Origin: Tabrizicola flagellatus | GTDB taxonomy: Bacteria; Pseudomonadota; Alphaproteobacteria; Rhodobacterales; Rhodobacteraceae | Direction of reading: 5' to 3' | Length of the DNA: 64,000 bases | Assembly (NCBI RefSeq): GCF_008271465.1 | Contig: NZ_VMDU01000017.1 | Coordinates: 1-64,000, forward strand | Shown: positions 1 through 64,000 of the stretch, piece after piece | Position numbering within the stretch: position 1 is the first letter of the stretch | Layout of the letters: the number at the start of each line of letters is the position of its first letter | Translations under genes and position numbers: made by a program | The notes under the pieces: model-generated | What the model was told of the DNA's origin: nothing | Database searches by the model: none | The model's input: the letters and a program-made list of their open reading frames with translations, nothing else

Positions 1-1
1 G

Positions 2-46
2 AAAGACCCCCGGACCGAATCCTACATCACCGGCCGCATCGGCTAA
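2..46 (+). CDS. pstB: Phosphate ABC transporter ATP-binding protein PstB (C-terminal fragment)
   Basis: Only the last 14 codons and the TAA stop are in the window, reading KDPRTESYITGRIG. The ending T-E-x-Y-I-T-G-R-x-G is typical of the C-terminus of PstB, the ATPase of the PstSCAB high-affinity phosphate importer. PhoU begins 10 bases later, which is the usual pst operon order and supports the call. The rest of the gene lies upstream of the window. Confidence 0.85.
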   Translation, partial: KDPRTESYITGRIG

Positions 47-56
47 GGAGCCCGAG

Positions 57-758
57 ATGAACACCGCGCATATCCTTTCCGCCTTCGACCGCGACCTCGA
101 GGCCGCGCAGGCGCTGGTCATGCGGATGGGCGGGCTGGTCGAGACGGCGCTTCTGGACGCCGCCGAGGCGCTCGACACCCGCGACGAGGACCTGGCCGCG
201 CGGGTCCGGACCGGGGACGCGGCCATCGACGCGCTGGAAGAGCAGATCAACGCGCAATGCGCGCAGCTTCTGGCGCTGCGCGGGCCGACGGCAGGCGACC
301 TGCGCACGGTGCTGACGGTGATGAAGATCGCCGCCGCGCTGGAACGGGCCGGGGATTACGCGAAGAACATGGCCAAGCGGACCGCGGTCCTGTCGCAGAT
401 GGCGCAGGTCGCCGGCGCCTCGGGCTCGATCCGGCGGCTGGCCAAGGCGGTGGTGCAGATGCTGACCGACGCGCTGGACGCCTATATCCGCCGCGACGTG
501 AAGCTGGCCGAGGATGTCCGCAAGCGCGACCGGGACGTGGACCAGATGTACAACTCGATCTTCCGCGAGCTTCTGACCCACATGATGGAAGACCCGCGCA
601 ACATCGGGCCCTGCATGCACCTGCATTTCATCGCCAAGAACATCGAACGGGTCGGGGATCACGCGACTTCGGTCGCTGAACAGGTGATCTACCTCGTCAC
701 CGGCGCGATGCCCGAGGACGAGCGGCCGAAGGTGGACAGCACGGGGACGGGGGTCTGA
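57..758 (+). CDS. phoU: Phosphate-signalling accessory protein PhoU
   Basis: 233 residues, the usual PhoU length. PhoU is a cytoplasmic all-helical protein that links the PstSCAB transporter to the PhoR kinase and keeps the Pho regulon off when phosphate is plentiful. The two tandem PhoU repeats are visible through their signature motifs: ERAGDYAKNMAKR from about residue 96 and ERVGDHATSVAEQ from about residue 197. The second motif has Ser where many PhoU proteins have Asn. The ATG follows an AAGGAG-type ribosome site (positions 44-50). The gene sits between pstB and phoB, and its stop is one base before the phoB start, so all three are probably co-transcribed. Confidence 0.95.
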   Translation: MNTAHILSAFDRDLEAAQALVMRMGGLVETALLDAAEALDTRDEDLAARVRTGDAAIDALEEQINAQCAQLLALRGPTAGDLRTVLTVMKIAAALERAGDYAKNMAKRTAVLSQMAQVAGASGSIRRLAKAVVQMLTDALDAYIRRDVKLAEDVRKRDRDVDQMYNSIFRELLTHMMEDPRNIGPCMHLHFIAKNIERVGDHATSVAEQVIYLVTGAMPEDERPKVDSTGTGV

Positions 759-759
759 G

Positions 760-1452
760 ATGGCGCGCAGCGGGCAGCCGAGGGTGCTTCTGGTCGAGGA
801 CGAACCCGCGCAGCGGGCGGTCCTGGCCTACAACCTGGAAGCCGAGGGCTTTGCGGTGACGCAGGCCGACAACGGCGAGGATGCGATCGTGCTGGTGGAC
901 GAGGAGGACCCCGACATCATCATCCTCGACTGGATGATGCCGAAGGTGTCGGGCATCGAGGTCTGCCGCCGGCTGAAGATGCGGCCCGACACGCGGTCGA
1001 TCCCGATCATCATGCTGTCGGCCCGGGCCGAAGAGGTGGACCGGATCCGGGGGCTCGAGACCGGTGCGGACGATTATGTGGTGAAGCCCTATTCGGTGCT
1101 GGAACTGATGGCGCGGGCGCGGGCGCAGCTGCGCCGCGTGCGGCCCTCGACCGCGGGGATGGTGCTGGAGCACGAGGACATCCGGCTGGATCCGGAAAGC
1201 CACCGGGTCTATCGCGGCGACAAGGTGCTGAAGCTGGGGCCGACCGAATTCAAGCTGCTGGTCACGCTGATGGAGCGCCCCGGCCGCGTGTTTTCCCGCG
1301 AGCAGCTGCTGGACCTCGTCTGGGGGCGCGACATCTATGTCGATACCCGGACGGTGGATGTCCATGTCGGGCGGCTGCGGAAGAGCCTGATGCAGCACGG
1401 CGGCAGCGATCCGGTGCGCACCGTGCGCGGGGCCGGGTACTCGCTGGGTTGA
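760..1452 (+). CDS. phoB: Phosphate regulon response regulator PhoB
   Basis: 230 residues, OmpR/PhoB class. The N-terminal receiver domain shows the acidic pair E13/D14, phospho-acceptor D57 (in LDWMMPK), S87 and K109 (in VVKPYS). The C-terminal half is a winged-helix DNA-binding domain with the typical FKLL...RPGRVFSREQLL and TVDVHVGRLRKSL segments. When phosphorylated by PhoR it would activate phosphate-starvation genes. It begins one base after the phoU stop. No phoR follows; the next gene is unrelated and on the other strand, so the kinase gene must be elsewhere. Confidence 0.95.
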   Translation: MARSGQPRVLLVEDEPAQRAVLAYNLEAEGFAVTQADNGEDAIVLVDEEDPDIIILDWMMPKVSGIEVCRRLKMRPDTRSIPIIMLSARAEEVDRIRGLETGADDYVVKPYSVLELMARARAQLRRVRPSTAGMVLEHEDIRLDPESHRVYRGDKVLKLGPTEFKLLVTLMERPGRVFSREQLLDLVWGRDIYVDTRTVDVHVGRLRKSLMQHGGSDPVRTVRGAGYSLG

Positions 1453-1454
1453 TC

Positions 1455-1672
1455 TGTCCACGGTGGACATTTCCGGATTTCCACGGCGGATCAACATGTT
1501 GAGCGTGGGTGTCAGGAGTTTGTCAACCTTCTGATCCGGCCCCGCGCGGGTATCGCAAGGCGCGCTGGCGCGCCGGTTTCCTGTCTCGTCGTCGGGCCTT
1601 CGCCCTCCTCCTCGGGGAACGAGGGGCGCTGCCCCTCGCGCTCCCCGGAGTATTTGGGAAAAGGGCAAGAGG
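1455..1672. repeat. Composite intergenic repeat after phoB
   Basis: The 226 bases between phoB and the next gene hold no gene. They contain, in order: the inverted repeat TGTCCACGGTGGACA (1455-1469) followed by TTTCC; a perfect palindrome TCAACATGTTGA (1491-1502); GC-rich inverted repeats including GGCGCGCTGGCGCGCC near 1560 and GAGGGGCGCTGCCCCTC near 1621; and a GGAGTATTTGGGAAAAGGGC box (1647-1666). The first and last parts recur, in the same order, after gph (28819-29104). The minus-strand aminotransferase stop lies about ten bases beyond the last box, so this part may act in 3' end formation for that gene. Confidence 0.6.
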
Positions 1673-1678
1673 CAGAGG

Positions 1679-2992
1679 TCAGAGGCTGGGAAGGAGTCGG
1701 TCGAGGGTGGTCAGTACCCGATCGACATCGGACAGGCTGAAGGGGAGCGGCGGGCGGATCTTGAGGCTGTCGCCGCGCGGGCCGGTGGAACTGATCAGGA
1801 TATGGTTGTCGCGGAGCGCGTTGACGAGACGCGCGGTGCGGGCGGGGTCGGGGCGGCCATCGGTCAGGATGGTCTGGCCGATGAAGAGGCCCGCGGCGCG
1901 GGTTTCCCCGATGGCGTCGTGGCGCCCGGCGAGGCCGCGCAGTCCCTCGGCGAAGGCCGTGCCCACGGTCAGGGCGTTCTGTTGCAGCCCTTCGTCGCGG
2001 ATCACGTCGAGGACGGCGAGGCCCACGGCGGCGGCCACGGCATTGCCGCCGAAGGTGTTGAAGTAGCGCGCCTTCTGGCCGAATTCGGCGATGGTGTCGG
2101 GCCTCACGGCCAGGCCCGCCATCGGGTAGCCATTGCCCATCGGCTTGCCCATGCTCACCATGTCGGGGATCACCCCGTGCCGCTGGAAGCCCCAGAACTG
2201 GCTGCCAGTGCGGCCGAAGCCGGGTTGCACCTCGTCGGCGAGGAAGAGGCCACCTGCCTTGCGGATCGCGGCGGCGGCGGGGACGAGGAAGCCTGGCGGG
2301 TCGGGGAAGACGCCATCCGAGGAGAAGATCGTGTCGACGATGAGGAGGGCGGGTCGGATGCCCTGTGCCTGCATCCGGTCGCAGGCAGCGGAGACGGCGG
2401 CGGCGAAGCCCTCGGCGATGCCGCTCGGGTAGTTCTGCGCTGACGGGGCGGGGATCGGGAAGACGGTCGGGCCGGGGGCGACGGCGGGGCCGATCGACAT
2501 GGACATTTCGGCGGTGGCGAGGGTGACGCCGTGGTAGGCGTTGTCGGTGACGATGACCCCGGTGCCGCCGGTCGCCGCGCGGGCGATGCGCAGCGCGAGG
2601 TCGTTCGCCTCGGACCCGGTGCAGGTGAACATCACGTGGGACAGCTCGGGCGGGAAGAGGGCGAGGAGCTGCTCGGCATAGGCGAGGATGCCGTCGTGCA
2701 AGTAGCGGGTGTGGGTGGCCAGCGTGGCGGCCTGGCGGGACAGGGCTTCGACGACGCGGGGGTGGCAATGGCCGACCGAGGCCACGTTGTTGTAGCAGTC
2801 GAGATAGCGCGTGCCGTCGGGGGCGTAGAGGTGGACGCCTTCGCCCCGGACCAGGTGGACGGGGGTTTCGTAGAACAGCCGGTAGGCGGGGCCGAGGGCC
2901 TTGGCGCGGCGTTGGGCCAGGGCCTCGTCCTCGGGCGAGAGGTGCCCGGCGCCGGGGGTGTAGGCGTTGAGCATGGTGGTCTGGCGGGTCAT
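1679..2992 (-). CDS. Class III aminotransferase-fold PLP enzyme (phospho-lyase candidate)
   Basis: 437 residues. The fold-type I, class III pattern is clear: cofactor-contacting Asp (D253) in LADEVQPGFGRTG and Schiff-base lysine K283 in VSMGKPMGNGYPMAG. The family includes aminotransferases and also the AGXT2L-type phospho-lyases that act on phosphoethanolamine or 5-phosphohydroxylysine. The partner gene just upstream is an APH-fold kinase whose TGA overlaps this ATG (ATGA, 2989-2992). A kinase that phosphorylates an amino alcohol followed by a PLP lyase that removes phosphate and ammonia is the reading I favour. Ordinary amine:pyruvate transamination remains possible. Family assignment is sure; substrate is inference. 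Confidence 0.85.
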   Translation of the reverse strand: MTRQTTMLNAYTPGAGHLSPEDEALAQRRAKALGPAYRLFYETPVHLVRGEGVHLYAPDGTRYLDCYNNVASVGHCHPRVVEALSRQAATLATHTRYLHDGILAYAEQLLALFPPELSHVMFTCTGSEANDLALRIARAATGGTGVIVTDNAYHGVTLATAEMSMSIGPAVAPGPTVFPIPAPSAQNYPSGIAEGFAAAVSAACDRMQAQGIRPALLIVDTIFSSDGVFPDPPGFLVPAAAAIRKAGGLFLADEVQPGFGRTGSQFWGFQRHGVIPDMVSMGKPMGNGYPMAGLAVRPDTIAEFGQKARYFNTFGGNAVAAAVGLAVLDVIRDEGLQQNALTVGTAFAEGLRGLAGRHDAIGETRAAGLFIGQTILTDGRPDPARTARLVNALRDNHILISSTGPRGDSLKIRPPLPFSLSDVDRVLTTLDRLLPSL

Positions 2993-4014
2993 GTGGGCAG
3001 GCTTTCGCAGGCGGTGAGGAGGGTGGCGGCAAGTGTCTCGGGGTCGGTGAGCGCGTCGAGGCCCGCGCGGGAGGTGGGGGCGTTGCGCAGGATGTAGGCG
3101 GCATTGTCCGGGTAGCGGCCGGCGCGCCAGGCGGAGATGGTGAGGGTGGTGACGAGCCGGGCGGTGACGAGGTCGGGGAGGAGTCGGATTTCCTGTGCTG
3201 TCAGGGGGTTGGCCCGGTGGTAGGCGGTGGTGAGCGGGATCAGCAGCGCCGGCGGATTGGCGGGCTCGATCAGGTAGGAGGCGGCGACGGCGAGGTCGCA
3301 GACCCGGTGCGACAGCGTCATGTCGCCGAAGTCGAGGATGCCGGTGAGGCGGGTCGGCTCGGCAGGGTCGGCGAGGAGGTTGTGCGGGTTGAAGTCGCCG
3401 TGGATCACCTGGCGGGGAAGCTGGGCGAGGCCGGGGGCGATGTGGGTGCGGAAGCGGGCGAGGAAGGTGATGACCCTAGGCCTCAGGTCGTCCGGGAGGG
3501 CGCCCGTCAGGGGGGCCAGGTCGGGGGTGTTGCGGATGTCCCAGAGGAGGTGATGGTCGGCCGCCGGGTGATGGAAGAGGGCGAGGGTGGCATCGAGTTC
3601 GCCCAGGGCGCGGCCGATGGAGGCGGCGAGGGCCGGAGTGCGGGGGAGATGCGCGAGAGGGTTGCCGGGGACCCAGGTGAGGAGGCGGAGGGCGCCGTCC
3701 GGGGTGGGCAGGATGTGCCGGCCGTCGCGCGTGGCGACGACCCGTGGGGTGGGCAGGTCGGGCGCCTCTGCCGCCGTGTGCAGGAGCGCCCGGGTCTGGA
3801 AGTCGGTGAGCGCGGCGGGCTCGGCAGGGTTGGCGAGTTTCAGGGTGAACACGCCCTGCGCGCTGTCGAGGCGGTGGTTCTGGTCGCGTTCGGAGGTGAG
3901 GGGATGGAGGGTGCCGGACAGGCCCCAATGGCTGGCGACAAGGGCGGCAAGCGCCGGGGTCGGCACCTGGGGCGGGGGGAGAGAGAGGAGGGAGCCTGCG
4001 GGGTCCTGGGTCAT
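2989..4014 (-). CDS. APH-family small-molecule kinase (hydroxylysine/ethanolamine kinase-like)
   Basis: 341 residues with the aminoglycoside-phosphotransferase/choline-kinase fold. The Brenner motif is intact: VIHGDFNPHNLL with H205, catalytic base D207 and N212, then the metal-binding LDFGD at D228. An N-terminal nucleotide-binding lobe is suggested by NHRLDSAQGVFTLKLANP, where the lysine fits the ATP-contacting position. In animals and some bacteria, hydroxylysine kinase and ethanolamine kinases of this fold pair with a class III PLP phospho-lyase, which is exactly the downstream gene here (4-base overlap). Homoserine or aminoglycoside-type substrates cannot be excluded. Confidence 0.85.
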   Translation of the reverse strand: MTQDPAGSLLSLPPPQVPTPALAALVASHWGLSGTLHPLTSERDQNHRLDSAQGVFTLKLANPAEPAALTDFQTRALLHTAAEAPDLPTPRVVATRDGRHILPTPDGALRLLTWVPGNPLAHLPRTPALAASIGRALGELDATLALFHHPAADHHLLWDIRNTPDLAPLTGALPDDLRPRVITFLARFRTHIAPGLAQLPRQVIHGDFNPHNLLADPAEPTRLTGILDFGDMTLSHRVCDLAVAASYLIEPANPPALLIPLTTAYHRANPLTAQEIRLLPDLVTARLVTTLTISAWRAGRYPDNAAYILRNAPTSRAGLDALTDPETLAATLLTACESLPT

Positions 4015-4071
4015 GTCGGGTCTCGGCCGGCAGGATAGCCGCTGCCGCGCCGGGGGCCAGCGGAATATGCG

Positions 4072-4103
4072 TTGACATGGTTGACTGTTTTAGTAAGGAT
4101 AAT
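4072..4103 (+). promoter_or_regulatory. Possible promoter region of the micro-ORF/hemP pair
   Basis: A perfect TTGACA hexamer at 4072-4077 and a second TTGACT at 4081-4086 stand in a locally AT-rich stretch that ends in GGATAAT (4097-4103). The spacing of TTGACA to AAGGAT (4095-4100) is 17. AT-rich sequence between a GC-rich divergent gene and hemP is where an iron-responsive regulator would bind, but I cannot name a specific box. Confidence 0.35.
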
Positions 4104-4164
4104 GGGCAGAAGCCCAGCCAGCCCGTTCGGGTCCGCCCGGTGTGTCCGTCATCTGGAGGTCGTC

Positions 4165-4275
4165 ATGCCCGAGCATCATTTCCCTTTGCGGGATTTTCTG
4201 GATCTGGTCACCCTGGCAGCCATGCCGGGCGCATTGCTTGAGGCGCTGATGGCGCGGCTGGAGGTGCGGGAATGA
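4165..4275 (+). CDS. 36-residue conserved-looking micro-ORF coupled to hemP
   Basis: A short reading frame, MPEHHFPLRDFLDLVTLAAM at the start and ending ALMARLEVRE. The ATG at 4165 has a strong ribosome site, GGAGGT at 4155-4160. Its TGA overlaps the hemP ATG (ATGA, 4272-4275), so translation of the two is probably coupled. The body looks like a single amphipathic or membrane-associated helix. An in-frame earlier start at 4072 gives 67 residues but would cross the likely promoter region and has no good ribosome site. I do not recognise a family. It may be a leader peptide controlling hemP or a small protein in its own right. Confidence 0.55.
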   Translation: MPEHHFPLRDFLDLVTLAAMPGALLEALMARLEVRE

Positions 4276-4430
4276 ACGCCCATGTCGAACCCTGGCTGAC
4301 GGCGGATGCCACGCCGGTGCATGACGCGCGGGTGCTGACCGAGGGAGGGTCTCTGGCTCGGATCGTGCTGGACGGGCAGGTCTATGCGCTGCGGATCACG
4401 CGGGCGGGCAAGTTGATCCTGACGAAATGA
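4272..4430 (+). CDS. hemP: Hemin uptake protein HemP
   Basis: 52 residues, the normal size for the HemP family (often overlooked because of its length). The conserved C-terminal half is present: LARIVLDGQVYALR followed by ITRAGKLILTK at the very end. HemP proteins are found with heme or iron uptake genes and in some bacteria HemP acts as a regulator that activates the heme receptor gene. Here no hmu or receptor genes accompany it in the window, only the coupled micro-ORF upstream. Expression is likely iron-dependent by family precedent. Family membership is secure from the GKLILTK ending; the exact role in this organism is not shown. Confidence 0.85.
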   Translation: MNAHVEPWLTADATPVHDARVLTEGGSLARIVLDGQVYALRITRAGKLILTK

Positions 4431-4526
4431 CCCTGCCGGACCGGCGACACACGCGGCTGGACAGGTCGTGCGGGGCGACGGCCGTCCCGTCGGTTCCGTC
4501 GCGTCGCAGGCGGCGGCCGCGCCGTG

Positions 4527-6947
4527 TCAGGCCTTCTTCGCAGCCCTCTTCGCAGCCTTCGCCATGCGACGCTCGGCCTCGGCGACGTTGCGTTTGACGG
4601 CGACGAAGCTGTCGGGGGTGACGGAGATCGAGTCGATTCCGGCTTTCACCAGGAGCCTGGCGAAGGCCGGATCGTTCGAGGGGGCCTGGCCGCAGAGGCC
4701 GACCTTGGCCCCGGCCTTGTGGGCGCGCGAAATCAGGCTTTCGATCATCCACAGGACCGCGGGGTCGGATTCGTCGAACAGTGCGGCCAGGTCGCCGCTG
4801 TCACGGTCGACGCCGAGGGTCAGTTGGGTCAGGTCGTTCGAGCCGATGGAGAAACCGTCGAAGCGGGCGGCGAAGTCCTCGGCCAGGATCACGTTGGCGG
4901 GGATCTCGCCCATCACATAGACCTGGAGGCCGTCCTTGCCGCGCTTCAGCCCGTGTTTCGCCATCGTGGCGAGGACACGGTCGGCCTCGGCCGGACTGCG
5001 GCAGAAGGGGATCATCACGACGACATTGTCGAAGCCCATCTCGCGGCGCAGGCGCTGGATCGCGCGGCATTCGAGCGCGAAGCCGGCCTCGTACCGGGGC
5101 GAGTAGTAGCGCGAGGCGCCGCGGAAGCCGATCATCGGGTTTTCCTCGTGCGGCTCGAACTCGCGACCGCCGAGGAGGTCGGCGTATTCGTTGGTCTTGA
5201 AGTCGCTCATCCGCACGATGACCGGGTTCGGCCAGGCAGCGGCGGCAATCTGCGACAGGCCGCGGGCGAGGCCGTCGACGAAATATTCGGTCTTGTCGGC
5301 GTAGGCGCGGGTCAGCTCGGCTATCTCGGCCCTCGCCGCTTCGTCCTTGAGACTGCCGAAATGGACCAGCGCCATCGGATGCACCTTGAGCGCGTTGTTG
5401 ATGACGAACTCCATCCGCGCAAGGCCCACCCCGTCGGCCGGCAGGCGCCACCAGCGGAAGGCGGCGGAGGGGTTGGCCATGTTGAGCATGACCCGGGTCC
5501 GCGTGGCGGGCAGGTCGTCGAGGCGGAGGTCCTCGGCCGTGAACGCGGCGATGCCTTCGTGGACCACGCCCTCGTCCCCTCCCGTGCAGTTGACGGTGAC
5601 CTCCTGTTCGTCATGCAGGATGTGGGTGGCGTTACCGCAGCCTACGATGGCGGGCAGCCCGAGCTCGCGGCTGACGATGGCGGCGTGGCTGGTGCGGCCG
5701 CCGTGGTCGGTGACGATGGCCGAGGCGCGCTTCATGATCGGGACCCAGTCGGGATCGGTAGTCGAGGTGACGAGGATCGAGCCGTCGACGAAGCGGTCGA
5801 TGTCCCTGGCGCTTTCCAGGATCGAGACCTTGCCCGTCGCCACTGCGGAGCCCACGGACAACCCCTTGAGAAGCGGCTTTCCGGCCTTGTGCACCGTGTA
5901 GGACCGGACCAGCCCGGCCCTGGCGCGGGATTGCACGGTCTCGGGGCGGGCCTGGACGATGAACAACTCGCCCGTGTCGCCGTCGCGCGCCCATTCCATG
6001 TCCATCGGCATGCCGTAGTGATTCTCGATGGTGACAGCCATGCGGGCCAGCGCGAGGATTTCCGCGTCGCTCAGGACGAAGGCCGCGCGTTCGGCGCGGG
6101 AGGTGGGCACGTTTCGCGTCGTCGCGCCGTCGCCCCCGGCGTAGATCATCTTGATTTCCTTTGCCCCGAGCGACTTCTTGATGATGGGAGTCAGGGATTT
6201 CCGGGCAAGGAAGGGTTTGAAGACCTCGTATTCGTCGGGGCTGACCGCGCCCTGCACGACGTTTTCGCCGAGGCCCCAGGCGGCGGTGATGAGCACGACC
6301 TTGTCGAAGCCGCTTTCGGTGTCGATCGAGAACATGACGCCCGACCCGCCGGTATCGGACCGCACCATGCGCTGCACCCCGATCGACAGGGCGACCTTCG
6401 CGTGATCGAAGCCCTTGAGCGTGCGGTAGGTGATGGCCCGATCGGTGAAGAGCGAGGCGTAGCAGCGGCGGCAGGCGGCGAGCAGGGCCGCCTCGCCGCG
6501 GATGTTGAGGTAGGTTTCCTGCTGGCCGGCGAAACTGGCGTCCGGCAGATCCTCGGCGGTGGCCGAGGAACGGACGGCCACGGAAAGATCGGCAGTTCCG
6601 GCCCGACGCGACAGTTCGCGGTAGGCCTGCCGGATGTCTGCCTCGATGTCGGCGGGCCAGGTGCCGTCGAGGATCATCGCGCGGACCTGGGCGCCGGCTT
6701 CGTGCAGCGGGATCCGGTGGTCCTGCCAACGCTGGAGAATCCGGGCGATGCGGTCGGGCAGATCGTTGGCCGACAGGTAGGCGCGGTAGGCGTCGGCGGT
6801 GGTCGCAAAGCCGCCGGGAACCCTGATGCCCTTGCGGCCTAGCTCTTGGACCATTTCTCCCAGCGAACTGTTCTTGCCGCCGACGAGGGCGACATCCCGG
6901 CGCGACAGGGTTTCGAACCAGAGGATGTTGGGGGATGTCTGCGCCAT
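4527..6947 (-). CDS. ppsA: Phosphoenolpyruvate synthase
   Basis: 806 residues (E. coli PpsA: 792). It makes PEP from pyruvate with ATP giving AMP and phosphate, the entry step of gluconeogenesis from C3 compounds. The N-terminal ATP-binding region contains VALVGGKNSSLGEMV, the swivelling phosphohistidine domain has GGRTSHAAI with H421, and the C-terminal PEP/pyruvate barrel ends with GLCGQAPSNDP containing catalytic C752. The start at 6947 (MAQTSPNILWFE) is preferred over an upstream in-frame one because AGGAGGCAAG lies just before it. The last dozen residues are an Ala/Lys/Arg tail, unusual but harmless-looking. Divergent from the 7082 gene across a candidate FNR site. Confidence 0.95.
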   Translation of the reverse strand: MAQTSPNILWFETLSRRDVALVGGKNSSLGEMVQELGRKGIRVPGGFATTADAYRAYLSANDLPDRIARILQRWQDHRIPLHEAGAQVRAMILDGTWPADIEADIRQAYRELSRRAGTADLSVAVRSSATAEDLPDASFAGQQETYLNIRGEAALLAACRRCYASLFTDRAITYRTLKGFDHAKVALSIGVQRMVRSDTGGSGVMFSIDTESGFDKVVLITAAWGLGENVVQGAVSPDEYEVFKPFLARKSLTPIIKKSLGAKEIKMIYAGGDGATTRNVPTSRAERAAFVLSDAEILALARMAVTIENHYGMPMDMEWARDGDTGELFIVQARPETVQSRARAGLVRSYTVHKAGKPLLKGLSVGSAVATGKVSILESARDIDRFVDGSILVTSTTDPDWVPIMKRASAIVTDHGGRTSHAAIVSRELGLPAIVGCGNATHILHDEQEVTVNCTGGDEGVVHEGIAAFTAEDLRLDDLPATRTRVMLNMANPSAAFRWWRLPADGVGLARMEFVINNALKVHPMALVHFGSLKDEAARAEIAELTRAYADKTEYFVDGLARGLSQIAAAAWPNPVIVRMSDFKTNEYADLLGGREFEPHEENPMIGFRGASRYYSPRYEAGFALECRAIQRLRREMGFDNVVVMIPFCRSPAEADRVLATMAKHGLKRGKDGLQVYVMGEIPANVILAEDFAARFDGFSIGSNDLTQLTLGVDRDSGDLAALFDESDPAVLWMIESLISRAHKAGAKVGLCGQAPSNDPAFARLLVKAGIDSISVTPDSFVAVKRNVAEAERRMAKAAKRAAKKA

Positions 6948-7011
6948 CGCTTGCCTCCTGGCGGGAACAGGGCTTCGGGGCCGAGCATGCCTTGGGAAAG
7001 CGCGGCCGGTC

Positions 7012-7025
7012 TTGACGCGGATCAA
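7012..7025. promoter_or_regulatory. Candidate FNR/FnrL-type operator between ppsA and the 7082 gene
   Basis: TTGACGCGGATCAA matches the FNR-family pattern TTGAY-N4-ATCAA, with both half-sites present. The centre (about 7018.5) lies 41.5 bases upstream of a hypothetical start near 7060 for the rightward gene, the classic activating position. Relative to ppsA it lies about 65-80 bases before the start codon. Inference from consensus only. Confidence 0.4.
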
Positions 7026-7081
7026 GGCGGGGCGCCGCGCGGCGGATTTATCTGGATGAGGCGCAGCAAGGGAGAGGCAAG

Positions 7082-7441
7082 ATGAGCAAGGCGGAAATCC
7101 GGAGCCTGATCGGACGGATCAGCCGAGAGCCTGCCGTGACTGCAGAGCTTCTGGACGAAGCGGCGGTCCTGGTGCGCCGGGTGTTTCCGAAGACGCCGGA
7201 GGTGACGGGCGGGGCGGACGTGATCGGGCAGTTGCTGCACATGATCGATGTGTCGTTGCCGGGCTGGACGATCCAGCTGACCGGCAAGGCGCAGGAGCCC
7301 GACGGGCACTGGCGCTGTTCGCTGCGCGAGACACGCGGCAGCGACGAGGTCGAGGTGATCGGCCTGGGCAGCGGCCGCGTCGTCGAGCTGGCACTGCTGG
7401 AGGCCCTGTTGCACGTGGCCGAACAGAAGGCTTTGGTCTGA
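7082..7441 (+). CDS. Hypothetical protein, 119 residues
   Basis: A soluble protein with no signal peptide or membrane segment. The sequence alternates helical stretches (MSKAEIRSLIGRISREP, ELALLEALLHVAEQ) with a central strand-rich part containing PGWTIQLTGKAQEPDGHWRC. A strong GGGAGAGG ribosome site precedes the ATG and codon use matches the neighbours, so it is a real gene. I do not recognise the family. It is transcribed away from ppsA with a candidate FNR-type site between them, which would suggest oxygen-dependent expression. A dispersed inverted repeat follows it directly. Confidence 0.7.
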   Translation: MSKAEIRSLIGRISREPAVTAELLDEAAVLVRRVFPKTPEVTGGADVIGQLLHMIDVSLPGWTIQLTGKAQEPDGHWRCSLRETRGSDEVEVIGLGSGRVVELALLEALLHVAEQKALV

Positions 7442-7454
7442 GGCGCCCGAGGAC

Positions 7455-7526
7455 GGGCTCGTCGTCGACTGCGTCGCTCCTCGCGCCTGGCCGCCCGACG
7501 AGACGCAGGAGGCGATCGATGAGGCC
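7455..7526. repeat. Dispersed inverted repeat (CTCGTCG family), copy 1
   Basis: Imperfect hairpin between the converging ends of the 7082 gene and moaA. CTGCGTC (7469-7475) pairs with GACGCAG (7502-7508), flanked by GCTCGTCG and CTCCTCGC blocks. The same block order occurs at 23009-23045 (half unit) and 63859-63928, and a relative is at 61068-61135. It has no T-run, so it is not a standard intrinsic terminator. Confidence 0.6.
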
Positions 7527-8527
7527 TATCCGCCGGTATGGCTCATGTGGCGGGTGATCTGGCCGGCGACCTTCTGGCGGCTGTAGTCGAAGTCATGGCC
7601 CCTGGGCTTGCGCGCGATGGCGGCGCGGATCGCCTGTTCGAGCTGCGCGTCGTCGGGGCTGGCGCGGAGGGGCGCGCGGAGGTCGGCCATGTCCTCTTGC
7701 CCCAGGCACATGTAAAGCTCGCCCGTGCAGGTGAGCCGCACGCGGTTGCAGCTTTCGCAGAAATTGTGGGTGAGCGGCGTGATGAAGCCGACCTTCTGGC
7801 CGGTCTCCTCGATGCGGACATAGCGGGCGGGGCCGCCGGTGCGTTCGGCGAGGTCAGTGAGAGTGAAGCGTTGGGCCAGGCGGGCACGCAGGTCCTTCAG
7901 CGGCCAGTACTGGTCGAGGCGGAGGGGGGACATGTCCTCGCCCATCGGCATGACCTCGATGAAGGTGAGGTCGTGGCCCTGCGCGGCGCACCAGTCGAGG
8001 AGGGGAAAGAGCTCGTCCTCGTTGAAGCCTTTCAGCGCGACGGCGTTGATCTTGACGCGGAGACCGGCGGCCTTCGCGGCCTCGATGCCGTCGAGGACCT
8101 GGGGGAGGCGGCCCCAGCGGGTGATCTGCGCGAACTTGTCGGGGTCGAGCGTGTCGAGCGAGACGTTGACGCGGCGGACGCCGAGGTCGGCCAGCGGTTG
8201 CGCGAATTTCGCAAGCTGGCTGCCGTTGGTGGTGAGCGTGAGTTCCTTCAGCGCGCCGTTTTCGAGGTGGCGCGACATCGCCTGAAAGAAGGTGAGGATG
8301 CCCTTGCGGACCAAGGGTTCGCCCCCGGTGATGCGCAGCTTCTGCACGCCCATGCGGACGAAGGCGGAGCAGAGGCGGTCAAGCTCCTCGAGGCTGAGGA
8401 GGTCGGCCTTGGGCAGGAAGGTCATGTGTTCCGACATGCAGTAGGTGCAGCGGAAGTCGCAGCGGTCGGTGACCGAGACGCGCAGGTAGCTGATGGCGCG
8501 GGCGAAGGGGTCGATGAGCGGCTGCAT
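7526..8527 (-). CDS. moaA: GTP 3',8-cyclase MoaA (molybdenum cofactor biosynthesis)
   Basis: 333 residues, a radical-SAM enzyme that converts GTP to the 3',8-cyclo intermediate, the first step to cyclic pyranopterin and molybdopterin. The N-terminal cluster is C23-x3-C27-x2-C30 ([10 protein letters not shown]). The second, C-terminal 4Fe-4S site is C257-x2-C260-x13-C274. The protein ends in Gly-Gly, the conserved MoaA tail needed for activity, so the gene is complete. No other moa or mob gene is nearby; it stands alone between two hypothetical genes. The lipoprotein gene to its right is divergent. Confidence 0.96.
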
Positions 8528-8577
8528 GGGGGCAAGTTAGGCCCGGGCGGCCTGTCGCACAAGTGCGAGAGCGGCGA

Positions 8578-8606
8578 TTGCCGGGGCGGAAACGGCAGGT
8601 TAGGCT
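8578..8606 (+). promoter_or_regulatory. Candidate sigma-70 promoter for the 8613 lipoprotein gene
   Basis: TTGCCG (8578-8583), a 17-base spacer, and TAGGCT (8601-8606). The start codon is only six bases after the -10 box, and there is no ribosome site, so the transcript would be leaderless or nearly so. Compare the same arrangement before the gene at 29189. Confidence 0.45.
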
Positions 8607-8612
8607 ACGACC

Positions 8613-9080
8613 ATGCGACAGCTTGTGTTCCTGCCCGTTTTCGCCCTGGCCCTGTCGGGCTGTGCCCTGTTCCAGCCGCAGGGAGGTCCGAAGGCAACGG
8701 TCGCGCCTGCAGCGGCGCCCGAGGCGGCGCCGGCGGTCGCGACGACGCCGCTCGGCACGGCACGGGCGGTGAGTGCGGCGGCGCTGGACCAGACCACGGC
8801 CGAGGAGAAGGCGGCGGCGCTGGCGGCGCCGGCCAAGGGCGGCGAGCGCGAGCTGGGCAAGGTGGTCGTGGCGCTGGGCCCGCCGGCCGAGCAGGGGATC
8901 TGGCTGTCCTCGGCTCTGGTCAAGGAGAAGGCGCAGGGGCGGATCGTGACGGCCGAGGGCAAGTCGCTGGCGGTGGAATTGCGGCCGGGGACGGGGGCGG
9001 CGCTGCTGTCGCTCGCGGCGTTCCAGGCGCTGGGGCTGGGTCTGACCTCGCTGCCCGAGGTGACGGTCTTCGGGTCCTGA
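8613..9080 (+). CDS. Putative lipoprotein, 155 residues
   Basis: The N-terminus MRQLVFLPVFALALSGC is a lipoprotein signal with lipobox LSGC (lipidated C17). An Ala-rich linker follows (about residues 25-70). The C-terminal domain from about residue 80 reads VALGPPAEQGIWLSSALVKE, then KSLAVELRP and LSLAAFQALGLGLTSLPEV. It looks like a small beta-rich envelope domain. I recall similar lipoproteins in other Rhodobacterales, sometimes carrying a misleading D-galactarate dehydratase name, but I cannot give a function. It would be anchored to a membrane on the periplasmic side. It is a single-gene unit, convergent with nagA. Confidence 0.75.
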   Translation: MRQLVFLPVFALALSGCALFQPQGGPKATVAPAAAPEAAPAVATTPLGTARAVSAAALDQTTAEEKAAALAAPAKGGERELGKVVVALGPPAEQGIWLSSALVKEKAQGRIVTAEGKSLAVELRPGTGAALLSLAAFQALGLGLTSLPEVTVFGS

Positions 9081-9088
9081 CCCACGCG

Positions 9089-9138
9089 GCCGGGGGTTTC
9101 ACTCCCGGACCCCCGAGAGTATTTGGCAAAAGGGCAAG
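9089..9138. repeat. Terminator-like element between the lipoprotein gene and nagA
   Basis: A short GC stem, GGGGGT (9092-9097) with ACCCCC (9109-9114), is followed by CGAGAGTATTTGGCAAAAGG. This is the second copy of the AGTATTTGG box. Read on the minus strand it follows the nagA stop as CTTTTGCC-CAAATACT-CTCGGGGGT, i.e. a T-rich stretch and then a stem. It probably serves 3' end formation for one or both converging genes. Confidence 0.5.
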
Positions 9139-9142
9139 CAGG

Positions 9143-10297
9143 TCAGGCGGGCTGGGTGGCCAGGTGGTCGGCAAGCGTTCCGGTGACCTGCCAGTCCGCG
9201 TCGAGGATCAGGAGGTCGGCCGCCGCGCGCCGTTCGGGGCTGGCGAGCTCGGGCCGGCCCATGAGGCGCGCGGGGGCGGAGACGGCCATGTCGAGCGCGG
9301 TGTCCGGCGCGGCGCCAACGGCGGTGATGAGGCGGCGCAGGCCCTCGGCCATGGTGACATGGGCGCCGGCGAGCGAGCCTTCGGCATTCACGAGGCGGCC
9401 GTCCTTGAGCCAGATGTCGCGGCCGTAGAGGCGGAAGTGGTCCGAGCCGCCGACGGTGCACATGGCGTCGGAGACGAGGAACATCCGGCCGGGCAGGGGG
9501 CGGGCGCGCAGGGCGAGGCCCACCATTTCATCCGCGACATGGATGCCGTCGCAGATGATGCCGGCATAGGCGGTGGAATTGATGCAGGCACCGGTCACGC
9601 CGGGGGCGCGGTTCAGCATCGGCGACATGGCGTTGAAAAGATGGGTGAAGCAGGTGGCGCCGGCCTCGAGGAGCGCGCGGACATCGGCGGCGGTGGCGTC
9701 GGAATGGCCGATCGAGACCACGGCGCCGGTCGCGGCGAGGCGGGCCACGTCCTGCGGGCTGGTGGTTTCGGGGGCGACGGTGATCTTGACGAAGATCCCC
9801 TCCTCGCGCAGGCGGCGGACATGGGCGAGCGTCGCGGGTTCGAAGGGGCGGATCCATTCGGCGGCATGGGTGCCGCGGCGGGGGAGCGAGAGGTGCGGGC
9901 CTTCGATGTGCAGACCGAGGAGGCTGCGGTCGGGCCGGGGTTCGGCGAAGGCGGCGAGCGTGGCCTCGACCGCGCGGGCCAGGACCTCGGGCGCGTCGGT
10001 GATGACGGTGGGCAGGATGCCGACGGTGCCGAAGCGGCGATGCGCGGCGGCCATGCGGTGGAGCGCCTCGGGCGACTGGTCGTTGTTGAGGAGCGCGTCG
10101 CCGCCGCCGTTGACCTGGAGATCGAGGAAGCCGGGGGTGAGCGTGCCCGCCATGCGGCGCACGGGGGCGCCGGGGGGCGGGTTGTCGGCCAGGGTCAGGC
10201 TGCGGTCGCCCGCGACCCCGAGCGCGGCACCGGGGCGAAGCCGCGTGCCGTCGTAGATCGCGTCGGGCAGGAGCCAGAGGTCGGGTTGGGCGGTCAT
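9143..10297 (-). CDS. nagA: N-acetylglucosamine-6-phosphate deacetylase
   Basis: 384 residues, amidohydrolase superfamily. It removes acetate from GlcNAc-6-phosphate to give glucosamine-6-phosphate. Metal and catalytic residues are recognisable by NagA motifs: PGFLDLQVNGGGD (Gln in place of the usual His, as in E. coli), E132 in HIEGPHLS, H198 in GHSDA, H219 in THLFNAM and catalytic D277 in LVSDAM. Last gene of the minus-strand amino-sugar operon; its ATG overlaps the stop of the upstream KbaZ-like gene by four bases (10294-10297). Confidence 0.95.
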   Translation of the reverse strand: MTAQPDLWLLPDAIYDGTRLRPGAALGVAGDRSLTLADNPPPGAPVRRMAGTLTPGFLDLQVNGGGDALLNNDQSPEALHRMAAAHRRFGTVGILPTVITDAPEVLARAVEATLAAFAEPRPDRSLLGLHIEGPHLSLPRRGTHAAEWIRPFEPATLAHVRRLREEGIFVKITVAPETTSPQDVARLAATGAVVSIGHSDATAADVRALLEAGATCFTHLFNAMSPMLNRAPGVTGACINSTAYAGIICDGIHVADEMVGLALRARPLPGRMFLVSDAMCTVGGSDHFRLYGRDIWLKDGRLVNAEGSLAGAHVTMAEGLRRLITAVGAAPDTALDMAVSAPARLMGRPELASPERRAAADLLILDADWQVTGTLADHLATQPA

Positions 10298-11559
10298 GGC
10301 CGGGTTCCCGTGAAGAAGTAGGGGCGCAGGGCGGTCTGCACCCGGGCGAGCGCCAGGGCGCGGGGCAGGGAATGGCGGCTTTCGCGGGCCAGCGCAATCT
10401 CCTCTGCGCGGAAATGGGCGGCGAGCAGCGGATCGGGCAGGCGCCTGTCGTCGAGGTCGGCCAGCAGGCGGGCGACGGCCTGTTCAGCCGCGGGGGCGGG
10501 CCAGTAGTAGCGGATGCGGTCGGCCAGGCCGAAGTGCCGTTCGGTCCGCGGATCGGCGGTCTGGCCGTGGACATGCGCCTGCCAGTGGGCGGGGTTGGCG
10601 AGCATCACCGCCTCCATCGTGTCGGGCAGCGAGGGGCCCGAGGCCCAGCCGTTCTGGGCGCGGATCGTGTCGAGCGCGTAGAGCGCCTCGCGCCAGGCGA
10701 AGGTGAGCGCGGGGCCGACCTTCTGGAAGGCGAAGCCCAGTTCCGCGAGGCGGGGGTAGGCCGCGGGGTGCTGGTAGTCGGTCGAATGGGCCTCGAGGCA
10801 GAGGCTGGGCCAGTCGGTGAGGGCGTCGAGGAGGTGGGGGTCGCGGGCGAGGGGGAGGTGGTGCACCTCCATCGGCGAGAATTCCACGCCCGGCTGGACG
10901 ACGAGGCCGCCGATCAGGTCGAGGGGGATGTTCGCGGCCCGGAAGGCGTCGCGGTGGGCGGCGAGGGTGGCCGCCGCGCTGTCCGGGGTGGTGGGCGGGA
11001 TGTCGCCGTGGTCGTCGGCGCGCGCGCCGCCGGGGGGAGGGACCTCGGTGCCGATGACGAAGAGGAGTGCGGCGGGATCGGGCGCATGGGCAAGCGCGGT
11101 GGCGGCCAGCGCAGCAGAGCGGGCGGCGGTGACGGCATCGGGAAGCTGGGCGGGTTCCCCGGCGCAGCCTTCGGAGCAGTCGAGGTGGATCTTGGTGAAG
11201 CCCGCGGCGGCATAGTCGACGACCATGCGGTGGGCCTTGTCCATCGCCTGTCCGGCAGGCAGGCGCCGCCAGGCCTGGGGGCCGAGATGGTCGCCGCCGA
11301 AGAGGAGGCGCGAGGGCGAGACCCCGGCGCGGGCGGCGATGTCCCGGACGAAGCCGATGAAACCCGCCGGGGTCAGTCCGGTATAGCCGCCGTCCTGGTT
11401 GACCTGGTTCGAGGTGGCCTCGACGACGAGGGGCTGGTCGAGCGCCTCTGCCAGGGTGAGGGAGGCCTCTAGCGCCTGCGCATGGGCGGTGCAGACCGAG
11501 GGGATGGCGACGGCCTCTCCTGCCCGGTTGCGGGCGATGATCCGGCGGAGGTCAGGCAT
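10294..11559 (-). CDS. KbaZ/GatZ-like protein (tagatose-bisphosphate aldolase non-catalytic subunit family)
   Basis: 421 residues, close to E. coli GatZ/KbaZ (about 420-430). The N-terminal AIPSVCTAHAQALEASL resembles the GatZ family opening, and the TIM-barrel-like body has LLFGGDHLGPQAWRRLPA and FTKIHLDCSEGC. In E. coli these proteins stabilise the class II aldolase GatY/KbaY, which cleaves tagatose-1,6-bisphosphate. No GatY/KbaY or tagatose-6-phosphate kinase is in this window, so the protein stands without its usual partner. It may act alone or the partner may be elsewhere. Overlaps the ROK kinase gene by eight bases on one side and nagA by four on the other. Confidence 0.85.
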   Translation of the reverse strand: MPDLRRIIARNRAGEAVAIPSVCTAHAQALEASLTLAEALDQPLVVEATSNQVNQDGGYTGLTPAGFIGFVRDIAARAGVSPSRLLFGGDHLGPQAWRRLPAGQAMDKAHRMVVDYAAAGFTKIHLDCSEGCAGEPAQLPDAVTAARSAALAATALAHAPDPAALLFVIGTEVPPPGGARADDHGDIPPTTPDSAAATLAAHRDAFRAANIPLDLIGGLVVQPGVEFSPMEVHHLPLARDPHLLDALTDWPSLCLEAHSTDYQHPAAYPRLAELGFAFQKVGPALTFAWREALYALDTIRAQNGWASGPSLPDTMEAVMLANPAHWQAHVHGQTADPRTERHFGLADRIRYYWPAPAAEQAVARLLADLDDRRLPDPLLAAHFRAEEIALARESRHSLPRALALARVQTALRPYFFTGTRP

Positions 11560-12484
11560 GGGCGGTCTCCTGTCCGGCTCCGGTCAGGGCATGGAGGGCC
11601 GCGCCGCGCGCGCCGGAGGCGTCGCCGCCCTGGGCCAGGCGGATCGCGGGGATCGGGAAGCCGCGGAGCGTGGCGGCGGAGAGGCGGCGGGTGAGGTCGT
11701 CGGTCAGGCCCGGCGCGCGTGAAAGGCCGCCGCCGAGGACGATGACCTGGGGGTCGAGGGTGAGGCAGAGCGTCACCAGGAACTCGGTGGCGAGGTCGAG
11801 CCAGATCTCCCAGGCGAGCGCGAAGGCGGGGGTGGCGGCGCGGCCGGCGACGATGGTTTCGGGCGCGTGGTCCTGGCCGGTCAGATGTGCCGCGATGCGG
11901 GTAAGGCCGGGGGCGGAGAGGTAGGTTTCCGCGCAGCCCTCGCGCCCGCAGCCGCAGCGCAGGAGCGGCAGGTTGTGGGCGACGATGGGGCCGGCGGCGA
12001 GGGGGAAATGGCCGAACTCGCCCCCGGTGGCGGCGGGCGAGGGCAGGAGGCGGCCGCCGGTGACGACCCCGCCCGCAACGCCGGTGCCGAGGATCAGGCC
12101 CACGGCGGGATCGGCGTCCCGGGCGGCGCCGAGCCGGGCTTCGGAGAGGGCGAGGGCGCGGCAGTCGTTGATCCAGGCGACGGGGCGGCCGGCGGCGGCG
12201 GCGAGGTCGGCGGGGAAGGGCTTGCCGGTGGCGGGGAGGTTCGAGGTGAGCGCGAGGCCGGTCGCGGGGTTCACGAGGCCCGCGGCGGAGATGCCGACGG
12301 GCAGGCCGGGGGCCTGGGCATCGCACCAGCGGATCGCCCCGGCCATGGCGGCGAGGAGACCGGCATAATCCTTCGGCGTCGGCCAGCGGTGGCGGGCGGC
12401 AAGCTGCCAGTCGGGGCCGAAGACCTGCGCCTCGATCTTGGTGCCGCCGAGATCGATGCCGGCAGAGATCGGGACTGCAGTCAT
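11552..12484 (-). CDS. ROK-family sugar kinase (probable N-acetylhexosamine kinase)
   Basis: 310 residues. ROK features in order: phosphate-binding DLGGTK (11-16), catalytic D107 in INDCRAL, second ATP motif GTGVAGG (133-139), GEFGH at 155-159 whose E156 and H159 contact the sugar and zinc, and the zinc motif C177-x-C179-G-x2-G-C184-x-E. The GExGH form is typical of kinases for GlcNAc, ManNAc or glucose. Since nagA and SIS-domain deaminases flank it, phosphorylation of an N-acetylhexosamine at O6 is the likely role. Four-base overlap (ATGA) with the upstream SIS gene. Confidence 0.88.
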   Translation of the reverse strand: MTAVPISAGIDLGGTKIEAQVFGPDWQLAARHRWPTPKDYAGLLAAMAGAIRWCDAQAPGLPVGISAAGLVNPATGLALTSNLPATGKPFPADLAAAAGRPVAWINDCRALALSEARLGAARDADPAVGLILGTGVAGGVVTGGRLLPSPAATGGEFGHFPLAAGPIVAHNLPLLRCGCGREGCAETYLSAPGLTRIAAHLTGQDHAPETIVAGRAATPAFALAWEIWLDLATEFLVTLCLTLDPQVIVLGGGLSRAPGLTDDLTRRLSAATLRGFPIPAIRLAQGGDASGARGAALHALTGAGQETAHA

Positions 12485-13551
12485 GGCGTCACCGGGTGGA
12501 GCTTCACGCCCGAGACGACGCGGGTCAGCGTGCCCTGGCCGGCAAAGGGGTCATCGACGTTCAGGCCGAGGGCGTCGGACCAGGTGACGGCGAGGATCTG
12601 GGCCAGCGCGACGTAGAGGGGGGCGGACCAGAGGTCGTCGAAGCCCGGGGGCAGGTCCGGGGCGGTGATGCGGCTGGCCGGGAACTGGGCGCGCAGTTCG
12701 GCGAGGAGATCCTCGTCATAGGCGCGGGCATGGGGATCGGCGGAGCGGAAGAGCCAGAGGTCGGTTTCCCCCACCGTGAAGCTTTTCGGCCCGTGGCGGA
12801 AGCCGAGAGACGAATCCCAGAGCGCGGGGATGCGGCCGGCGGACAGCTCCATCACCTTGAGCGCGGCTTCGCGGGCGGCGAAGGCGAGGGGGCCGGTGCC
12901 GAGGAATACGGCGCGGGCGGGACGGCGGGCGGCCGCTGCCTCGGAGCGGAAGCCGGGCAGGAGGGCGGCGAGGCAGTCCGCCAGGGCGGCGAAGCGCGCG
13001 GGGGTGGCTTCGGGCGCGAGGCCCGGGTCGAAGAGGGCGGCGGCGGTCAGGAGCATGGTCGAGAAGCTGGAGGTCATCGCGAAGCCCTGATCGTGGGTCG
13101 CCTCGGGCAGGGTGATGACGCTGGCTTTCGGGTCGCGGCCAAGGGCAGAGGCGGCGTTGCAGGTGATGTGGAGGCGCGGCCAATGGGGCGCGAGGGCGTC
13201 CAGCGCCTGCTGGAGACCGATCGATTCCGCCGAATTGCCCGAGCGGCCGAAGCTGACGATCAGTTTCGGGGCGCCGGTCAGGCAGGCATGGGGGCGGGCG
13301 ACGATGTCGGTCGTCGGGACGGCGCGGAGGCGGGGGCCCCGCTGGCCTTCGTGGCGGCCTTCGAGGCCGGAGGCGAGGATGTCGCCGATATAGGCCGAGG
13401 TGCCGGCGCCGCAGAACCAGACCTCTGCCGCGCCGGTCGCCGCGATCCGGCGGCGCAGGTCGGCGACGGGCAGCTGCACGCCCCAGTCGGCCCAGATCGC
13501 GGGCTGGGCGAGGATCTCGCGGAAGGTGGCGTGGCGGGTCAGGTCGGTCAT
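12481..13551 (-). CDS. SIS-domain sugar-phosphate isomerase/deaminase (AgaS-like)
   Basis: 356 residues from the ATG at 13551 (MTDLTRHATFREIL). A longer in-frame extension runs into the repeat region and is rejected. Two SIS domains: the first has FCGAGTSAYIGD and ISFGRSGNSAESIG, the second FLGTGPLAFAAREAALKVME. The middle shows SLGFRHGPKSF, the segment that in AgaS and GlmS-type proteins closes the active site. AgaS deaminates galactosamine-6-phosphate to tagatose-6-phosphate. With a KbaZ-like gene two genes down, a GalNAc branch is plausible, but the substrate is not proven by sequence. Confidence 0.85.
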   Translation of the reverse strand: MTDLTRHATFREILAQPAIWADWGVQLPVADLRRRIAATGAAEVWFCGAGTSAYIGDILASGLEGRHEGQRGPRLRAVPTTDIVARPHACLTGAPKLIVSFGRSGNSAESIGLQQALDALAPHWPRLHITCNAASALGRDPKASVITLPEATHDQGFAMTSSFSTMLLTAAALFDPGLAPEATPARFAALADCLAALLPGFRSEAAAARRPARAVFLGTGPLAFAAREAALKVMELSAGRIPALWDSSLGFRHGPKSFTVGETDLWLFRSADPHARAYDEDLLAELRAQFPASRITAPDLPPGFDDLWSAPLYVALAQILAVTWSDALGLNVDDPFAGQGTLTRVVSGVKLHPVTP

Positions 13552-13578
13552 GTCCGGTCTTTCTGCATCGGTCGGGTG

Positions 13579-13757
13579 CCCCCCACCCCCGGCCCCTCCC
13601 CACGCGAGGGAGGGGAGGCGCGGGACCGGAGGCGGCGGTGCGGGGGGAGGCGGCGGGCAGATTGCGCGCCTGCGGCGCAAGCCTTCTGTCTCGCCTCTGG
13701 CCTGCGGCCAACCGGCTCGGCGCGGCCTCCGGCGGGAGTATTTGGCAAAGGGCAAAT
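13579..13757. repeat. Composite intergenic repeat between the two SIS genes
   Basis: The 229-base gap holds no gene. It contains a C-tract/G-tract hairpin CCCCTCCCC-(CGAG)-GGGAGGGG-type element (13579-13620; copies at 14810-14850 and 28926-28969) and a longer repeat (13664-13757) that matches 29013-29104 closely, ending in the GGGAGTATTTGGCAAAGGGC box. This interrupts an otherwise tightly overlapping operon and may cause partial termination or an mRNA processing point. Confidence 0.6.
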
Positions 13758-13780
13758 GGGCCGTGCGATGCGGGGAGCGG

Positions 13781-14797
13781 TCATCGGGTTTCGGTCACCT
13801 TGGAGAGCGTTGCCGGGCGGTCGGGGTCGTGGCCGAGGGCGAGGGCGGTTCGGAGAGCGAGGGGGTAGGTAAGGCAGAGGAGCGCGGCGGCGGCGGCGGC
13901 GGGGGTGAGGCCGGTCGCGCCGGCATCCGAGGGGCGGAGTCGGAAGACGGTGCCGCCGGCGGCGCGGAAGCGGGTCTCGGCGGTGTCGAGGCTGTCCTGC
14001 ACCTCGGCCTGTTCGGTGTCGAGGATCAGGATGAGGAGCGGGTTGGTGACGAGTTGCAGCGGGCCGTGCAGGACCTCTGAGGAGGAATAGGCCTCGGCAT
14101 GGAGCGCGCAGCATTCCTTGAGTTTCAGCGCCAGTTCCTGCGCCGCTCCGAAGCCGGTGTCGCGGCCGATGACATAGACGTGGGAGGCGCGCAGGAGGGC
14201 GGCGAGCAGGGCGCGGGTCTGCGGCAGTTCGCGGCCGTGGAGCGCGGCGACGGCCCGGGCGGAGGCCGCGGCGCGGGGGGCGTAGGCGGGCACCAGCGCG
14301 GAGAGGAGCGCCATGCCGCCGGCGATGGCGCCGACCACGGACTTGGTGGCGGGAACGGCGCGTTCCGGCCCTGCGCCGATGCGGACCGTGGCCTGGGCCT
14401 CGGCCTCGACCGGGCTGTCGGGGGCGTTGGTGAGCGCGAGGACGGTCGCGCCCATCGCCCTTGCCCCGCTGGCGGAGCGGACCAGGTCGGGCGAGGCGCC
14501 GGATTGCGAGACGACGAGGACCGCGCTGTCCTTCAGCCGGACGCCGCCACCGAGCGAGAAGATCGAGGGCGGCAGCGAGGTCGCGGGCAGGCCGGTTTCG
14601 CGCATGATCTCGTAGGACAGGATGTTCGCGGCGGCGTCCGAGGAGCCGCGGGCGACGGTGTAGATCGCGCGCAGGGCGGGGAGGTCGGGCAGGGCGACGG
14701 GTTGCGCGACCGAGGCGGCGAAGACGGCCGGAGCCTCGGCGATCTCGCGCGCCATGTGCTGGCCGGCGTCGGGGGAGAGGTCGATCATGGCGGTCAT
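13781..14797 (-). CDS. SIS-domain glucosamine-6-phosphate deaminase (NagB-II type)
   Basis: 338 residues from ATG 14797, with GGGAGG about ten bases before it; an ATG nine bases later (14788) is also possible. It resembles the isomerase half of GlmS without the glutaminase domain. SIS 1 contains YTVARGSSDAAANIL and LVVSQSGASPDLVRS; SIS 2 contains YVIGRDTGFGAAQELALKLK and AEAYSSSEVLHGPL. The C-terminus ATLSKVTETR is like the GlmS/NagB-II tail that supplies a catalytic Lys. Most likely converts glucosamine-6-phosphate to fructose-6-phosphate plus ammonia, the step after NagA. Confidence 0.85.
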   Translation of the reverse strand: MTAMIDLSPDAGQHMAREIAEAPAVFAASVAQPVALPDLPALRAIYTVARGSSDAAANILSYEIMRETGLPATSLPPSIFSLGGGVRLKDSAVLVVSQSGASPDLVRSASGARAMGATVLALTNAPDSPVEAEAQATVRIGAGPERAVPATKSVVGAIAGGMALLSALVPAYAPRAAASARAVAALHGRELPQTRALLAALLRASHVYVIGRDTGFGAAQELALKLKECCALHAEAYSSSEVLHGPLQLVTNPLLILILDTEQAEVQDSLDTAETRFRAAGGTVFRLRPSDAGATGLTPAAAAAALLCLTYPLALRTALALGHDPDRPATLSKVTETR

Positions 14798-14809
14798 CCG
14801 GATGCGGCC

Positions 14810-14850
14810 TCCCACCCCCAGCCCCTTCCCACGGAGGGGGAGGGGAGGCG
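14810..14850. repeat. C-tract/G-tract hairpin upstream of the NagB-II-like gene
   Basis: CCCACCCCCAGCCCCTTCCC, then ACGGA, then GGGGGAGGGGAGGCG. The same element is present at 13579-13620 and 28926-28969. It lies between the oxidoreductase stop and the SIS start on the minus strand, so it would form a strong RNA stem inside the operon message. Confidence 0.55.
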
Positions 14851-14876
14851 CGGGGCGTTGAGGTCGGGAGCAGGGG

Positions 14877-16019
14877 TCATGGGCGCAGCCCGTGAGCGTC
14901 GAGCTGTGCCCAGGTGTCGGTCAGGTCCAGGATGCGGCCGGTGATGCGCGCCTCGTCCAGCGCGAGCGCGGCGATGCCGGCCTCCATCGCGTCGAGGATC
15001 GAGACGGGCAGGCTGTCGCGTTCCCCGCGCAGGTAGGCGGTGATGTCGCGGCACATGAGCTGGTCGGCGCCGTAATGCGCCCCCTTCATCGCGGTGCCCT
15101 GGGTGTAGTCGTGGTCGGCGAGGCGGCGGCCGTCGCGGGCGGTGACGCGCAGGAAGCCGCGGACGAAATCGCCTTCGGCCATGCCATGCGTGCCCATCAC
15201 GCAGAAGCGGCGGTGTTCGTCGGGGACGTTGAGGTTGGTGTGGAAGGCGAGGCTGGCGCCGGTTTCGTATTCCAGGATCGCGGTCTGGAAATCCACGATG
15301 TCGCCGTCCGAGGTGAAGGGATCGTCGGTCGCCTCCCATACGGATTTCTTGACGTGGAAGATCTCGGCCTCGGCATTCGAGCGGGGCGCGTTGGCGGGGA
15401 CGAAGCTCTTGCGGCCGCCGAAGCTGGCCACGCGGCGGGGGCGCGAGCCGGTGACCATGTTGTAGATGTCGAGGTCGTGGCAGCACTTCTCCAGCATGAA
15501 GCCGCCGGCGAGGCCGGTCTTGCGGCGCCAGTCGCGCATGAAGAAGGCGCCGTGGTAGGGGCCGATGTGTTCGTTGGCCTCTAGGGAGGTGATCTCGCCC
15601 AGCCAGCCTTGCGCCATGGCGGCACGGAGGTCCACCATGTGCTGCGAATAGCGCAGGACGAGGCCGACCATCGCGCGGTTTACCCCGCCGTGTCTTGCCA
15701 GCAGGCGGGCGAGTTCCAGCGTCTCCTCGATCGAGACCACCACGGGCTTTTCGGTGAAGACCTGCACCCCGGCCTCGAGCCCGAGGCGGATCTGGTCGAG
15801 GTGGAAGACGTTCGGCGAAAAGACGCAGTAGAGGTCGGGGCGGGCGTCCGACAGCATCGCCTCGATGGAAGGATAGCGCGGGGTGTCCTCGCCGATCATG
15901 GCCAGATGCGTGGGCTGCGGGTCGTAGTAGCCGACGACTTCGGCCTCGGGCATTTCTGCCTTCAGCGTGGTCAGGACATGACCGGCCCGCAGGCCGATGC
16001 CCGAGGTGACGATACGCAT
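14877..16019 (-). CDS. Gfo/Idh/MocA-family oxidoreductase
   Basis: 380 residues. N-terminal Rossmann domain for NAD(P), with the family signature FTEKPVVVSIEETLELARLL; the lysine of EKP is the conserved catalytic Lys. The C-terminal domain has GGFMLEKCCHDLDIYNMVTG, which supplies the usual catalytic His-Asp pair. Family members oxidise or epimerise sugars, sugar acids or sugar nucleotides. Its position directly after the ABC transporter genes suggests it acts on the imported sugar, perhaps oxidising a hydroxyl at C3 or C1. The standard GlcNAc route does not need such an enzyme, so the true substrate may be a modified amino sugar. AAGGAG precedes the ATG. Confidence 0.85.
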   Translation of the reverse strand: MRIVTSGIGLRAGHVLTTLKAEMPEAEVVGYYDPQPTHLAMIGEDTPRYPSIEAMLSDARPDLYCVFSPNVFHLDQIRLGLEAGVQVFTEKPVVVSIEETLELARLLARHGGVNRAMVGLVLRYSQHMVDLRAAMAQGWLGEITSLEANEHIGPYHGAFFMRDWRRKTGLAGGFMLEKCCHDLDIYNMVTGSRPRRVASFGGRKSFVPANAPRSNAEAEIFHVKKSVWEATDDPFTSDGDIVDFQTAILEYETGASLAFHTNLNVPDEHRRFCVMGTHGMAEGDFVRGFLRVTARDGRRLADHDYTQGTAMKGAHYGADQLMCRDITAYLRGERDSLPVSILDAMEAGIAALALDEARITGRILDLTDTWAQLDAHGLRP

Positions 16020-16034
16020 CGCTTTCTCCTTCGG

Positions 16035-17132
16035 TCAGGCGGCGAGAGCGGGGGCCTGCCGGCGCCGCAGCACGCGGCCCTGGGCGTCGAAGACATGGGC
16101 GTCGGCTGGGGCGAAGGTCAGGCCGACCTCTTCGCCCTCGTGGACGGCGGTGTCGCCGGGCAGGGCGGCGCAGAGCTTCAGCCCGTCGCCCATCATCCCG
16201 TAGGCGATGGCGGTGCCGCCGAGCCGTTCGAGCACCCGAAGCCGCATCGCAAGGCCCTGGCCGAGCGTGAGGTTTTCCGGGCGCAGGCCGACCTCGACCC
16301 GGTCGCCGGCGCGGGTGGTGCCGGGATCGACGGGCAGGGTCATCTGCGCGCCGCCGTGGAAGGCGACGGTCACGCCCTCGGCCCCGGTGCCGGTGACGGT
16401 GGCGGGGATCAGGTTCATGTTGGGCTGGCCGATGAAGGTGGCCACGAACCGGGTCGCGGGGTGGTGGTAAAGCTCCATCGGGGTGCCGAACTGTTCGATC
16501 CGGCCCTTGTTCAGGACGACGATGCGGTGGGCCATGGTCATCGCCTCGACCTGGTCGTGAGTGACATAGACCATGGTCGCGTCGAGGTCGCGTTGCAGGG
16601 CGGAAAGTTCGACCCGCATCTCGCCGCGCAGGGCCGCGTCGAGGTTCGAGAGCGGTTCGTCGAACAGGAACACCTTGGGATTGCGCACGATCGACCGGCC
16701 GATGGCGACGCGCTGGCGCTGGCCGCCGGACAGCTGGCCGGGTTTCAGCGAGAGCTTCTCGGTCAGTTGCAGGATCTCGGCCGCGCGGGCGACCTTGGCC
16801 TTGACCTCGGCCTCGGGCAGGCGGGCGACGCGGAGCGGGAAGGCGATGTTCTCGAAGATCGAGAGGTGAGGGTAGAGCGCGTAGCTCTGGAACACCATCG
16901 AGATGCCGCGATCCACCGGGGCGGCATCCGAGACATCCTGGCCGTCGATCAGGATGCGCCCCGAGGTGGCGGCCTCGAGCCCGGCGATGATGCGCAGGAG
17001 CGTGGACTTGCCGCAGCCCGAGGGGCCGACGAAGACGACGAATTCCCGGTCGCGGATCGCCAGGTCGATGCCGGACAGCACCTTGTGGGCGCCGAAATCC
17101 TTGGTGATGGAGGTCAGGTCGAGCGTGGCCAT
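16035..17132 (-). CDS. Sugar ABC transporter ATP-binding protein (UgpC/MalK type)
   Basis: 365 residues from MATLDLTSITK at 17132, chosen because CCGGAG lies eight bases before it. ATPase motifs in order: Walker A GPSGCGKSTLLR, signature LSGGQRQRVAIGR, Walker B VFLFDEPLSNLD and switch His in VYVTHDQVEAM. The C-terminal third is the TOBE/regulatory domain typical of MalK/UgpC proteins. It would power the two permeases encoded upstream in the same operon. MalK-class ATPases can serve several oligosaccharide importers. Confidence 0.92.
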   Translation of the reverse strand: MATLDLTSITKDFGAHKVLSGIDLAIRDREFVVFVGPSGCGKSTLLRIIAGLEAATSGRILIDGQDVSDAAPVDRGISMVFQSYALYPHLSIFENIAFPLRVARLPEAEVKAKVARAAEILQLTEKLSLKPGQLSGGQRQRVAIGRSIVRNPKVFLFDEPLSNLDAALRGEMRVELSALQRDLDATMVYVTHDQVEAMTMAHRIVVLNKGRIEQFGTPMELYHHPATRFVATFIGQPNMNLIPATVTGTGAEGVTVAFHGGAQMTLPVDPGTTRAGDRVEVGLRPENLTLGQGLAMRLRVLERLGGTAIAYGMMGDGLKLCAALPGDTAVHEGEEVGLTFAPADAHVFDAQGRVLRRRQAPALAA

Positions 17133-17193
17133 GGCGGTCTCCGGAGGCAAGGGATGGGGCGGGCCGCAGGATCTGCGGCCCGCCGGGTCGGGG

Positions 17194-18399
17194 TTACTGG
17201 ATCGCCTTGATCCCCTCGGCCGCCTCGGTGACGGCGGCGTTGATGTCGGTGATCTCGCCCAGCAGCACGCCCTGGATCATGTTGGTGAACACCGCCTGCA
17301 GCGAGGCAAAGTTGTAGACCATGGGTTCGGGCTTGCCGGTCGGGGTCGTCGCGAGGAACAGCTGCCACTCCGGGGCATTGTAATAGAGGTCGGTGATGCC
17401 CTGTTCTTCATACTTCTGGATCGGCGGCAGGCCCCATTCCTTGTCGAGCCCGTACTGCGACTTGCCCGAAGTCAGGTGCGCGGCCAGCTTCATCGCCTCT
17501 TCTTCGACGCCCGAGCCCTTGAACACGGCGATGGAGTCGGTGATCAGGATCGAGCCCGAACCACCCGAGGGGCCATGCGGGATCGGGCCGGCCTTGAAGT
17601 TCTTGGCTGCATGCTGACCCATGCCCCAGGGGCCGGTGACATACATGCCGATCTTGCCGTCCTCGAACAGGGCCTGAAGGTTGCCGCGTTCCAGCGCCGT
17701 GGCGCCTTCGGCCATCACCGGCACGAGGTCGGCGTAAAGCTGCAAGGTCTCGCGCGCAGGCACGTCGTCGAACTTCACCTCGCCGGTGACGGTGTCGATC
17801 ACCGTGCCGCCGTTCGAGTACATGAAGTCCAGGAACATGTGCATCGTGTTGTCGAAGTCCTTGCCCGCGATGCCGATGCCGGCGACGCCGGTCTTTTCCT
17901 TGATCGCGGTGGCGGCGGCCTTCATCTCGTCCCAGGTCTCGGGCACCTTGCATTCGAGGCCCGCCTGTTCGAACAGGTCGCAGTTCACGAACATCGCCTT
18001 GTTCGAGAAGGCATGCGGGAAGCCCCAGCGCTTGCCGCCGTCCTCGACGGTGGAGAGGATCCCCGGCTGGTAGGCGGCTTCCTGTTCCGGCGTCAGCTCG
18101 ATCGGCAGGATCTGGTCGGCCTTGGCCAGCTGTTTCAGGAAGCGCGAGCCGATGTAGGCCAGCGCCGGCGGGTCGCCCGCCGCGGCCATCTGCATGGCCT
18201 TTTCCGAGCAGGTGCCCCAGGGCAGGAATTCGAGGTTGACCTTGATGTCGGGGTTCGCGGCCATGAATTCGGCCACCGAGTCCTTCTCGGCCTGCCGTTC
18301 GTCGCCGCACATGATGTAGTGCACGTCCTTGGCCAGCGCCGGCAGGGCGGTCGCGCCCATCAGGACGCCGGCGAGCGCCAGTCTGTTGAATGTGGTCAT
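17194..18399 (-). CDS. Sugar ABC transporter periplasmic binding protein
   Basis: 401 residues from ATG 18399, which follows AAGGAGGC closely. A Sec signal peptide (MTTFNRLALAGVLMGATALP, cleaved after about residue 23 at ALA-K) is followed by a family 1-type solute-binding fold with the recognisable RQAEKDSVAEFMAANPDIKV opening and WGFPHAFSNKAMFVNCDLFE. Such proteins bind oligosaccharides in the periplasm and deliver them to MalFG-type permeases. The linked GH20 and nag genes suggest chitobiose or another N-acetylhexosamine oligomer as ligand. In-frame sequence continues upstream through the permease gene, but the signal peptide fixes the start. Confidence 0.92.
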   Translation of the reverse strand: MTTFNRLALAGVLMGATALPALAKDVHYIMCGDERQAEKDSVAEFMAANPDIKVNLEFLPWGTCSEKAMQMAAAGDPPALAYIGSRFLKQLAKADQILPIELTPEQEAAYQPGILSTVEDGGKRWGFPHAFSNKAMFVNCDLFEQAGLECKVPETWDEMKAAATAIKEKTGVAGIGIAGKDFDNTMHMFLDFMYSNGGTVIDTVTGEVKFDDVPARETLQLYADLVPVMAEGATALERGNLQALFEDGKIGMYVTGPWGMGQHAAKNFKAGPIPHGPSGGSGSILITDSIAVFKGSGVEEEAMKLAAHLTSGKSQYGLDKEWGLPPIQKYEEQGITDLYYNAPEWQLFLATTPTGKPEPMVYNFASLQAVFTNMIQGVLLGEITDINAAVTEAAEGIKAIQ

Positions 18400-18425
18400 G
18401 GATAGCCTCCTTGTTGATCGGTCTG

Positions 18426-19268
18426 TCATTCTTTCACTGCCCCCGCCGTCAGACCGGCGACGAGGTAGCGTTGCAGGAAGAGGAACACGAGAAGGACGGG
18501 CGTGATGCCGGTCAGGGCGGCGGCCATCATCATGTTCCACTCGACATTCTGGTAGCCGATGAACTGCAACAGTCCGACCGGCAGCGGGTGCAAGTTGCCG
18601 TTGGAGTTGAAGGTCACGGCGAAGAGGTATTGCTGGGCGTAAGCCGTGATGAACACGGTCGTCGCCACCACCACGAGGCCCGGGCCGGCGAGCGGCAGGA
18701 TCACCCGGCGCAGCGTGTAGAGCCGCGAGGCGCCGTCCATGTAGGCGGCTTCTTCCATTTCCTTGGGGATCTTCTCCAGGTAGCCGCGCAGGAGCCAGAT
18801 GCCGGTCGGGATCAGGAAGGCCACGCCGGGGATGATCATCGCCCAGTAGGTGTTCAGCAGCCCGAGCGTCCGCATCAGCTTGTAGAGCGGGATCAGTAGG
18901 ACCGCGCCCGCGAACATGTTGACCGACAGGAACAGGCCCAGCGACTGCGTCTTGAACGGGAAGTCGAGCCGCGCATAGGCGTAGGCGGCGGGCACGATGA
19001 CGATCATCGCGATGATGGTCACGGTCGTGGCGATGAAGATCGAGTTCCAGATGTAGCGGCCGAGCAGCGGCACGCGCTCCCACATCCGGGTGTAGGCGTC
19101 GAAGCTGAAGTCGTCGGACCAGAACTGGTAGGGCGCGCGCAAGATGTGATTGAGCGGCTTCAGCGAGGTCATGAACATCTCGAAGAAGGGCAGGAGGATG
19201 AAGGTCAGGAAGACCGCGATCCCGAAGTAGATGCCGATCTTCTGGAGAAGGGTGTAACGGTCCATCAT
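18426..19268 (-). CDS. Sugar ABC transporter permease (MalG type)
   Basis: 280 residues with six predicted membrane helices, the first at about residues 12-35 (FGIAVFLTFILLPFFEMFM). The cytoplasmic EAA loop that docks on the ATPase is clear: EEAAYMDGASRLYTLRRVIL followed by P. Second permease of the importer. It starts one base after the stop of the other permease gene and ends 26 bases before the binding protein start. An alternative ATG is one codon downstream. Confidence 0.93.
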   Translation of the reverse strand: MMDRYTLLQKIGIYFGIAVFLTFILLPFFEMFMTSLKPLNHILRAPYQFWSDDFSFDAYTRMWERVPLLGRYIWNSIFIATTVTIIAMIVIVPAAYAYARLDFPFKTQSLGLFLSVNMFAGAVLLIPLYKLMRTLGLLNTYWAMIIPGVAFLIPTGIWLLRGYLEKIPKEMEEAAYMDGASRLYTLRRVILPLAGPGLVVVATTVFITAYAQQYLFAVTFNSNGNLHPLPVGLLQFIGYQNVEWNMMMAAALTGITPVLLVFLFLQRYLVAGLTAGAVKE

Positions 19269-19269
19269 G

Positions 19270-20196
19270 CTACTTCACCCCGTACTTGCGGTTCACGCGG
19301 CCCAGCACCCACAGGTAGAGGAGGCTGAAGAGGGCCAGCATGATGACGATGATCACCGCCCGCGCCGCGCCTTCGCCGAATTGCAGGTTGGCGATGGCCA
19401 CCTTGTAGGTGTCGATGATCATCGTCGTGGTCCCGCCGCGCGGGCCGCCCTGGGTGAGGATCCAGATGATCTCGAAGCTGTTGAAGGTCCAGATCGCCGA
19501 CATCAGGGCCATGGAAACGATCACCGGCATGATCTGGGGAATGGTGATCCGGCGGAAACGATACCAACGGCTTGCGCCATCGACCCAGGCGGCCTCGTAA
19601 AGGTCGCGCGGCACACCCTGCATCGCGGCGAGGAAGAACAGCGTCACCATCGGCGTGCCGACCCAGGCATCGGTCACGATGGCCGACCAGAAGGCCGAGG
19701 TCTTGTAGGCGAGGAAGGCGAAGGGGCCGTCGGTGATGCCGATCTTCTGCGCCACGCCCGAGATGATGCCGAAGTCGCCGTTGAAGAGCCACAGCCAGCC
19801 GAGGCAGCCCATGGCGATCGGGATCACCCAGGGCGGCATGATGAGGATGCGGAACAGCGCCTGGCCGGGCACCACCGCCATCAGTAGGCTGGCCCCGATC
19901 AGGCCGAGGACCAGCTTCAGGCTGACCGAGAAGAACATCCAGACGAAGGTGCGGAGGATGATCTCGCCGAACTTGCCGCCCTGGAAGAGCTTTTCGTAGT
20001 TGGCGAAGCCCACATACTCCTCGCCCGCGAGCGAGGCGTTGGTGAAGGACAGCCGGATCGTCTCGACCAGCGGCCAGGCGACGATGACGGCGATGAACAG
20101 GATGGCCGGGGCGATCAGGATCCAGGCGAAGGCGCGGTCGGACAGCGCGCGGCGGCGCACCCGTTCCTGCCGTGTGGTGCCCAAGGCCATGGTCAT
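19270..20196 (-). CDS. Sugar ABC transporter permease (MalF type)
   Basis: 308 residues from ATG 20196 (MTMALGTTRQERV), with AAGGGGGG about seven bases upstream; an ATG two codons later is possible, and a longer in-frame extension crosses the operator region and is rejected. Six membrane helices are predicted, starting with FAWILIAPAILFIAVIVAW. The EAA loop reads YEAAWVDGASRWYRFRRITI then P. First gene of the minus-strand transport/catabolic operon, so its upstream region carries the operon's control signals. Confidence 0.92.
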   Translation of the reverse strand: MTMALGTTRQERVRRRALSDRAFAWILIAPAILFIAVIVAWPLVETIRLSFTNASLAGEEYVGFANYEKLFQGGKFGEIILRTFVWMFFSVSLKLVLGLIGASLLMAVVPGQALFRILIMPPWVIPIAMGCLGWLWLFNGDFGIISGVAQKIGITDGPFAFLAYKTSAFWSAIVTDAWVGTPMVTLFFLAAMQGVPRDLYEAAWVDGASRWYRFRRITIPQIMPVIVSMALMSAIWTFNSFEIIWILTQGGPRGGTTTMIIDTYKVAIANLQFGEGAARAVIIVIMLALFSLLYLWVLGRVNRKYGVK

Positions 20197-20274
20197 CCGG
20201 TCCCCCCTTTCCGCGATGCCGGCATGGGCGAATCGCGCTGTGAGGCCGACCATACCAAAAAATCGCGATAATGC

Positions 20275-20292
20275 TACCAATATAATACCAAA
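20275..20292. promoter_or_regulatory. Candidate GntR operator near the ABC operon start
   Basis: TACCAATATAATACCAAA. The 13-base core CAATATAATACCA is repeated exactly at 20384-20396 beside the gntR start. An additional ATACCAAA lies at 20252-20259. Very AT-rich in a GC-rich genome, placed about 80 bases before the first permease gene. A GntR/UTRA repressor encoded next door is the obvious ligand. Confidence 0.6.
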
Positions 20293-20373
20293 TGCGCGAA
20301 AAAATCGGACCAAGGCCCGTTTTTCGCTTGTTTTCTGGCGGTTGATCGGCGCATGATGCGATTGGGGCCGGAT

Positions 20374-20398
20374 TTGGTCTCATCAATATAATACCAAT
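20374..20398. promoter_or_regulatory. Candidate GntR operator/promoter of the regulator gene
   Basis: TTGGT (20374-20378) and ACCAA (20393-20397) form an inverted repeat around CTCATCAATATAAT. A perfect TATAAT (20387-20392) sits inside it, 19 bases before the gntR start codon, so binding would block a -10 box. This is a typical autorepression layout. Shares CAATATAATACCA with the site at 20275. Confidence 0.6.
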
Positions 20399-20410
20399 CC
20401 GGGGGCGAAG

Positions 20411-21172
20411 ATGGACGACGACCTTGCGCTTTTCCGCCCCGAGGCCTGGTTCCGGGCGGGCCGCGGGCCGCGCTACGAACAGCTTTACCGCCACCTGTCG
20501 GCCGCCATCGCGGCGGGCGAGCTGCCGCCCGAGACGCAACTGCCCCCCGAACGCGATCTGGCGCTGATCGCGGATGTGAGCCGGGTCACGGTGCGCAAGG
20601 CGGTCAGCCAGCTGGTGGCCGAGGGGCTTCTGGAACAGCGGCGCGGGGCGGGCAGCTTCGTGCGCGCACCGCAGCCCAAGCTGGAACATTCGCTGTCCGC
20701 ACTTCTGTCCTTCACCGAATACATGCGCCAGCGCGGCAAGACCTCGTCCAGCCGCATCCTGCGCCGGGGCATCTTCCTGCCCACGCCGGACGAGATGATG
20801 GCGCTGGGCCTCTCGCCCGGCGACCGGGTGGCGCGGGTCGAGCGGTTGCGCTTTGCCGACGATACGCCGCTGGCGCTGGAATGGTCCTCGCTGCCCACCG
20901 ACATCCTGCCGGAACCCGAGGCGGTGGAGACCTCGCTTTACGATGTGCTGCGCGGGATGGGCAGGGCGCCGACGCGGGCGGTGCAGCGGATCACGGCGGT
21001 CAACCTGACGGCGGCGGATGCGAAGCTCTTGCAACTGCCCGAGGGCGCTGCGGTGCTGCGGATCGACCGGACGGCCTATCTGCCCACGGGCCGGCCGATC
21101 GAGTTCACGCGCGGCCTCTACCGCAGCGACATCTACGATTTCATCGCCGAACTGAGGCTGGACGCACCATGA
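20411..21172 (+). CDS. GntR-family transcriptional regulator (HutC/UTRA subgroup)
   Basis: 253 residues. The N-terminal winged helix has RYEQLYRHLSAAIAAGELPP, PERDLALIADVSRVTVRKAV and the wing GLLEQRRGAGSFV. The C-terminal UTRA ligand domain ends with the common VLRIDRTAYLPTGRPIEF and RSDIYDF. NagR-type members of this subgroup sense glucosamine-6-phosphate or related amino-sugar phosphates. It is divergent from the ABC/nag operon and coupled to the GH20 gene by an ATGA overlap (21169-21172), so it probably represses both units through the AT-rich repeats in the intergenic region. Confidence 0.93.
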   Translation: MDDDLALFRPEAWFRAGRGPRYEQLYRHLSAAIAAGELPPETQLPPERDLALIADVSRVTVRKAVSQLVAEGLLEQRRGAGSFVRAPQPKLEHSLSALLSFTEYMRQRGKTSSSRILRRGIFLPTPDEMMALGLSPGDRVARVERLRFADDTPLALEWSSLPTDILPEPEAVETSLYDVLRGMGRAPTRAVQRITAVNLTAADAKLLQLPEGAAVLRIDRTAYLPTGRPIEFTRGLYRSDIYDFIAELRLDAP

Positions 21173-23004
21173 GCCTGACCTTCACCGCCCGCATCGAGGG
21201 GCGCCGGATCCGCTGCAGGATCGGGACCGACCGCCCGCTGGCCGCGCCCACCTTCTGCTTTTCGCTGATGGCCGCGCCGGCGGTGGTGTCGGGCGGGACG
21301 CTGGTCCGGCGCGTGGCGGGCTATGCCGAGGTGGCCCTGCCGGACCTGGAGCCGGGCCAGCCGCACGAAGTGGTGCTGGAACATGCCAATCCCGACTATG
21401 CCCCGCGCAACCGCGCCTGGCTGCCGCTCGGCGCCTATCTGCGGGTCGGGCGGGACTGCCTGCCGCTGCCGCCGGGCAACGATCTGGGCCTGAGGACGGC
21501 CGAGGGCCCGCCGGCACCGCCCCTGACCCCGGACCGCCTGCCACTGGTGCCGCAGCCGACGGAGTGGCAGCCTTCGGGCGGGACATGCAACCTTGCCGCA
21601 CTTGCCCCTGTGACGGGGCTGGAGGCGGTGGACGACCTCGCCGTGCGGCTTGGTCTCGCGCCGCTTTTCGCGCCGGGCGGCGTGGCGCTGACGGTGGAGG
21701 AGGACGCGAGCCTCGGCCCCGAGGGCTATCGCCTGACCCTCGCGCCGACCGGGCTGTCGGTCGCGGTCGGCGGGCCGTCGGGGCTGCATCATGCCGGTGT
21801 CACGCTGCTGACCCTGCGCGAGACCTGCGGGGGGCGGCTGCCCTGCGGCACGATCACCGACCGCCCGCGCTTCGGCTGGCGCGGGCAGCATCTGGACTGC
21901 GCGCGGCATTTCTTCGGGGTGGAGTTCATCCTGCGGCTTCTGGACCTGATGGCGCTTCTGAAGCTGAACCGGTTCCACTGGCATTTCGCCGATGACGAGG
22001 CCTTCCGGCTGGAGGTGGAAACGCAACCGCTGCTCTGGCAGCGCACGGCCTTCCGGGGCGAGGGCGAGCTGGTGCCGGGCGTCTTCGGCGGCGGCATCCG
22101 GGCGGGCGGCAGCTATTCGCGGGCCGATGTGGCGCGGGTGCTGGCGCGGGCGAAGGCGCTGCGGATCGAGGTCCTGCCCGAGATCGAGGTGCCGGCCCAT
22201 TCCCACGCGATGGTGAGGGCCGTGCCGGGCCTGCGCGACCCCGGCGACAACGGCGGGGAGGTCTCGATCCAGGGCTATCTGGACAACATCGTCAACCCGG
22301 CCATGCCCGCGACCTGGGACCTGCTGTTGCCGCTCGCGCGTGAGGTGGCGGGGATGTTCCCCCTGGGCCTTCTGCATCTGGGCGCGGACGAGGCGCCACC
22401 GGGGGCCTGGGGCGGATCGCCGGCCGTGGCCGCGCTGAAGGCGCGCGAGGGGCTGGTGAGCGCCGACGACGTGCAGGGCTGGATGCTGGCGAGGCTGGCG
22501 GCCGACCTCGGCCGCGACGGGATCCGCGTCGCGGCCTGGGAAGAGGCGGCGAAGGGCTGCCAGGGCGGCATCGGCAACGGCGCGCTCCTGTTCAGCTGGA
22601 CGGGTCAGGGGCCGGGGGTCGAGGCCGCGCGGCGCGGGCATGACGTGGTGATGTGTCCGGCGCAGAACGCCTATTTCGACCTGGCCCACAGCGACGACCC
22701 GGACGACTGGGGTGCCGCCTGGGCGGGCTTCGTGCCGCTGGAACGGACCGTGGCCTGGGATCCGGTGCCGAAGGGGGCCGAGGACATCGCCCCCCGCGTC
22801 GCCGGGGTGCAGGCCTGTTTCTGGGGCGAGTTCACCACGTGGGACCACGAGGCCGAGGGCATGATCGCCCCGCGCATCCTCGGAATCGCGACCAAGGGGT
22901 GGGAGCCTGCGGGCCGCACCGATGGCGCCAGCCTGCGCGCCCTGGCCGGGGCCTATGCGCCCCTGTTCGACCGGATCGGCTGGCAGCGGCACCGGGGGGC
23001 CTGA
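21169..23004 (+). CDS. Cytoplasmic beta-N-acetylhexosaminidase (GH20)
   Basis: 611 residues from ATG 21169. An N-terminal beta domain (about 1-200) precedes the GH20 barrel, which begins near RFGWRGQHLDCARHFFGVEF and contains LKLNRFHWHFADDEAFRLE. The catalytic Asp-Glu pair is D407-E408 in LHLGADEAPPG (family consensus H-x-G-x-D-E). There is no signal peptide, so it should act in the cytoplasm on imported short oligomers such as chitobiose, releasing GlcNAc (or GalNAc) for the ROK kinase. Translationally coupled to the GntR gene. End at 23004 is followed by a dispersed repeat. Confidence 0.92.
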   Translation: MSLTFTARIEGRRIRCRIGTDRPLAAPTFCFSLMAAPAVVSGGTLVRRVAGYAEVALPDLEPGQPHEVVLEHANPDYAPRNRAWLPLGAYLRVGRDCLPLPPGNDLGLRTAEGPPAPPLTPDRLPLVPQPTEWQPSGGTCNLAALAPVTGLEAVDDLAVRLGLAPLFAPGGVALTVEEDASLGPEGYRLTLAPTGLSVAVGGPSGLHHAGVTLLTLRETCGGRLPCGTITDRPRFGWRGQHLDCARHFFGVEFILRLLDLMALLKLNRFHWHFADDEAFRLEVETQPLLWQRTAFRGEGELVPGVFGGGIRAGGSYSRADVARVLARAKALRIEVLPEIEVPAHSHAMVRAVPGLRDPGDNGGEVSIQGYLDNIVNPAMPATWDLLLPLAREVAGMFPLGLLHLGADEAPPGAWGGSPAVAALKAREGLVSADDVQGWMLARLAADLGRDGIRVAAWEEAAKGCQGGIGNGALLFSWTGQGPGVEAARRGHDVVMCPAQNAYFDLAHSDDPDDWGAAWAGFVPLERTVAWDPVPKGAEDIAPRVAGVQACFWGEFTTWDHEAEGMIAPRILGIATKGWEPAGRTDGASLRALAGAYAPLFDRIGWQRHRGA

Positions 23005-23008
23005 GGGA

Positions 23009-23045
23009 GGCTCGTCGATGGCTTCGCCACTCCTCGCCGGGGGGC
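23009..23045. repeat. Dispersed inverted repeat (CTCGTCG family), half copy
   Basis: GGCTCGTCGATGGCTTCGCC followed by ACTCCTCGCCGG. It has the same block order as 7455-7526 and 63859-63928 but lacks the second arm. It lies between the converging GH20 and AlkD-like genes. Confidence 0.45.
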
Positions 23046-23049
23046 GTGG

Positions 23050-23721
23050 TCACTCGGGCAGGTGCCGCGCGGCCTCCTTGCGGGCGAAGGCCTTCAGCCG
23101 GGAACCATGCGCGGCAAGGAAGGCGAGCGTCGCCTCGGCGTCGTGTTTCGAGAGATCGCGCAGCCACCAGGCGACGGCCTTCTGGATGAACCAGTCCGGG
23201 TCCGAGGCCAGCGTCGCGCACCAGCCCAGCACGCGCGACCGGATCGCAAGGTCCTGCGCCTTGGGGAAATTCTGCTTGGTCCAGGGCAGCGTCATCACCA
23301 GCGCCGCCCGGCGCGTCCACATGTGCGGGCTGGCGACCCAGCCCTCGACCGTGTCGAGCCGCGCCGGGTCGGCCACCAGCCGTTTCTGACCGGCGATGCT
23401 GGCATGGTCGGCGATGGCCCAGGCGTCGAAATCGGGCACCCAGGAGAGGATCAGCTCCCAGGCCGCCTGATCGGGGCGGATGCGCGCCTGGGTCAGAAGC
23501 TTTGCCGCCGCGACCCGTGCCTCGTGGATGTTCGTCCGCCATAGTTCGGCTGCGAGCGCGATCCGGTCGTCCAGCGTGCGCTCGGCCCGCCAGCGGTCGG
23601 CCAGTTCGGCGATCCGGGGCACGGGGACGCCCAGATAGCGCCGGTCGGCCTTGTGATAGGCCTGCATCTCCGCGGCCTTCGCCGGATCTGCAAGTGCCTG
23701 CAACTCGGCGAGCGGCGTCAC
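23050..23721 (-). CDS. DNA alkylation repair protein (AlkD-like)
   Basis: 223 residues. The start is a GTG at 23721 whose first bases overlap the stop of the upstream gene (GTGA, 23718-23721). AlkD proteins are HEAT-repeat DNA glycosylases that remove 3-methyladenine and 7-methylguanine. Family features visible: YLGVPVPRIAELADRW near residue 30, HEARVAAAKLL, the WVPDFDAWAIAD segment and DPDWFIQKAVAWWLRDLSK near residue 170, whose aromatic and acidic residues line the AlkD groove. A longer frame reaching 24039 exists but overlaps the PNPOx gene and is not real. Confidence 0.85.
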   Translation of the reverse strand: MTPLAELQALADPAKAAEMQAYHKADRRYLGVPVPRIAELADRWRAERTLDDRIALAAELWRTNIHEARVAAAKLLTQARIRPDQAAWELILSWVPDFDAWAIADHASIAGQKRLVADPARLDTVEGWVASPHMWTRRAALVMTLPWTKQNFPKAQDLAIRSRVLGWCATLASDPDWFIQKAVAWWLRDLSKHDAEATLAFLAAHGSRLKAFARKEAARHLPE

Positions 23722-24266
23722 AGGTTGGCCTCGATCCCGGTCGGCAGGCCGTCGATCGTCTGCCGGTTGCGTTCGTCCCAATAGCTGCGCAGACCCTCGG
23801 CCCCCTTGGCCGTCGCCCAGTCGCGCAGGACCGGCCGGTCCGCGCGGAAGTCCATGAAGGGCACGGCAAAGCCGCAGGAGGACTGCACCAGATCTACCGC
23901 CACATCGACGATCTGCCGCGCGCCGGGCTGGTCGGGCAGCTCGGCCGCAAGGCCCGCCCAGTCGGAATCGCCGTGGTGCACCGCCCGCCCCATGCCATAG
24001 GCGCGCAGGATCAGCGGCCGCACGGTGAAGCTGCACCACATCAGCGTGATGCGCGGTTCCAGCGCGAGATGCGCCGCCGTCTCGTTGCCCGAGCCGGTCA
24101 GGTTCAGCCAGAGGATCCGGCGCGGCGACAGGACGCGCAACGAATCCATACCCTTTGGCGACAGGTTCACCCGTCCGCCCGGCGCGGCGGTGGCGACGAA
24201 GAAGAGATGCTGCTCGGCGATGAAACCGATCTGGTCGGGTTGCAACTCGCTGTATCGCTTGCCCAT
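23718..24266 (-). CDS. Pyridoxamine 5'-phosphate oxidase-family flavin-binding protein
   Basis: 182 residues. The split-barrel FMN-binding fold is indicated by HLFFVATAAPGGRVNLSPKG, then RILWLNLTGSGNETAAHL and RITLMWCSF. This subgroup is found in many bacteria and its substrate is unknown; it is not the PdxH enzyme of vitamin B6 synthesis, which is longer and has different residues. Overlaps the AlkD-like gene by four bases and so is probably translated together with it, which may hint at a stress role. Confidence 0.82.
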   Translation of the reverse strand: MGKRYSELQPDQIGFIAEQHLFFVATAAPGGRVNLSPKGMDSLRVLSPRRILWLNLTGSGNETAAHLALEPRITLMWCSFTVRPLILRAYGMGRAVHHGDSDWAGLAAELPDQPGARQIVDVAVDLVQSSCGFAVPFMDFRADRPVLRDWATAKGAEGLRSYWDERNRQTIDGLPTGIEANL

Positions 24267-24314
24267 GGGGTCCTCCGCCAGGGCAGAGTGCCAGCCGGGC
24301 GGGGGAAGGGCAAG

Positions 24315-24848
24315 TCAGCGGCGGATCACGAAGCGGACCGAGGCGACGGCGATCCCGGCGCGGGTGACGACGGCGTCGTTGACGATGCTGCCGTCGGGCA
24401 GCGCGTAGAGAATATCTTGGAACCCCAGACGGTTGACGCCCGAAGGTGATCTGAAATCTGCGGTGTAGGAGAGGCGGATCAGGCCGTTCTCCTCGATCAC
24501 CGTGGCCTCGCCCACGGTGTCCTCGCGCCTGCCCGTCCAGCGACCGGGACCGGTTTCGCGGAAGACCCAGGTCAGGCGGTCCTTCTGGCCGTCGTCATAG
24601 GCGAAGTCCTCGACCACGGTGAGGACGCGGGCGCCGTCGCGGCCAGTGACGGTGCCGTTCAGACGTGCGGTGAAGCGGCGTTCGTCGCCGGTGAGCCAGA
24701 CCCGGAAATGGCCGCGGCCAGTGGTGCGTCCCGTGAAGGCCGAGACCAGGGTGATCGGCGGGCCGGCGGTGGGCGGCGCGGCGGGCGTGGTGGCGCAGGC
24801 GGCGAGGGGCAGGGCGGCAAGGCCGAGAAGCAGGGTTCTGCGCAGCAT
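24315..24848 (-). CDS. DUF3833-like lipoprotein
   Basis: 177 residues with a lipoprotein signal MLRRTLLLGLAALPLAAC (lipidated C18). The mature part is predicted all-beta: TGRTTGRGHFRVWLTGDERR, VVEDFAYDDGQKDRLTW, then VRREDT-like and LSYTADFRS segments, which match my memory of the DUF3833 family. Function unknown. It would sit in the envelope facing the periplasm. An inverted repeat GCGGGCT...AGCCCGC (24851-24883) lies between it and the glmS stop. Confidence 0.75.
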   Translation of the reverse strand: MLRRTLLLGLAALPLAACATTPAAPPTAGPPITLVSAFTGRTTGRGHFRVWLTGDERRFTARLNGTVTGRDGARVLTVVEDFAYDDGQKDRLTWVFRETGPGRWTGRREDTVGEATVIEENGLIRLSYTADFRSPSGVNRLGFQDILYALPDGSIVNDAVVTRAGIAVASVRFVIRR

Positions 24849-24899
24849 GGGCGGGCTCCGTTTCCGTTGGATACGCAGCCCGCTCGCTCCCGGATCAGC

Positions 24900-26717
24900 C
24901 TATTCCACCGTGACCGACTTGGCCAGATTGCGCGGCTGGTCCACGTCCGTGCCCTTGGCGACGGCGGTGTGATAGGCCAGAAGCTGCGCCGGCACCGCAT
25001 AGAGGATCGGCGCCCAGACGGGCTCCACCCCCGGCAGGGTCAGAGTCTTCCAGCTGCCCTGACCGGCCTCGGCCACGCCTTCGGCATCGGACAACAGCAA
25101 CACCTTGCCGTTGCGCGCCATCACCTCCTGCATGTTCGACACCGTCTTGTCGAACAGCGCATCCTTCGGGGCCAGCACGATCACGGGAACGTCCGCGTCG
25201 ATCAGCGCGATGGGGCCGTGCTTCAGTTCGCCCGATGCATAACCTTCGGCGTGGATGTAGCTGATTTCCTTCAGTTTCAGTGCCCCTTCCAGCGCAAGCG
25301 GGAACATCGGGCCGCGACCGAGGAACAGGATATCCTGCGCCTTGGCCAGATCCTCGGCCACCCGTGCGATCGGGTCGGAGAGGGCCAGCGCCGCGTTCAT
25401 CAGCCCCGGCACTGCGCGCAGGCTGTCGAGCCGCGCGGCAAGGTCGCGCGCGTCGATCCGGCCGCGATCCTGCGCCGCCTTCAGCGCCATCAGGGCGAGC
25501 ACCGTCAGCTGGCAGGTGAAGGCCTTGGTCGAGGCGACGCCCACTTCCACCCCGGCGAGGATCGGCAGCGCGAGGTCCGACTCGCGCGCGATGGAAGAAG
25601 TGGGGACGTTGATGACGGAAACGACCTTCGCCACCCTTTCCTTGACATGGCGCAGCGCGGCCAGCGTGTCCGCCGTCTCTCCCGACTGGCTGACGAAGAT
25701 CGCCATCGAGGCCGGCGACAGGACCGGGTCACGGTAGCGAAACTCGGACGCGATGTCGATGTCGGCGGGCAGGCCCGCGATCTGCTCGAACCAGTATTTC
25801 GCGACGTGGCAGGCATAGGAGGCCGTGCCGCAGGCGACCATCGTCACGCGGTCGATCCCCTTGAAATCAAGGGCTTCGGGCAGGCGCAGCACACCATCTG
25901 CGGTGGTGTAGTGCTTCAGCGCATCGGCGATGACCACGGGCTGTTCGGCGATTTCCTTGGCCATGAAATGCTTGTAGCCGGCCTTCTCGATCCGTGTCGC
26001 GTCCAGCTGGATCCGCGTCTCGGCCCGGTTGGCGCGGCGGTTCTGCGCGTCGTAGATCTCGGCCCCGGCGCGGGTGATGACGGCCCAGTCGCCTTCCTCC
26101 AGATAGGTGATCCGGTCGGTCATCGGCGCAAGCGCGATGGCGTCCGAGCCCACGAACATCTCGCCCTCGCCCCAGCCGATCGCGAGCGGCGAGCCCTTGC
26201 GGGCGGCGATCATCAGGTCGTCCTGGCCGTCGAAGAGGAAGCAGAGCGCGAAGGCGCCGTGCAGGCGGGACAGGGTTTCCTTGGCGGCCTCGACCGGCGA
26301 GGCGCCGCGATCCATCGCGCGCTTGACCAGAAGGACGACCGTCTCGGTATCGGTCTCGGATTCCTGGACATATCCGTCCGCGGCCAGTTCGGCGCGCAGC
26401 TCGCGGAAATTCTCGATGATGCCGTTGTGGACGACGGCGACGCCGCCCGCGCGGTGCGGATGCGCATTGCTGACGGTGGCAGCGCCGTGGGTGGCCCAGC
26501 GGGTATGGCCGATTCCTGCCTTTCCGGCCAAGGGGTTGTGGACCAGAAGGTCGGACAGGTTCACCAGCTTACCGACCGCCCGGCGGCGATCCAGACGCCC
26601 CTCGTTCACGGTGGCGATCCCGGCGGAATCATATCCGCGATATTCCAGCCGCTTCAGCGCCTCGACCAGGAGAGGCGCCGCCTCATGATTGCCCAATACC
26701 CCTACAATACCGCACAT
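24900..26717 (-). CDS. glmS: Glutamine-fructose-6-phosphate aminotransferase (isomerizing)
   Basis: 605 residues (E. coli 609). Makes glucosamine-6-phosphate from fructose-6-phosphate and glutamine, the first step to UDP-GlcNAc for wall and lipid A. The N-terminal nucleophile is C2 (MCGIVGVLGN), followed by the Ntn glutaminase with RWATHGA and HNGIIENF. Two SIS domains follow (ACGTASYACHVAKYW; FVSQSGETADTLAALR; FLGRGPMFPLALEGALKLKE), then EGYASGELKHGPIALID. The C-terminus KSVTVE is canonical. Two bases separate it from glmU, so they form one operon. I saw no glmS ribozyme-like structure. Confidence 0.97.
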   Translation of the reverse strand: MCGIVGVLGNHEAAPLLVEALKRLEYRGYDSAGIATVNEGRLDRRRAVGKLVNLSDLLVHNPLAGKAGIGHTRWATHGAATVSNAHPHRAGGVAVVHNGIIENFRELRAELAADGYVQESETDTETVVLLVKRAMDRGASPVEAAKETLSRLHGAFALCFLFDGQDDLMIAARKGSPLAIGWGEGEMFVGSDAIALAPMTDRITYLEEGDWAVITRAGAEIYDAQNRRANRAETRIQLDATRIEKAGYKHFMAKEIAEQPVVIADALKHYTTADGVLRLPEALDFKGIDRVTMVACGTASYACHVAKYWFEQIAGLPADIDIASEFRYRDPVLSPASMAIFVSQSGETADTLAALRHVKERVAKVVSVINVPTSSIARESDLALPILAGVEVGVASTKAFTCQLTVLALMALKAAQDRGRIDARDLAARLDSLRAVPGLMNAALALSDPIARVAEDLAKAQDILFLGRGPMFPLALEGALKLKEISYIHAEGYASGELKHGPIALIDADVPVIVLAPKDALFDKTVSNMQEVMARNGKVLLLSDAEGVAEAGQGSWKTLTLPGVEPVWAPILYAVPAQLLAYHTAVAKGTDVDQPRNLAKSVTVE

Positions 26718-26719
26718 TT

Positions 26720-28072
26720 CTAATGACCTTTCGCCTTCGCAGCCTTGATGGCCTTCAACTTTTCGAACATCCGGGTGGCAAGGCCCGGTTTCGTGACCTG
26801 CCGGGCGCGGCCGATGGCCACGGCCTCGGGCGGCACGTCCTCGGTGATGACGGATCCGCTGGCCGTCAGCGCGCCGTCGCCCACCGTGACCGGCGCGACC
26901 AGCATGGTGTCCGAGCCGATGAAGGCGCGCTTGCCGATGGTGGTACGGTGCTTCATCACCCCGTCGTAATTGCAGGTCACTGTGCCCGCGCCGATGTTGG
27001 TGTGTTCGCCGACATGGGCATCGCCGAGATAGGTGAGGTGGCCGACCTTCACGCCTTCGTCGAGGATGGCGTTCTTGATTTCCACGAAGTTGCCGACATG
27101 CACGTCCTCGGCCAGTTCCGCGCCGGGTCTCAGCCTTGCAAAGGGGCCGACGGTGGCGCCGCGGCTGATGTGGCAGCCCTCCAGATGGCAGAAGCCCTTG
27201 ATCTCGGCGCCGGATTCCACGGTGACCCCGGGACCGAAGATCACGTTGGGGCCGATCACCGCGTCGCGGCCCACATGCGTATCCAGCGCGAAGAACACGG
27301 TGTCGGGCGCGGTGAGGGTGACGCCGTTCTCCAGGGCGTCCGCGCGGGCGCGGGCCTGGAAGGCGGCCTCGGCCTCGGCCAGTTGCGCGCGGGTGTTGAC
27401 GCCCAGCGTCTCGGATTCGGGGCAGAGGACGACGCCGGCCGAGAGGCCGCGCCTGCGGGCCAGTTCGACGATGTCGGTCAGGTAGTATTCGCCGGCGGCA
27501 TTGGCGTTGCCGACCTCGGCGATCAGCGAGAACAGGGTGCGCGCCTCGGCGCAGAGGACGCCCGAGTTGCAGAGGGTGATCGCGCGTTCCGCCTCGGCGG
27601 CGTCCTTGAATTCGCGGATCGCCAGCAGTTCGTCGCCTTCCGTGATGAGCCGGCCATAACGGCCGGGGTCGCGGGCGTGGAAGCCGAGGATGACGACCGC
27701 GTGGCGGGCGCGGGCGTCGAGCATCGCGCGCAGGGTCTCTTCGCGGATCAGGGGGGTGTCGGCGTAAAGGACGATGGCCTCGCCCTCGGCCTCGGCGAGA
27801 AGCGGGGCGGCCTGGGCCACGGCATGCGCGGTGCCGAGCTGGGGATCCTGGACCACGGTCTCCACCGCCTCGTCGAAGGCGCGGGCCGAGGCCGCGACCG
27901 CCTCGCCGCCGTGGCCGGTGACGGTGACGATGCGGGAGGGGTCCAGGCTGCGGGCGGTGGCGAGCGCGTGGTGGAGGAGGGGGGCGGCGGCGACCTGGTG
28001 GAGGACCTTGGGCAGGTCGGAGTTCATCCGGGTGCCCTGCCCGGCGGCCAAGACGATGACTGAAACCTGCAT
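26720..28072 (-). CDS. glmU: Bifunctional GlmU: UDP-GlcNAc pyrophosphorylase / glucosamine-1-phosphate acetyltransferase
   Basis: 450 residues (E. coli 456). The N-terminal nucleotidyltransferase domain opens with VLAAGQGTRMNSDLPKVLH and contains ILYADTPL-like VLYADTPLI. The C-terminal part is a left-handed beta helix built of hexapeptides (VGRDAVIGPNVIFGPGVTV, GTVTCNYDG, KRAFIGSDTMLVAPVTVGDG) that carries the acetyltransferase. Both steps lead to UDP-GlcNAc. First gene of the glmU-glmS operon, divergent from gph. Confidence 0.97.
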   Translation of the reverse strand: MQVSVIVLAAGQGTRMNSDLPKVLHQVAAAPLLHHALATARSLDPSRIVTVTGHGGEAVAASARAFDEAVETVVQDPQLGTAHAVAQAAPLLAEAEGEAIVLYADTPLIREETLRAMLDARARHAVVILGFHARDPGRYGRLITEGDELLAIREFKDAAEAERAITLCNSGVLCAEARTLFSLIAEVGNANAAGEYYLTDIVELARRRGLSAGVVLCPESETLGVNTRAQLAEAEAAFQARARADALENGVTLTAPDTVFFALDTHVGRDAVIGPNVIFGPGVTVESGAEIKGFCHLEGCHISRGATVGPFARLRPGAELAEDVHVGNFVEIKNAILDEGVKVGHLTYLGDAHVGEHTNIGAGTVTCNYDGVMKHRTTIGKRAFIGSDTMLVAPVTVGDGALTASGSVITEDVPPEAVAIGRARQVTKPGLATRMFEKLKAIKAAKAKGH

Positions 28073-28099
28073 TCTGCCCCTTTCCTTATCGTTGCGCCC

Positions 28100-28127
28100 G
28101 TTTTACCCCCCATGGACCGGGTGGCAA
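28100..28127 (-). promoter_or_regulatory. Candidate promoter of glmU-glmS
   Basis: Read on the minus strand: TTGCCA (28127-28122), 16-base spacer, TAAAAC (28105-28100), about 28 bases before the glmU start. Consensus-based only. Confidence 0.35.
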
Positions 28128-28165
28128 GGGGGCCGCTCCTCACGCCACGTTACAGGAAGACCCGC

Positions 28166-28816
28166 ATGCGCTGTGTAGTGTTCGATCTGGACGGAACTTT
28201 GGCGGATACCTCGGCGGACCTGCTGGCGGCGGCCAATGCGGTGCTGCCCCGGCCGGTGCTGGGGCCGGGGGATGAGCTGACCGCCTTTCACGGCGGGCGC
28301 GCCATGCTGCGGCTGGGGTTCCGGAGGCTGGGGCTGGACTGGAGCGAGGCGGACGTCGATGCGGGCTATCCGCGCCTTCTGGAGGCCTACCGGGCGGGGA
28401 TCGCCACCCATACCCGGCTGTATCCCGGCGCGATGGAGGCGGTGGAGCGGTTGAAGGGGCTGGGCTTCGCGGTCTCGATCTGCACCAACAAGCCGGAGGG
28501 GCTGGCCGAGCTTCTGCTGGCCGAGCTGGGGGTGCGCGACGCCTTCGGGGCGCTGGTCGGCGCCGATACCTTCCCGGTCAGGAAGCCCGATCCGACCCCC
28601 TACCGCGCGGCGGTGGAGCGGGCGGGGGGCGTGGTGGGGCGGTCGATGCTGGTGGGCGACACCGAGACCGACGCGAAGACCGGGGTGGCGGCCGGGGTGC
28701 CGGTGGCGCTGGTCACCTTCGGGCCGGAAGGGGCGGGGGTGTCCCGATTCAACCCGGCCGCCCTTCTGGAGAGGTTCGAGGACCTGCCGGGGCTGGCCGG
28801 GCGGCTGATCGGCTGA
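28166..28816 (+). CDS. gph: Phosphoglycolate phosphatase (HAD superfamily)
   Basis: 216 residues from ATG 28166, with CAGGAAG just upstream; an earlier in-frame start would overlap the glmU promoter. HAD motif I is FDLDGTLADTS (nucleophile D7, D9), motif II ICTNKP, motif III lysine in RKPDPTPY and motif IV VGDTETDAK. The size and the helical cap after motif I fit Gph, which removes phosphate from 2-phosphoglycolate formed by Rubisco or DNA repair. Other HAD phosphatases share these motifs, so substrate is likely but not certain. Confidence 0.85.
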   Translation: MRCVVFDLDGTLADTSADLLAAANAVLPRPVLGPGDELTAFHGGRAMLRLGFRRLGLDWSEADVDAGYPRLLEAYRAGIATHTRLYPGAMEAVERLKGLGFAVSICTNKPEGLAELLLAELGVRDAFGALVGADTFPVRKPDPTPYRAAVERAGGVVGRSMLVGDTETDAKTGVAAGVPVALVTFGPEGAGVSRFNPAALLERFEDLPGLAGRLIG

Positions 28817-28818
28817 TG

Positions 28819-29104
28819 TGTCCACGGTGGACATTTCCTGATCCATGAAGGAAATCAGTGTCTTGGTCGCAGGCGTTAGGGAAATCTTAACACCTGCCTG
28901 AGGTCGCGTGGGCAGCACTGGGGAGGCCCCCCACCCCCCTCCCCTCCCCACTGAGGGGGAGGGGAGGCGACCTGTCCGGGGGCGGGTTTCGGGGTGGGGC
29001 GGATGTCGACTCGTGCGCTGCGCGCAAGCCTGTTGTCTCGCCTCTGGCGCTGCGCGCCAACCGGCTCGGGCGCCTCCGGCGGGGATATTTGGGGACAGAT
29101 GAAA
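28819..29104. repeat. Composite intergenic repeat after gph
   Basis: The 372-base gap between gph and the MFS gene holds no gene. In order: TGTCCACGGTGGACA plus TTTCC (28819-28838), identical to the copy after phoB and again beginning three bases after the stop codon; a C-tract/G-tract hairpin (28926-28969); a block (29013-29104) that closely matches 13664-13757, including TGTCTCGCCTCTGG and CCAACCGGCTCGG; and a GGGGATATTTGGGGACAGAT box. This is the longest copy of the composite element. Confidence 0.65.
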
Positions 29105-29151
29105 GGGTATGGCGCGCGCTGCTGTCACCGGGGTGGGCGACGCTGTGCCCT

Positions 29152-29180
29152 TTGACAGTCGTCCGCGCCACCCATAGGGT
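29152..29180 (+). promoter_or_regulatory. Strong candidate promoter for the MFS/DegT/nuclease unit
   Basis: A perfect TTGACA (29152-29157), exactly 17 bases, then TAGGGT (29175-29180). The ATG is eight bases after the -10 box and no ribosome site precedes it, so the mRNA is predicted to be leaderless or to have a leader of a few bases. Confidence 0.55.
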
Positions 29181-29188
29181 CGCGGCCC

Positions 29189-30448
29189 ATGACCGAGGCC
29201 TCCGACCTGCCCGCACCGACCGCGACCGAGGCGCCTCGGCCTGTGAGCCGGCATGCGGTGACCTTCGTGCTGATCACGGTCTTTCTGGACATGGTGGGCT
29301 TCGGCCTGATCATGCCGGTCCTGCCCAAGCTGATCGAGGATGTGGGCCATGTGGACATCGCGCGGGCGGCGGTGATCGGCGGCTGGATGTTTGCGGCCTT
29401 CAGCCTGGCGCAGTTCGTCTTCGCGCCCTTGATGGGCAACCTGGCCGACCGTTTCGGGCGCCGGCCGCTTCTCTTGCTGGCGATCTTCGGGCTGGGGGCG
29501 GATTTCATCCTGATGGCGCTGGCGCCCTCGCTGGAATGGCTGTTCGCGGGCCGGATCATCGCCGGGGTCTGCGGCGCGAGCTGGATCATCGCCAGCGCCT
29601 TCATCGCCGATGTCACCGCGCCGGACGACCGGGCCAAGGCCTATGGCTACATGGGGGCGGCCTTCGGGGTGGGTTTCGTCATCGGTCCGGCGATCGGGGG
29701 GCTTCTGGGAGAGCTGGGGCCACGGGTTCCGTTCTGGGTGGCGGCGGGCATTTCTCTGGTGAACTTCGTCTACGGGATGCTGGTCCTGCCGGAATCGCTG
29801 GCGCCGGAGAACCGGCGCAGGTTCGAGCTGTGGCGGGCGAACCCCTTCGGCGCCTTCCGGGTCTTTGCGACCTACAGGGGCGTGTTGCCGATGGTGATGG
29901 TCATGGGGCTGTTCTTCTTTTCCACCAGCGTTTATCCGGCGATCTGGACCTTCTGGGGCATCGCCAAGTTCGGCTGGTCCGAGGCGATGGTGGGCGGCAC
30001 GCTGGCGATCTTCGGGCTGATCGCGGGGGGCTTTCAGGGGTTCCTCACCGGCCCGGCCACGAAACGCTTCGGCGAATGGCAGGTCGCGCTGTTCGGGCTG
30101 GTCTGCGCGACGCTGGTGGTGCTGGGCTATGGGTTCGTGGGCTCTCTCGGCGCGGTGATCGCGCTGATGATCCTGCACGGGCCGGAGGGGTTCGTGCATC
30201 CGCTTCTGACCTCGATGCTGACCAAGCGCGTGCCCGAGGATGCCCAGGGCGAGTTGCAGGGCGGGATTTCCGCCGTCACGAATGTCGCCATGCTGTTCGG
30301 CACAGTGTTCTTCGCCTTCATCTTCGGGCATTTCTGGGCCGAGGGTCGCGCCTGGCGGTCAACGGACGTGGCCTACTGGGTGGCGGCGGGGTTCCTGGCG
30401 TTGACCACGGTGCTGTTCCTGAATCTGAAGAGGTCCGAGAAGGCATGA
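29189..30448 (+). CDS. MFS transporter, TCR/Tet drug-exporter family
   Basis: 419 residues with twelve predicted membrane helices. MFS motif A is [16 protein letters not shown] in the loop after helix 2, and antiporter motif C is [16 protein letters not shown] in helix 5, which marks proton-driven exporters. The opening [20 protein letters not shown] is typical of the TetA-like branch (TCR/Tet), which includes many proteins that are not tetracycline pumps. Its stop overlaps the ATG of a DegT-type aminotransferase (ATGA, 30445-30448), so it might export a product made by that enzyme. Confidence 0.88.
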
Positions 30449-31677
30449 GCGAGACGTTCCGTGGCAGTTTCACCCAGCAGGAGCCGATCCCGGAGGCGGG
30501 GATCGACGCGGCGCTGGCCGTCCTGCGGCACGGGCGGTTGCACCGGTACAACACGGTGGCCGGAGAGGTCGCCGAGACGGCCCTGCTGGAAGAGGAATTC
30601 GCGGCCCATGTCGGGGCGAAATACTGCCTTGCGCTGGCCTCGGGCGGAGCGGCGATGGCCTGCGCCCTGCGTGCGTTGCAGGTGAAGCCGGGCGAGCCGG
30701 TGCTGTCCAACGCCTTCACCCTGGCGCCGGTGCCGGGGGCGATCGCCTCGATCGGGGCGCGGCCGGTGTTCGTCGAGGTGACCGAGGACCTGACGATCGA
30801 CCTTGCGCATCTGGAGGCGCAGGCGAAGGCGTCAGGCGCGCGGGTGCTGCTGCTGAGCCACATGCGGGGCCATGTCTGCGACATGGAGGCGCTGATGGCG
30901 CTGGCCGACCGGCTGGGGCTGCGCGTCGTCGAGGATTGCGCGCACACGATGGGCGCGAAGTGGAAGGGCGTGCCTTCGGGCCGGCACGGGGCGATCGGCT
31001 GCTATTCGACGCAGACCTACAAGCACATGAACAGCGGCGAGGGGGGGCTTCTGGTCACCGACGATGCCGAGCTGGCGGCGCGGGCGGTGCTTCTGTCGGG
31101 GTCCTACATGCTCTATGCCCGCCACCGCGCGGCGCCCCCGCCGGAGGTGTTCGAGCGCCTGAAGCTGGAGGTGCCGAACGTCTCGTCCCGGATGGACAAC
31201 CTGCGCGCGGCGATCCTGCGGCCGCAGATCGCGTTGCTGGATGACCGTCGGGCGCGCTGGCGGCGGCTTTATCAGGGGATGGAGCGGGGGCTTGCGGGTG
31301 CGCCGGGGCTGAAGCTGATCGAAAGGCCGCAGCACGAGGACTATGTGGGCTCGTCCTTCCAGTTCCTGCTGCCGGGCTGGGAGGCGGCGCGGGTGGCCGC
31401 CTTCGTCGCCGGGGCAGCGGCGCGGGGGGTGGAGCTGAAATGGTTCGGCGCGGCCGAGCCGCAGGGTTTTACCAGCCGCTACGCGCATTGGCAGTATGCC
31501 GCGCCCGAACCCCTGCCGCAGAGCGACCGGGTGCTGGCCGGGCTGATCGACATGCGGCTGCCGCTGACCTTCACGCCCGAGGACGTGGCGCAGATCGCCC
31601 GGATCATCGCCGACGAGGTCCGTGCGGCCGCCGAGGCGCGCGATCTTGCCCCGGTGGCGGCCCCGGCGGCGGACTGA
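30445..31677 (+). CDS. DegT/DnrJ/EryC1/StrS-family PLP aminotransferase
   Basis: 410 residues from ATG 30445, coupled to the MFS gene. Family features: ASGGAAMACALRALQV near residue 70, RVVEDCAHTMGAKWKG, and the PLP-lysine segment STQTYKHMNSGEGGLLVTDD. Members usually transfer amino groups to nucleotide-linked keto sugars. No sugar-nucleotide synthesis genes are close, so the substrate is open. A non-sugar substrate is possible given the isolated position between an exporter and a nuclease. Downstream, its stop overlaps the next ATG by one base (TGATG). Confidence 0.85.
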   Translation: MSETFRGSFTQQEPIPEAGIDAALAVLRHGRLHRYNTVAGEVAETALLEEEFAAHVGAKYCLALASGGAAMACALRALQVKPGEPVLSNAFTLAPVPGAIASIGARPVFVEVTEDLTIDLAHLEAQAKASGARVLLLSHMRGHVCDMEALMALADRLGLRVVEDCAHTMGAKWKGVPSGRHGAIGCYSTQTYKHMNSGEGGLLVTDDAELAARAVLLSGSYMLYARHRAAPPPEVFERLKLEVPNVSSRMDNLRAAILRPQIALLDDRRARWRRLYQGMERGLAGAPGLKLIERPQHEDYVGSSFQFLLPGWEAARVAAFVAGAAARGVELKWFGAAEPQGFTSRYAHWQYAAPEPLPQSDRVLAGLIDMRLPLTFTPEDVAQIARIIADEVRAAAEARDLAPVAAPAAD

Positions 31678-32198
31678 TGGGCTGGCTGTTCCGCCCGGCG
31701 CGGCCGGCGGGGATGTTGACGCGGGGCCTGCGCCGGATCGCGGATCCGCGATTCTACCTGAAAGCGGTGATCGGGCTGGCGCTGGCGGGGCTGGTGATCG
31801 TGCCCACGGTGGCCGACCTGATCAACGCCGCGACCCGGACGGCAGTCGGCGAGGCGGGGGACTGCCGGATCTTCCGGGTGGTGGACGGGGACACGGTGTC
31901 GCTGATCTGCGCCGGGGACGGGATGATCAGCGCGCGGCTTCTGGGCTTTGACACGCCGGAGAAGTATTCGCCCGGCTGCCTGTCCGAGTTCGTGGCGGCG
32001 GAACGGGCAAGCTGGGCCTTGCGGATGCTGATCCGCAAGGCCGACCGCATCGTGCTGCGGCGCGAGGGGACGGACCGCTATGGCCGGCTGCTGGTGCGGA
32101 TGGAACTGGACGGGGTGGACCTGGCCCGCCTGATGATCCGGGCGGGCCATGCGCGCCTCTATTCGGGCGGCCCGCGCGGGAGCTGGTGCGGAAGCTGA
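31677..32198 (+). CDS. Membrane-anchored thermonuclease-like protein (SNase fold)
   Basis: 173 residues. A membrane helix at about residues 28-47 (KAVIGLALAGLVIVPTVADL) is followed by a staphylococcal-nuclease-like domain: CRIFRVVDGDTVSL, then LLGFDTPEKYSPGC with the catalytic Glu in DTPE, and GTDRYGRLLVRM with the second catalytic Arg. The usual order D-G-D, D-T-P-E, Y-G-R is kept, so it may be active. It would face the periplasm, attached by its N-terminus. Third gene of the MFS-DegT unit (TGATG overlap). Confidence 0.82.
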   Translation: MGWLFRPARPAGMLTRGLRRIADPRFYLKAVIGLALAGLVIVPTVADLINAATRTAVGEAGDCRIFRVVDGDTVSLICAGDGMISARLLGFDTPEKYSPGCLSEFVAAERASWALRMLIRKADRIVLRREGTDRYGRLLVRMELDGVDLARLMIRAGHARLYSGGPRGSWCGS

Positions 32199-32304
32199 GC
32201 GCCGCTTCGCCTCTCGCGCCCGGCGGCGGCGGGATACCTTAGCGAAACGCTTGGATCAACGAAATTTCTGCACCTGCAAAGCCCGGATTCCGGTCCTCCT
32301 TCGG

Positions 32305-32333
32305 TTGACCCCGGCAGGGCCGCAGAGTAAACG
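32305..32333 (+). promoter_or_regulatory. Candidate promoter of the nuo operon
   Basis: TTGACC (32305-32310), 17-base spacer, TAAACG (32328-32333), about 69 bases before nuoA. The rest of the 203-base gap from the nuclease gene shows no gene and no clear terminator. Consensus match only. Confidence 0.4.
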
Positions 32334-32401
32334 GGCGGGGAGACATGGCGGGCCGACAAGCCCGCCCGCACGCGCGCCGCCAGCAGTCAAGGAGCCCCCT
32401 C

Positions 32402-33291
<890 letters not shown>

Positions 33292-33293
33292 TC

Positions 33294-33899
33294 ATGAGCG
33301 AAGCCCTTCAGGAACTTGCCGGGATCATCGAGATGAAGCAGCCCGAGGCCGTGGTCTCGAGCGCGATCGCCTTCGGCGAGCTGACGGTGGTGGCGAATCT
33401 GGCCAATCTGGAAGACCTGGTCGAATTCCTGCGCGACGACCTGTCGTGCCGGTTCTCGACGCTGGTGGACATCACGGCGGTGGACCATCCGGAACGGGTG
33501 CAGCGGTTCGACGTGGTCTATCACTTCCTGTCGATGTACCGGAATCACCGCATCCGCGTTAAGGTCGCGGTGCGCGAGGACGAGATGGTGCCCTCGATCA
33601 CCGACCTGCACCCGTCGGCCAACTGGTTCGAGCGGGAAGTCTTCGACATGTTCGGGATCCTGTTCTCGGGTCACCCGGACCTGCGGCGCATCCTGACCGA
33701 CTACGGCTTCCGCGGCTATCCCTTGCGCAAGGACTTCCCGACCACGGGCTACACCGAGGTCCGCTACGACGAGGCGCTGAAGCGGGTCGTCTATGAACCG
33801 GTCAAGCTGGTGCAGGAATACCGCCAGTTCGACTTCATGAGCCCCTGGGAAGGTGCGGACTACATCCTTCCCGGCGACCAGAAGGCAGAGACGAAGTGA
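33294..33899 (+). CDS. nuoC: NADH-quinone oxidoreductase subunit C
   Basis: 201 residues. Peripheral-arm subunit packing against NuoD. Family signature ERE-x-FDMFGI is present as [20 protein letters not shown], followed by [19 protein letters not shown]. Separate from NuoD, unlike the NuoCD fusion of E. coli. The stop overlaps the GTG of the next gene (GTGA, 33896-33899), which is not a nuo gene but a thioesterase-like one. Confidence 0.96.
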
Positions 33900-34321
33900 A
33901 ACCGGGCCTCGCCATAGGCGACCGGGCGGTGTTCCGTCACCGGATCGGGCCGCAGCACACGGTGCCGGCGCTCTATCCCGAGGCCGCGCGCTTCCAGGAG
34001 ATGCCGGCGGTGCTGGCCACGGGCTATTTGGTCGGACTGATGGAATGGGCCTGCGTGGAACAGATCGCGCCCTATTACGAGGACGGCGAAGGGTCGTTGG
34101 GCACGCATGTCGAGTTCAGCCATGTCGCGCCCACCCCGCCCGGTCTGGCGGTGACGGTGGAAAGCGAAGTGACCGACATCGACGGCAGGTTCGTCTGGTT
34201 CCGGTGCCGGGCGCATGACGGGGTGGACATGATCGGCGAGGGGCGGCATCAGCGCGCCGTCGTCCGGTGGGAGAAATTCGTGCCGAAGGCGATGGCCAAG
34301 GCGGAAAAGGCGGTGGCATGA
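33896..34321 (+). CDS. FlK-like hotdog-fold thioesterase inside the nuo operon
   Basis: 141 residues from a GTG start overlapping nuoC by four bases; its TGA in turn overlaps the nuoD start. The hotdog fold of the fluoroacetyl-CoA thioesterase (FlK) type is visible: [49 protein letters not shown]-like [17 protein letters not shown], then [12 protein letters not shown]. The conserved motif G-T-x-V-x-x-x-H-x-x-x-T-P is intact. It is bound on both sides to nuo genes by overlaps, so it is made in step with complex I. The role there is unknown; a house-cleaning acyl-CoA hydrolase or a structural accessory are options. Confidence 0.8.
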
Positions 34322-35556
34322 TGGACGGCGATATCCGCAGGAACACCTACGACGACGGCTCGGTCGACCTCGAGACGGGCGAACAGCGCATCCGCAATTT
34401 CAACATCAACTTCGGGCCGCAGCACCCGGCGGCGCATGGCGTGCTGCGTCTGGTGCTGGAACTGGACGGCGAGATCGTCGAACGCTGCGACCCGCATATC
34501 GGCCTTCTGCACCGCGGCACCGAAAAGCTGATGGAAAGCCGCACCTATCTGCAGAACCTGCCCTATTTCGACCGGCTGGATTATGTGGCGCCGATGAACC
34601 AGGAACATGCCTGGTGTCTGGCGATCGAGCGGCTGACCGGCACGGTCGTGCCGCGCCGCGCCAGCCTGATCCGGGTGCTGTTCTCGGAAATCGGGCGGGT
34701 GCTGAACCACCTTCTGAACGTGACCACGCAGGCAATGGATGTGGGCGCCTTGACGCCTCCGCTCTGGGGCTTCGAGGAGCGCGAGAAGCTGATGGTCTTC
34801 TACGAACGCGCCTGCGGGGCGCGGCTGCACGCGGCCTATTTCCGGCCCGGCGGCGTCCATCAGGACCTGACGCCGCAGCTGATCGACGACATCGACGCCT
34901 GGGCGGAAGCCTTCCCCAAGGTTCTGGACGACATCGACGGCCTGCTGACCGAGAACCGCATCTTCAAGCAACGCAATGCCGATATCGGGATCGTCACCGA
35001 AAAGGACATCCTGGACTGGGGCTATTCCGGCGTGATGGTGCGCGGCTCGGGCCTCGCCTGGGATCTGCGCCGCGCCCAGCCCTATGAGTGCTATGACGAG
35101 TTCGACTTCAAGATCCCGGTCGGCAAGAACGGCGACTGCTATGACCGCTATCTCTGCCGGATGGCCGAGATGCGGGAATCGACCAGCATCATCCGCCAGG
35201 CCTGCGCCAAGCTCAGGGTGGAAAAGGGCGACGTGCTGGCGCGCGGCAAGATCACCCCGCCGAAGCGGGCCGAGATGAAGACCTCGATGGAGGCGCTCAT
35301 CCACCATTTCAAGCTTTACACCGAAGGGTTCCACGTCCCGGCAGGCGAGGTCTATGCCGCCGTCGAGGCGCCCAAGGGCGAGTTCGGGGTCTATCTGGTG
35401 GCCGATGGCACCAACCGTCCCTATCGCGCCAAGATCCGTGCCCCGGGCTATCCGCATCTGCAGTCGCTCGACTGGTTGTGCAAGGGGCATCAGCTGGCCG
35501 ACGTCTCGGCGATCATCGGCACGCTGGACATCGTGTTCGGGGAGATCGACCGCTGA
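34318..35556 (+). CDS. nuoD: NADH-quinone oxidoreductase subunit D
   Basis: 412 residues from ATG 34318 (overlap with the previous stop); a second ATG directly follows at 34321. The 49-kDa-type subunit forms the quinone pocket with Nuo[19 protein letters not shown] carries the conserved His pair, [20 protein letters not shown] and YAPMN-like [12 protein letters not shown] follow, and the C-terminus [19 protein letters not shown] is canonical. Followed by a 52-residue gene with a TGATG overlap. Confidence 0.97.
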
Positions 35557-35714
35557 TGCCGGACGTGACCTTCAATCTGTGGACCCTGATCCTGGGCGCG
35601 GTCGCCGGCCTCGCCGGGGTTCTGGGCTCCCGCTATGGCCACAAGCTGGTCATGGGTGCCATCTCGGGCGCCGTGGCGGCCGTGGTCCTGACCTTCGCCA
35701 GAGGATATTTCTGA
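35556..35714 (+). CDS. Small membrane protein between nuoD and nuoE
   Basis: 52 residues, [20 protein letters not shown] at the start, with two short hydrophobic stretches (about 8-24 and 30-48) separated by SRYGHK. Start codon overlaps the nuoD stop (TGATG), and nuoE begins three bases after its stop. I do not recognise it. Codon use matches the neighbours. A candidate accessory membrane peptide of complex I, or simply a co-expressed protein. Confidence 0.65.
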   Translation: MPDVTFNLWTLILGAVAGLAGVLGSRYGHKLVMGAISGAVAAVVLTFARGYF

Positions 35715-35717
35715 GCC

Positions 35718-36881
35718 ATGCTGCGCCGTCTGCACCACACCCAGCCCGACAGTTTCGCCTTCACTCCGGCGAACCTGGAATGGGCAAGGGCCCAGATCAC
35801 CAAATATCCCGAAGGCCGGCAGGCCTCGGCGATCATCCCGCTCTTGTGGCGTGCGCAGGAGCAGGAGGGCTGGCTGAGCCGCCCTGCCATCGAATATGTC
35901 GCCGACATGCTGGGCATGCCCTATATCCGGGCGCTGGAGGTGGCGACCTTCTACTTCATGTTCCAGCTTCAGCCGGTGGGGTCCGTCGCGCATATCCAGA
36001 TCTGCGGCACCACGTCCTGCATGATCTGCGGGGCCGAGGAGCTTGTGGCAGTGGCCAGGGAGCTGATCGCTCCGACCCCGCACACGCTGTCTGCCGACGG
36101 CAAGTTCAGCTGGGAAGAGGTCGAATGCATGGGCGCCTGCGCCAATGCGCCGATGGCCCAGATCGGCAAGGACTATTACGAGGACCTGACCGCCGAGAAG
36201 CTGCGCGAGCTGATCGGGCGGTTCCGCAAGGGCGAGGTGCCGGTGCCGGGGCCGCAGAACGGGCGCTATGCGGCCGAACCGGCGGGCGGGCTGACCAGCC
36301 TGAAGGAATTCGAGTCGGGACGCCGGCAGTACAATGCCAGCGTGCAGCTTGCGGTGGACATCGGCGACACGGTCAAGCGCATCGACGGAACCGAAGTGCC
36401 GCTGACGACGCCCTGGCTGGGCGTGGCGGCGAAGGCGAAGCCGGCGAAGGCGCAAGCGGCCGAGCCGAAGGCAGCTTCGATGGTCCCGGCCGACGCGACC
36501 GGCATCACGGCGCAGGAGGCCAAGCCCCGGTCGAAGGGTGCCGCGAAGGCTGGCGGCGGTCGTTCTGCCGCGACGCCCGAGGCCGTTGCACCGGCCGTGA
36601 CGGGCCGCAAGCCCAAGGCTCTGAAGGCGGCGCGAAAGGGCAAGGCGGATGATCTGAAGCTCATTCTCGGCATCGGACCCAAGCTCGAGGCGCTGTGTCA
36701 CCGGCTGGGGTTCTTCCATTTCGACCAGATCGCCGAATGGACAGCCGAGGAGATCGCCTGGGTTGACGAGAACCTGGAAGGGTTCAAGGGCCGGGTCAGC
36801 CGCGACAAGTGGGTCGAACAGGCCCGGATCCTTGCGGCCGGGGGGACCGTCGCAGAGGCCGAAGCGGCGGCACGCGACTGA
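35718..36881 (+). CDS. nuoE: NADH-quinone oxidoreductase subunit E with long C-terminal extension
   Basis: 387 residues; the catalytic part is only the first ~170-200, as in ordinary 24-kDa subunits. The thioredoxin-like domain binds the [2Fe-2S] cluster N1a through [14 protein letters not shown] and [10 protein letters not shown] (four Cys). After an Ala/Lys/Pro-rich linker (about 235-305) comes an 80-residue helical module (309-387): [49 protein letters not shown]. This module recurs in the next two genes. It resembles the helix-hairpin-helix/H3TH domain of COG3743-type proteins. Long NuoE proteins are known in Rhodobacter, but the extension's role is not. Confidence 0.95.
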
Positions 36882-36939
36882 GTGTGGTATGTGATCGCCC
36901 GGATCCGGCAAGGGCCGGACCGGCGACGGGAGCGGGTTG

Positions 36940-38100
36940 ATGTTGGACCGGGATGACGACACGACGATCGGCAGGGGAGGCTGGGCACTTGTCCTGGCCT
37001 CGGGCCTGATATTCTTCGTCGTCCTCCGCTATGTCTTCCACTACCTGGTGTTTCCCTCGCTGGCCTTTGCGCTGGCAATCGCACTGGTCGTGCTCTTGAT
37101 CCTCTACCGGCTTGCCGAGGCGGTGAAGCGTCACGACGATGCCGAGGCAGAGCGCCATGTGCGCAGGATCGTCCCGGCCTCGACCCTTGCCGAGGGCACC
37201 ACGCGGGTGAGCGGGATCGAGGGGGCGCAGGCCTCGCCGGTCGTGGCGGTGCCGGTGCGGCCCGTTCCGGCGGCGACGGTGCCGCAACGTCCGGCCGCGA
37301 TGGTCACTCCCCTGGCGAAGCTCGACCCTGCGCCGCTGATCATGCCGCCGCAAGCCGCGCCTGCGGCTGCGCCGGCGCCGGCGCGGGCGGCTACGCCCAT
37401 TGCAAAGGCGGAGCCGGTTCCGCCGGCGGCACCCGAACCGCACCGCGACGCGGACCCCGTCGCCGACCCGGCGACAGAAGCGCCCATCGCCGACCTGGCG
37501 ACAGAAGCGCCCGCCGCCGACCCGGCGGCAGAACCGAAGGCGGCGTCCAGGTCGCGGTCGAAGGCCGGCGTCAAGCCGGCTGCCGATGGCAGCGCCGGAT
37601 CGAAGGACAAGGCGCGCGGGCGGACAGCCGCAAAGCCGTCGGCATCCGCTGCTGGCAAGGGGAGACCCGCGGTCGGCTTCAAGGGCAAGTCGCAGCCGAC
37701 CGCAGCGTCTGCGCCCACGGGCGCCGCGGCTCCGGTCGCCGAGGCCACCCCCCCGGTCGCCGGTAAGGCAAAGGCCACCAGGACCAGGGCCGCCGGGAAA
37801 TCCAAGGCATCGAAGGCGCCTGCGACCGGGCTGGTGCGGCTTGCCGCCCCGCGCGGCGGCAAGGCCGACGACCTGAAGATGATCGACGGGGTCGGCCCGG
37901 CTCTGGAGAAGCTGATGAACAGCCTGGGCTTCTATCACTTCGACCAGATCGCCGCCTGGACCGAGGCGGATGTCGCGCTGGTCGATGCCGAGATGAAATC
38001 GTTCAAGGGCCGCGCGACGCGGGACAAATGGGTGCTCCAGGCGAAGATCCTGGCGAATGGAGGGACGAAGGAAGAAGCCGCCGCCGCCGCCAGGGCGTGA
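36940..38100 (+). CDS. Membrane protein with Ala/Pro-rich linker and NuoE-type C-terminal module
   Basis: 386 residues from ATG 36940 (a TTG one codon earlier is possible). Two membrane helices near the N-terminus (GWALVLASGLIFFVVLRYVF; FALAIALVVLLILYRLAEAV). A long Ala/Pro/Lys low-complexity region follows (about 70-300), including three 27-base tandem repeats (37462-37542) coding ADPATEAPI-like units. The last 79 residues (37861-38097) are the helical module KADDLKMIDGVGPALEKL...FYHFDQIAAWTEADV...FKGRATRDKWVLQA, very close to the NuoE tail. It looks like a membrane tether presenting this module on the cytoplasmic face near complex I. No catalytic residues recognised. Confidence 0.8.
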   Translation: MLDRDDDTTIGRGGWALVLASGLIFFVVLRYVFHYLVFPSLAFALAIALVVLLILYRLAEAVKRHDDAEAERHVRRIVPASTLAEGTTRVSGIEGAQASPVVAVPVRPVPAATVPQRPAAMVTPLAKLDPAPLIMPPQAAPAAAPAPARAATPIAKAEPVPPAAPEPHRDADPVADPATEAPIADLATEAPAADPAAEPKAASRSRSKAGVKPAADGSAGSKDKARGRTAAKPSASAAGKGRPAVGFKGKSQPTAASAPTGAAAPVAEATPPVAGKAKATRTRAAGKSKASKAPATGLVRLAAPRGGKADDLKMIDGVGPALEKLMNSLGFYHFDQIAAWTEADVALVDAEMKSFKGRATRDKWVLQAKILANGGTKEEAAAAARA

Positions 38101-38162
38101 CGGTGAAACGTAGCAACGCGGAAACCGGGACCGCCGGGCCGCCCAGACGGGAGTGACATGGA

Positions 38163-38744
38163 ATGCGCAGTGCAGAGAACGTGAATGCCCCTTGGCTGGG
38201 CGGCTGGATCATCGGTGCGGCGGCCGGGCTGGTCGCCTTCGGCGCGTTGATCGTGGTGGGCAAGTTCGACTATTCGCCCGCGGCAGCGATCGGGATCGTG
38301 GTGGCCTTGCTCGTCGGTGCCATCCTGGGCCTGCCCTGGGGGACGAAATCGCCGGCTCCGGTCGCGCGGGGCATGGGTGCCACGGCAGAGCCCGTTGCCG
38401 CGCCGGTCGCGGCCGCCGCGGCCGCCCCCGCGGCCTTCGTGTCGATGCCCGCCGAGGCCCATGCCGGACCCGAGCGGTTGTCGGCGCCGCGCGGCGGCAA
38501 GGCCGACGACCTTAAGGAGATCGAAGGCATCGGTCCGGCAATGGAAAAGCTGGTCAACGAGCTGGGCTTCTTCCACTTTGATCAGATCGCCAGCTGGTCG
38601 GAGGCCGACGTGGCCTGGGTCGATGCGAACCTGAAGGGCTTCAAGGGCCGCGTCACCCGCGACAAGTGGGTGGCGCAGGCAAAGATCATCGTCAACGAAG
38701 GGCTGGAGGCGTTCCGCGAACGCGCCAAGACCAACAACTACTGA
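38163..38744 (+). CDS. Membrane protein with NuoE-type C-terminal module (third copy)
   Basis: 193 residues. Two membrane helices (WLGGWIIGAAAGLVAFGALI; SPAAAIGIVVALLVGAILGL), a short Ala/Pro linker and the module from residue 113 to the end (38499-38741): [54 protein letters not shown]. Same architecture as the preceding gene with a shorter linker, so the two arose by duplication, as did the NuoE extension. Located between nuoE and nuoF. The module is predicted helical; if it is a true helix-hairpin-helix domain it could bind DNA, RNA or protein. Confidence 0.8.
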   Translation: MRSAENVNAPWLGGWIIGAAAGLVAFGALIVVGKFDYSPAAAIGIVVALLVGAILGLPWGTKSPAPVARGMGATAEPVAAPVAAAAAAPAAFVSMPAEAHAGPERLSAPRGGKADDLKEIEGIGPAMEKLVNELGFFHFDQIASWSEADVAWVDANLKGFKGRVTRDKWVAQAKIIVNEGLEAFRERAKTNNY

Positions 38745-38766
38745 GCCCCGGAGAGGCCCCCCCCGC

Positions 38767-38991
38767 ATGCAGAACCGTCCCGACCCGGCTGACCTTCAGC
38801 GCGCCCGACAGGTGCGGCTGGTGGCCATCGTCCTGGCCGGGACGATGCTTCTGTGGATGGGGGCGCAGGTCCTGGGCGGACAACTCGGGTTGGAGACGCG
38901 CTATGTGTTCCTCTTCGACCTTCTGGCCATCGCGGGCTTCGTCTGGGCCCTGGTGGTGACGTATCAGATCTGGCGCGGACGCCGGAGTTAG
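38767..38991 (+). CDS. Small two-helix membrane protein (DUF5337-like)
   Basis: 74 residues with two membrane helices: VRLVAIVLAGTMLLWMGAQV and FLFDLLAIAGFVWALVVTYQ. The N-terminus MQNRPDPADLQRARQVR is polar and should face the cytoplasm. I recall this as the DUF5337 family, found before nuoF in Rhodobacterales. Ten bases separate it from nuoF, so it is co-expressed with complex I. No function known. Confidence 0.75.
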   Translation: MQNRPDPADLQRARQVRLVAIVLAGTMLLWMGAQVLGGQLGLETRYVFLFDLLAIAGFVWALVVTYQIWRGRRS

Positions 38992-39000
38992 GAAGACCAA

Positions 39001-40296
39001 ATGCTCAAGGATCAGGATCGCATTTTCACCAACCTCTACGGGATGCATGACCGCAGCCTGAAGGGCGCGATGAAGCGCGGCCATTGGAACGGCACCGCCG
39101 AGATCATCAAGCGCGGACGCGACACGATCATCGAGCAGGTGAAGGCCTCGGGCCTGCGGGGCCGGGGGGGCGCGGGCTTCCCCACGGGCCTGAAATGGAG
39201 CTTCATGCCCAAGCAGTCGGACGGCCGCCCGTCCTATCTGGTCATCAATGCCGACGAGTCGGAGCCGGGCACCTGCAAGGACCGCGAGATCATGCGGCAC
39301 GACCCCCACACGCTGATCGAGGGCGCGCTGATCGCCTCGTTCGCGATGGGGGCGAACACCTGCTACATCTACATCCGCGGCGAATACATCCGCGAGCGCG
39401 AGGCGCTGCAGGCCGCGATCGACGAATGCTATGACGCGGGGCTTCTGGGCAAGAACGCCGCGAAGTCGGGCTGGGACTTCGACCTTTACCTGCACCACGG
39501 GGCAGGGGCCTATATCTGCGGCGAGGAGACCGCGCTTCTGGAATCGCTGGAAGGCAAGAAGGGCATGCCCCGGATGAAGCCGCCGTTCCCGGCCGGCAGC
39601 GGCCTTTACGGCTGCCCGACCACGGTGAACAACGTCGAATCCATTGCCGTTGTGCCCACGATCCTGCGCCGGGGGCCGGAGTGGTTCGCCTCGTTCGGGC
39701 GGCCGAACAACACCGGGACCAAGCTTTTCGGCATCTCGGGCCACGTCAACAACCCCTGCGTCGTGGAAGAGGCCATGTCGATCCCGCTGCGCGAGCTTCT
39801 GGACCGCCATTGCGGCGGGGTCCGGGGCGGCTGGGACAACATCAAGGCGGTGATCCCCGGCGGGTCCTCGGTGCCGCTCTTGACCAAGGAACAGTGCGAC
39901 GACGCGATCATGGACTTCGACTGGCTGCGCGAGCAGCGCTCGGGCCTGGGCACGGCGGCGGTGATCGTGATGGACAAGTCCACCGATGTCATCAAGGCGA
40001 TCTGGCGGCTGTCGAAGTTCTACAAGCACGAAAGCTGCGGCCAGTGCACCCCCTGCCGCGAGGGCACGGGCTGGATGATGCGGGTCATGGACCGGCTGGT
40101 GCGCGGCGAGGCCGAGATCGAGGAGATCGACATGCTGCTGTCGGTGACGAAGCAGGTCGAGGGCCACACGATCTGCGCGCTGGGCGACGCAGCCGCCTGG
40201 CCGATCCAGGGCCTGATCCGCGCCTTCCGCGACGAGATCGAGGACCGCATCAAGGCCCGCAAGACCGGCCGCATCAGCGCGGTCGCGGCGGAGTGA
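39001..40296 (+). CDS. nuoF: NADH-quinone oxidoreductase subunit F
   Basis: 431 residues, the NADH-oxidising 51-kDa subunit. FMN/NADH-binding glycine-rich segment [23 protein letters not shown]-contacting [18 protein letters not shown], and cluster N3 ligands in [16 protein letters not shown] plus a later Cys in [17 protein letters not shown]. The TGA overlaps the ATG of a small lipoprotein gene (TGATG, 40294-40298). Confidence 0.97.
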
Positions 40297-40553
40297 TGCG
40301 GATGGCGCTGGCCCTTTCGGTGATGCTGGCCCAGGCCGCCTGCGTGGGAACGGCGCCGACCGCGCCTGCCGCGCAGGGCTCGGTCCGGGGGCCGGTGCGC
40401 GTCACCAACAATGGCCAGCCGTTCCAGATGTGGGAGGGCGCTTTGGCCCGGAAGGCGGCGGATGCGGCCTGCGGGGGCGCTGTCCGCGTCTCGATCTACG
40501 ACCGCTTCGACCGGGCGACGGGCGAATGGGTCTATCCGGAGGGTTGCGCATGA
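40296..40553 (+). CDS. Small putative lipoprotein between nuoF and nuoG
   Basis: 85 residues. [16 protein letters not shown] is a lipoprotein signal with lipobox AQAAC (C16). The mature part has two more Cys (DAACGGAVRVSIYDRF; YPEGCA at the end) that could form a disulfide, fitting a periplasmic location. It is coupled to nuoF by a TGATG overlap. I do not recognise a family. The neighbours suggest a Rhodobacterales-specific envelope protein co-regulated with complex I. Confidence 0.65.
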   Translation: MRMALALSVMLAQAACVGTAPTAPAAQGSVRGPVRVTNNGQPFQMWEGALARKAADAACGGAVRVSIYDRFDRATGEWVYPEGCA

Positions 40554-40660
40554 CGGCTGCGGTCCCGGAGGGTCACAACTCGCTGAAAACGGCGGTTTGT
40601 CATGGCATAGCAAGGGGGGGTGGCCCCATCTGGGCTGTACGAGCAGCAAAGGAGACCAAG

Positions 40661-41059
40661 ATGCTTCGCAAACTGACCCTTGCCCTGACCCTGGCCGCCA
40701 CGCCCGCGCTGGCGTTGGTGCCGATCAACGAAGACCCGGTGATCCACGACAGGCTGTTGCAGGGTTTCATCGGCGATGCCATCGCCAACAACTGCCCGAC
40801 GATCAAGCCGCGCACGATGCGGGCGCTGGGTGAGCTCAACAACCTTCGTGACTATGCCCTGAAGCAGGGCTACGCGGCCGATGTCGTCCGCGACTTCGTC
40901 CGGTCCAAGGAGGAGAAGGCGAAGTTCAAGGCCGAGGCGGCAGCCTGGCTGGCCGAACGTGGCGCCGAGCCGGGCAAGCCCGAGACCTACTGCAAGATCG
41001 GCGAGGAAGAGATCGCCAAGGGATCGCTCGCCGGATCGCTGCTGAGGTCGACGAAATGA
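40661..41059 (+). CDS. Secreted protein between nuoF and nuoG (DUF5333-like)
   Basis: 132 residues from ATG 40661, which follows AAAGGAG. A longer frame from 40550 would overlap the previous stop but would bury the signal peptide (MLRKLTLALTLAATPALALV, cleaved after about residue 18-19). The mature protein is helical: VIHDRLLQGFIGDAIANNCP, LGELNNLRDYALKQGYAADV, and has a second Cys in KPETYCKIG. I recall this as DUF5333, a Rhodobacterales family found in nuo operons. Probably periplasmic; function unknown. Confidence 0.75.
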   Translation: MLRKLTLALTLAATPALALVPINEDPVIHDRLLQGFIGDAIANNCPTIKPRTMRALGELNNLRDYALKQGYAADVVRDFVRSKEEKAKFKAEAAAWLAERGAEPGKPETYCKIGEEEIAKGSLAGSLLRSTK

Positions 41060-41137
41060 CGCTCGCAGAGCAACAGACACATCAAGGACGCAGCCGCCGG
41101 AGACGGCGGCTGCCTGAAGGGACGGCGGAGTAAGGCC

Positions 41138-43159
41138 ATGACCAACCTCAGGAAAATCAACATCGACGGGATCGAGGTCGAGGTCGATGGTGCCATGACC
41201 ATCATTCAGGCGGCGGAAGTCGCCGGGGTGGAGATCCCGCGCTTCTGCTATCATGAACGCCTGTCGATCGCCGGCAACTGCCGGATGTGCCTGGTCGAGG
41301 TGGTGGGCGGCCCGCCGAAACCGGCGGCCTCCTGCGCGATGCAGGTGCGCGACCTGCGTCCTGGCCCCAACGGCGAGGCTCCGGTCGTCAAGACCAGGTC
41401 GCCGATGGTGAAGAAGGCCCGCGAGGGGGTGATGGAGTTCCTGCTCATCAACCACCCGCTCGACTGCCCGATCTGCGACCAGGGCGGCGAATGCGACCTG
41501 CAGGATCAGGCCATGGCCTATGGCGTGGACTTCAGCCGCTACCGCGAGCCCAAGCGCGCGTCCGAGGACCTGAATCTCGGCCCGCTGGTCAAGACGGCGA
41601 TGACGCGCTGCATCAGCTGCACCCGCTGCGTGCGGTTCACGACCGAAGTCGCCGGGATCACCCAGATGGGCCAGACCGGGCGCGGCGAGGATGCCGAGAT
41701 CACCAGCTATCTGAACATGACGCTGGATTCGAACCTGCAGGGCAACATCATCGACCTCTGCCCGGTGGGCGCGCTGACCTCGAAGCCCTATGCCTTCACC
41801 GCGCGGCCGTGGGAACTGACCAAGACCGAGTCGATCGACGTGATGGATGCGCTGGGGTCGAACATCCGCATCGACACCAAGGGCCGCGAGGTCATGCGCA
41901 TCCTGCCGCGCAACCATGACGGCGTGAACGAGGAGTGGATCAGCGACAAGACCCGCTTCGTCTGGGACGGGCTGCGTCGGCAACGGCTGGACACGCCCTA
42001 TGTGCGCGAGAACGGCAAGCTGCGGAAGGCGACCTGGGGCGAGGCGCTGGCCAAGGCGGCTGCCGCCATGCAGGGCAGGAAGGTGGCGGGTCTCGTCGGC
42101 GATCTGGTGCCAGTCGAGGCCGCTTACTCCTTGAAAATGCTGGTAGAATCGCTGGGCGGCCATGTCGAGTGCCGCACGGATGGCGCGAGGCTGCCTGCGG
42201 GCAACCGCTCGGCCTATGTCGGCACAGCGAAGATCGAGGACATCGACACGGCCAAGGTGATCCTGTTGATCGGGACCAACCCGCGTGTCGAGGCTCCGGT
42301 GCTGAACGCCCGCATCCGCAAGGCCTGGGCGGCCGGCGCGATTGTGGGGCTGATCGGCGAGGCGGCGGATCTGACCTATGACTACAAGCACATGGGCACC
42401 GACCGCGCGGCACTGGTCGATCTGGTCGGCCGGGTGACGGCGAAGGACAACACGCTGGTCATCATCGGCCAGGGCGCGATCAACGAGGCCGACGGTGAGG
42501 CGGTCCTGTCCCAGGCCATGGCCTATGCAACTGGCGCGGGGGCCAAGTTCATGGTCCTGCACACGGCGGCTGCCCGCGTGGGCGCGATGGACGTGGGCGC
42601 GGTGACCGAAGGCGGCCTCGCGATGGCCACCCAGGGCGCGCAGGTGATCTACAACCTGGGCGCCGACGAGGTCGAGATCAGCCGAGACGGGGCGGATGCG
42701 CCCTTTGTCATCTACCAGGGCAGCCACGGCGACCGGGGGGCCAACCGGGCGGACATCATCCTGCCGGGCGCAGCCTACACGGAAGAGAACGGGCTTTTCG
42801 TCAACACCGAAGGCCGCCCGCAGCTTGCCTTCCGCGCCGGGTTCGCACCGGGCGAGGCCAAGGAGAACTGGGCGATCCTGCGAGCGCTGTCGGCCGAGGT
42901 CGGCCAGCAGCTCCCCTGGGATTCGCTCGCAGCGCTGCGGTCGGCTCTGGTCGCGCGGCATCCGCATCTGGGCCGCATCGACGAGGTGCCGGAGAACGCA
43001 TGGCAACCCCTGCCGGTCAAGGCGCCGGCCAAGGCCACGTTCCGCAACGCGATCCGCGACTTCTACCTGACCAACCCGATCGCGCGGGCCTCTTCGGTGA
43101 TGGCCGAGCTGTCGGCGATGGCCAAGGCCCGCGCGGCGGCCCCGATTGCGGCGGAGTAG
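41138..43159 (+). CDS. nuoG: NADH-quinone oxidoreductase subunit G
   Basis: 673 residues, the 75-kDa-type subunit (shorter than the E. coli form). N-terminal [2Fe-2S] ferredoxin site N1b: [20 protein letters not shown] and CAMQ. Next the His/Cys site N5 in [20 protein letters not shown], then N4 in [14 protein letters not shown] with a distal Cys in [15 protein letters not shown]. The rest is a molybdopterin-oxidoreductase-like domain that lacks cofactor function, with [21 protein letters not shown] small lipoprotein gene follows four bases after the stop. Confidence 0.96.
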
Positions 43160-43163
43160 GACC

Positions 43164-43571
43164 GTGGCGCAACGCCTTTCCCTGCTGGCCACCCTCGGCA
43201 CCGCAACAGCGGCGCTGGGGGCTTGCACGCCCGGCGGAGAGGTGCCAGAGGAACGCGGGCAAGCGCCGGTCTACGAGGGGGTCTCGACGATCCAGCTCGA
43301 CAGGGACCTGGTCAGCGTAACCGTCGCCCTGCGGGGCGGGGACGGGGGACCGGATGTCGAGGCCTATGGCCGCTGTGCTGCCGCGCAATATGCGCTGGAT
43401 CAAGGGTTTGGCTTCGCGCGGCAGGTGCGGACCATCGTGAGGAAGGACGGGCGGACATGGGTGGGGGATGCGGTCTATCTGCTCTCGGCCGAACTGCCCG
43501 AGGGCCTGCGGACCATCGACGTCAAGGCGGCGGTGGCGGACTGCGCAGCGCTTGGAATACCGACGGTTTGA
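43164..43571 (+). CDS. Putative lipoprotein between nuoG and nuoH
   Basis: 135 residues from a GTG at 43164, with GGAG eight bases before it; a TTG at 43146 inside nuoG is less likely. Signal RLSLLATLGTATAALGAC with lipobox LGAC (lipidated Cys near residue 21). The mature domain is VSTIQLDRDLVSVTVALRGG, AYGRCAAAQYALDQGFGFAR and VAD-CAALGIPTV at the end, with two Cys that may pair. I do not recognise the family with confidence. The third envelope-type protein gene embedded in the operon. Confidence 0.65.
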   Translation: MAQRLSLLATLGTATAALGACTPGGEVPEERGQAPVYEGVSTIQLDRDLVSVTVALRGGDGGPDVEAYGRCAAAQYALDQGFGFARQVRTIVRKDGRTWVGDAVYLLSAELPEGLRTIDVKAAVADCAALGIPTV

Positions 43572-43586
43572 GGATGAGGGACTGAC

Positions 43587-45121
<1,535 letters not shown>

Positions 45122-45125
45122 TCCC

Positions 45126-45539
45126 ATGACCGACGACTTCGCCAAGATGTTTTCCGCCTGGATGGAGCAGGGCCAGAAGATGGCCCAGGCCTTCATGCCG
45201 GGCATGGAGAATTTCGACGCGAAGGCGATGGAAAAGTTCTTTCCGGCGATGCCCAAGGAACTGCTGGAGATGTGGTTCGGCAAGACCTTCAACCCCGAGG
45301 GTCTGGATGCGCGGACCCGGTTCCTCGTGACCATCGCGGCGCTGACGGTCCTTGGTCCGGTGGGCGAGCCGCAGTTGCGGATGACGATCAGGAATGCCCT
45401 GTCGGCCGGGGCCACGAAACGCGAGGTCGCGGAAGTGATCTGGCAGATGTCCATGTTCGGCGGGGTGCCCGCCATGCAGAAGGCGCTGGAAGTCGCCCAG
45501 TCCGTCTTCGCCGAAACGCCTGAGGAGAAAGACGCATGA
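45126..45539 (+). CDS. Carboxymuconolactone decarboxylase-family protein inside the nuo operon
   Basis: 137 residues. After a helical N-terminus rich in Met and Phe ([20 protein letters not shown]) comes the AhpD/CMD-like core: [39 protein letters not shown] and [20 protein letters not shown]. The Cys pair of AhpD-type peroxidase adaptors is absent, so a redox function like AhpD is not supported. The gene sits between nuoI and nuoJ with a four-base overlap into nuoJ (45536-45539). Role in complex I assembly or in an unrelated reaction is unknown. Confidence 0.82.
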
Positions 45540-46150
45540 CCGTCTTCAGTTTCGCCTTCTACATGTTCGCCGTGATCACGGTGGCGTCGGGCCTGATGGT
45601 GACGCTCAGCCGCAACCCCGTCCATTCGGTGCTGTGGCTGATCCTGGCCTTCCTTTCGACCTCGGGCCTGTTCGTGATGCTGGGGGCCGAGTTCGTGGCG
45701 ATGCTGCTGGTCATCGTCTATGTCGGCGCCGTGGCGGTGCTGTTCCTCTTCGTGGTCATGATGCTGGACATCGACTTCGCCGCGCTGAAGGGGGAACTGG
45801 CGCGCTACATGCCGCTGGGCCTGCTGATCGGCGTGGTCCTCCTGATGCAGGTGGCCATCGGCATCGGTGTCTGGACGGTGGCCGACGGGGCCGAGGGCCT
45901 GCGCAAGGCCGTGGCGCCCGCGCCCTCCGAGATCGAGAACACCCGCGCGCTGGGGATGATCCTCTACGACCGCTATTTCCTGCTGTTCCAGCTGGCGGGC
46001 CTGATCCTCCTGGTGGCGATGATCGGGGCGATCCTGCTGACGCTGCGGCATCGCAAGGACATCAAGCGGCAGAACGTGCTGGCCCAGATGTGGCGCGACC
46101 CGGCCAAGGCGATGGAGCTGAAGGACGTCAAGCCGGGGCAGGGCCTCTGA
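45536..46150 (+). CDS. nuoJ: NADH-quinone oxidoreductase subunit J
   Basis: 204 residues with five predicted membrane helices. The third helix region shows the conserved [20 protein letters not shown] with a central Tyr-Val-Gly-Ala break (the pi-bulge region), followed by [10 protein letters not shown]. Ends in a polar cytoplasmic tail rich in Lys/Arg. Coupled to the preceding CMD-type gene. An 83-base gap with a hairpin separates it from nuoK. Confidence 0.96.
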
Positions 46151-46152
46151 CC

Positions 46153-46170
46153 GGTGCGATGTAGCGCACC
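46153..46170. repeat. Small REP-like hairpin between nuoJ and nuoK
   Basis: GGTGCG (46153-46158), loop ATGTAG, CGCACC (46165-46170), followed by CTACGAAATC and a second short stem GGCC-TTC-GGGCC (46183-46193). It starts two bases after the nuoJ stop. No T-run follows, so read-through into nuoK is expected; it could stabilise or punctuate the message. Confidence 0.45.
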
Positions 46171-46233
46171 CTACGAAATCGGCCTTCGGGCCAGCGCAAA
46201 TTCGGGCCACAAGAGCCCAAGAGGGAACGAGAG

Positions 46234-46539
46234 ATGGTGGGACTTGAACATTACCTGACGGTGGCCGCGGCGCTGTTCGTCATCGGGATCTTCGGGATCT
46301 TCCTGAACCGGAAGAACGTGATCGTCATCCTGATGTCGATCGAACTGATGCTTCTGGCGGTCAACATCAACCTCGTCGCCTTCTCCAGCTTCTCGGGCGA
46401 TCTGGTGGGGCAGGTCTTCACCATGTTCGTCCTGACCGTCGCCGCCGCCGAGGCCGCGATCGGTCTGGCCATCCTGGTCGTGTTCTTCCGCAACCGCGGC
46501 ACGATCGAGGTGGAAGACGTCAACGTGATGAAGGGCTGA
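46234..46539 (+). CDS. nuoK: NADH-quinone oxidoreductase subunit K
   Basis: 101 residues, exactly the usual length. Three membrane helices, with the proton-channel glutamates in [20 protein letters not shown] (helix 2) and [20 protein letters not shown] (helix 3). GAGGGAAC precedes the ATG. Five bases separate it from nuoL. Confidence 0.97.
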
Positions 46540-46544
46540 CCCAG

Positions 46545-48839
46545 ATGGCAACGATCATCCTTTTCGCTCCCCTGATCGGGGCCATCATCTGCGGCTTCGG
46601 CTGGCGGCTCATCGGCGAGCGCGCGGGGCAGGTCATCACCACCTCGCTCGTCTTCCTGGCCGCCGCGCTGTCCTGGTGGATCTTCCTGACCTTCAACGGC
46701 GAGACGCAGCACATCACCATCCTGCGCTGGATCGAAAGCGGGACGCTGGGCAGCGAATGGGCGATCCGGCTGGACCGGCTGACCGCGATCATGCTGGTCG
46801 TGGTGAACTCGGTCTCGGCGCTCGTCCACCTCTACTCGTTCGGCTACATGGCGCATGACGAGAACTGGCACGAGGGCGAGCATTACAAGGCCCGCTTCTT
46901 CGCTTACCTCTCATTCTTCACCTTCGCCATGCTGACGCTGGTGACGGCGGACAACCTGGTGCAGATGTTCTTCGGCTGGGAAGGCGTGGGCGTCGCCTCC
47001 TACCTCTTGATCGGGTTCTACTACCGCAAGCCTTCGGCCAACGCGGCGGCGATCAAGGCCTTCGTGGTCAACCGCGTCGGCGACTTCGGCTTTGCGCTTG
47101 GCATCTTCGCGCTGTTCTTCCTGACCGACTCGATCCGTTTCGACGACGTGTTCGCCGCCGCCCCGGCGCTGGCCGAGACGAACCTGACCTTCCTCTGGTC
47201 CGAGTGGAACGCGGCGAACCTGGTCGGCATCCTTCTGTTCATCGGCGCGATGGGGAAATCGGCGCAGCTGTTCCTGCACACCTGGCTGCCGGACGCGATG
47301 GAGGGCCCGACGCCGGTCTCGGCCCTGATCCACGCCGCGACAATGGTGACGGCGGGGGTCTTCCTCGTCTGCCGGATGTCGCCCCTCTATGAATACGCCC
47401 CGCAGGCGACAGCCTTCATCACGGTGCTGGGGGCGACGACGGCCTTCTTCGCGGCGACCGTGGGTCTGGTGCAGAACGACATCAAGCGCGTGATCGCCTA
47501 TTCGACCTGCTCGCAGCTAGGCTACATGTTCGTGGCCGCCGGCGTGGGTGTCTATTCGGTGGCGATGTTCCACCTGTTCACCCACGCCTTCTTCAAGGCG
47601 ATGCTGTTCCTGGGCGCAGGCTCGGTCATCCACGCCACGCATCACGAACAGGACATGCGCAACTATGGCGGGCTGCGGAAGAAGATCCCGCTGACCTTCT
47701 GGGCGATGATGATCGGGACGCTGGCGATCACCGGCGTCGGCATCCCGCTGACCCATTACGGTTTCGCCGGCTTCCTGTCGAAGGACGCGGTGATCGAGAG
47801 CGCCTGGGTCGGGTCGTCCTATGCCTTCTGGCTGCTGGTCGTCGCGGCCTGCTTCACCAGCTTCTACAGCTGGCGGCTGATGTTCATGACCTTCTACGGC
47901 GAGAGCCGCGCGCATGGCGCCGCCCATGGTCATGACGACCACAACGGTGCCGTGCATCACACCCACGGCCACGACGATCACCACCACGAGCCGCACGAAA
48001 GCCCGATGGTCATGCTGATCCCGCTGGGGGTGCTGGCGCTGGGGGCGGTGTTCTCGGGGATGATCTGGTACAAGGTCTTCTTCGGCGACGAGGCTGCGGT
48101 GCGCAACTGGTTCGGCATGGAAGCTGCCGCCGCGCATGGCGAGGCGCATGGCGAGGTTGCCGCGGCAAATACCGAGGGTCAGACGGTCGCGGCCGATCAC
48201 GGCACGGGCCATGACGCCGCCGCCGTGACGGTGACCGAGCCGGTGGCGGGCGAGACCGATGCCCAGATCGAGGCGCAGCTTTCGCATGACTTCAAGGCCG
48301 AGGTCGGCGTCGCCCCGAAGGGCGCCATCCTGATGCTGCCCTTCACGCCGGAAGAGCAGGCGGTGGTCGATACGCGCCTGGATGCCGAGAAGGCCGCCAA
48401 GGCGGAACACGCGCCGACCACGATGATCAACGCCGCGCACCTGGTGCCGGCCTGGGTGAAGGTATCGCCCTTCATCGCGATGCTGATCGGCCTTGCCGTG
48501 GCCTGGCTGTTCTACATCAAGGATCCGAGCCTGCCGCGCCGCCTGGCCGCGCAGCAGCGCCCGCTCTACCTGTTCCTGCTGAACAAGTGGTATTTCGACG
48601 AACTCTATGACGTGATCTTCGTCCGCCCTGCCAAGTGGCTGGGGGGCTTCCTGTGGAAGCGCGGCGACGGCAATGTCATCGACGGGACGATCAACGGGGT
48701 GGCGATGGGGATCATTCCCTTTCTCACCCGGCTCGCTGGCCGTGCGCAGTCCGGCTATCTGTTCCACTACGCCTTCGCGATGGTGCTGGGGATCGTGGCC
48801 CTGGTTACCTGGATGACGCTGTTCGGCGGCGCGAAGTAA
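46545..48839 (+). CDS. nuoL: NADH-quinone oxidoreductase subunit L with histidine-rich insert
   Basis: 764 residues, about 150 longer than E. coli NuoL (613). Antiporter-type proton channel with the canonical [39 protein letters not shown] and [15 protein letters not shown], and a C-terminal lateral helix and final helix ([20 protein letters not shown]). The extra length comes from a region between the late transmembrane helices: a His-rich loop (about residues 456-486, DNA 47911-48002, e.g. [20 protein letters not shown]) and a longer Ala/Glu/His stretch (about 524-625). The loop could bind divalent metal. Confidence 0.96.
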
Positions 48840-48851
48840 GGGCTGCTCAAG

Positions 48852-50390
48852 ATGGAAAACCAGCTTCTCTCGATCATCACCTTCCTGCCGCTGGTCGCGG
48901 CGCTGATCCTGGCGCTGTTCATGCGCGGCGATGACGCGGCGGCGCGGCAGGGGGCGAAGTGGCTTGCGCTGTTCACCACCTCGGCCACCTTCCTGATCTC
49001 GCTCTTCGTGCTGTTCCGCTTCGACCCGTCGAACACCGGCTTCCAGTTCGTCGAGGAACGGCAGTGGATCCTGGGCCTGACCTACAAGATGGGGGTGGAC
49101 GGCATCTCGATCCTGTTCGTGATGCTGACCACCTTCCTGATGCCGATCACCATCTGGTCGTGCTGGAACGTCGAGCACCGGGTGAAGGAATACATGATCG
49201 CCTTCCTGGTGCTGGAAACACTGATGCTGGGCGTCTTCATGGCGCTGGACCTGGTGCTGTTCTACCTGTTCTTCGAGGCGGGACTGATCCCGATGTTCCT
49301 CATCATCGGCATCTGGGGCGGCAAGGACCGCATCTACGCGGCCTTCAAGTTCTTCCTCTACACCTTCCTCGGGTCCGTCCTGATGCTGGTCGCGATGATC
49401 GCGATGTATCTGGACGCGGGCACCACCGACATCGCGAAGCTCTTGACCCACAACTTCGGCTCCGAGACCTTCAGCCTGTTCGGCATCCATGTCGTGGGCG
49501 GAATGCAGACCCTGCTGTTCCTGGCCTTCTTCGCCTCTTTCGCGGTGAAGATGCCGATGTGGCCGGTCCATACCTGGTTGCCGGATGCCCACGTCCAGGC
49601 GCCGACGGCGGGTTCGGTCGTGCTGGCCGCGATCCTCTTGAAGATGGGCGGCTATGGCTTCCTGCGCTTCAGCCTGCCGATGTTCCCGGTGGGGTCCGAC
49701 GTCATGACGCCGCTGGTCTTGTGGATGAGCGCCATCGCCATCGTCTATACCTCGCTGGTCGCGCTGGCGCAGACCGACATGAAGAAGCTGATCGCCTATT
49801 CCTCGGTTGCGCACATGGGCTATGTGACCATGGGCATCTTCGCCGCGAACCAGCAGGGCGTGGACGGCGCGATCTTCCAGATGCTGAGCCACGGCTTCAT
49901 CTCGGGCGCGCTGTTCCTTTGCGTGGGCGTGATCTACGACCGGATGCACACCCGCGAGATCGACGCCTATGGCGGGCTCGTGAACCGGATGCCGGCCTAT
50001 GCGCTGGTGTTCATGTTCTTCACCATGGCGAATGTGGGCCTGCCGGGCACCTCAGGCTTCGTGGGCGAGTTCCTGACGCTGATGGGCATCTTCCAGGTCA
50101 ACACCTGGGTCGCCGCCGTGGCCACCACGGGGGTGATCCTGTCGGCGGCCTATGCGCTTTGGCTCTATCGCCGGGTCGTCTTCGGCGACCTCATCAAGGA
50201 GGCGCTGAAGTCGATCACCGACATGGACCGCCGCGAGAAGGCGATCTTCGCGCCGCTGATCGCCATGACCCTGATCCTGGGCGTCTATCCGAGCCTGGTG
50301 ACCGACATCATCGGTCCCTCGGTCGCCGCCCTCGTCTCCGACTACCACGCCGCGCTGCCTGCCGATCCGGCGGCGCTGGCCATGCACTAG
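48852..50390 (+). CDS. nuoM: NADH-quinone oxidoreductase subunit M
   Basis: 512 residues, fourteen membrane helices. Proton-channel signatures: [19 protein letters not shown] (conserved Glu and Pro region), [31 protein letters not shown] and [15 protein letters not shown]. Begins 12 bases after nuoL and ends 10 bases before nuoN. Confidence 0.97.
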
Positions 50391-50400
50391 GAAGCCCGCC

Positions 50401-51837
50401 ATGACCTCTGCAGATTTCCGCATCCTTCTGCCCGAGATCCTGCTGTCGGGCTATGCCATGGCCGCGCTGATGGCGGCGGTCTACACGACCAGGGACAAGC
50501 TGGCCGCCACGCTGGTCTGGGCCACGGCGGGGCTGTTCGTGGCGCTGGCGCTGTATATCGGCGTGGCCGGGACCGGCGAGCGCACGGTGTTCGACGGGCT
50601 GTTCGTGGACGACCCCTTCGCGCGTTTCGCCAAGGTCACGATCCTGGTCTCGGCCGCGGCCGTGCTGGTGATGAGCCAGGATTACATGAGCCGCCGCGAG
50701 CTTCTGCGCTTCGAATATCCCGTGCTGGTCACGCTGGCGGTGGTGGGGATGATGGTCATGGTCTCTTCGGCCGACCTCATCACGCTGTACATGGGGCTCG
50801 AGCTGCAGTCGTTGTCGCTCTATGTCGTCGCCGCCATGCGCCGCGACAGCGCGCGGTCCTCGGAAGCCGGGCTGAAATACTTCGTGCTGGGCGCGCTGAG
50901 TTCGGGTCTTCTGCTTTACGGTGCGTCGCTGGTCTATGGCTATGCCGGCACGACCCAGTTCGCGGGGATCCTGTCCACGGTGAAGGACGGCGTGCCGCTG
51001 GGCCTTCTGTTCGGGCTGGTGTTCATGCTGTCGGGGCTGGCCTTCAAGGTCTCGGCCGCGCCCTTCCACATGTGGACGCCGGATGTATATGAGGGCTCGC
51101 CCACGCCGGTCACCGCCTTCTTCGCCACCGCGCCCAAGGTCGCGGCCATGGCGCTGATCGCGCGGCTGGCGCAGGACGCCTTCGGCGGTATTCCGGGCCA
51201 GTGGGGACAGGTGCTGGCGGCGCTGGCGGTGGTTTCCATGTTCCTGGGCGCCGTCGCCGCGATCGGCCAGCGCGACATCAAGCGGCTGATGGCCTATTCC
51301 TCGATCGCCCACATGGGCTATGCGCTGATCGGCCTGTCGGTCGGGACGGCCTACGGCGTGCAGGCCACGCTGATCTACATGGCGATCTACGTCACGATGA
51401 ACGTCGGCACCTTCGCCTTCATCCTGTCGATGGAACGCGACGGCCGTCCGGTTTCGGACATCGCGGGTCTGAACCAGTTCGCGAAGAAGGAACCGTTGAA
51501 GGCGCTGGCGATGCTCGTCCTTCTGTTCAGCCTGGCGGGCGTGCCGCCAATGGTGGGCTTCTTCGGCAAGTTCTACGTCCTGAAGGCCGCCGTCGATGCG
51601 GGCTGGGTCTGGCTGGCCGTGGCCGGGGCCATCGCCTCGGTGATCGGGGCCTTCTACTACCTGCGCCTTGTCTATTTCATGTATTTCGGCGCCGAGCAGG
51701 ACCCGGTGGACAGCCGCATGGCGCCCGTCCAGTGGACGATGCTGGTGGCGGTGGCCGCGATCATGGTGCTGGGCGTGGTGAACCTCTTCGGCATCGAAGG
51801 CCCGGCGGCGCTGGCCGCCCAGGCGCTTGTCCGCTGA
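50401..51837 (+). CDS. nuoN: NADH-quinone oxidoreductase subunit N
   Basis: 478 residues, fourteen membrane helices, last nuo gene. Typical segments: [20 protein letters not shown] with the channel Glu, [40 protein letters not shown] and [17 protein letters not shown]. Its 3' end overlaps the likely birA start by 11 bases, so birA-coaX-rnj may be read as an extension of the nuo message. Confidence 0.97.
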
Positions 51838-52573
51838 GACCGGGGCAGGGCGCATCGTCCTGCCCGAGATCGACAGCACCAACGCCGAGGGCTTCCGGCG
51901 CGCAGGCGGCCTTGCCGGCCCGACCTGGATCCTGGCCGGGCTGCAGACCGCTGGCCGCGGGCGCCGCGCACGTCCCTGGGTCAGCCCGCGCGGCAATTTC
52001 CATGCCACGCTGGTCCTGAAACCGACCGAGCCACCCGAGACGGTGGCGCTGCGCTCTTTCGCTGCCGCACTCGCGCTGCGGGACGCGCTGGTCGCGCTGA
52101 CCGGGCTGCCGGCGAGCTTTGCGCTGAAATGGCCGAACGATGTCCTGTGCAACGGCGGCAAGCTGGCGGGGATCCTGCTGGAAAGCCAGGGGCTGGGCGG
52201 CCCGGATGCGGTGCTGTGCATCGGCATCGGGGTGAACCTGATCGCAGCGCCCGAGTTGGCGCTCGTCGAACCCGGCGCGGTGCCGCCGGTCTCGCTGATG
52301 CAGGAAACCGGCCTCAGGATCGCGCCCGAGGCGTTCCTCGACGCGCTCGCCCCGGCCTATGCGCGGCGCGAGGCGACGTTCCGCGCCGAAGGTTTCGAAC
52401 CCCTGCGCGCCGAATGGCTGTCCCATGCCGCGCGGCTGGGCGAGACGATCCGCGCCCGCACCGGGGCCGAGACCCGTGAGGGACGGTTCGAGACCATCGA
52501 CCCGGCCGGCAACCTGATCCTGCGCATGGCGCAAGGCTCGATTGCCATTCCGGCGGCGGAGGTGTTCTTTTGA
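51827..52573 (+). CDS. birA: Biotin-[acetyl-CoA-carboxylase] ligase
   Basis: 248 residues, without the N-terminal DNA-binding domain of E. coli BirA, so a ligase only. It activates biotin with ATP and attaches it to the carrier protein of acetyl-CoA carboxylase. Biotin-protein ligase features: [34 protein letters not shown] (biotinyl-AMP loop GRGRxGR-like), [20 protein letters not shown] with the catalytic Lys, and CIGIGVNL. The start is a TTG at 51827 inside nuoN; no ATG or GTG lies between it and the first conserved residues, so the start codon is uncertain. Confidence 0.92.
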
Positions 52574-52579
52574 GCGACG

Positions 52580-52608
52580 CCCAAGATTTTTCGGCGAAAA
52601 ATCTTGGG
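52580..52608. repeat. Perfect 13-bp-stem hairpin between birA and coaX
   Basis: CCCAAGATTTTTC (52580-52592), loop GGC (52593-52595... within the CGGCG centre), GAAAAATCTTGGG (52596-52608). AT-rich core inside a GC-rich genome. No T-run follows. Same style as the palindromes between proB and proA (58757-58824). Confidence 0.6.
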
Positions 52609-52633
52609 CCCTGTTCCGGACCGGGGGCCTGAG

Positions 52634-53407
52634 ATGCTGCTTGCCATCGACTGCGGCAATACCAACACCGTCTTCTCGATCTGGGACGGCGCCCGATTCA
52701 TCGCCACATGGCGCATCGCCACCGACCACAAGCGCACGGCGGACGAATATTTCGTCTGGCTCTCGACCCTGATGAACCTGACCGGGACAAGGGCCACGAT
52801 CACCGAGGCGATCGTCTCCTCGACCGTCCCGCGCGTAGTCTTCAACCTGCGCGTCCTCTGCGACCGTTACTTCAACTGCCGCCCGCTGGTGGTGGGCAAG
52901 CCGGACTGCAAGCTGCCGGTGCCGCCGCGCGTGGATCAGGGCACCACGGTCGGCCCCGACCGGCTGGTGAACACCGTCGCCGGCCATGACCGGCACGGCG
53001 GCGACCTGATCGTGGTGGATTTCGGCACCGCCACCACCTTCGACGTTGTGGACCAGGACGGTGCCTATGTCGGCGGGGTGATCGCGCCGGGCGTGAACCT
53101 CTCGCTTGAAGCCTTGCACATGGCTGCCGCCGCCCTGCCGCATGTCGATGTGGCCCGCCCCGCGAAGGTCATCGGCACGAATACGGTGGCCTGCATGCAG
53201 TCGGGCGTGTATTGGGGCTATGTCGGCCTGATCGAGGGCATCGTCCGCGAAGTGCGACGCGAGCGCGAGCGGCCGATGAAAGTGATCGCGACCGGGGGCC
53301 TGGCCAGCCTGTTCGCCCAGGGAACCGAGCTATTTGACAGCATCGAGGACGATCTGACCATGCATGGCCTCGTCCTGATCAACGACTACAACAAGGACAA
53401 GTCATGA
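52634..53407 (+). CDS. coaX: Type III pantothenate kinase
   Basis: 257 residues from ATG 52634 (MLLAIDCGNTNTVFSIWDG); an earlier start would precede the phosphate-binding motif by ten odd residues. ASKHA-fold kinase for the first step of CoA synthesis. Motifs: DCGNTNTVF (phosphate 1), PPRVDQGTTVGPDRLVN (pantothenate site; G-x-D-R), VVDFGTATTFDVVD and GGVIAPG. Four-base overlap with the following RNase J gene. Confidence 0.95.
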   Translation: MLLAIDCGNTNTVFSIWDGARFIATWRIATDHKRTADEYFVWLSTLMNLTGTRATITEAIVSSTVPRVVFNLRVLCDRYFNCRPLVVGKPDCKLPVPPRVDQGTTVGPDRLVNTVAGHDRHGGDLIVVDFGTATTFDVVDQDGAYVGGVIAPGVNLSLEALHMAAAALPHVDVARPAKVIGTNTVACMQSGVYWGYVGLIEGIVREVRRERERPMKVIATGGLASLFAQGTELFDSIEDDLTMHGLVLINDYNKDKS

Positions 53408-55080
53408 GCGCGAACCGCCTGATCTACCTTCCCCTTGGCGGTGCCGGCGAGATCGGCATGAACTCCTACGTCTTCGGCTATGGGCCGAAAGGGAAGGAGC
53501 GGTTGATCCTCGTCGATCTGGGCGTGACCTTTCCCGACATGGACACCTCGCCGGGGGTGGACCTGATCCTGCCCGATGTCGGCTGGCTGCACGACAAGCT
53601 GGACCGGCTGGAGGCGATCTTCATCACCCATGCGCACGAGGACCATATCGGCGCGTTGGCGCCGCTGTGGCCCGGCTTGCAGAAGAAAGTCTATGCCCGC
53701 CGATTCACGGCTACCATCGGTCGGCTGAAGTTCGAAGAGGCTGGCCTGCCGGTTGACCAGATCATCACGGTCGAACCCCGCCCCGCGACGGTCGAGGTCG
53801 GGCCATTCAAGGTGCAGTTCGTCCCCGTCTCGCATTCCATCCCGGAAAGCTCGGCCCTGGTCATCGATACACCGGCGGGGCGCATCTTCCATTCGGCCGA
53901 TTTCAAGATCGACCATACGCCTGTGGTGGGCGAGGGCTGGGACGATGCCCGCATCGCCGAGATCGTCGCCGAACGCCCTGTCAAGGTGATGACCTGCGAC
54001 TCGACGAACGTCTTTTCCACCCATGAGGGCCGGTCGGAGGCCTCGCTGGCCGAACCGCTGGCCGAGTTGATCCGTGCCCAGACCGGCATGGTCGTGGCGA
54101 CGACCTTCGGGTCGAACGTCGCGCGGCTGAAAACGCTGGCCGAGGCCGGGCGGGCGGCGGAGCGGACGATCTGCGTCCTTGGCCGGTCGATGAAGCGGAT
54201 GCTCTCTGCGGCGGAAGAGGCCGGGGTGCTGTCCGGTTTCCCGAAGACGGTCAGCCCGGAAGAGGCGCTGGAGGTGCCGCGGCGGAACCTGATGCTTCTG
54301 GTCACCGGCAGCCAGGGCGAACGCCGGGCGGCCTCGGCGCAGCTGTCGCGGGGGAAATACCTTGGCATCGAGATGAAGGAGGGCGACACCTTCCTGTTCT
54401 CGTCCAAGACCATCCCGGGCAACGAACGCGACGTGCTGCGGGTCTGGAACGCCTTTTCCGAAATGGGCGTGCGGGTGATCGACGACCAGGGCGGCAAGTA
54501 TCACGTCTCGGGTCATGCGAACCGCCCGGACCTCGAACATGTGCACCGGCTGGTCCTGCCGGACATGCTGATCCCGATGCATGGCGAGCATCGGCATCTG
54601 ACCGAGCATGTCCGCATCGCGACCGAAAGCGGCATCGCGGCGGCCGTGGCGCCGAACGGGACGATGCTGGACCTGACGGGCGATGTGCCCGAGGTGGCGG
54701 AATATGTCGAGGCCGGGCGCCTCTACCTGGACGGCACGGCCCTGATCGGGGCACTGGACGGGGTGGTGCGCGACCGGATCCGCATGGCGCTGAACGGGGT
54801 CGTCACCGTCACGCTGATCCTGGACGAGACCGATACCCCGATGGGCGAGCCCTGGGTCGACCTTATGGGGCTGCCCACCACTGGACGCGGTGAACGACCG
54901 CTGGCCGAGACGATGGAAGCCGACCTTGACGAAGTCATCGGGCGGCTTGGGCGGAAGGTGATGGCCGACGACAGCAAGCTGGAAGAGGAGATCCGCAAGG
55001 TCGTCCGCCAGGTCGCCATGGAGGAGATCGGCAAGAAGCCGGAAGTCACGGTCGTCATCAGCCGGCTGGCTGCGGAATAG
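53404..55080 (+). CDS. rnj: Ribonuclease J
   Basis: 558 residues, a metallo-beta-lactamase/beta-CASP RNase with 5'-3' exo- and endonuclease activity in mRNA and rRNA turnover. Metal motif ITHAHEDHIGAL (H-x-H-x-D-H), PVSHSIPESS, the FHSADFKID Asp, beta-CASP segments MTCDSTNVFSTHEGRSE and VTGSQGERRAASAQLSRG, and HVSGHANRPDLEHVHRLV. An intact C-terminal domain follows. It starts within the coaX stop (ATGA, 53404-53407). A strong intrinsic terminator lies 20 bases after its stop. Confidence 0.95.
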   Translation: MSANRLIYLPLGGAGEIGMNSYVFGYGPKGKERLILVDLGVTFPDMDTSPGVDLILPDVGWLHDKLDRLEAIFITHAHEDHIGALAPLWPGLQKKVYARRFTATIGRLKFEEAGLPVDQIITVEPRPATVEVGPFKVQFVPVSHSIPESSALVIDTPAGRIFHSADFKIDHTPVVGEGWDDARIAEIVAERPVKVMTCDSTNVFSTHEGRSEASLAEPLAELIRAQTGMVVATTFGSNVARLKTLAEAGRAAERTICVLGRSMKRMLSAAEEAGVLSGFPKTVSPEEALEVPRRNLMLLVTGSQGERRAASAQLSRGKYLGIEMKEGDTFLFSSKTIPGNERDVLRVWNAFSEMGVRVIDDQGGKYHVSGHANRPDLEHVHRLVLPDMLIPMHGEHRHLTEHVRIATESGIAAAVAPNGTMLDLTGDVPEVAEYVEAGRLYLDGTALIGALDGVVRDRIRMALNGVVTVTLILDETDTPMGEPWVDLMGLPTTGRGERPLAETMEADLDEVIGRLGRKVMADDSKLEEEIRKVVRQVAMEEIGKKPEVTVVISRLAAE

Positions 55081-55100
55081 GGCGCAGTCGGAAACGAACA

Positions 55101-55127
55101 GGGCCCCGTCGTGGACGGGGCCCTTTT
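55101..55127 (+). terminator. Intrinsic terminator after rnj
   Basis: Perfect 10-bp stem GGGCCCCGTC (55101-55110) with GACGGGGCCC (55114-55123), loop GTG, then TTTT. It closes the nuo-birA-coaX-rnj direction before the converging rhlE gene, whose stop is at 55145. Confidence 0.85.
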
Positions 55128-55144
55128 GACTGGTTTCGGCGTGT

Positions 55145-56776
55145 TCAGCCTTCGGTTCCCGTGGCGGAAGCGTCTTCCAGATCCTCGGCCTTGGAGGGCT
55201 TGAGCGCAAAGCTGCGCAGGATGAAATCAGGGACGTGGTCGCCCATGCCGATCACCGCTGGCCCGAGGTCGCGGTCACGACGATAGTCGCGGCGATCCTC
55301 GCGCGGCTCGCGCCTGTCGCCACGATCCTCGCGCCGTTCGCCCCTGCTTTCCTGCCGCTCGTCGCGGCGGCGCTCGCCACCCCGTTCGCCACGTTCGCCG
55401 CGCGGTTCGCGACGCTCTTCGCGGCGCTCTTCCCGTCGCTCCTCTTCGCGCGGCTCTGCCTCTGTCACTTCGGCCTTGGGCACGGCCACCAGGGGCTCCA
55501 TCGGCGCGACCTCGTCATGCGCCTTCACCGGGCGCTCACGGTCCCGGCCGCGGCCAGCCCGTTCGCGCCCCTTGCGGTCCTCACGCGGGGGGCGGTCGGG
55601 TTTGCCTTCGCGGGTGTCGGGCTCGAAACCCTCGGGCAGGGGGCCACGCGGGATCTCGGCCTTGATCAGGCTTTCGATGGCCTTGAGGTATTTCTCGTCC
55701 GAAGGCACCGAGATGGTGAAGGCCTTGCCTAGACGCCCCGCACGACCGGTGCGGCCGATGCGGTGGACGTAATCCTCGGGATGCGAGGGCACGTCGAAGT
55801 TGAAGACGTGGCTGACCGCCGGAATGTCCAGTCCGCGCGCCGCCACGTCCGAGGCGACGAGGAGGTGCAGCGAGCCGTCGCGGAAGGCGTCGAGCGTCTT
55901 CATCCGTTCGGACTGCGCGAGGTCGCCGTGGATCGGCGCTGCGTTGAAGCCGTGCGATTTCAGCGACTTCGCCACCACATCCACATCCATCTTCCGGTTG
56001 CAGAAGATGATCGCATTGGTGCAGGCCTCGCCCTCGGCGCGGATCAGCGCGCGCAGCACGGCGCGCTTGTCGCCGAAGACGCGATCCTTGCGCACGGGTT
56101 TCAGCTCGATCAGGCTTTGCGTGATCGTGGTCGAGGTCGTCGCCTGCCGCGCCACCTCGATCCTGGCCGGATTCTTCAGGAAGGTCTTGGTGATCCGTTC
56201 GATCTCGGGCGCCATGGTGGCCGAGTAGAACATCGTCTGCCGCTTGGGCGGCGTCAGGGTGAAGATCCGCTCGATGTCCGGAATGAAGCCCATGTCGAGC
56301 ATCCGGTCGGCCTCGTCCACCACCATGATCTGCACGCCGGTGAGCAGCAGCTTGCCGCGTTCGAAATGGTCGAGGAGCCGGCCCGGGGTCGCGATCAGCA
56401 CGTCCACGCCACGGTCGATCAGCTTGTCCTGTTCGCCGAAGGCCACACCGCCGATCAGCAGCGCCTTGGTCAGCCTGGTGTGCTTGGCGTAGATGTCGAA
56501 GTTCTCGGCCACCTGGGCGGCGAGTTCGCGGGTGGGCGCGAGCACCAGGCTGCGCGGCATGCGGGCGCGGGCGCGGCCCTGGCCCAGCAGCGTGATCATC
56601 GGCAGGGTAAAGCTCGCCGTCTTGCCGGTGCCGGTCTGGGCGATGCCAAGCACATCGCGGCCGGTCAGCGCTTCGGGGATGGCCTGGGCCTGGATGGGTG
56701 TGGGAGTTTCGTAGCCGGCTTCCGAGACGGCTTGCAGCACGCGCGGATCCAGCGCGAGGTCGGAAAATTTGGTCAT
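55145..56776 (-). CDS. rhlE: DEAD-box ATP-dependent RNA helicase (RhlE type)
   Basis: 543 residues from ATG 56776 (MTKFSDLALDPRVLQ). Motifs in order: Q-motif PTPIQAQAIP, I AQTGTGKT, Ia PTRELAAQ, II VVDEADRMLDMGF (DEAD), III SATMAPE, V DVAARGLDIPAVSHV, VI HRIGRTGRAGR. After about residue 385 comes a charged tail dominated by Arg-Glu repeats (DNA 55260-55470, e.g. EERREERREERREPRGERG), a common RNA-binding tail in alphaproteobacterial RhlE. The last 40 residues regain ordinary composition. It unwinds short RNA duplexes in RNA decay or ribosome assembly. Confidence 0.93.
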   Translation of the reverse strand: MTKFSDLALDPRVLQAVSEAGYETPTPIQAQAIPEALTGRDVLGIAQTGTGKTASFTLPMITLLGQGRARARMPRSLVLAPTRELAAQVAENFDIYAKHTRLTKALLIGGVAFGEQDKLIDRGVDVLIATPGRLLDHFERGKLLLTGVQIMVVDEADRMLDMGFIPDIERIFTLTPPKRQTMFYSATMAPEIERITKTFLKNPARIEVARQATTSTTITQSLIELKPVRKDRVFGDKRAVLRALIRAEGEACTNAIIFCNRKMDVDVVAKSLKSHGFNAAPIHGDLAQSERMKTLDAFRDGSLHLLVASDVAARGLDIPAVSHVFNFDVPSHPEDYVHRIGRTGRAGRLGKAFTISVPSDEKYLKAIESLIKAEIPRGPLPEGFEPDTREGKPDRPPREDRKGRERAGRGRDRERPVKAHDEVAPMEPLVAVPKAEVTEAEPREEERREERREERREPRGERGERGGERRRDERQESRGERREDRGDRREPREDRRDYRRDRDLGPAVIGMGDHVPDFILRSFALKPSKAEDLEDASATGTEG

Positions 56777-56995
56777 CAGCGTCCTATGGATGCGGTATCG
56801 GACCGCATGGATGGTGGGACGCAAGTTTCCGGGCGCCCCGGCGTCTCGGCCCGATATGGCCGCGTGGGGCGCGCATAGCGGAAATTGGCCGCAGGGTCAA
56901 GTCAGGGGCCGTTCCGGTGGACGCAGGGCGTGGGGTGCGTTAACCTTTTCCCATTCCTTGCGGGCTTTTCAATCTTTCCATTTTCAAGGTGACTC

Positions 56996-57418
56996 ATGCA
57001 GCGGTTCATTCTTATTGCCTGCCTGGCGCTGGCGAACCCAGCCCACGCCGACACGGATCCCAGGGCCTGCACGCCACCCGGTTGCCGCACGACGGTCCTG
57101 TTCGCCTCGACATCCGACACCCGGAGCTATGCCTTGCTGGTTGCCGCCCCGGAGGCCGGATGCGACCGGGTCCGGTTCCGGATCGAGCACGACCGTGCCG
57201 GTGTTCTGGGCCAGTCGCCGCCCCTGGCCCCCGGCGAGCTGGCCGTGATCCGGCTTGGCCAGGGCTTTCCGCAGGGCGAGAACCGGGTGACGATCGCCTC
57301 GATCGGCTGCGACATGCCGCCGGCCGAGGCGCGGCGGGTGATCCTGGCCAACTCCGGGCATGACCACAGCTGGCGGTCGGGGCGGGTCCTGAATTCGGGT
57401 TCAGAACTTTCCGGCTGA
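56996..57418 (+). CDS. Hypothetical secreted protein, 140 residues
   Basis: Signal peptide MQRFILIACLALANPAHA (cleavage after AHA, residue 18). The mature protein has four Cys (DPRACTPPGCRTT; APEAGCDRV; SIGCDMPP) and a likely beta-rich core (VRFRIEHDRAGVLGQSPPL, ELAVIRLGQGFPQGENRVTI). Periplasmic location is likely. CAAGGTG precedes the ATG. The 219-base upstream gap from rhlE is AT-richer than its surroundings and probably holds two divergent promoters, but I see no clear hexamers. No family recognised. Confidence 0.7.
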   Translation: MQRFILIACLALANPAHADTDPRACTPPGCRTTVLFASTSDTRSYALLVAAPEAGCDRVRFRIEHDRAGVLGQSPPLAPGELAVIRLGQGFPQGENRVTIASIGCDMPPAEARRVILANSGHDHSWRSGRVLNSGSELSG

Positions 57419-57473
57419 TGCGGGCGGAGGGCAGCGGGCAGGGTCCGCCGCCCCCGCTCTGGCCTCGGCGGCC

Positions 57474-58733
57474 TCAGGGCCGGATCGTCCCGTTGCCCGT
57501 CACCAGATACTTGAAGCTGCACAGCTGTTCGGCCCCCACCGGACCGCGGGCATGCATCTTGCCGGTGGCGATGCCGATTTCCGCGCCCATGCCGAACTCG
57601 CCGCCATCGGCGAACTGGGTCGAGGCGTTGCGCATCAGGATCGCGCTGTCGAGCCGTTCGAAGAACCGCTGCGCCGTCGAGTCGTTCTCGGTCAGGATGC
57701 TTTCGGTGTGCTGGCTGCCGTATCGGCGGATGTGGTCGATGGCCTGATCCACCCCGTCCACCAGCTTCGCGGCAATGATCATGTCGAGGAATTCGCGCCC
57801 GAAATCATCGGGTTGCGCCTTCTTCGTGCCGGGGATCTTCAGCAGCTCGCCCTCGGTGCGGACCTCTACACCGGCCTTCAATAGGTCTTCGATCAGGATG
57901 CCGCCATGCTTGGTGTAGAACTGCCAGTCGATGAGGAGGCACTCGGCCGCGCCGCAGATGCCGGTGCGGCGGGTCTTGGCGTTCAGGACGACGCGGCGGG
58001 CCTTTTCCAGGTCTGCGTCGCGGTCGGCATAGACGTGGCAGATGCCTTCGAGGTGGGCGAAGACGGGCACGCGGGCCTCGCGCTGGACAAGGCCGACAAG
58101 CCCCTTGCCGCCGCGGGGGACGATCACGTCGATGTATTGCGTGGCCTGCAGCATGGCAGTCACCATCTCGCGGTCGCGGGTGGGCACGAACTGGATCGCG
58201 GCGGTGGGGAGGTTCGCGGATTTCAGGCCGTCGAGCATGCAGGAGTGGATCGCTTCCGAGGTCTCGAAGCTTTCCGACCCGCCGCGCAGGATGACCGCAT
58301 TGCCGGATTTGAGGCAAAGGGCACCGGCATCGGCGGTCACGTTGGGGCGGGATTCGTAGATGACGCCCACGACGCCGAGGGGGGTCGCAACGCGCTGGAT
58401 GTGCAGGCCGTTGGGGCGGTCCCATTCGGCCAGGACGCGGCCCACCGGGTCAATCTGTTCGGCGATCTGGCGCAGCGCATCGACGATCCCGCGCAGGCGC
58501 GTGTCGTCAAGCCGCAACCGGTCGCGCATGGCGGGGGTGATGCCGCGCTGGTCGGCGGCGTCGAGGTCCAGGGTGTTGGCGTCGAAGATTTCCTGCCGGC
58601 GGTTCCAGACGGCATCGGCGGCGGCGATCAGGGCGGCGGCCTTTCGTTCCGACGAGGCGCAGGCGAGTTCGGCAGCCGCCGCGCGGGCCTTGGTGCCGAT
58701 CTCGGTCATCAGGTCGGTGAACTGGCCGTCCAT
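57474..58733 (-). CDS. proA: Gamma-glutamyl phosphate reductase
   Basis: 419 residues (E. coli 417). Reduces gamma-glutamyl phosphate to glutamate semialdehyde with NADPH, second step of proline synthesis. Aldehyde-dehydrogenase fold: [49 protein letters not shown], catalytic Cys in [18 protein letters not shown] (the Cys of T-G-I-C). C-terminus [11 protein letters not shown] is canonical. Downstream of proB on the same strand, with 97 bases of palindromes between. Confidence 0.96.
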
Positions 58734-58756
58734 TGCGCTTCCTTTCCGTCCGGGCG

Positions 58757-58824
58757 GCGGAGTTTTCGAAAACTCCGCGCCGGAAATTTCAAAATTTCCG
58801 GTCCGATTTCCTTGCAGAAATCGG
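58757..58824. repeat. Three consecutive palindromes between proB and proA
   Basis: (a) a perfect 22-bp palindrome at 58757-58778 with half-site GCGGAGTTTTC; (b) a 10-bp stem CCGGAAATTT/AAATTTCCGG around CA at 58780-58801; (c) CCGATTTC/GAAATCGG with a six-base loop at 58803-58824. They nearly fill the intergenic space in a proline operon and would fold into three stems in the mRNA. Similar in style to 52580-52608. Confidence 0.65.
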
Positions 58825-58830
58825 GCCCGT

Positions 58831-61034
<2,204 letters not shown>

Positions 61035-61067
61035 TCAAGCGATGGGCCTCCGATGGGCCTCGGGGAT

Positions 61068-61135
61068 GCTCCTCGTGCGCCTTCGGCTACTCGTCGCGGG
61101 GCGTCAAGCGACGAGCGACGAAGGAGACGAGGAGC
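61068..61135. repeat. Long nested inverted repeat between obgE and ctaA
   Basis: Nested arms: GCTCCTCGT (61068-61076) with ACGAGGAGC (61127-61135); CCTTCG (61080-61085) with CGAAGG (61119-61124); CTCGTCGC (61090-61097) with GCGACGAG (61108-61115), around a ten-base loop. Related in its CTCGTCG and CTCCTCG blocks to the repeats at 7455 and 63859, though the block order differs. The rest of the 230-base gap carries the ctaA promoter. Confidence 0.6.
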
Positions 61136-61151
61136 GTTCCGTCGCAGGGCC

Positions 61152-61180
61152 TTGAAGGTGGGGGTGGGGGGGCCTAGTGT
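61152..61180 (+). promoter_or_regulatory. Candidate promoter of ctaA
   Basis: TTGAAG (61152-61157), 17-base spacer, TAGTGT (61175-61180), 27 bases before the ctaA ATG. Note the TAG-start of the -10 box, as in the candidates at 8601 and 29175. Confidence 0.4.
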
Positions 61181-61207
61181 CCCGGCCAGGACGAAAGGGT
61201 TCAGCGG

Positions 61208-62377
61208 ATGGCCACCAAGCGCAGTATCTTCGAAGAGGTCGGGACAGACGAGAAACCCGTTCCGGCGCCGGCAGGCGGCGGGATCGACGCCCGGCCGAAG
61301 GGGGCACGGCGCGGCATCCGGATCTGGCTCGTCGCGCTGTTCCTCCTGGTGGCGACGATGATCGCCGTGGGCGGGCTGACGCGGCTGACGGACTCGGGTC
61401 TGTCGATCACCGAGTGGAAGCCGGTCACCGGGGCGCTGCCGCCGATGAGCGAGGCCGCGTGGCAGTCCGAGTTCGACAAGTATCGCGCCATCCCGGAATA
61501 CCAGTTGCAGAACAAGGGCATGTCCCTGGAAGAGTTCAAGATGATCTACTGGTGGGAATGGGGGCACAGGCAGCTTGGCCGCGTGATCGGGCTGGTCTGG
61601 CTGGTCGGCTTCGCGGGCTTTGCCCTGGCAAGGCAGATCCCGCCGGGCTGGACCGGGCGCTTGCTGCTTCTGGGCGTGCTGGGCGGTGCGCAGGGGGCGA
61701 TCGGCTGGTGGATGGTGTCCTCGGGCCTCGAAGGCGAGATGCTGGACGTGGCGTCCTATCGCCTTGCGACGCATCTCGGGTTGGCCTTCGTGATCCTGGG
61801 GTTCATCGCCTGGTATGTCTTCCTGCTCGGGCGAAGCGAGGCCGAACTCATGACGGCACGGCGGGGGCGGGAGGCAAAGCTGTTCGGCCTTTCCACCGGA
61901 TTGATGCATTTCGCCTTCCTCCAGATCCTGCTGGGGGCGCTGGTGGCCGGAATCGACGCGGGACGGGCTTTCCCGACCTGGCCGCTGATGAACGGGCAGT
62001 TCTTTCCGGCCGATGCCTTCTATGTGCCTGACGGACAGGGGGGTAGCCTGCCCGTCTGGCATGCGTTCTTCGAGAACCCGGGCCTGGTGCAGTTCATCCA
62101 CCGCATGTCGGGCTATCTCCTGTTCGCCTTCGGGGTGGTGGTCTGGCTGCGCGGACGCAGGTCGAGCTATCAGGCGACGCGCGCGGCCTTCGATCAGGTC
62201 ATGGCGATGCTGGTCGTGCAGATGGGCCTCGGAATTGCCACCGTGCTGACCGTCGCGCATGTCCATGTCGCGATCACCCACCAGATCGGTGCGGTGATCC
62301 TCTGGGTGCTGATCCTGCGGGCCCGGCATCTGTCGCAATACCCCGTAGCGGGGTCGATCCGGGAAGGAACCGCATGA
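61208..62377 (+). CDS. ctaA: Heme A synthase (COX15/CtaA)
   Basis: 389 residues with eight predicted membrane helices. Oxidises the methyl group of heme O to make heme A for aa3-type cytochrome oxidase. Family features: GGLTRLTDSGLSITEWKPVT after the first helix, WWEWGHRQLGRVIGLVW (conserved His), THLGLAFVILG, and in the second half LVAGIDAGRAFPTWPLMNGQ, QFIHRMSGYLLF and ITHQIGAVILW with paired His ligands. Type 2 (no disulfide Cys pair seen). Coupled by ATGA to the M32 peptidase gene (62374-62377). Confidence 0.95.
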   Translation: MATKRSIFEEVGTDEKPVPAPAGGGIDARPKGARRGIRIWLVALFLLVATMIAVGGLTRLTDSGLSITEWKPVTGALPPMSEAAWQSEFDKYRAIPEYQLQNKGMSLEEFKMIYWWEWGHRQLGRVIGLVWLVGFAGFALARQIPPGWTGRLLLLGVLGGAQGAIGWWMVSSGLEGEMLDVASYRLATHLGLAFVILGFIAWYVFLLGRSEAELMTARRGREAKLFGLSTGLMHFAFLQILLGALVAGIDAGRAFPTWPLMNGQFFPADAFYVPDGQGGSLPVWHAFFENPGLVQFIHRMSGYLLFAFGVVVWLRGRRSSYQATRAAFDQVMAMLVVQMGLGIATVLTVAHVHVAITHQIGAVILWVLILRARHLSQYPVAGSIREGTA

Positions 62378-63843
62378 GCGCGTATGATGAACTGATGGCC
62401 TTCCAGCGCCAGACCGAGGCATTGGCCCAGGTGGCCGGACGGCTGGGCTGGGATCAGGAGACCGTGATGCCCGAGGGGGCGGCCGGGCAGCGGGCCGAGG
62501 AGATCGGGGCGCTGGAAGCGGTGCTGCATGCGCGGCGCACCGATCCGCGTCTGGCCGGCTGGCTGGCCGAGGCCAGGGCGCCGGATGCGGTGGGCGAGGC
62601 GCAGCTGCGGCTGATCCGGCGGTCCTACGAGCGGACGATGAAGGTTCCGGCGAAACTTGCCGAGGAAATCGCCACGACGATGTCGCTGGCGCAGGGGGTC
62701 TGGGCTGACTGCCGGGCGCGCGAGGATGTGGCGGGGTTCCTGCCGATGCTGCGCAAGGTGGTGGACCTGAAGCGGGCCGAGGGCGCGGCGCTGGCGGCGG
62801 GGGGCGATCCCTATGACGCGCTGGTCGATGACTACGAACCGGGCATGACCGGAGCGGCGATCGCGGCAATGTTCGATGCGATGCGGCCCCGGCTGGTCAG
62901 CCTGCGGGAGAAGGTGCTGGGAGCCGAGGCGCCGAAGGGCATCGTCGGGACATTCGCGCAGGACGCCCAACTGGCGCTGAGCCGCGAGCTGGCGACGGTG
63001 TTCGGCTACGACTGGTCGCGTGGGCGGGTCGATCTGGCGGTGCATCCGTTCAGCTCGGGGTCGGGCCACGACGTGCGGATCACGACGCGGGTCAACGAGA
63101 CCGATCCGTTCAACTGCTTCTATTCCACGATCCACGAGGTCGGCCACGCCGCCTATGAACAGGGGATCGACCCGGCCTATGCGCTGACGCCCATCGGGCA
63201 GGGCGTGTCGATGGGGGTGCACGAAAGCCAGAGCCGGTCCTACGAGAACCAGTTGGGTCGCAGCCGCGCCTTCACCGGCTGGCTGTTCGGCCGGATGCGG
63301 GAGATCTTCGGGGACTTCGGCATCGCGGATGCGGATGCCTTCTACCGGGCTGTGAACCGGGTGCATCCGGGCTACATCCGCACCGAGGCCGACGAGGTCC
63401 ACTACAACCTGCACATCATGATGCGCTTCGATCTGGAACGCGCACTTATCCGCGGCGACCTGGACGTGGCCGATCTGGAAGCCGCCTGGAACGACCGCTT
63501 CCGCGCCGATTTCGGGGTGGCGGTGGACCGGCCGTCGAACGGGATGCTGCAGGACGTCCACTGGTCCTGCGGGCTGTTCGGCTATTTCCCGACCTACACG
63601 CTGGGCAATGTCTATGCCGGCTGCCTGGTCAAGGCGTTGCGCGCCGAGGTGCCGGGCCTCGACACGATGATGGCCAGGGGCGATGTGTCGGCCGCAACCG
63701 GCTGGCTGCGCGAGCGGTTGCAACGCCACGGAGGGCTTTACGAGCCGCGGGATGTCGTGCGGCGGGCCTGCGGGTTCGAGCCTTCGGAGGCGCCGCTGCT
63801 GGACTATCTCGAGGCCAAGTTCGGCGAGATCTACGCGGTCTAG
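62374..63843 (+). CDS. Carboxypeptidase, family M32
   Basis: 489 residues, a normal length for thermostable-carboxypeptidase-1-like enzymes. The zinc motif HEVGH (H254, E255, H258) lies in STIHEVGHAAYEQGIDPAY, followed by MGVHESQSRSYENQLGRS, which supplies the third ligand (Glu in HES-x-S) typical of M32. VHPGYIRTEADEVHYNLHIM is the other well-conserved block. A cytosolic metallo-carboxypeptidase that trims peptides. Coupled to ctaA by a four-base overlap, probably a matter of operon packing rather than joint function. Confidence 0.93.
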   Translation: MSAYDELMAFQRQTEALAQVAGRLGWDQETVMPEGAAGQRAEEIGALEAVLHARRTDPRLAGWLAEARAPDAVGEAQLRLIRRSYERTMKVPAKLAEEIATTMSLAQGVWADCRAREDVAGFLPMLRKVVDLKRAEGAALAAGGDPYDALVDDYEPGMTGAAIAAMFDAMRPRLVSLREKVLGAEAPKGIVGTFAQDAQLALSRELATVFGYDWSRGRVDLAVHPFSSGSGHDVRITTRVNETDPFNCFYSTIHEVGHAAYEQGIDPAYALTPIGQGVSMGVHESQSRSYENQLGRSRAFTGWLFGRMREIFGDFGIADADAFYRAVNRVHPGYIRTEADEVHYNLHIMMRFDLERALIRGDLDVADLEAAWNDRFRADFGVAVDRPSNGMLQDVHWSCGLFGYFPTYTLGNVYAGCLVKALRAEVPGLDTMMARGDVSAATGWLRERLQRHGGLYEPRDVVRRACGFEPSEAPLLDYLEAKFGEIYAV

Positions 63844-63858
63844 TCCCGGTGCAGGCGG

Positions 63859-63928
63859 CGGCTCGTCGGTGACTGCGTCCCTCCTCGCAAGGCACCCCGA
63901 CGAGGAGACGCAGTCGAACGAGGAGGTC
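63859..63928. repeat. Dispersed inverted repeat (CTCGTCG family), best copy
   Basis: Nested arms: CTCGT (63862-63866) with ACGAG (63918-63922); GACTGCGTC (63871-63879) with GACGCAGTC (63907-63915); TCCTCG (63882-63887) with CGAGGA (63901-63906), loop of 13 bases. It lies between the converging ends of the M32 gene and the partial gene at the window edge. Same block order as 7455-7526 and 23009-23045. Confidence 0.65.
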
Positions 63929-63937
63929 GCCGAAGCC

Positions 63938-64000
63938 TCAGCGGCGGTCGATGAAGGCCTGGATGCCCCGGTCCGCCGAAGGCAGAAGCGCGTTCTCCAC
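63938..64000 (-). CDS. Enoyl-CoA hydratase/isomerase-family protein (C-terminal fragment)
   Basis: Twenty codons before the TGA, reading VENALLPSADRGIQAFIDRR. The ending R-G-I-Q-A-F-I-x-R-R is typical of the last helix of crotonase-fold enzymes. The gene runs off the right edge of the window, so the substrate cannot be judged. Confidence 0.6.
   Translation of the reverse strand: MENALLPSADRGIQAFIDRR

Follow-up and report, generated by a model that had tools for sequence, protein, structure and literature searches.

A thrice-repeated C-terminal module and two protein-O-family hairpin genes in the nuo operon of Tabrizicola flagellatus

Three module copies from nuoE to g3

The window analysed here, a 64,000-nucleotide stretch of the Tabrizicola flagellatus genome, carries three successive forward-strand genes whose products end in the same domain. 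The first, nuoE (35718..36881, 387 aa), encodes the thioredoxin-like [2Fe-2S] subunit, followed by a linker and a C-terminal module (copy 1, 36642..36878); residues 1-378 match NCBIfam NF009040 at 581.8 bits (cut-off 514), which covers the C-terminal extension and identifies a long NuoE, and residues 25-168 correspond to PF01257. The second, g2 (36940..38100, 386 aa from the ATG at 36940; the automatic ORF list prefers a TTG at 36937), comprises two membrane helices, a long Ala/Pro/Lys linker and module copy 2 (37861..38097), the tail of which appears NuoE-like by eye; hydropathy windows place its membrane hairpin approximately at 36982..37101. In the third, g3 (38163..38744, 193 aa), an AlphaFold2 model positions helices at residues 12-31 and 37-56 (38196..38330) with ten-residue pLDDT means of 93-98 for residues 11-50 and 87 for 51-60, followed by a flexible Ala/Pro linker (38331..38498; pLDDT means 53-62 across residues 61-100) and module copy 3 (38499..38741), which ends in the tail EGLEAFRERAKTNNY.

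The common domain spans 79-81 residues with 61-65% identity, i.e. 51 (64%), 49 (61%) and 52 (65%) identical residues over 80 aligned columns for the NuoE-g2, NuoE-g3 and g2-g3 pairs, respectively, and copy-to-copy blastp E-values range from 8e-34 to 2e-39. This bears out the proposal of an earlier note on this DNA that the three C-termini are one domain; each of the three motifs named there occurs in all three copies, and hydropathy confirms two hydrophobic helices ahead of the Ala/Pro linker in both g2 and g3. At E ≤ 0.001 a 23-row profile finds these three modules and no others in the genome. The note's further observation, that the module is present in triplicate in a nuo operon, holds for this locus but is not a rule of the family: across 181 nuoE-nuoF regions surveyed, two copies are found in 111, one in 56, three in nine and none in five. 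Only two of these regions, the window and that of genome G155, contain two membrane-helix module genes, and the window is thus a rare two-hairpin arrangement. Between nuoD and nuoE lies a 52-aa ORF with two helices that, examined as a candidate PufY relative, gave no meaningful PDB match (best E-value 0.69, to unrelated enzymes), and a check of the window region for plasmid carriage returned no match.

From predicted structure the module looks like a helix-hairpin-helix (HhH)-like fold. The earlier note had suggested an H3TH (COG3743) domain; the HhH-like part of that suggestion is retained, with weak structural matches, whilst the specific H3TH or DNA-binding part lacks support, given the mildly acidic character of the module, the sub-threshold Pfam HHH_5 result (among the window copies only g3 matched, below the cut-off) and the absence of flap endonucleases among the fold matches listed (31 of 31 in one search, the best 50 of 113 in another). 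A related downstream module in genome G126 does pass the HHH_5 cut-off (28.6 versus 27). Structural neighbours include RadA and the AR domains of NusA, with no fold match at E 0.001. The small NusA AR2 domain (1wcn, 6ib8) is similar in fold, with TMt 0.66-0.69 across 64-68 columns, but identity is only ~20%, with Foldseek E-values of 0.5-0.7 and a sequence E-value of 0.21 that is not significant. Each of the three copies is matched by the C-terminal regions of the NCBIfam models for L21, S2 and phasin PhaH, and these extensions (NF008915, NF008916, NF008966, NF045508) represent a homologous module on another carrier, i.e. named ribosomal or granule proteins that lack a hairpin of the g2/g3 type. 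The link that the note drew to the C-terminal extension of rplU is not borne out in this organism, where the L21 match ends at model position 151 of 216, without the module.

These relationships bear on the possibility that the module binds nucleic acid and in this way links the nucleoid, mRNA or ribosomes to complex I or to the photosystem. Such a function would agree with the HhH-like fold, the related modules on the L21, S2 and phasin models, and fold neighbours that include DNA polymerases as well as RadA. Against it, and with no great force in either case, net charge averages -2.3 over 166 NuoE copies and -1.4 over the 139 downstream ones, between extremes of -7 and +4, and the best small-domain neighbours are the NusA AR domains, one of which (6ib8) was solved in complex with a protein partner, SuhB. 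We consider nucleic-acid tethering very unlikely. The note's own proposal of a scaffold at the NADH arm, or of a link to nucleoid or ribosomes, found no supporting evidence; the hairpin family is seen instead in RC-LH1.

Kinship with protein-O

Protein-O of Dinoroseobacter shibae was described in 2025 as an RC-LH1 component with a hairpin in the gap between RC and LH1 and a gene between nuoE and nuoF (PMC12079452), the same place as that of g2 and g3. Sequence comparison identifies g3, together with its diverged tandem paralogue g2, as members of the protein-O family. With phmmer against PDB sequences, g3 matches 8yy9_O at E 1.3e-31 and 9wqv_a at 1e-28, with the score coming from module and linker and only 6.1 bits from the protein-O hairpin; g2 matches the module of 8yy9_O (residues 159-239) at E 1.2e-26. 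A 44-row profile of nuo-located relatives, which has g3 as one of its rows, aligns with 8yy9_O over its full length (1-260 on 1-239, E 4.7e-73) and also finds 9wqv_a (8.6e-62) and the hairpin-only chain 9lts_A (4e-8). For the hairpin itself, an HMM built without the genus of the window scores g3 at 44.5 and g2 at 29.4 bits, compared with 18.6 for the best reversed decoy, and the modelled g3 hairpin superposes on 8yy9_O with TMt 0.82 and rmsd 1.6, at a weak Foldseek E-value of 0.48 (none for this model is ≤ 0.001). The RC-LH1 of D. shibae is the subject of entries 8yy9 and 9lts, and 9wqv is the LH1-RC of Rhodovulum sulfidophilum; searches of the PDB sequences with g3, with g2 and with the 44-row profile list no PufY chain at E ≤ 10. 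With g2 and g3, members of a family associated with a photosystem are thus encoded in a respiratory operon. The earlier note had made no mention of this kinship.

Some residues of protein-O vary within the family. The Cys10-Cys59 pair and the WSFLQ turn of the D. shibae protein are missing from g2 and g3, and among 132 family hairpins the Cys pair occurs in 80 and the turn Gln in 32; accordingly, neither was used as a defining feature. The Gln, which D. shibae protein-O carries and g2 and g3 lack, is confined to phototrophs (32/78 hairpins, versus 0/54 in non-phototrophs; model LR 23.4, 2 df, p 8e-6), an independent-pairs test of the same pattern having no power at 6-7 pairs.

The modules appear to have been exchanged. 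A RAKTN tail is found on NuoE in 6/46 genomes without the hairpin gene and 0/120 with it (Fisher 3.5e-4), and in six loci (G171, L014, L015, L017, L019 and L025) a g2-type hairpin is joined, by eye, to a g3-type tail. The NuoE-module fusions suggest recombination between modules. Both patterns would also be expected if the copies were for the most part neutral repeats in tandem, which recombination has spread and removed and which have no common function, an explanation that we nevertheless consider highly improbable, as 18 columns are invariant in a 34-row module alignment and gene retention is linked to phototrophy.

Distribution of the hairpin gene in Rhodobacteraceae

The survey comprised 181 Rhodobacteraceae nuo loci, from 82 phototrophs and 99 of 114 non-phototrophs; the remaining 15, whose loci were not seen (G017, G091, G113, G121, G129, G135, G145, G150, G160, G163, G168, G185, G186, G188 and G194), were set aside by hand, G017 because it lies near a contig start and the others as surplus representatives of large genera. 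A nuo hairpin gene is present in 76/82 phototrophs and 54/99 non-phototrophs (Fisher 5.6e-9), a count of 130 carriers that retains five (G054, G124, G130, G164 and G167) with one helix above the hydropathy threshold. On a tree built from nuoD and nuoE, the gene is lost at a rate of 0.151 in the absence of phototrophy and 0.013 in its presence (LR 9.84, 1 df, p 0.0017), in models with some rates at their bound, a midpoint root, approximate chi-square p-values and tree genes from the same operon as the gene under study. Phototrophy thus goes with a roughly tenfold lower rate of loss of the hairpin gene, a result new here. The first, 8-rate model gave p 0.053, but its likelihood fell below that of a nested model, indicating an unconverged fit, and nested models are therefore quoted; an independent-pairs test (8 pairs) had no power.

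Six phototrophs lack a nuo copy. One (G134) carries a 205-aa hairpin and module gene directly after pufB-A-L-M-X-dxs, another (G191) a hairpin-like ORF without the module, and four (G046, G062, G094 and G195) neither, by a genome-wide search and a puf-region scan that covered modules and module ORFs only. No dependence of the nuo copy on PufX was seen, with carriage in 39/43 PufX-bearing and 37/39 other phototrophs. Retention in 54/99 non-phototrophs indicates that RC-LH1 is not the sole role of the gene.

The NuoE module is present in 166/181 regions. No obligate pairing with the hairpin gene was seen, the gene occurring in 10/15 genomes without the NuoE module and 120/166 with it (Fisher p 0.76). 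In the 120 genomes with both, a genome's own NuoE and hairpin modules resemble each other only a little more than unmatched pairs do (0.68 versus 0.65), with a mean fractional rank of 0.40 (chance 0.5). These data bear on an alternative in which the hairpin proteins are complex I accessory subunits or assembly factors and their association with RC-LH1 reflects secondary recruitment or purification carry-over. The location of the gene inside the nuo operon, its retention in non-phototrophs, the near-universal NuoE module and the record name of 9wqv chain a ('NADH:ubiquinone oxidoreductase 41 kd complex i subunit') all accord with this. However, the NuoE chain of a solved complex I (8qby_E, 239 aa, in what we take to be the P. 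denitrificans enzyme) is without the module. The accessible part of the P. denitrificans complex I paper names NDUFS4, NDUFS6, NDUFA12 and PIMT as extra subunits and no such hairpin. The modelling of the family in RC-LH1 of two species, the independence of hairpin gene and NuoE module, and the puf-operon copy in G134 likewise argue against this alternative, which we regard as unlikely.

Proposed role and comparison with known systems

We favour, with a probability of about 0.6, the reading that g3 and g2 are protein-O-family hairpins anchored in a quinone-handling membrane complex, in some phototrophs RC-LH1, with the module acting as a protein dock. The two-helix hairpin would provide the anchor and, in phototrophic Rhodobacteraceae, the complex would, at least in some species, be the RC-LH1 core, where the hairpin would occupy the space that separates the reaction centre from the antenna ring, probably aiding assembly or quinone passage. 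The window genome encodes pufL/M and PufX, i.e. it belongs to a PufX-type phototroph, and g3 and g2 may bind RC-LH1 there too, with some further role to be presumed in non-phototrophs. Counting against the RC-LH1 reading are the six phototrophs without a nuo copy, the absence of the Gln and the Cys pair from g2 and g3, the weak Foldseek E-values and the reported composition of the Rba. blasticus complex described below. A flexible cytoplasmic linker would carry the HhH-like module, which most likely docks a protein partner, not nucleic acid; as NuoE bears the same module, it and the hairpin proteins probably have a partner or docking site in common.

A more speculative proposal, which we think improbable, is that in phototrophic Rhodobacteraceae the modules of NuoE and of the RC-LH1 hairpin, both encoded in the nuo operon, form a matched docking pair holding the two quinone-linked complexes together, directly or via a common partner. 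Light-made quinol would then meet complex I locally and could, for instance, feed reverse electron flow to NADH; the window lineage would have doubled the membrane part.

The presence of protein-O in D. shibae RC-LH1 and its nuoE-nuoF gene position were already known (PMC12079452), and its origin (native, recruited or acquired) and the role of its C-terminal domain were left as questions by that study. New here are the survey of phototrophy-linked retention, the puf-operon copy in G134, the turn-Gln pattern and the NuoE-module fusions. Together the observations point to an old nuo-operon gene of Rhodobacteraceae that phototrophs tend to keep, that disappears faster from lineages without phototrophy and that in one case lies in a puf operon. 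On this picture the protein-O family becomes open to experiment in common laboratory strains of phototrophs, and the question arises of why complex I and a photosystem-associated protein have one domain in common.

Amongst known systems, protein-O of D. shibae RC-LH1 (8yy9, 8yz2, 9jpb, 9km0; 9lts/9ltv as 'Protein LRC'; PMC12079452) resembles g2 and g3 in hairpin, flexible linker, homologous C-terminal module and nuoE-nuoF position. It differs in its disulfide-forming Cys pair and WSFLQG turn, neither of which g2 or g3 has, and the window differs in its PufX-type RC and tandem pair of hairpin genes. Chain a of 9wqv, for which a literature search found no paper, has by profile a hairpin, linker and module and, like g3, no Gln. 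PufY (protein-U/Y) of Rba. sphaeroides RC-LH1 also forms a hairpin of two helices, at an RC/LH1 position similar to that of protein-O (PMC12079452), but it has 53 residues, a gene not near nuo and a sequence quite distinct from protein-O, according to the accessible parts of the sources (PMC12079452; PMC9007983). The RC-LH1 of Rba. blasticus, a PufX-type relative, is reported, in the available portion of the source, to be without PufY or a homologue; Fuscovulum blasticum DSM 2131 (L032) encodes a g3-like protein of 218 aa.

Module copies in the nuo operon

Between nuoE and nuoF the window carries two additional genes, g2 (36940-38100, forward strand) and g3 (38163-38744, forward), whose C-termini share a domain, the module, with NuoE (35718-36881, forward). 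The earlier note's proposal of one domain at these three C-termini is borne out by 61-65% identity over 79-81 residues (blastp E 8e-34 to 2e-39); the three motifs that it listed as common occur in every copy, and the two hydrophobic membrane helices and Ala/Pro-rich linker that it ascribed to the extra copies are indeed seen at the start of g2 and g3. An AlphaFold2 model of g3 (44 family sequences) places the helices of this hairpin at residues 12-31 and 37-56; the linker after them is modelled with low confidence (pLDDT means 53-62), and the module is compact and helical, with block means of 89-97. The genome holds these three copies only (23-row profile, E ≤ 0.001). Its L21 (G000:C16:10136-10594) aligns with the L21 model no further than position 151 of 216, and therefore lacks the module extension that is present on L21 of several relatives.

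The C-terminal parts of the NCBIfam models of NuoE, L21, S2 and the phasin PhaH match all three copies, and Pfam gives only sub-threshold matches, to HHH_5 (g3) and Cdd1. Foldseek, with the g3 model or the module alone, gave no match that reached E 0.001; NusA acidic-repeat domains stand high in the list (TMt 0.66-0.69). When the module is searched by itself, RadA, Rad51 and DNA polymerases are also listed, the first-ranked match being a mitoribosomal protein of poor fit. Module sequence profiles agree weakly with these fold matches, and the mean charge of 305 survey modules (166 of NuoE, 139 downstream) is mildly acidic. We infer an HhH-like domain, putatively a protein dock.

Two small ORFs flank this region. 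A 52-aa two-helix ORF (MPDVTFNLW...; 35556-35714, forward) between nuoD and nuoE has near-identical counterparts in G155 and G171, and G003 has an ORF that, by eye, is likely related; it is about the size of PufY, and a PDB search gave no meaningful match. A DUF5337 protein (PF17272, by Pfam; 38767-38991, forward) lies between g3 and nuoF, and similar ORFs were seen by eye at the same place in G171, G175, G046, G062 and G195.

Relationship of g2 and g3 to protein-O

The PDB sequences that phmmer finds with g3 include 8yy9_O (E 1.3e-31; 'Reaction center protein O chain'), from the RC-LH1 of Dinoroseobacter shibae, and 9wqv_a (1e-28), by its title from the LH1-RC of Rhodovulum sulfidophilum; these scores come from the module and the linker, and the hairpin of protein-O by itself obtains 6.1 bits. 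The hits of a 44-row profile of nuo-located relatives, in which g3 is itself a row, include 8yy9_O from end to end at E 4.7e-73, 9wqv_a at 8.6e-62, and 9lts_A, a chain that comprises the hairpin only (4e-8; by title D. shibae RC-LH1). A hairpin HMM from which the window's genus was excluded gives 44.5 bits for g3 and 29.4 for g2, the top reversed decoy reaching 18.6, and the modelled g3 hairpin superposes on 8yy9_O with TMt 0.82 and rmsd 1.6 (Foldseek E 0.48).

The position of the protein-O gene between nuoE and nuoF, and the likeness of its C-terminal domain, untraced in the map, to the NuoE C-terminus, are already in print (PMC12079452). The available part of that paper also records that protein-O was identified from mass spectrometry data and that its residues 8-59 form the hairpin between RC and LH1 alpha 11/12; there the authors assign no function and leave its origin open. 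A literature search, mostly outside subscription journals and not worded point by point, found no survey of protein-O genes across the family, and for this family no report of a copy in a puf operon, of paired hairpin genes in tandem, of a fusion pattern or of a residue linked to phototrophy.

Hairpin genes and phototrophy

We surveyed 196 genomes drawn from the order (nuoF in 196/196), taking as phototrophs those with reaction-centre L/M genes (PF00124; 82 genomes), and covered the window and 180 of the 195 other genomes over 6 kb upstream of nuoF (181 loci). The nuoE-nuoF interval contains a hairpin gene, taken as one that encodes both membrane helices and the module, in 76/82 phototrophs versus 54/99 non-phototrophs (Fisher 5.6e-9 on raw counts; 5 of the 130 counted carriers show a single helix above the hydropathy threshold), and NuoE bears the module in 77/82 and 89/99, respectively. 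On a nuoD+nuoE tree, the hairpin-gene loss rate is 0.151 without and 0.013 with phototrophy (LR 9.84, 1 df, p 0.0017; 2-df version p 0.0019); an earlier eight-rate model, its fit unconverged, gave p 0.053, and a pairs test lacked power. When other alphaproteobacterial families were each represented by one genome (113 in all), 8 genomes had a profile match at E ≤ 1e-12, none covering the whole hairpin (earliest start, profile position 39/260).

One phototroph without a nuo copy, G134, encodes a 205-aa hairpin-module protein (L267:4565-5182, reverse strand) at the end of its puf operon, 35 bp after dxs of pufB-A-L-M-X-dxs (L/M from PF00124, PufX from a separate search; pufB, pufA and dxs are presumed, being named by eye). 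Another, G191, has a 75-aa hairpin-like ORF between nuoE and nuoF (L263:5531-5758, forward) that looks like a retained hairpin minus its module. For phototrophs G046, G062, G094 and G195 we found no nuo hairpin gene, puf-operon copy or module-less hairpin.

Two hairpin genes at one locus occur only in the window's organism and G155 among the 181 loci. A tail, EG-EAF--RAKTN-Y, is found on the hairpin-gene modules of 10 survey proteins including g3 (matched by the RAKTN core), the tail of g2 being closer to NuoE's; by eye, a g2-type hairpin is combined with a g3-type tail in G171, L014, L015, L017, L019 and L025. NuoE itself carries the RAKTN tail in 6/46 genomes that have the NuoE module and lack the hairpin gene versus 0/120 with both (Fisher 3.5e-4). 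Among named loci, 10 NuoE proteins have this tail and 9 show no second module ORF, although at L018 the contig ends too early to judge; L037 is the exception, with a further module ORF. The median nuoE-nuoF gap is 278 bp without a hairpin gene and 1147 bp with one. The simplest reading is that module repeats recombine, and that the hairpin gene can thereby be deleted and NuoE fused to its module.

The module also occurs in other settings. An extra helix-less module ORF lies between hairpin gene and nuoF in 7/82 phototrophs and 0/99 non-phototrophs (G013, G016, G044, G050, G083, G125, G126); some appear phasin-like by eye, and Pfam on three and NCBIfam on two of these gave module and linker-module matches only. 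Away from nuo, another membrane carrier (L274, L275 and L278, of G062, G126 and G015) is made up of a single helix at the N-terminus (MF-NWGFLL-EIW), a central part and the module.

Comparison with characterised RC-LH1 complexes

In D. shibae protein-O the turn between the helices reads WSFLQG. The turn Gln is present in 24/37 hairpins of PufX-less phototrophs, 8/41 of PufX-bearing phototrophs and 0/54 of non-phototrophs, with at least 15 changes on the tree; a phototrophy-dependent model fits better (LR 23.4, 2 df, p 8e-6), with rates at their bounds, and a pairs test had too few pairs. In the available part of PMC12079452 the periplasmic end of the protein-O hairpin is set against RC-L residues 266-270, so that, by our own residue mapping, it is plausible that this Gln touches the RC. 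Its absence from the Rhodovulum chain, g2 and g3 counts against such a contact.

The window's organism is itself a phototroph with pufB-A-L-M-X-dxs (L/M by PF00124, PufX by search, others by eye); its 16-kb puf stretch contains no module ORF and, by eye, no pufC. Fuscovulum blasticum, which we take to be the present name of Rba. blasticus, encodes a 218-aa g3-like protein (L032). The Rba. blasticus RC-LH1 is, in the accessible part of its description, a PufX-type complex that contains neither PufY nor a homologue (PMC11463270); a hairpin protein may possibly have been lost from that complex during purification.
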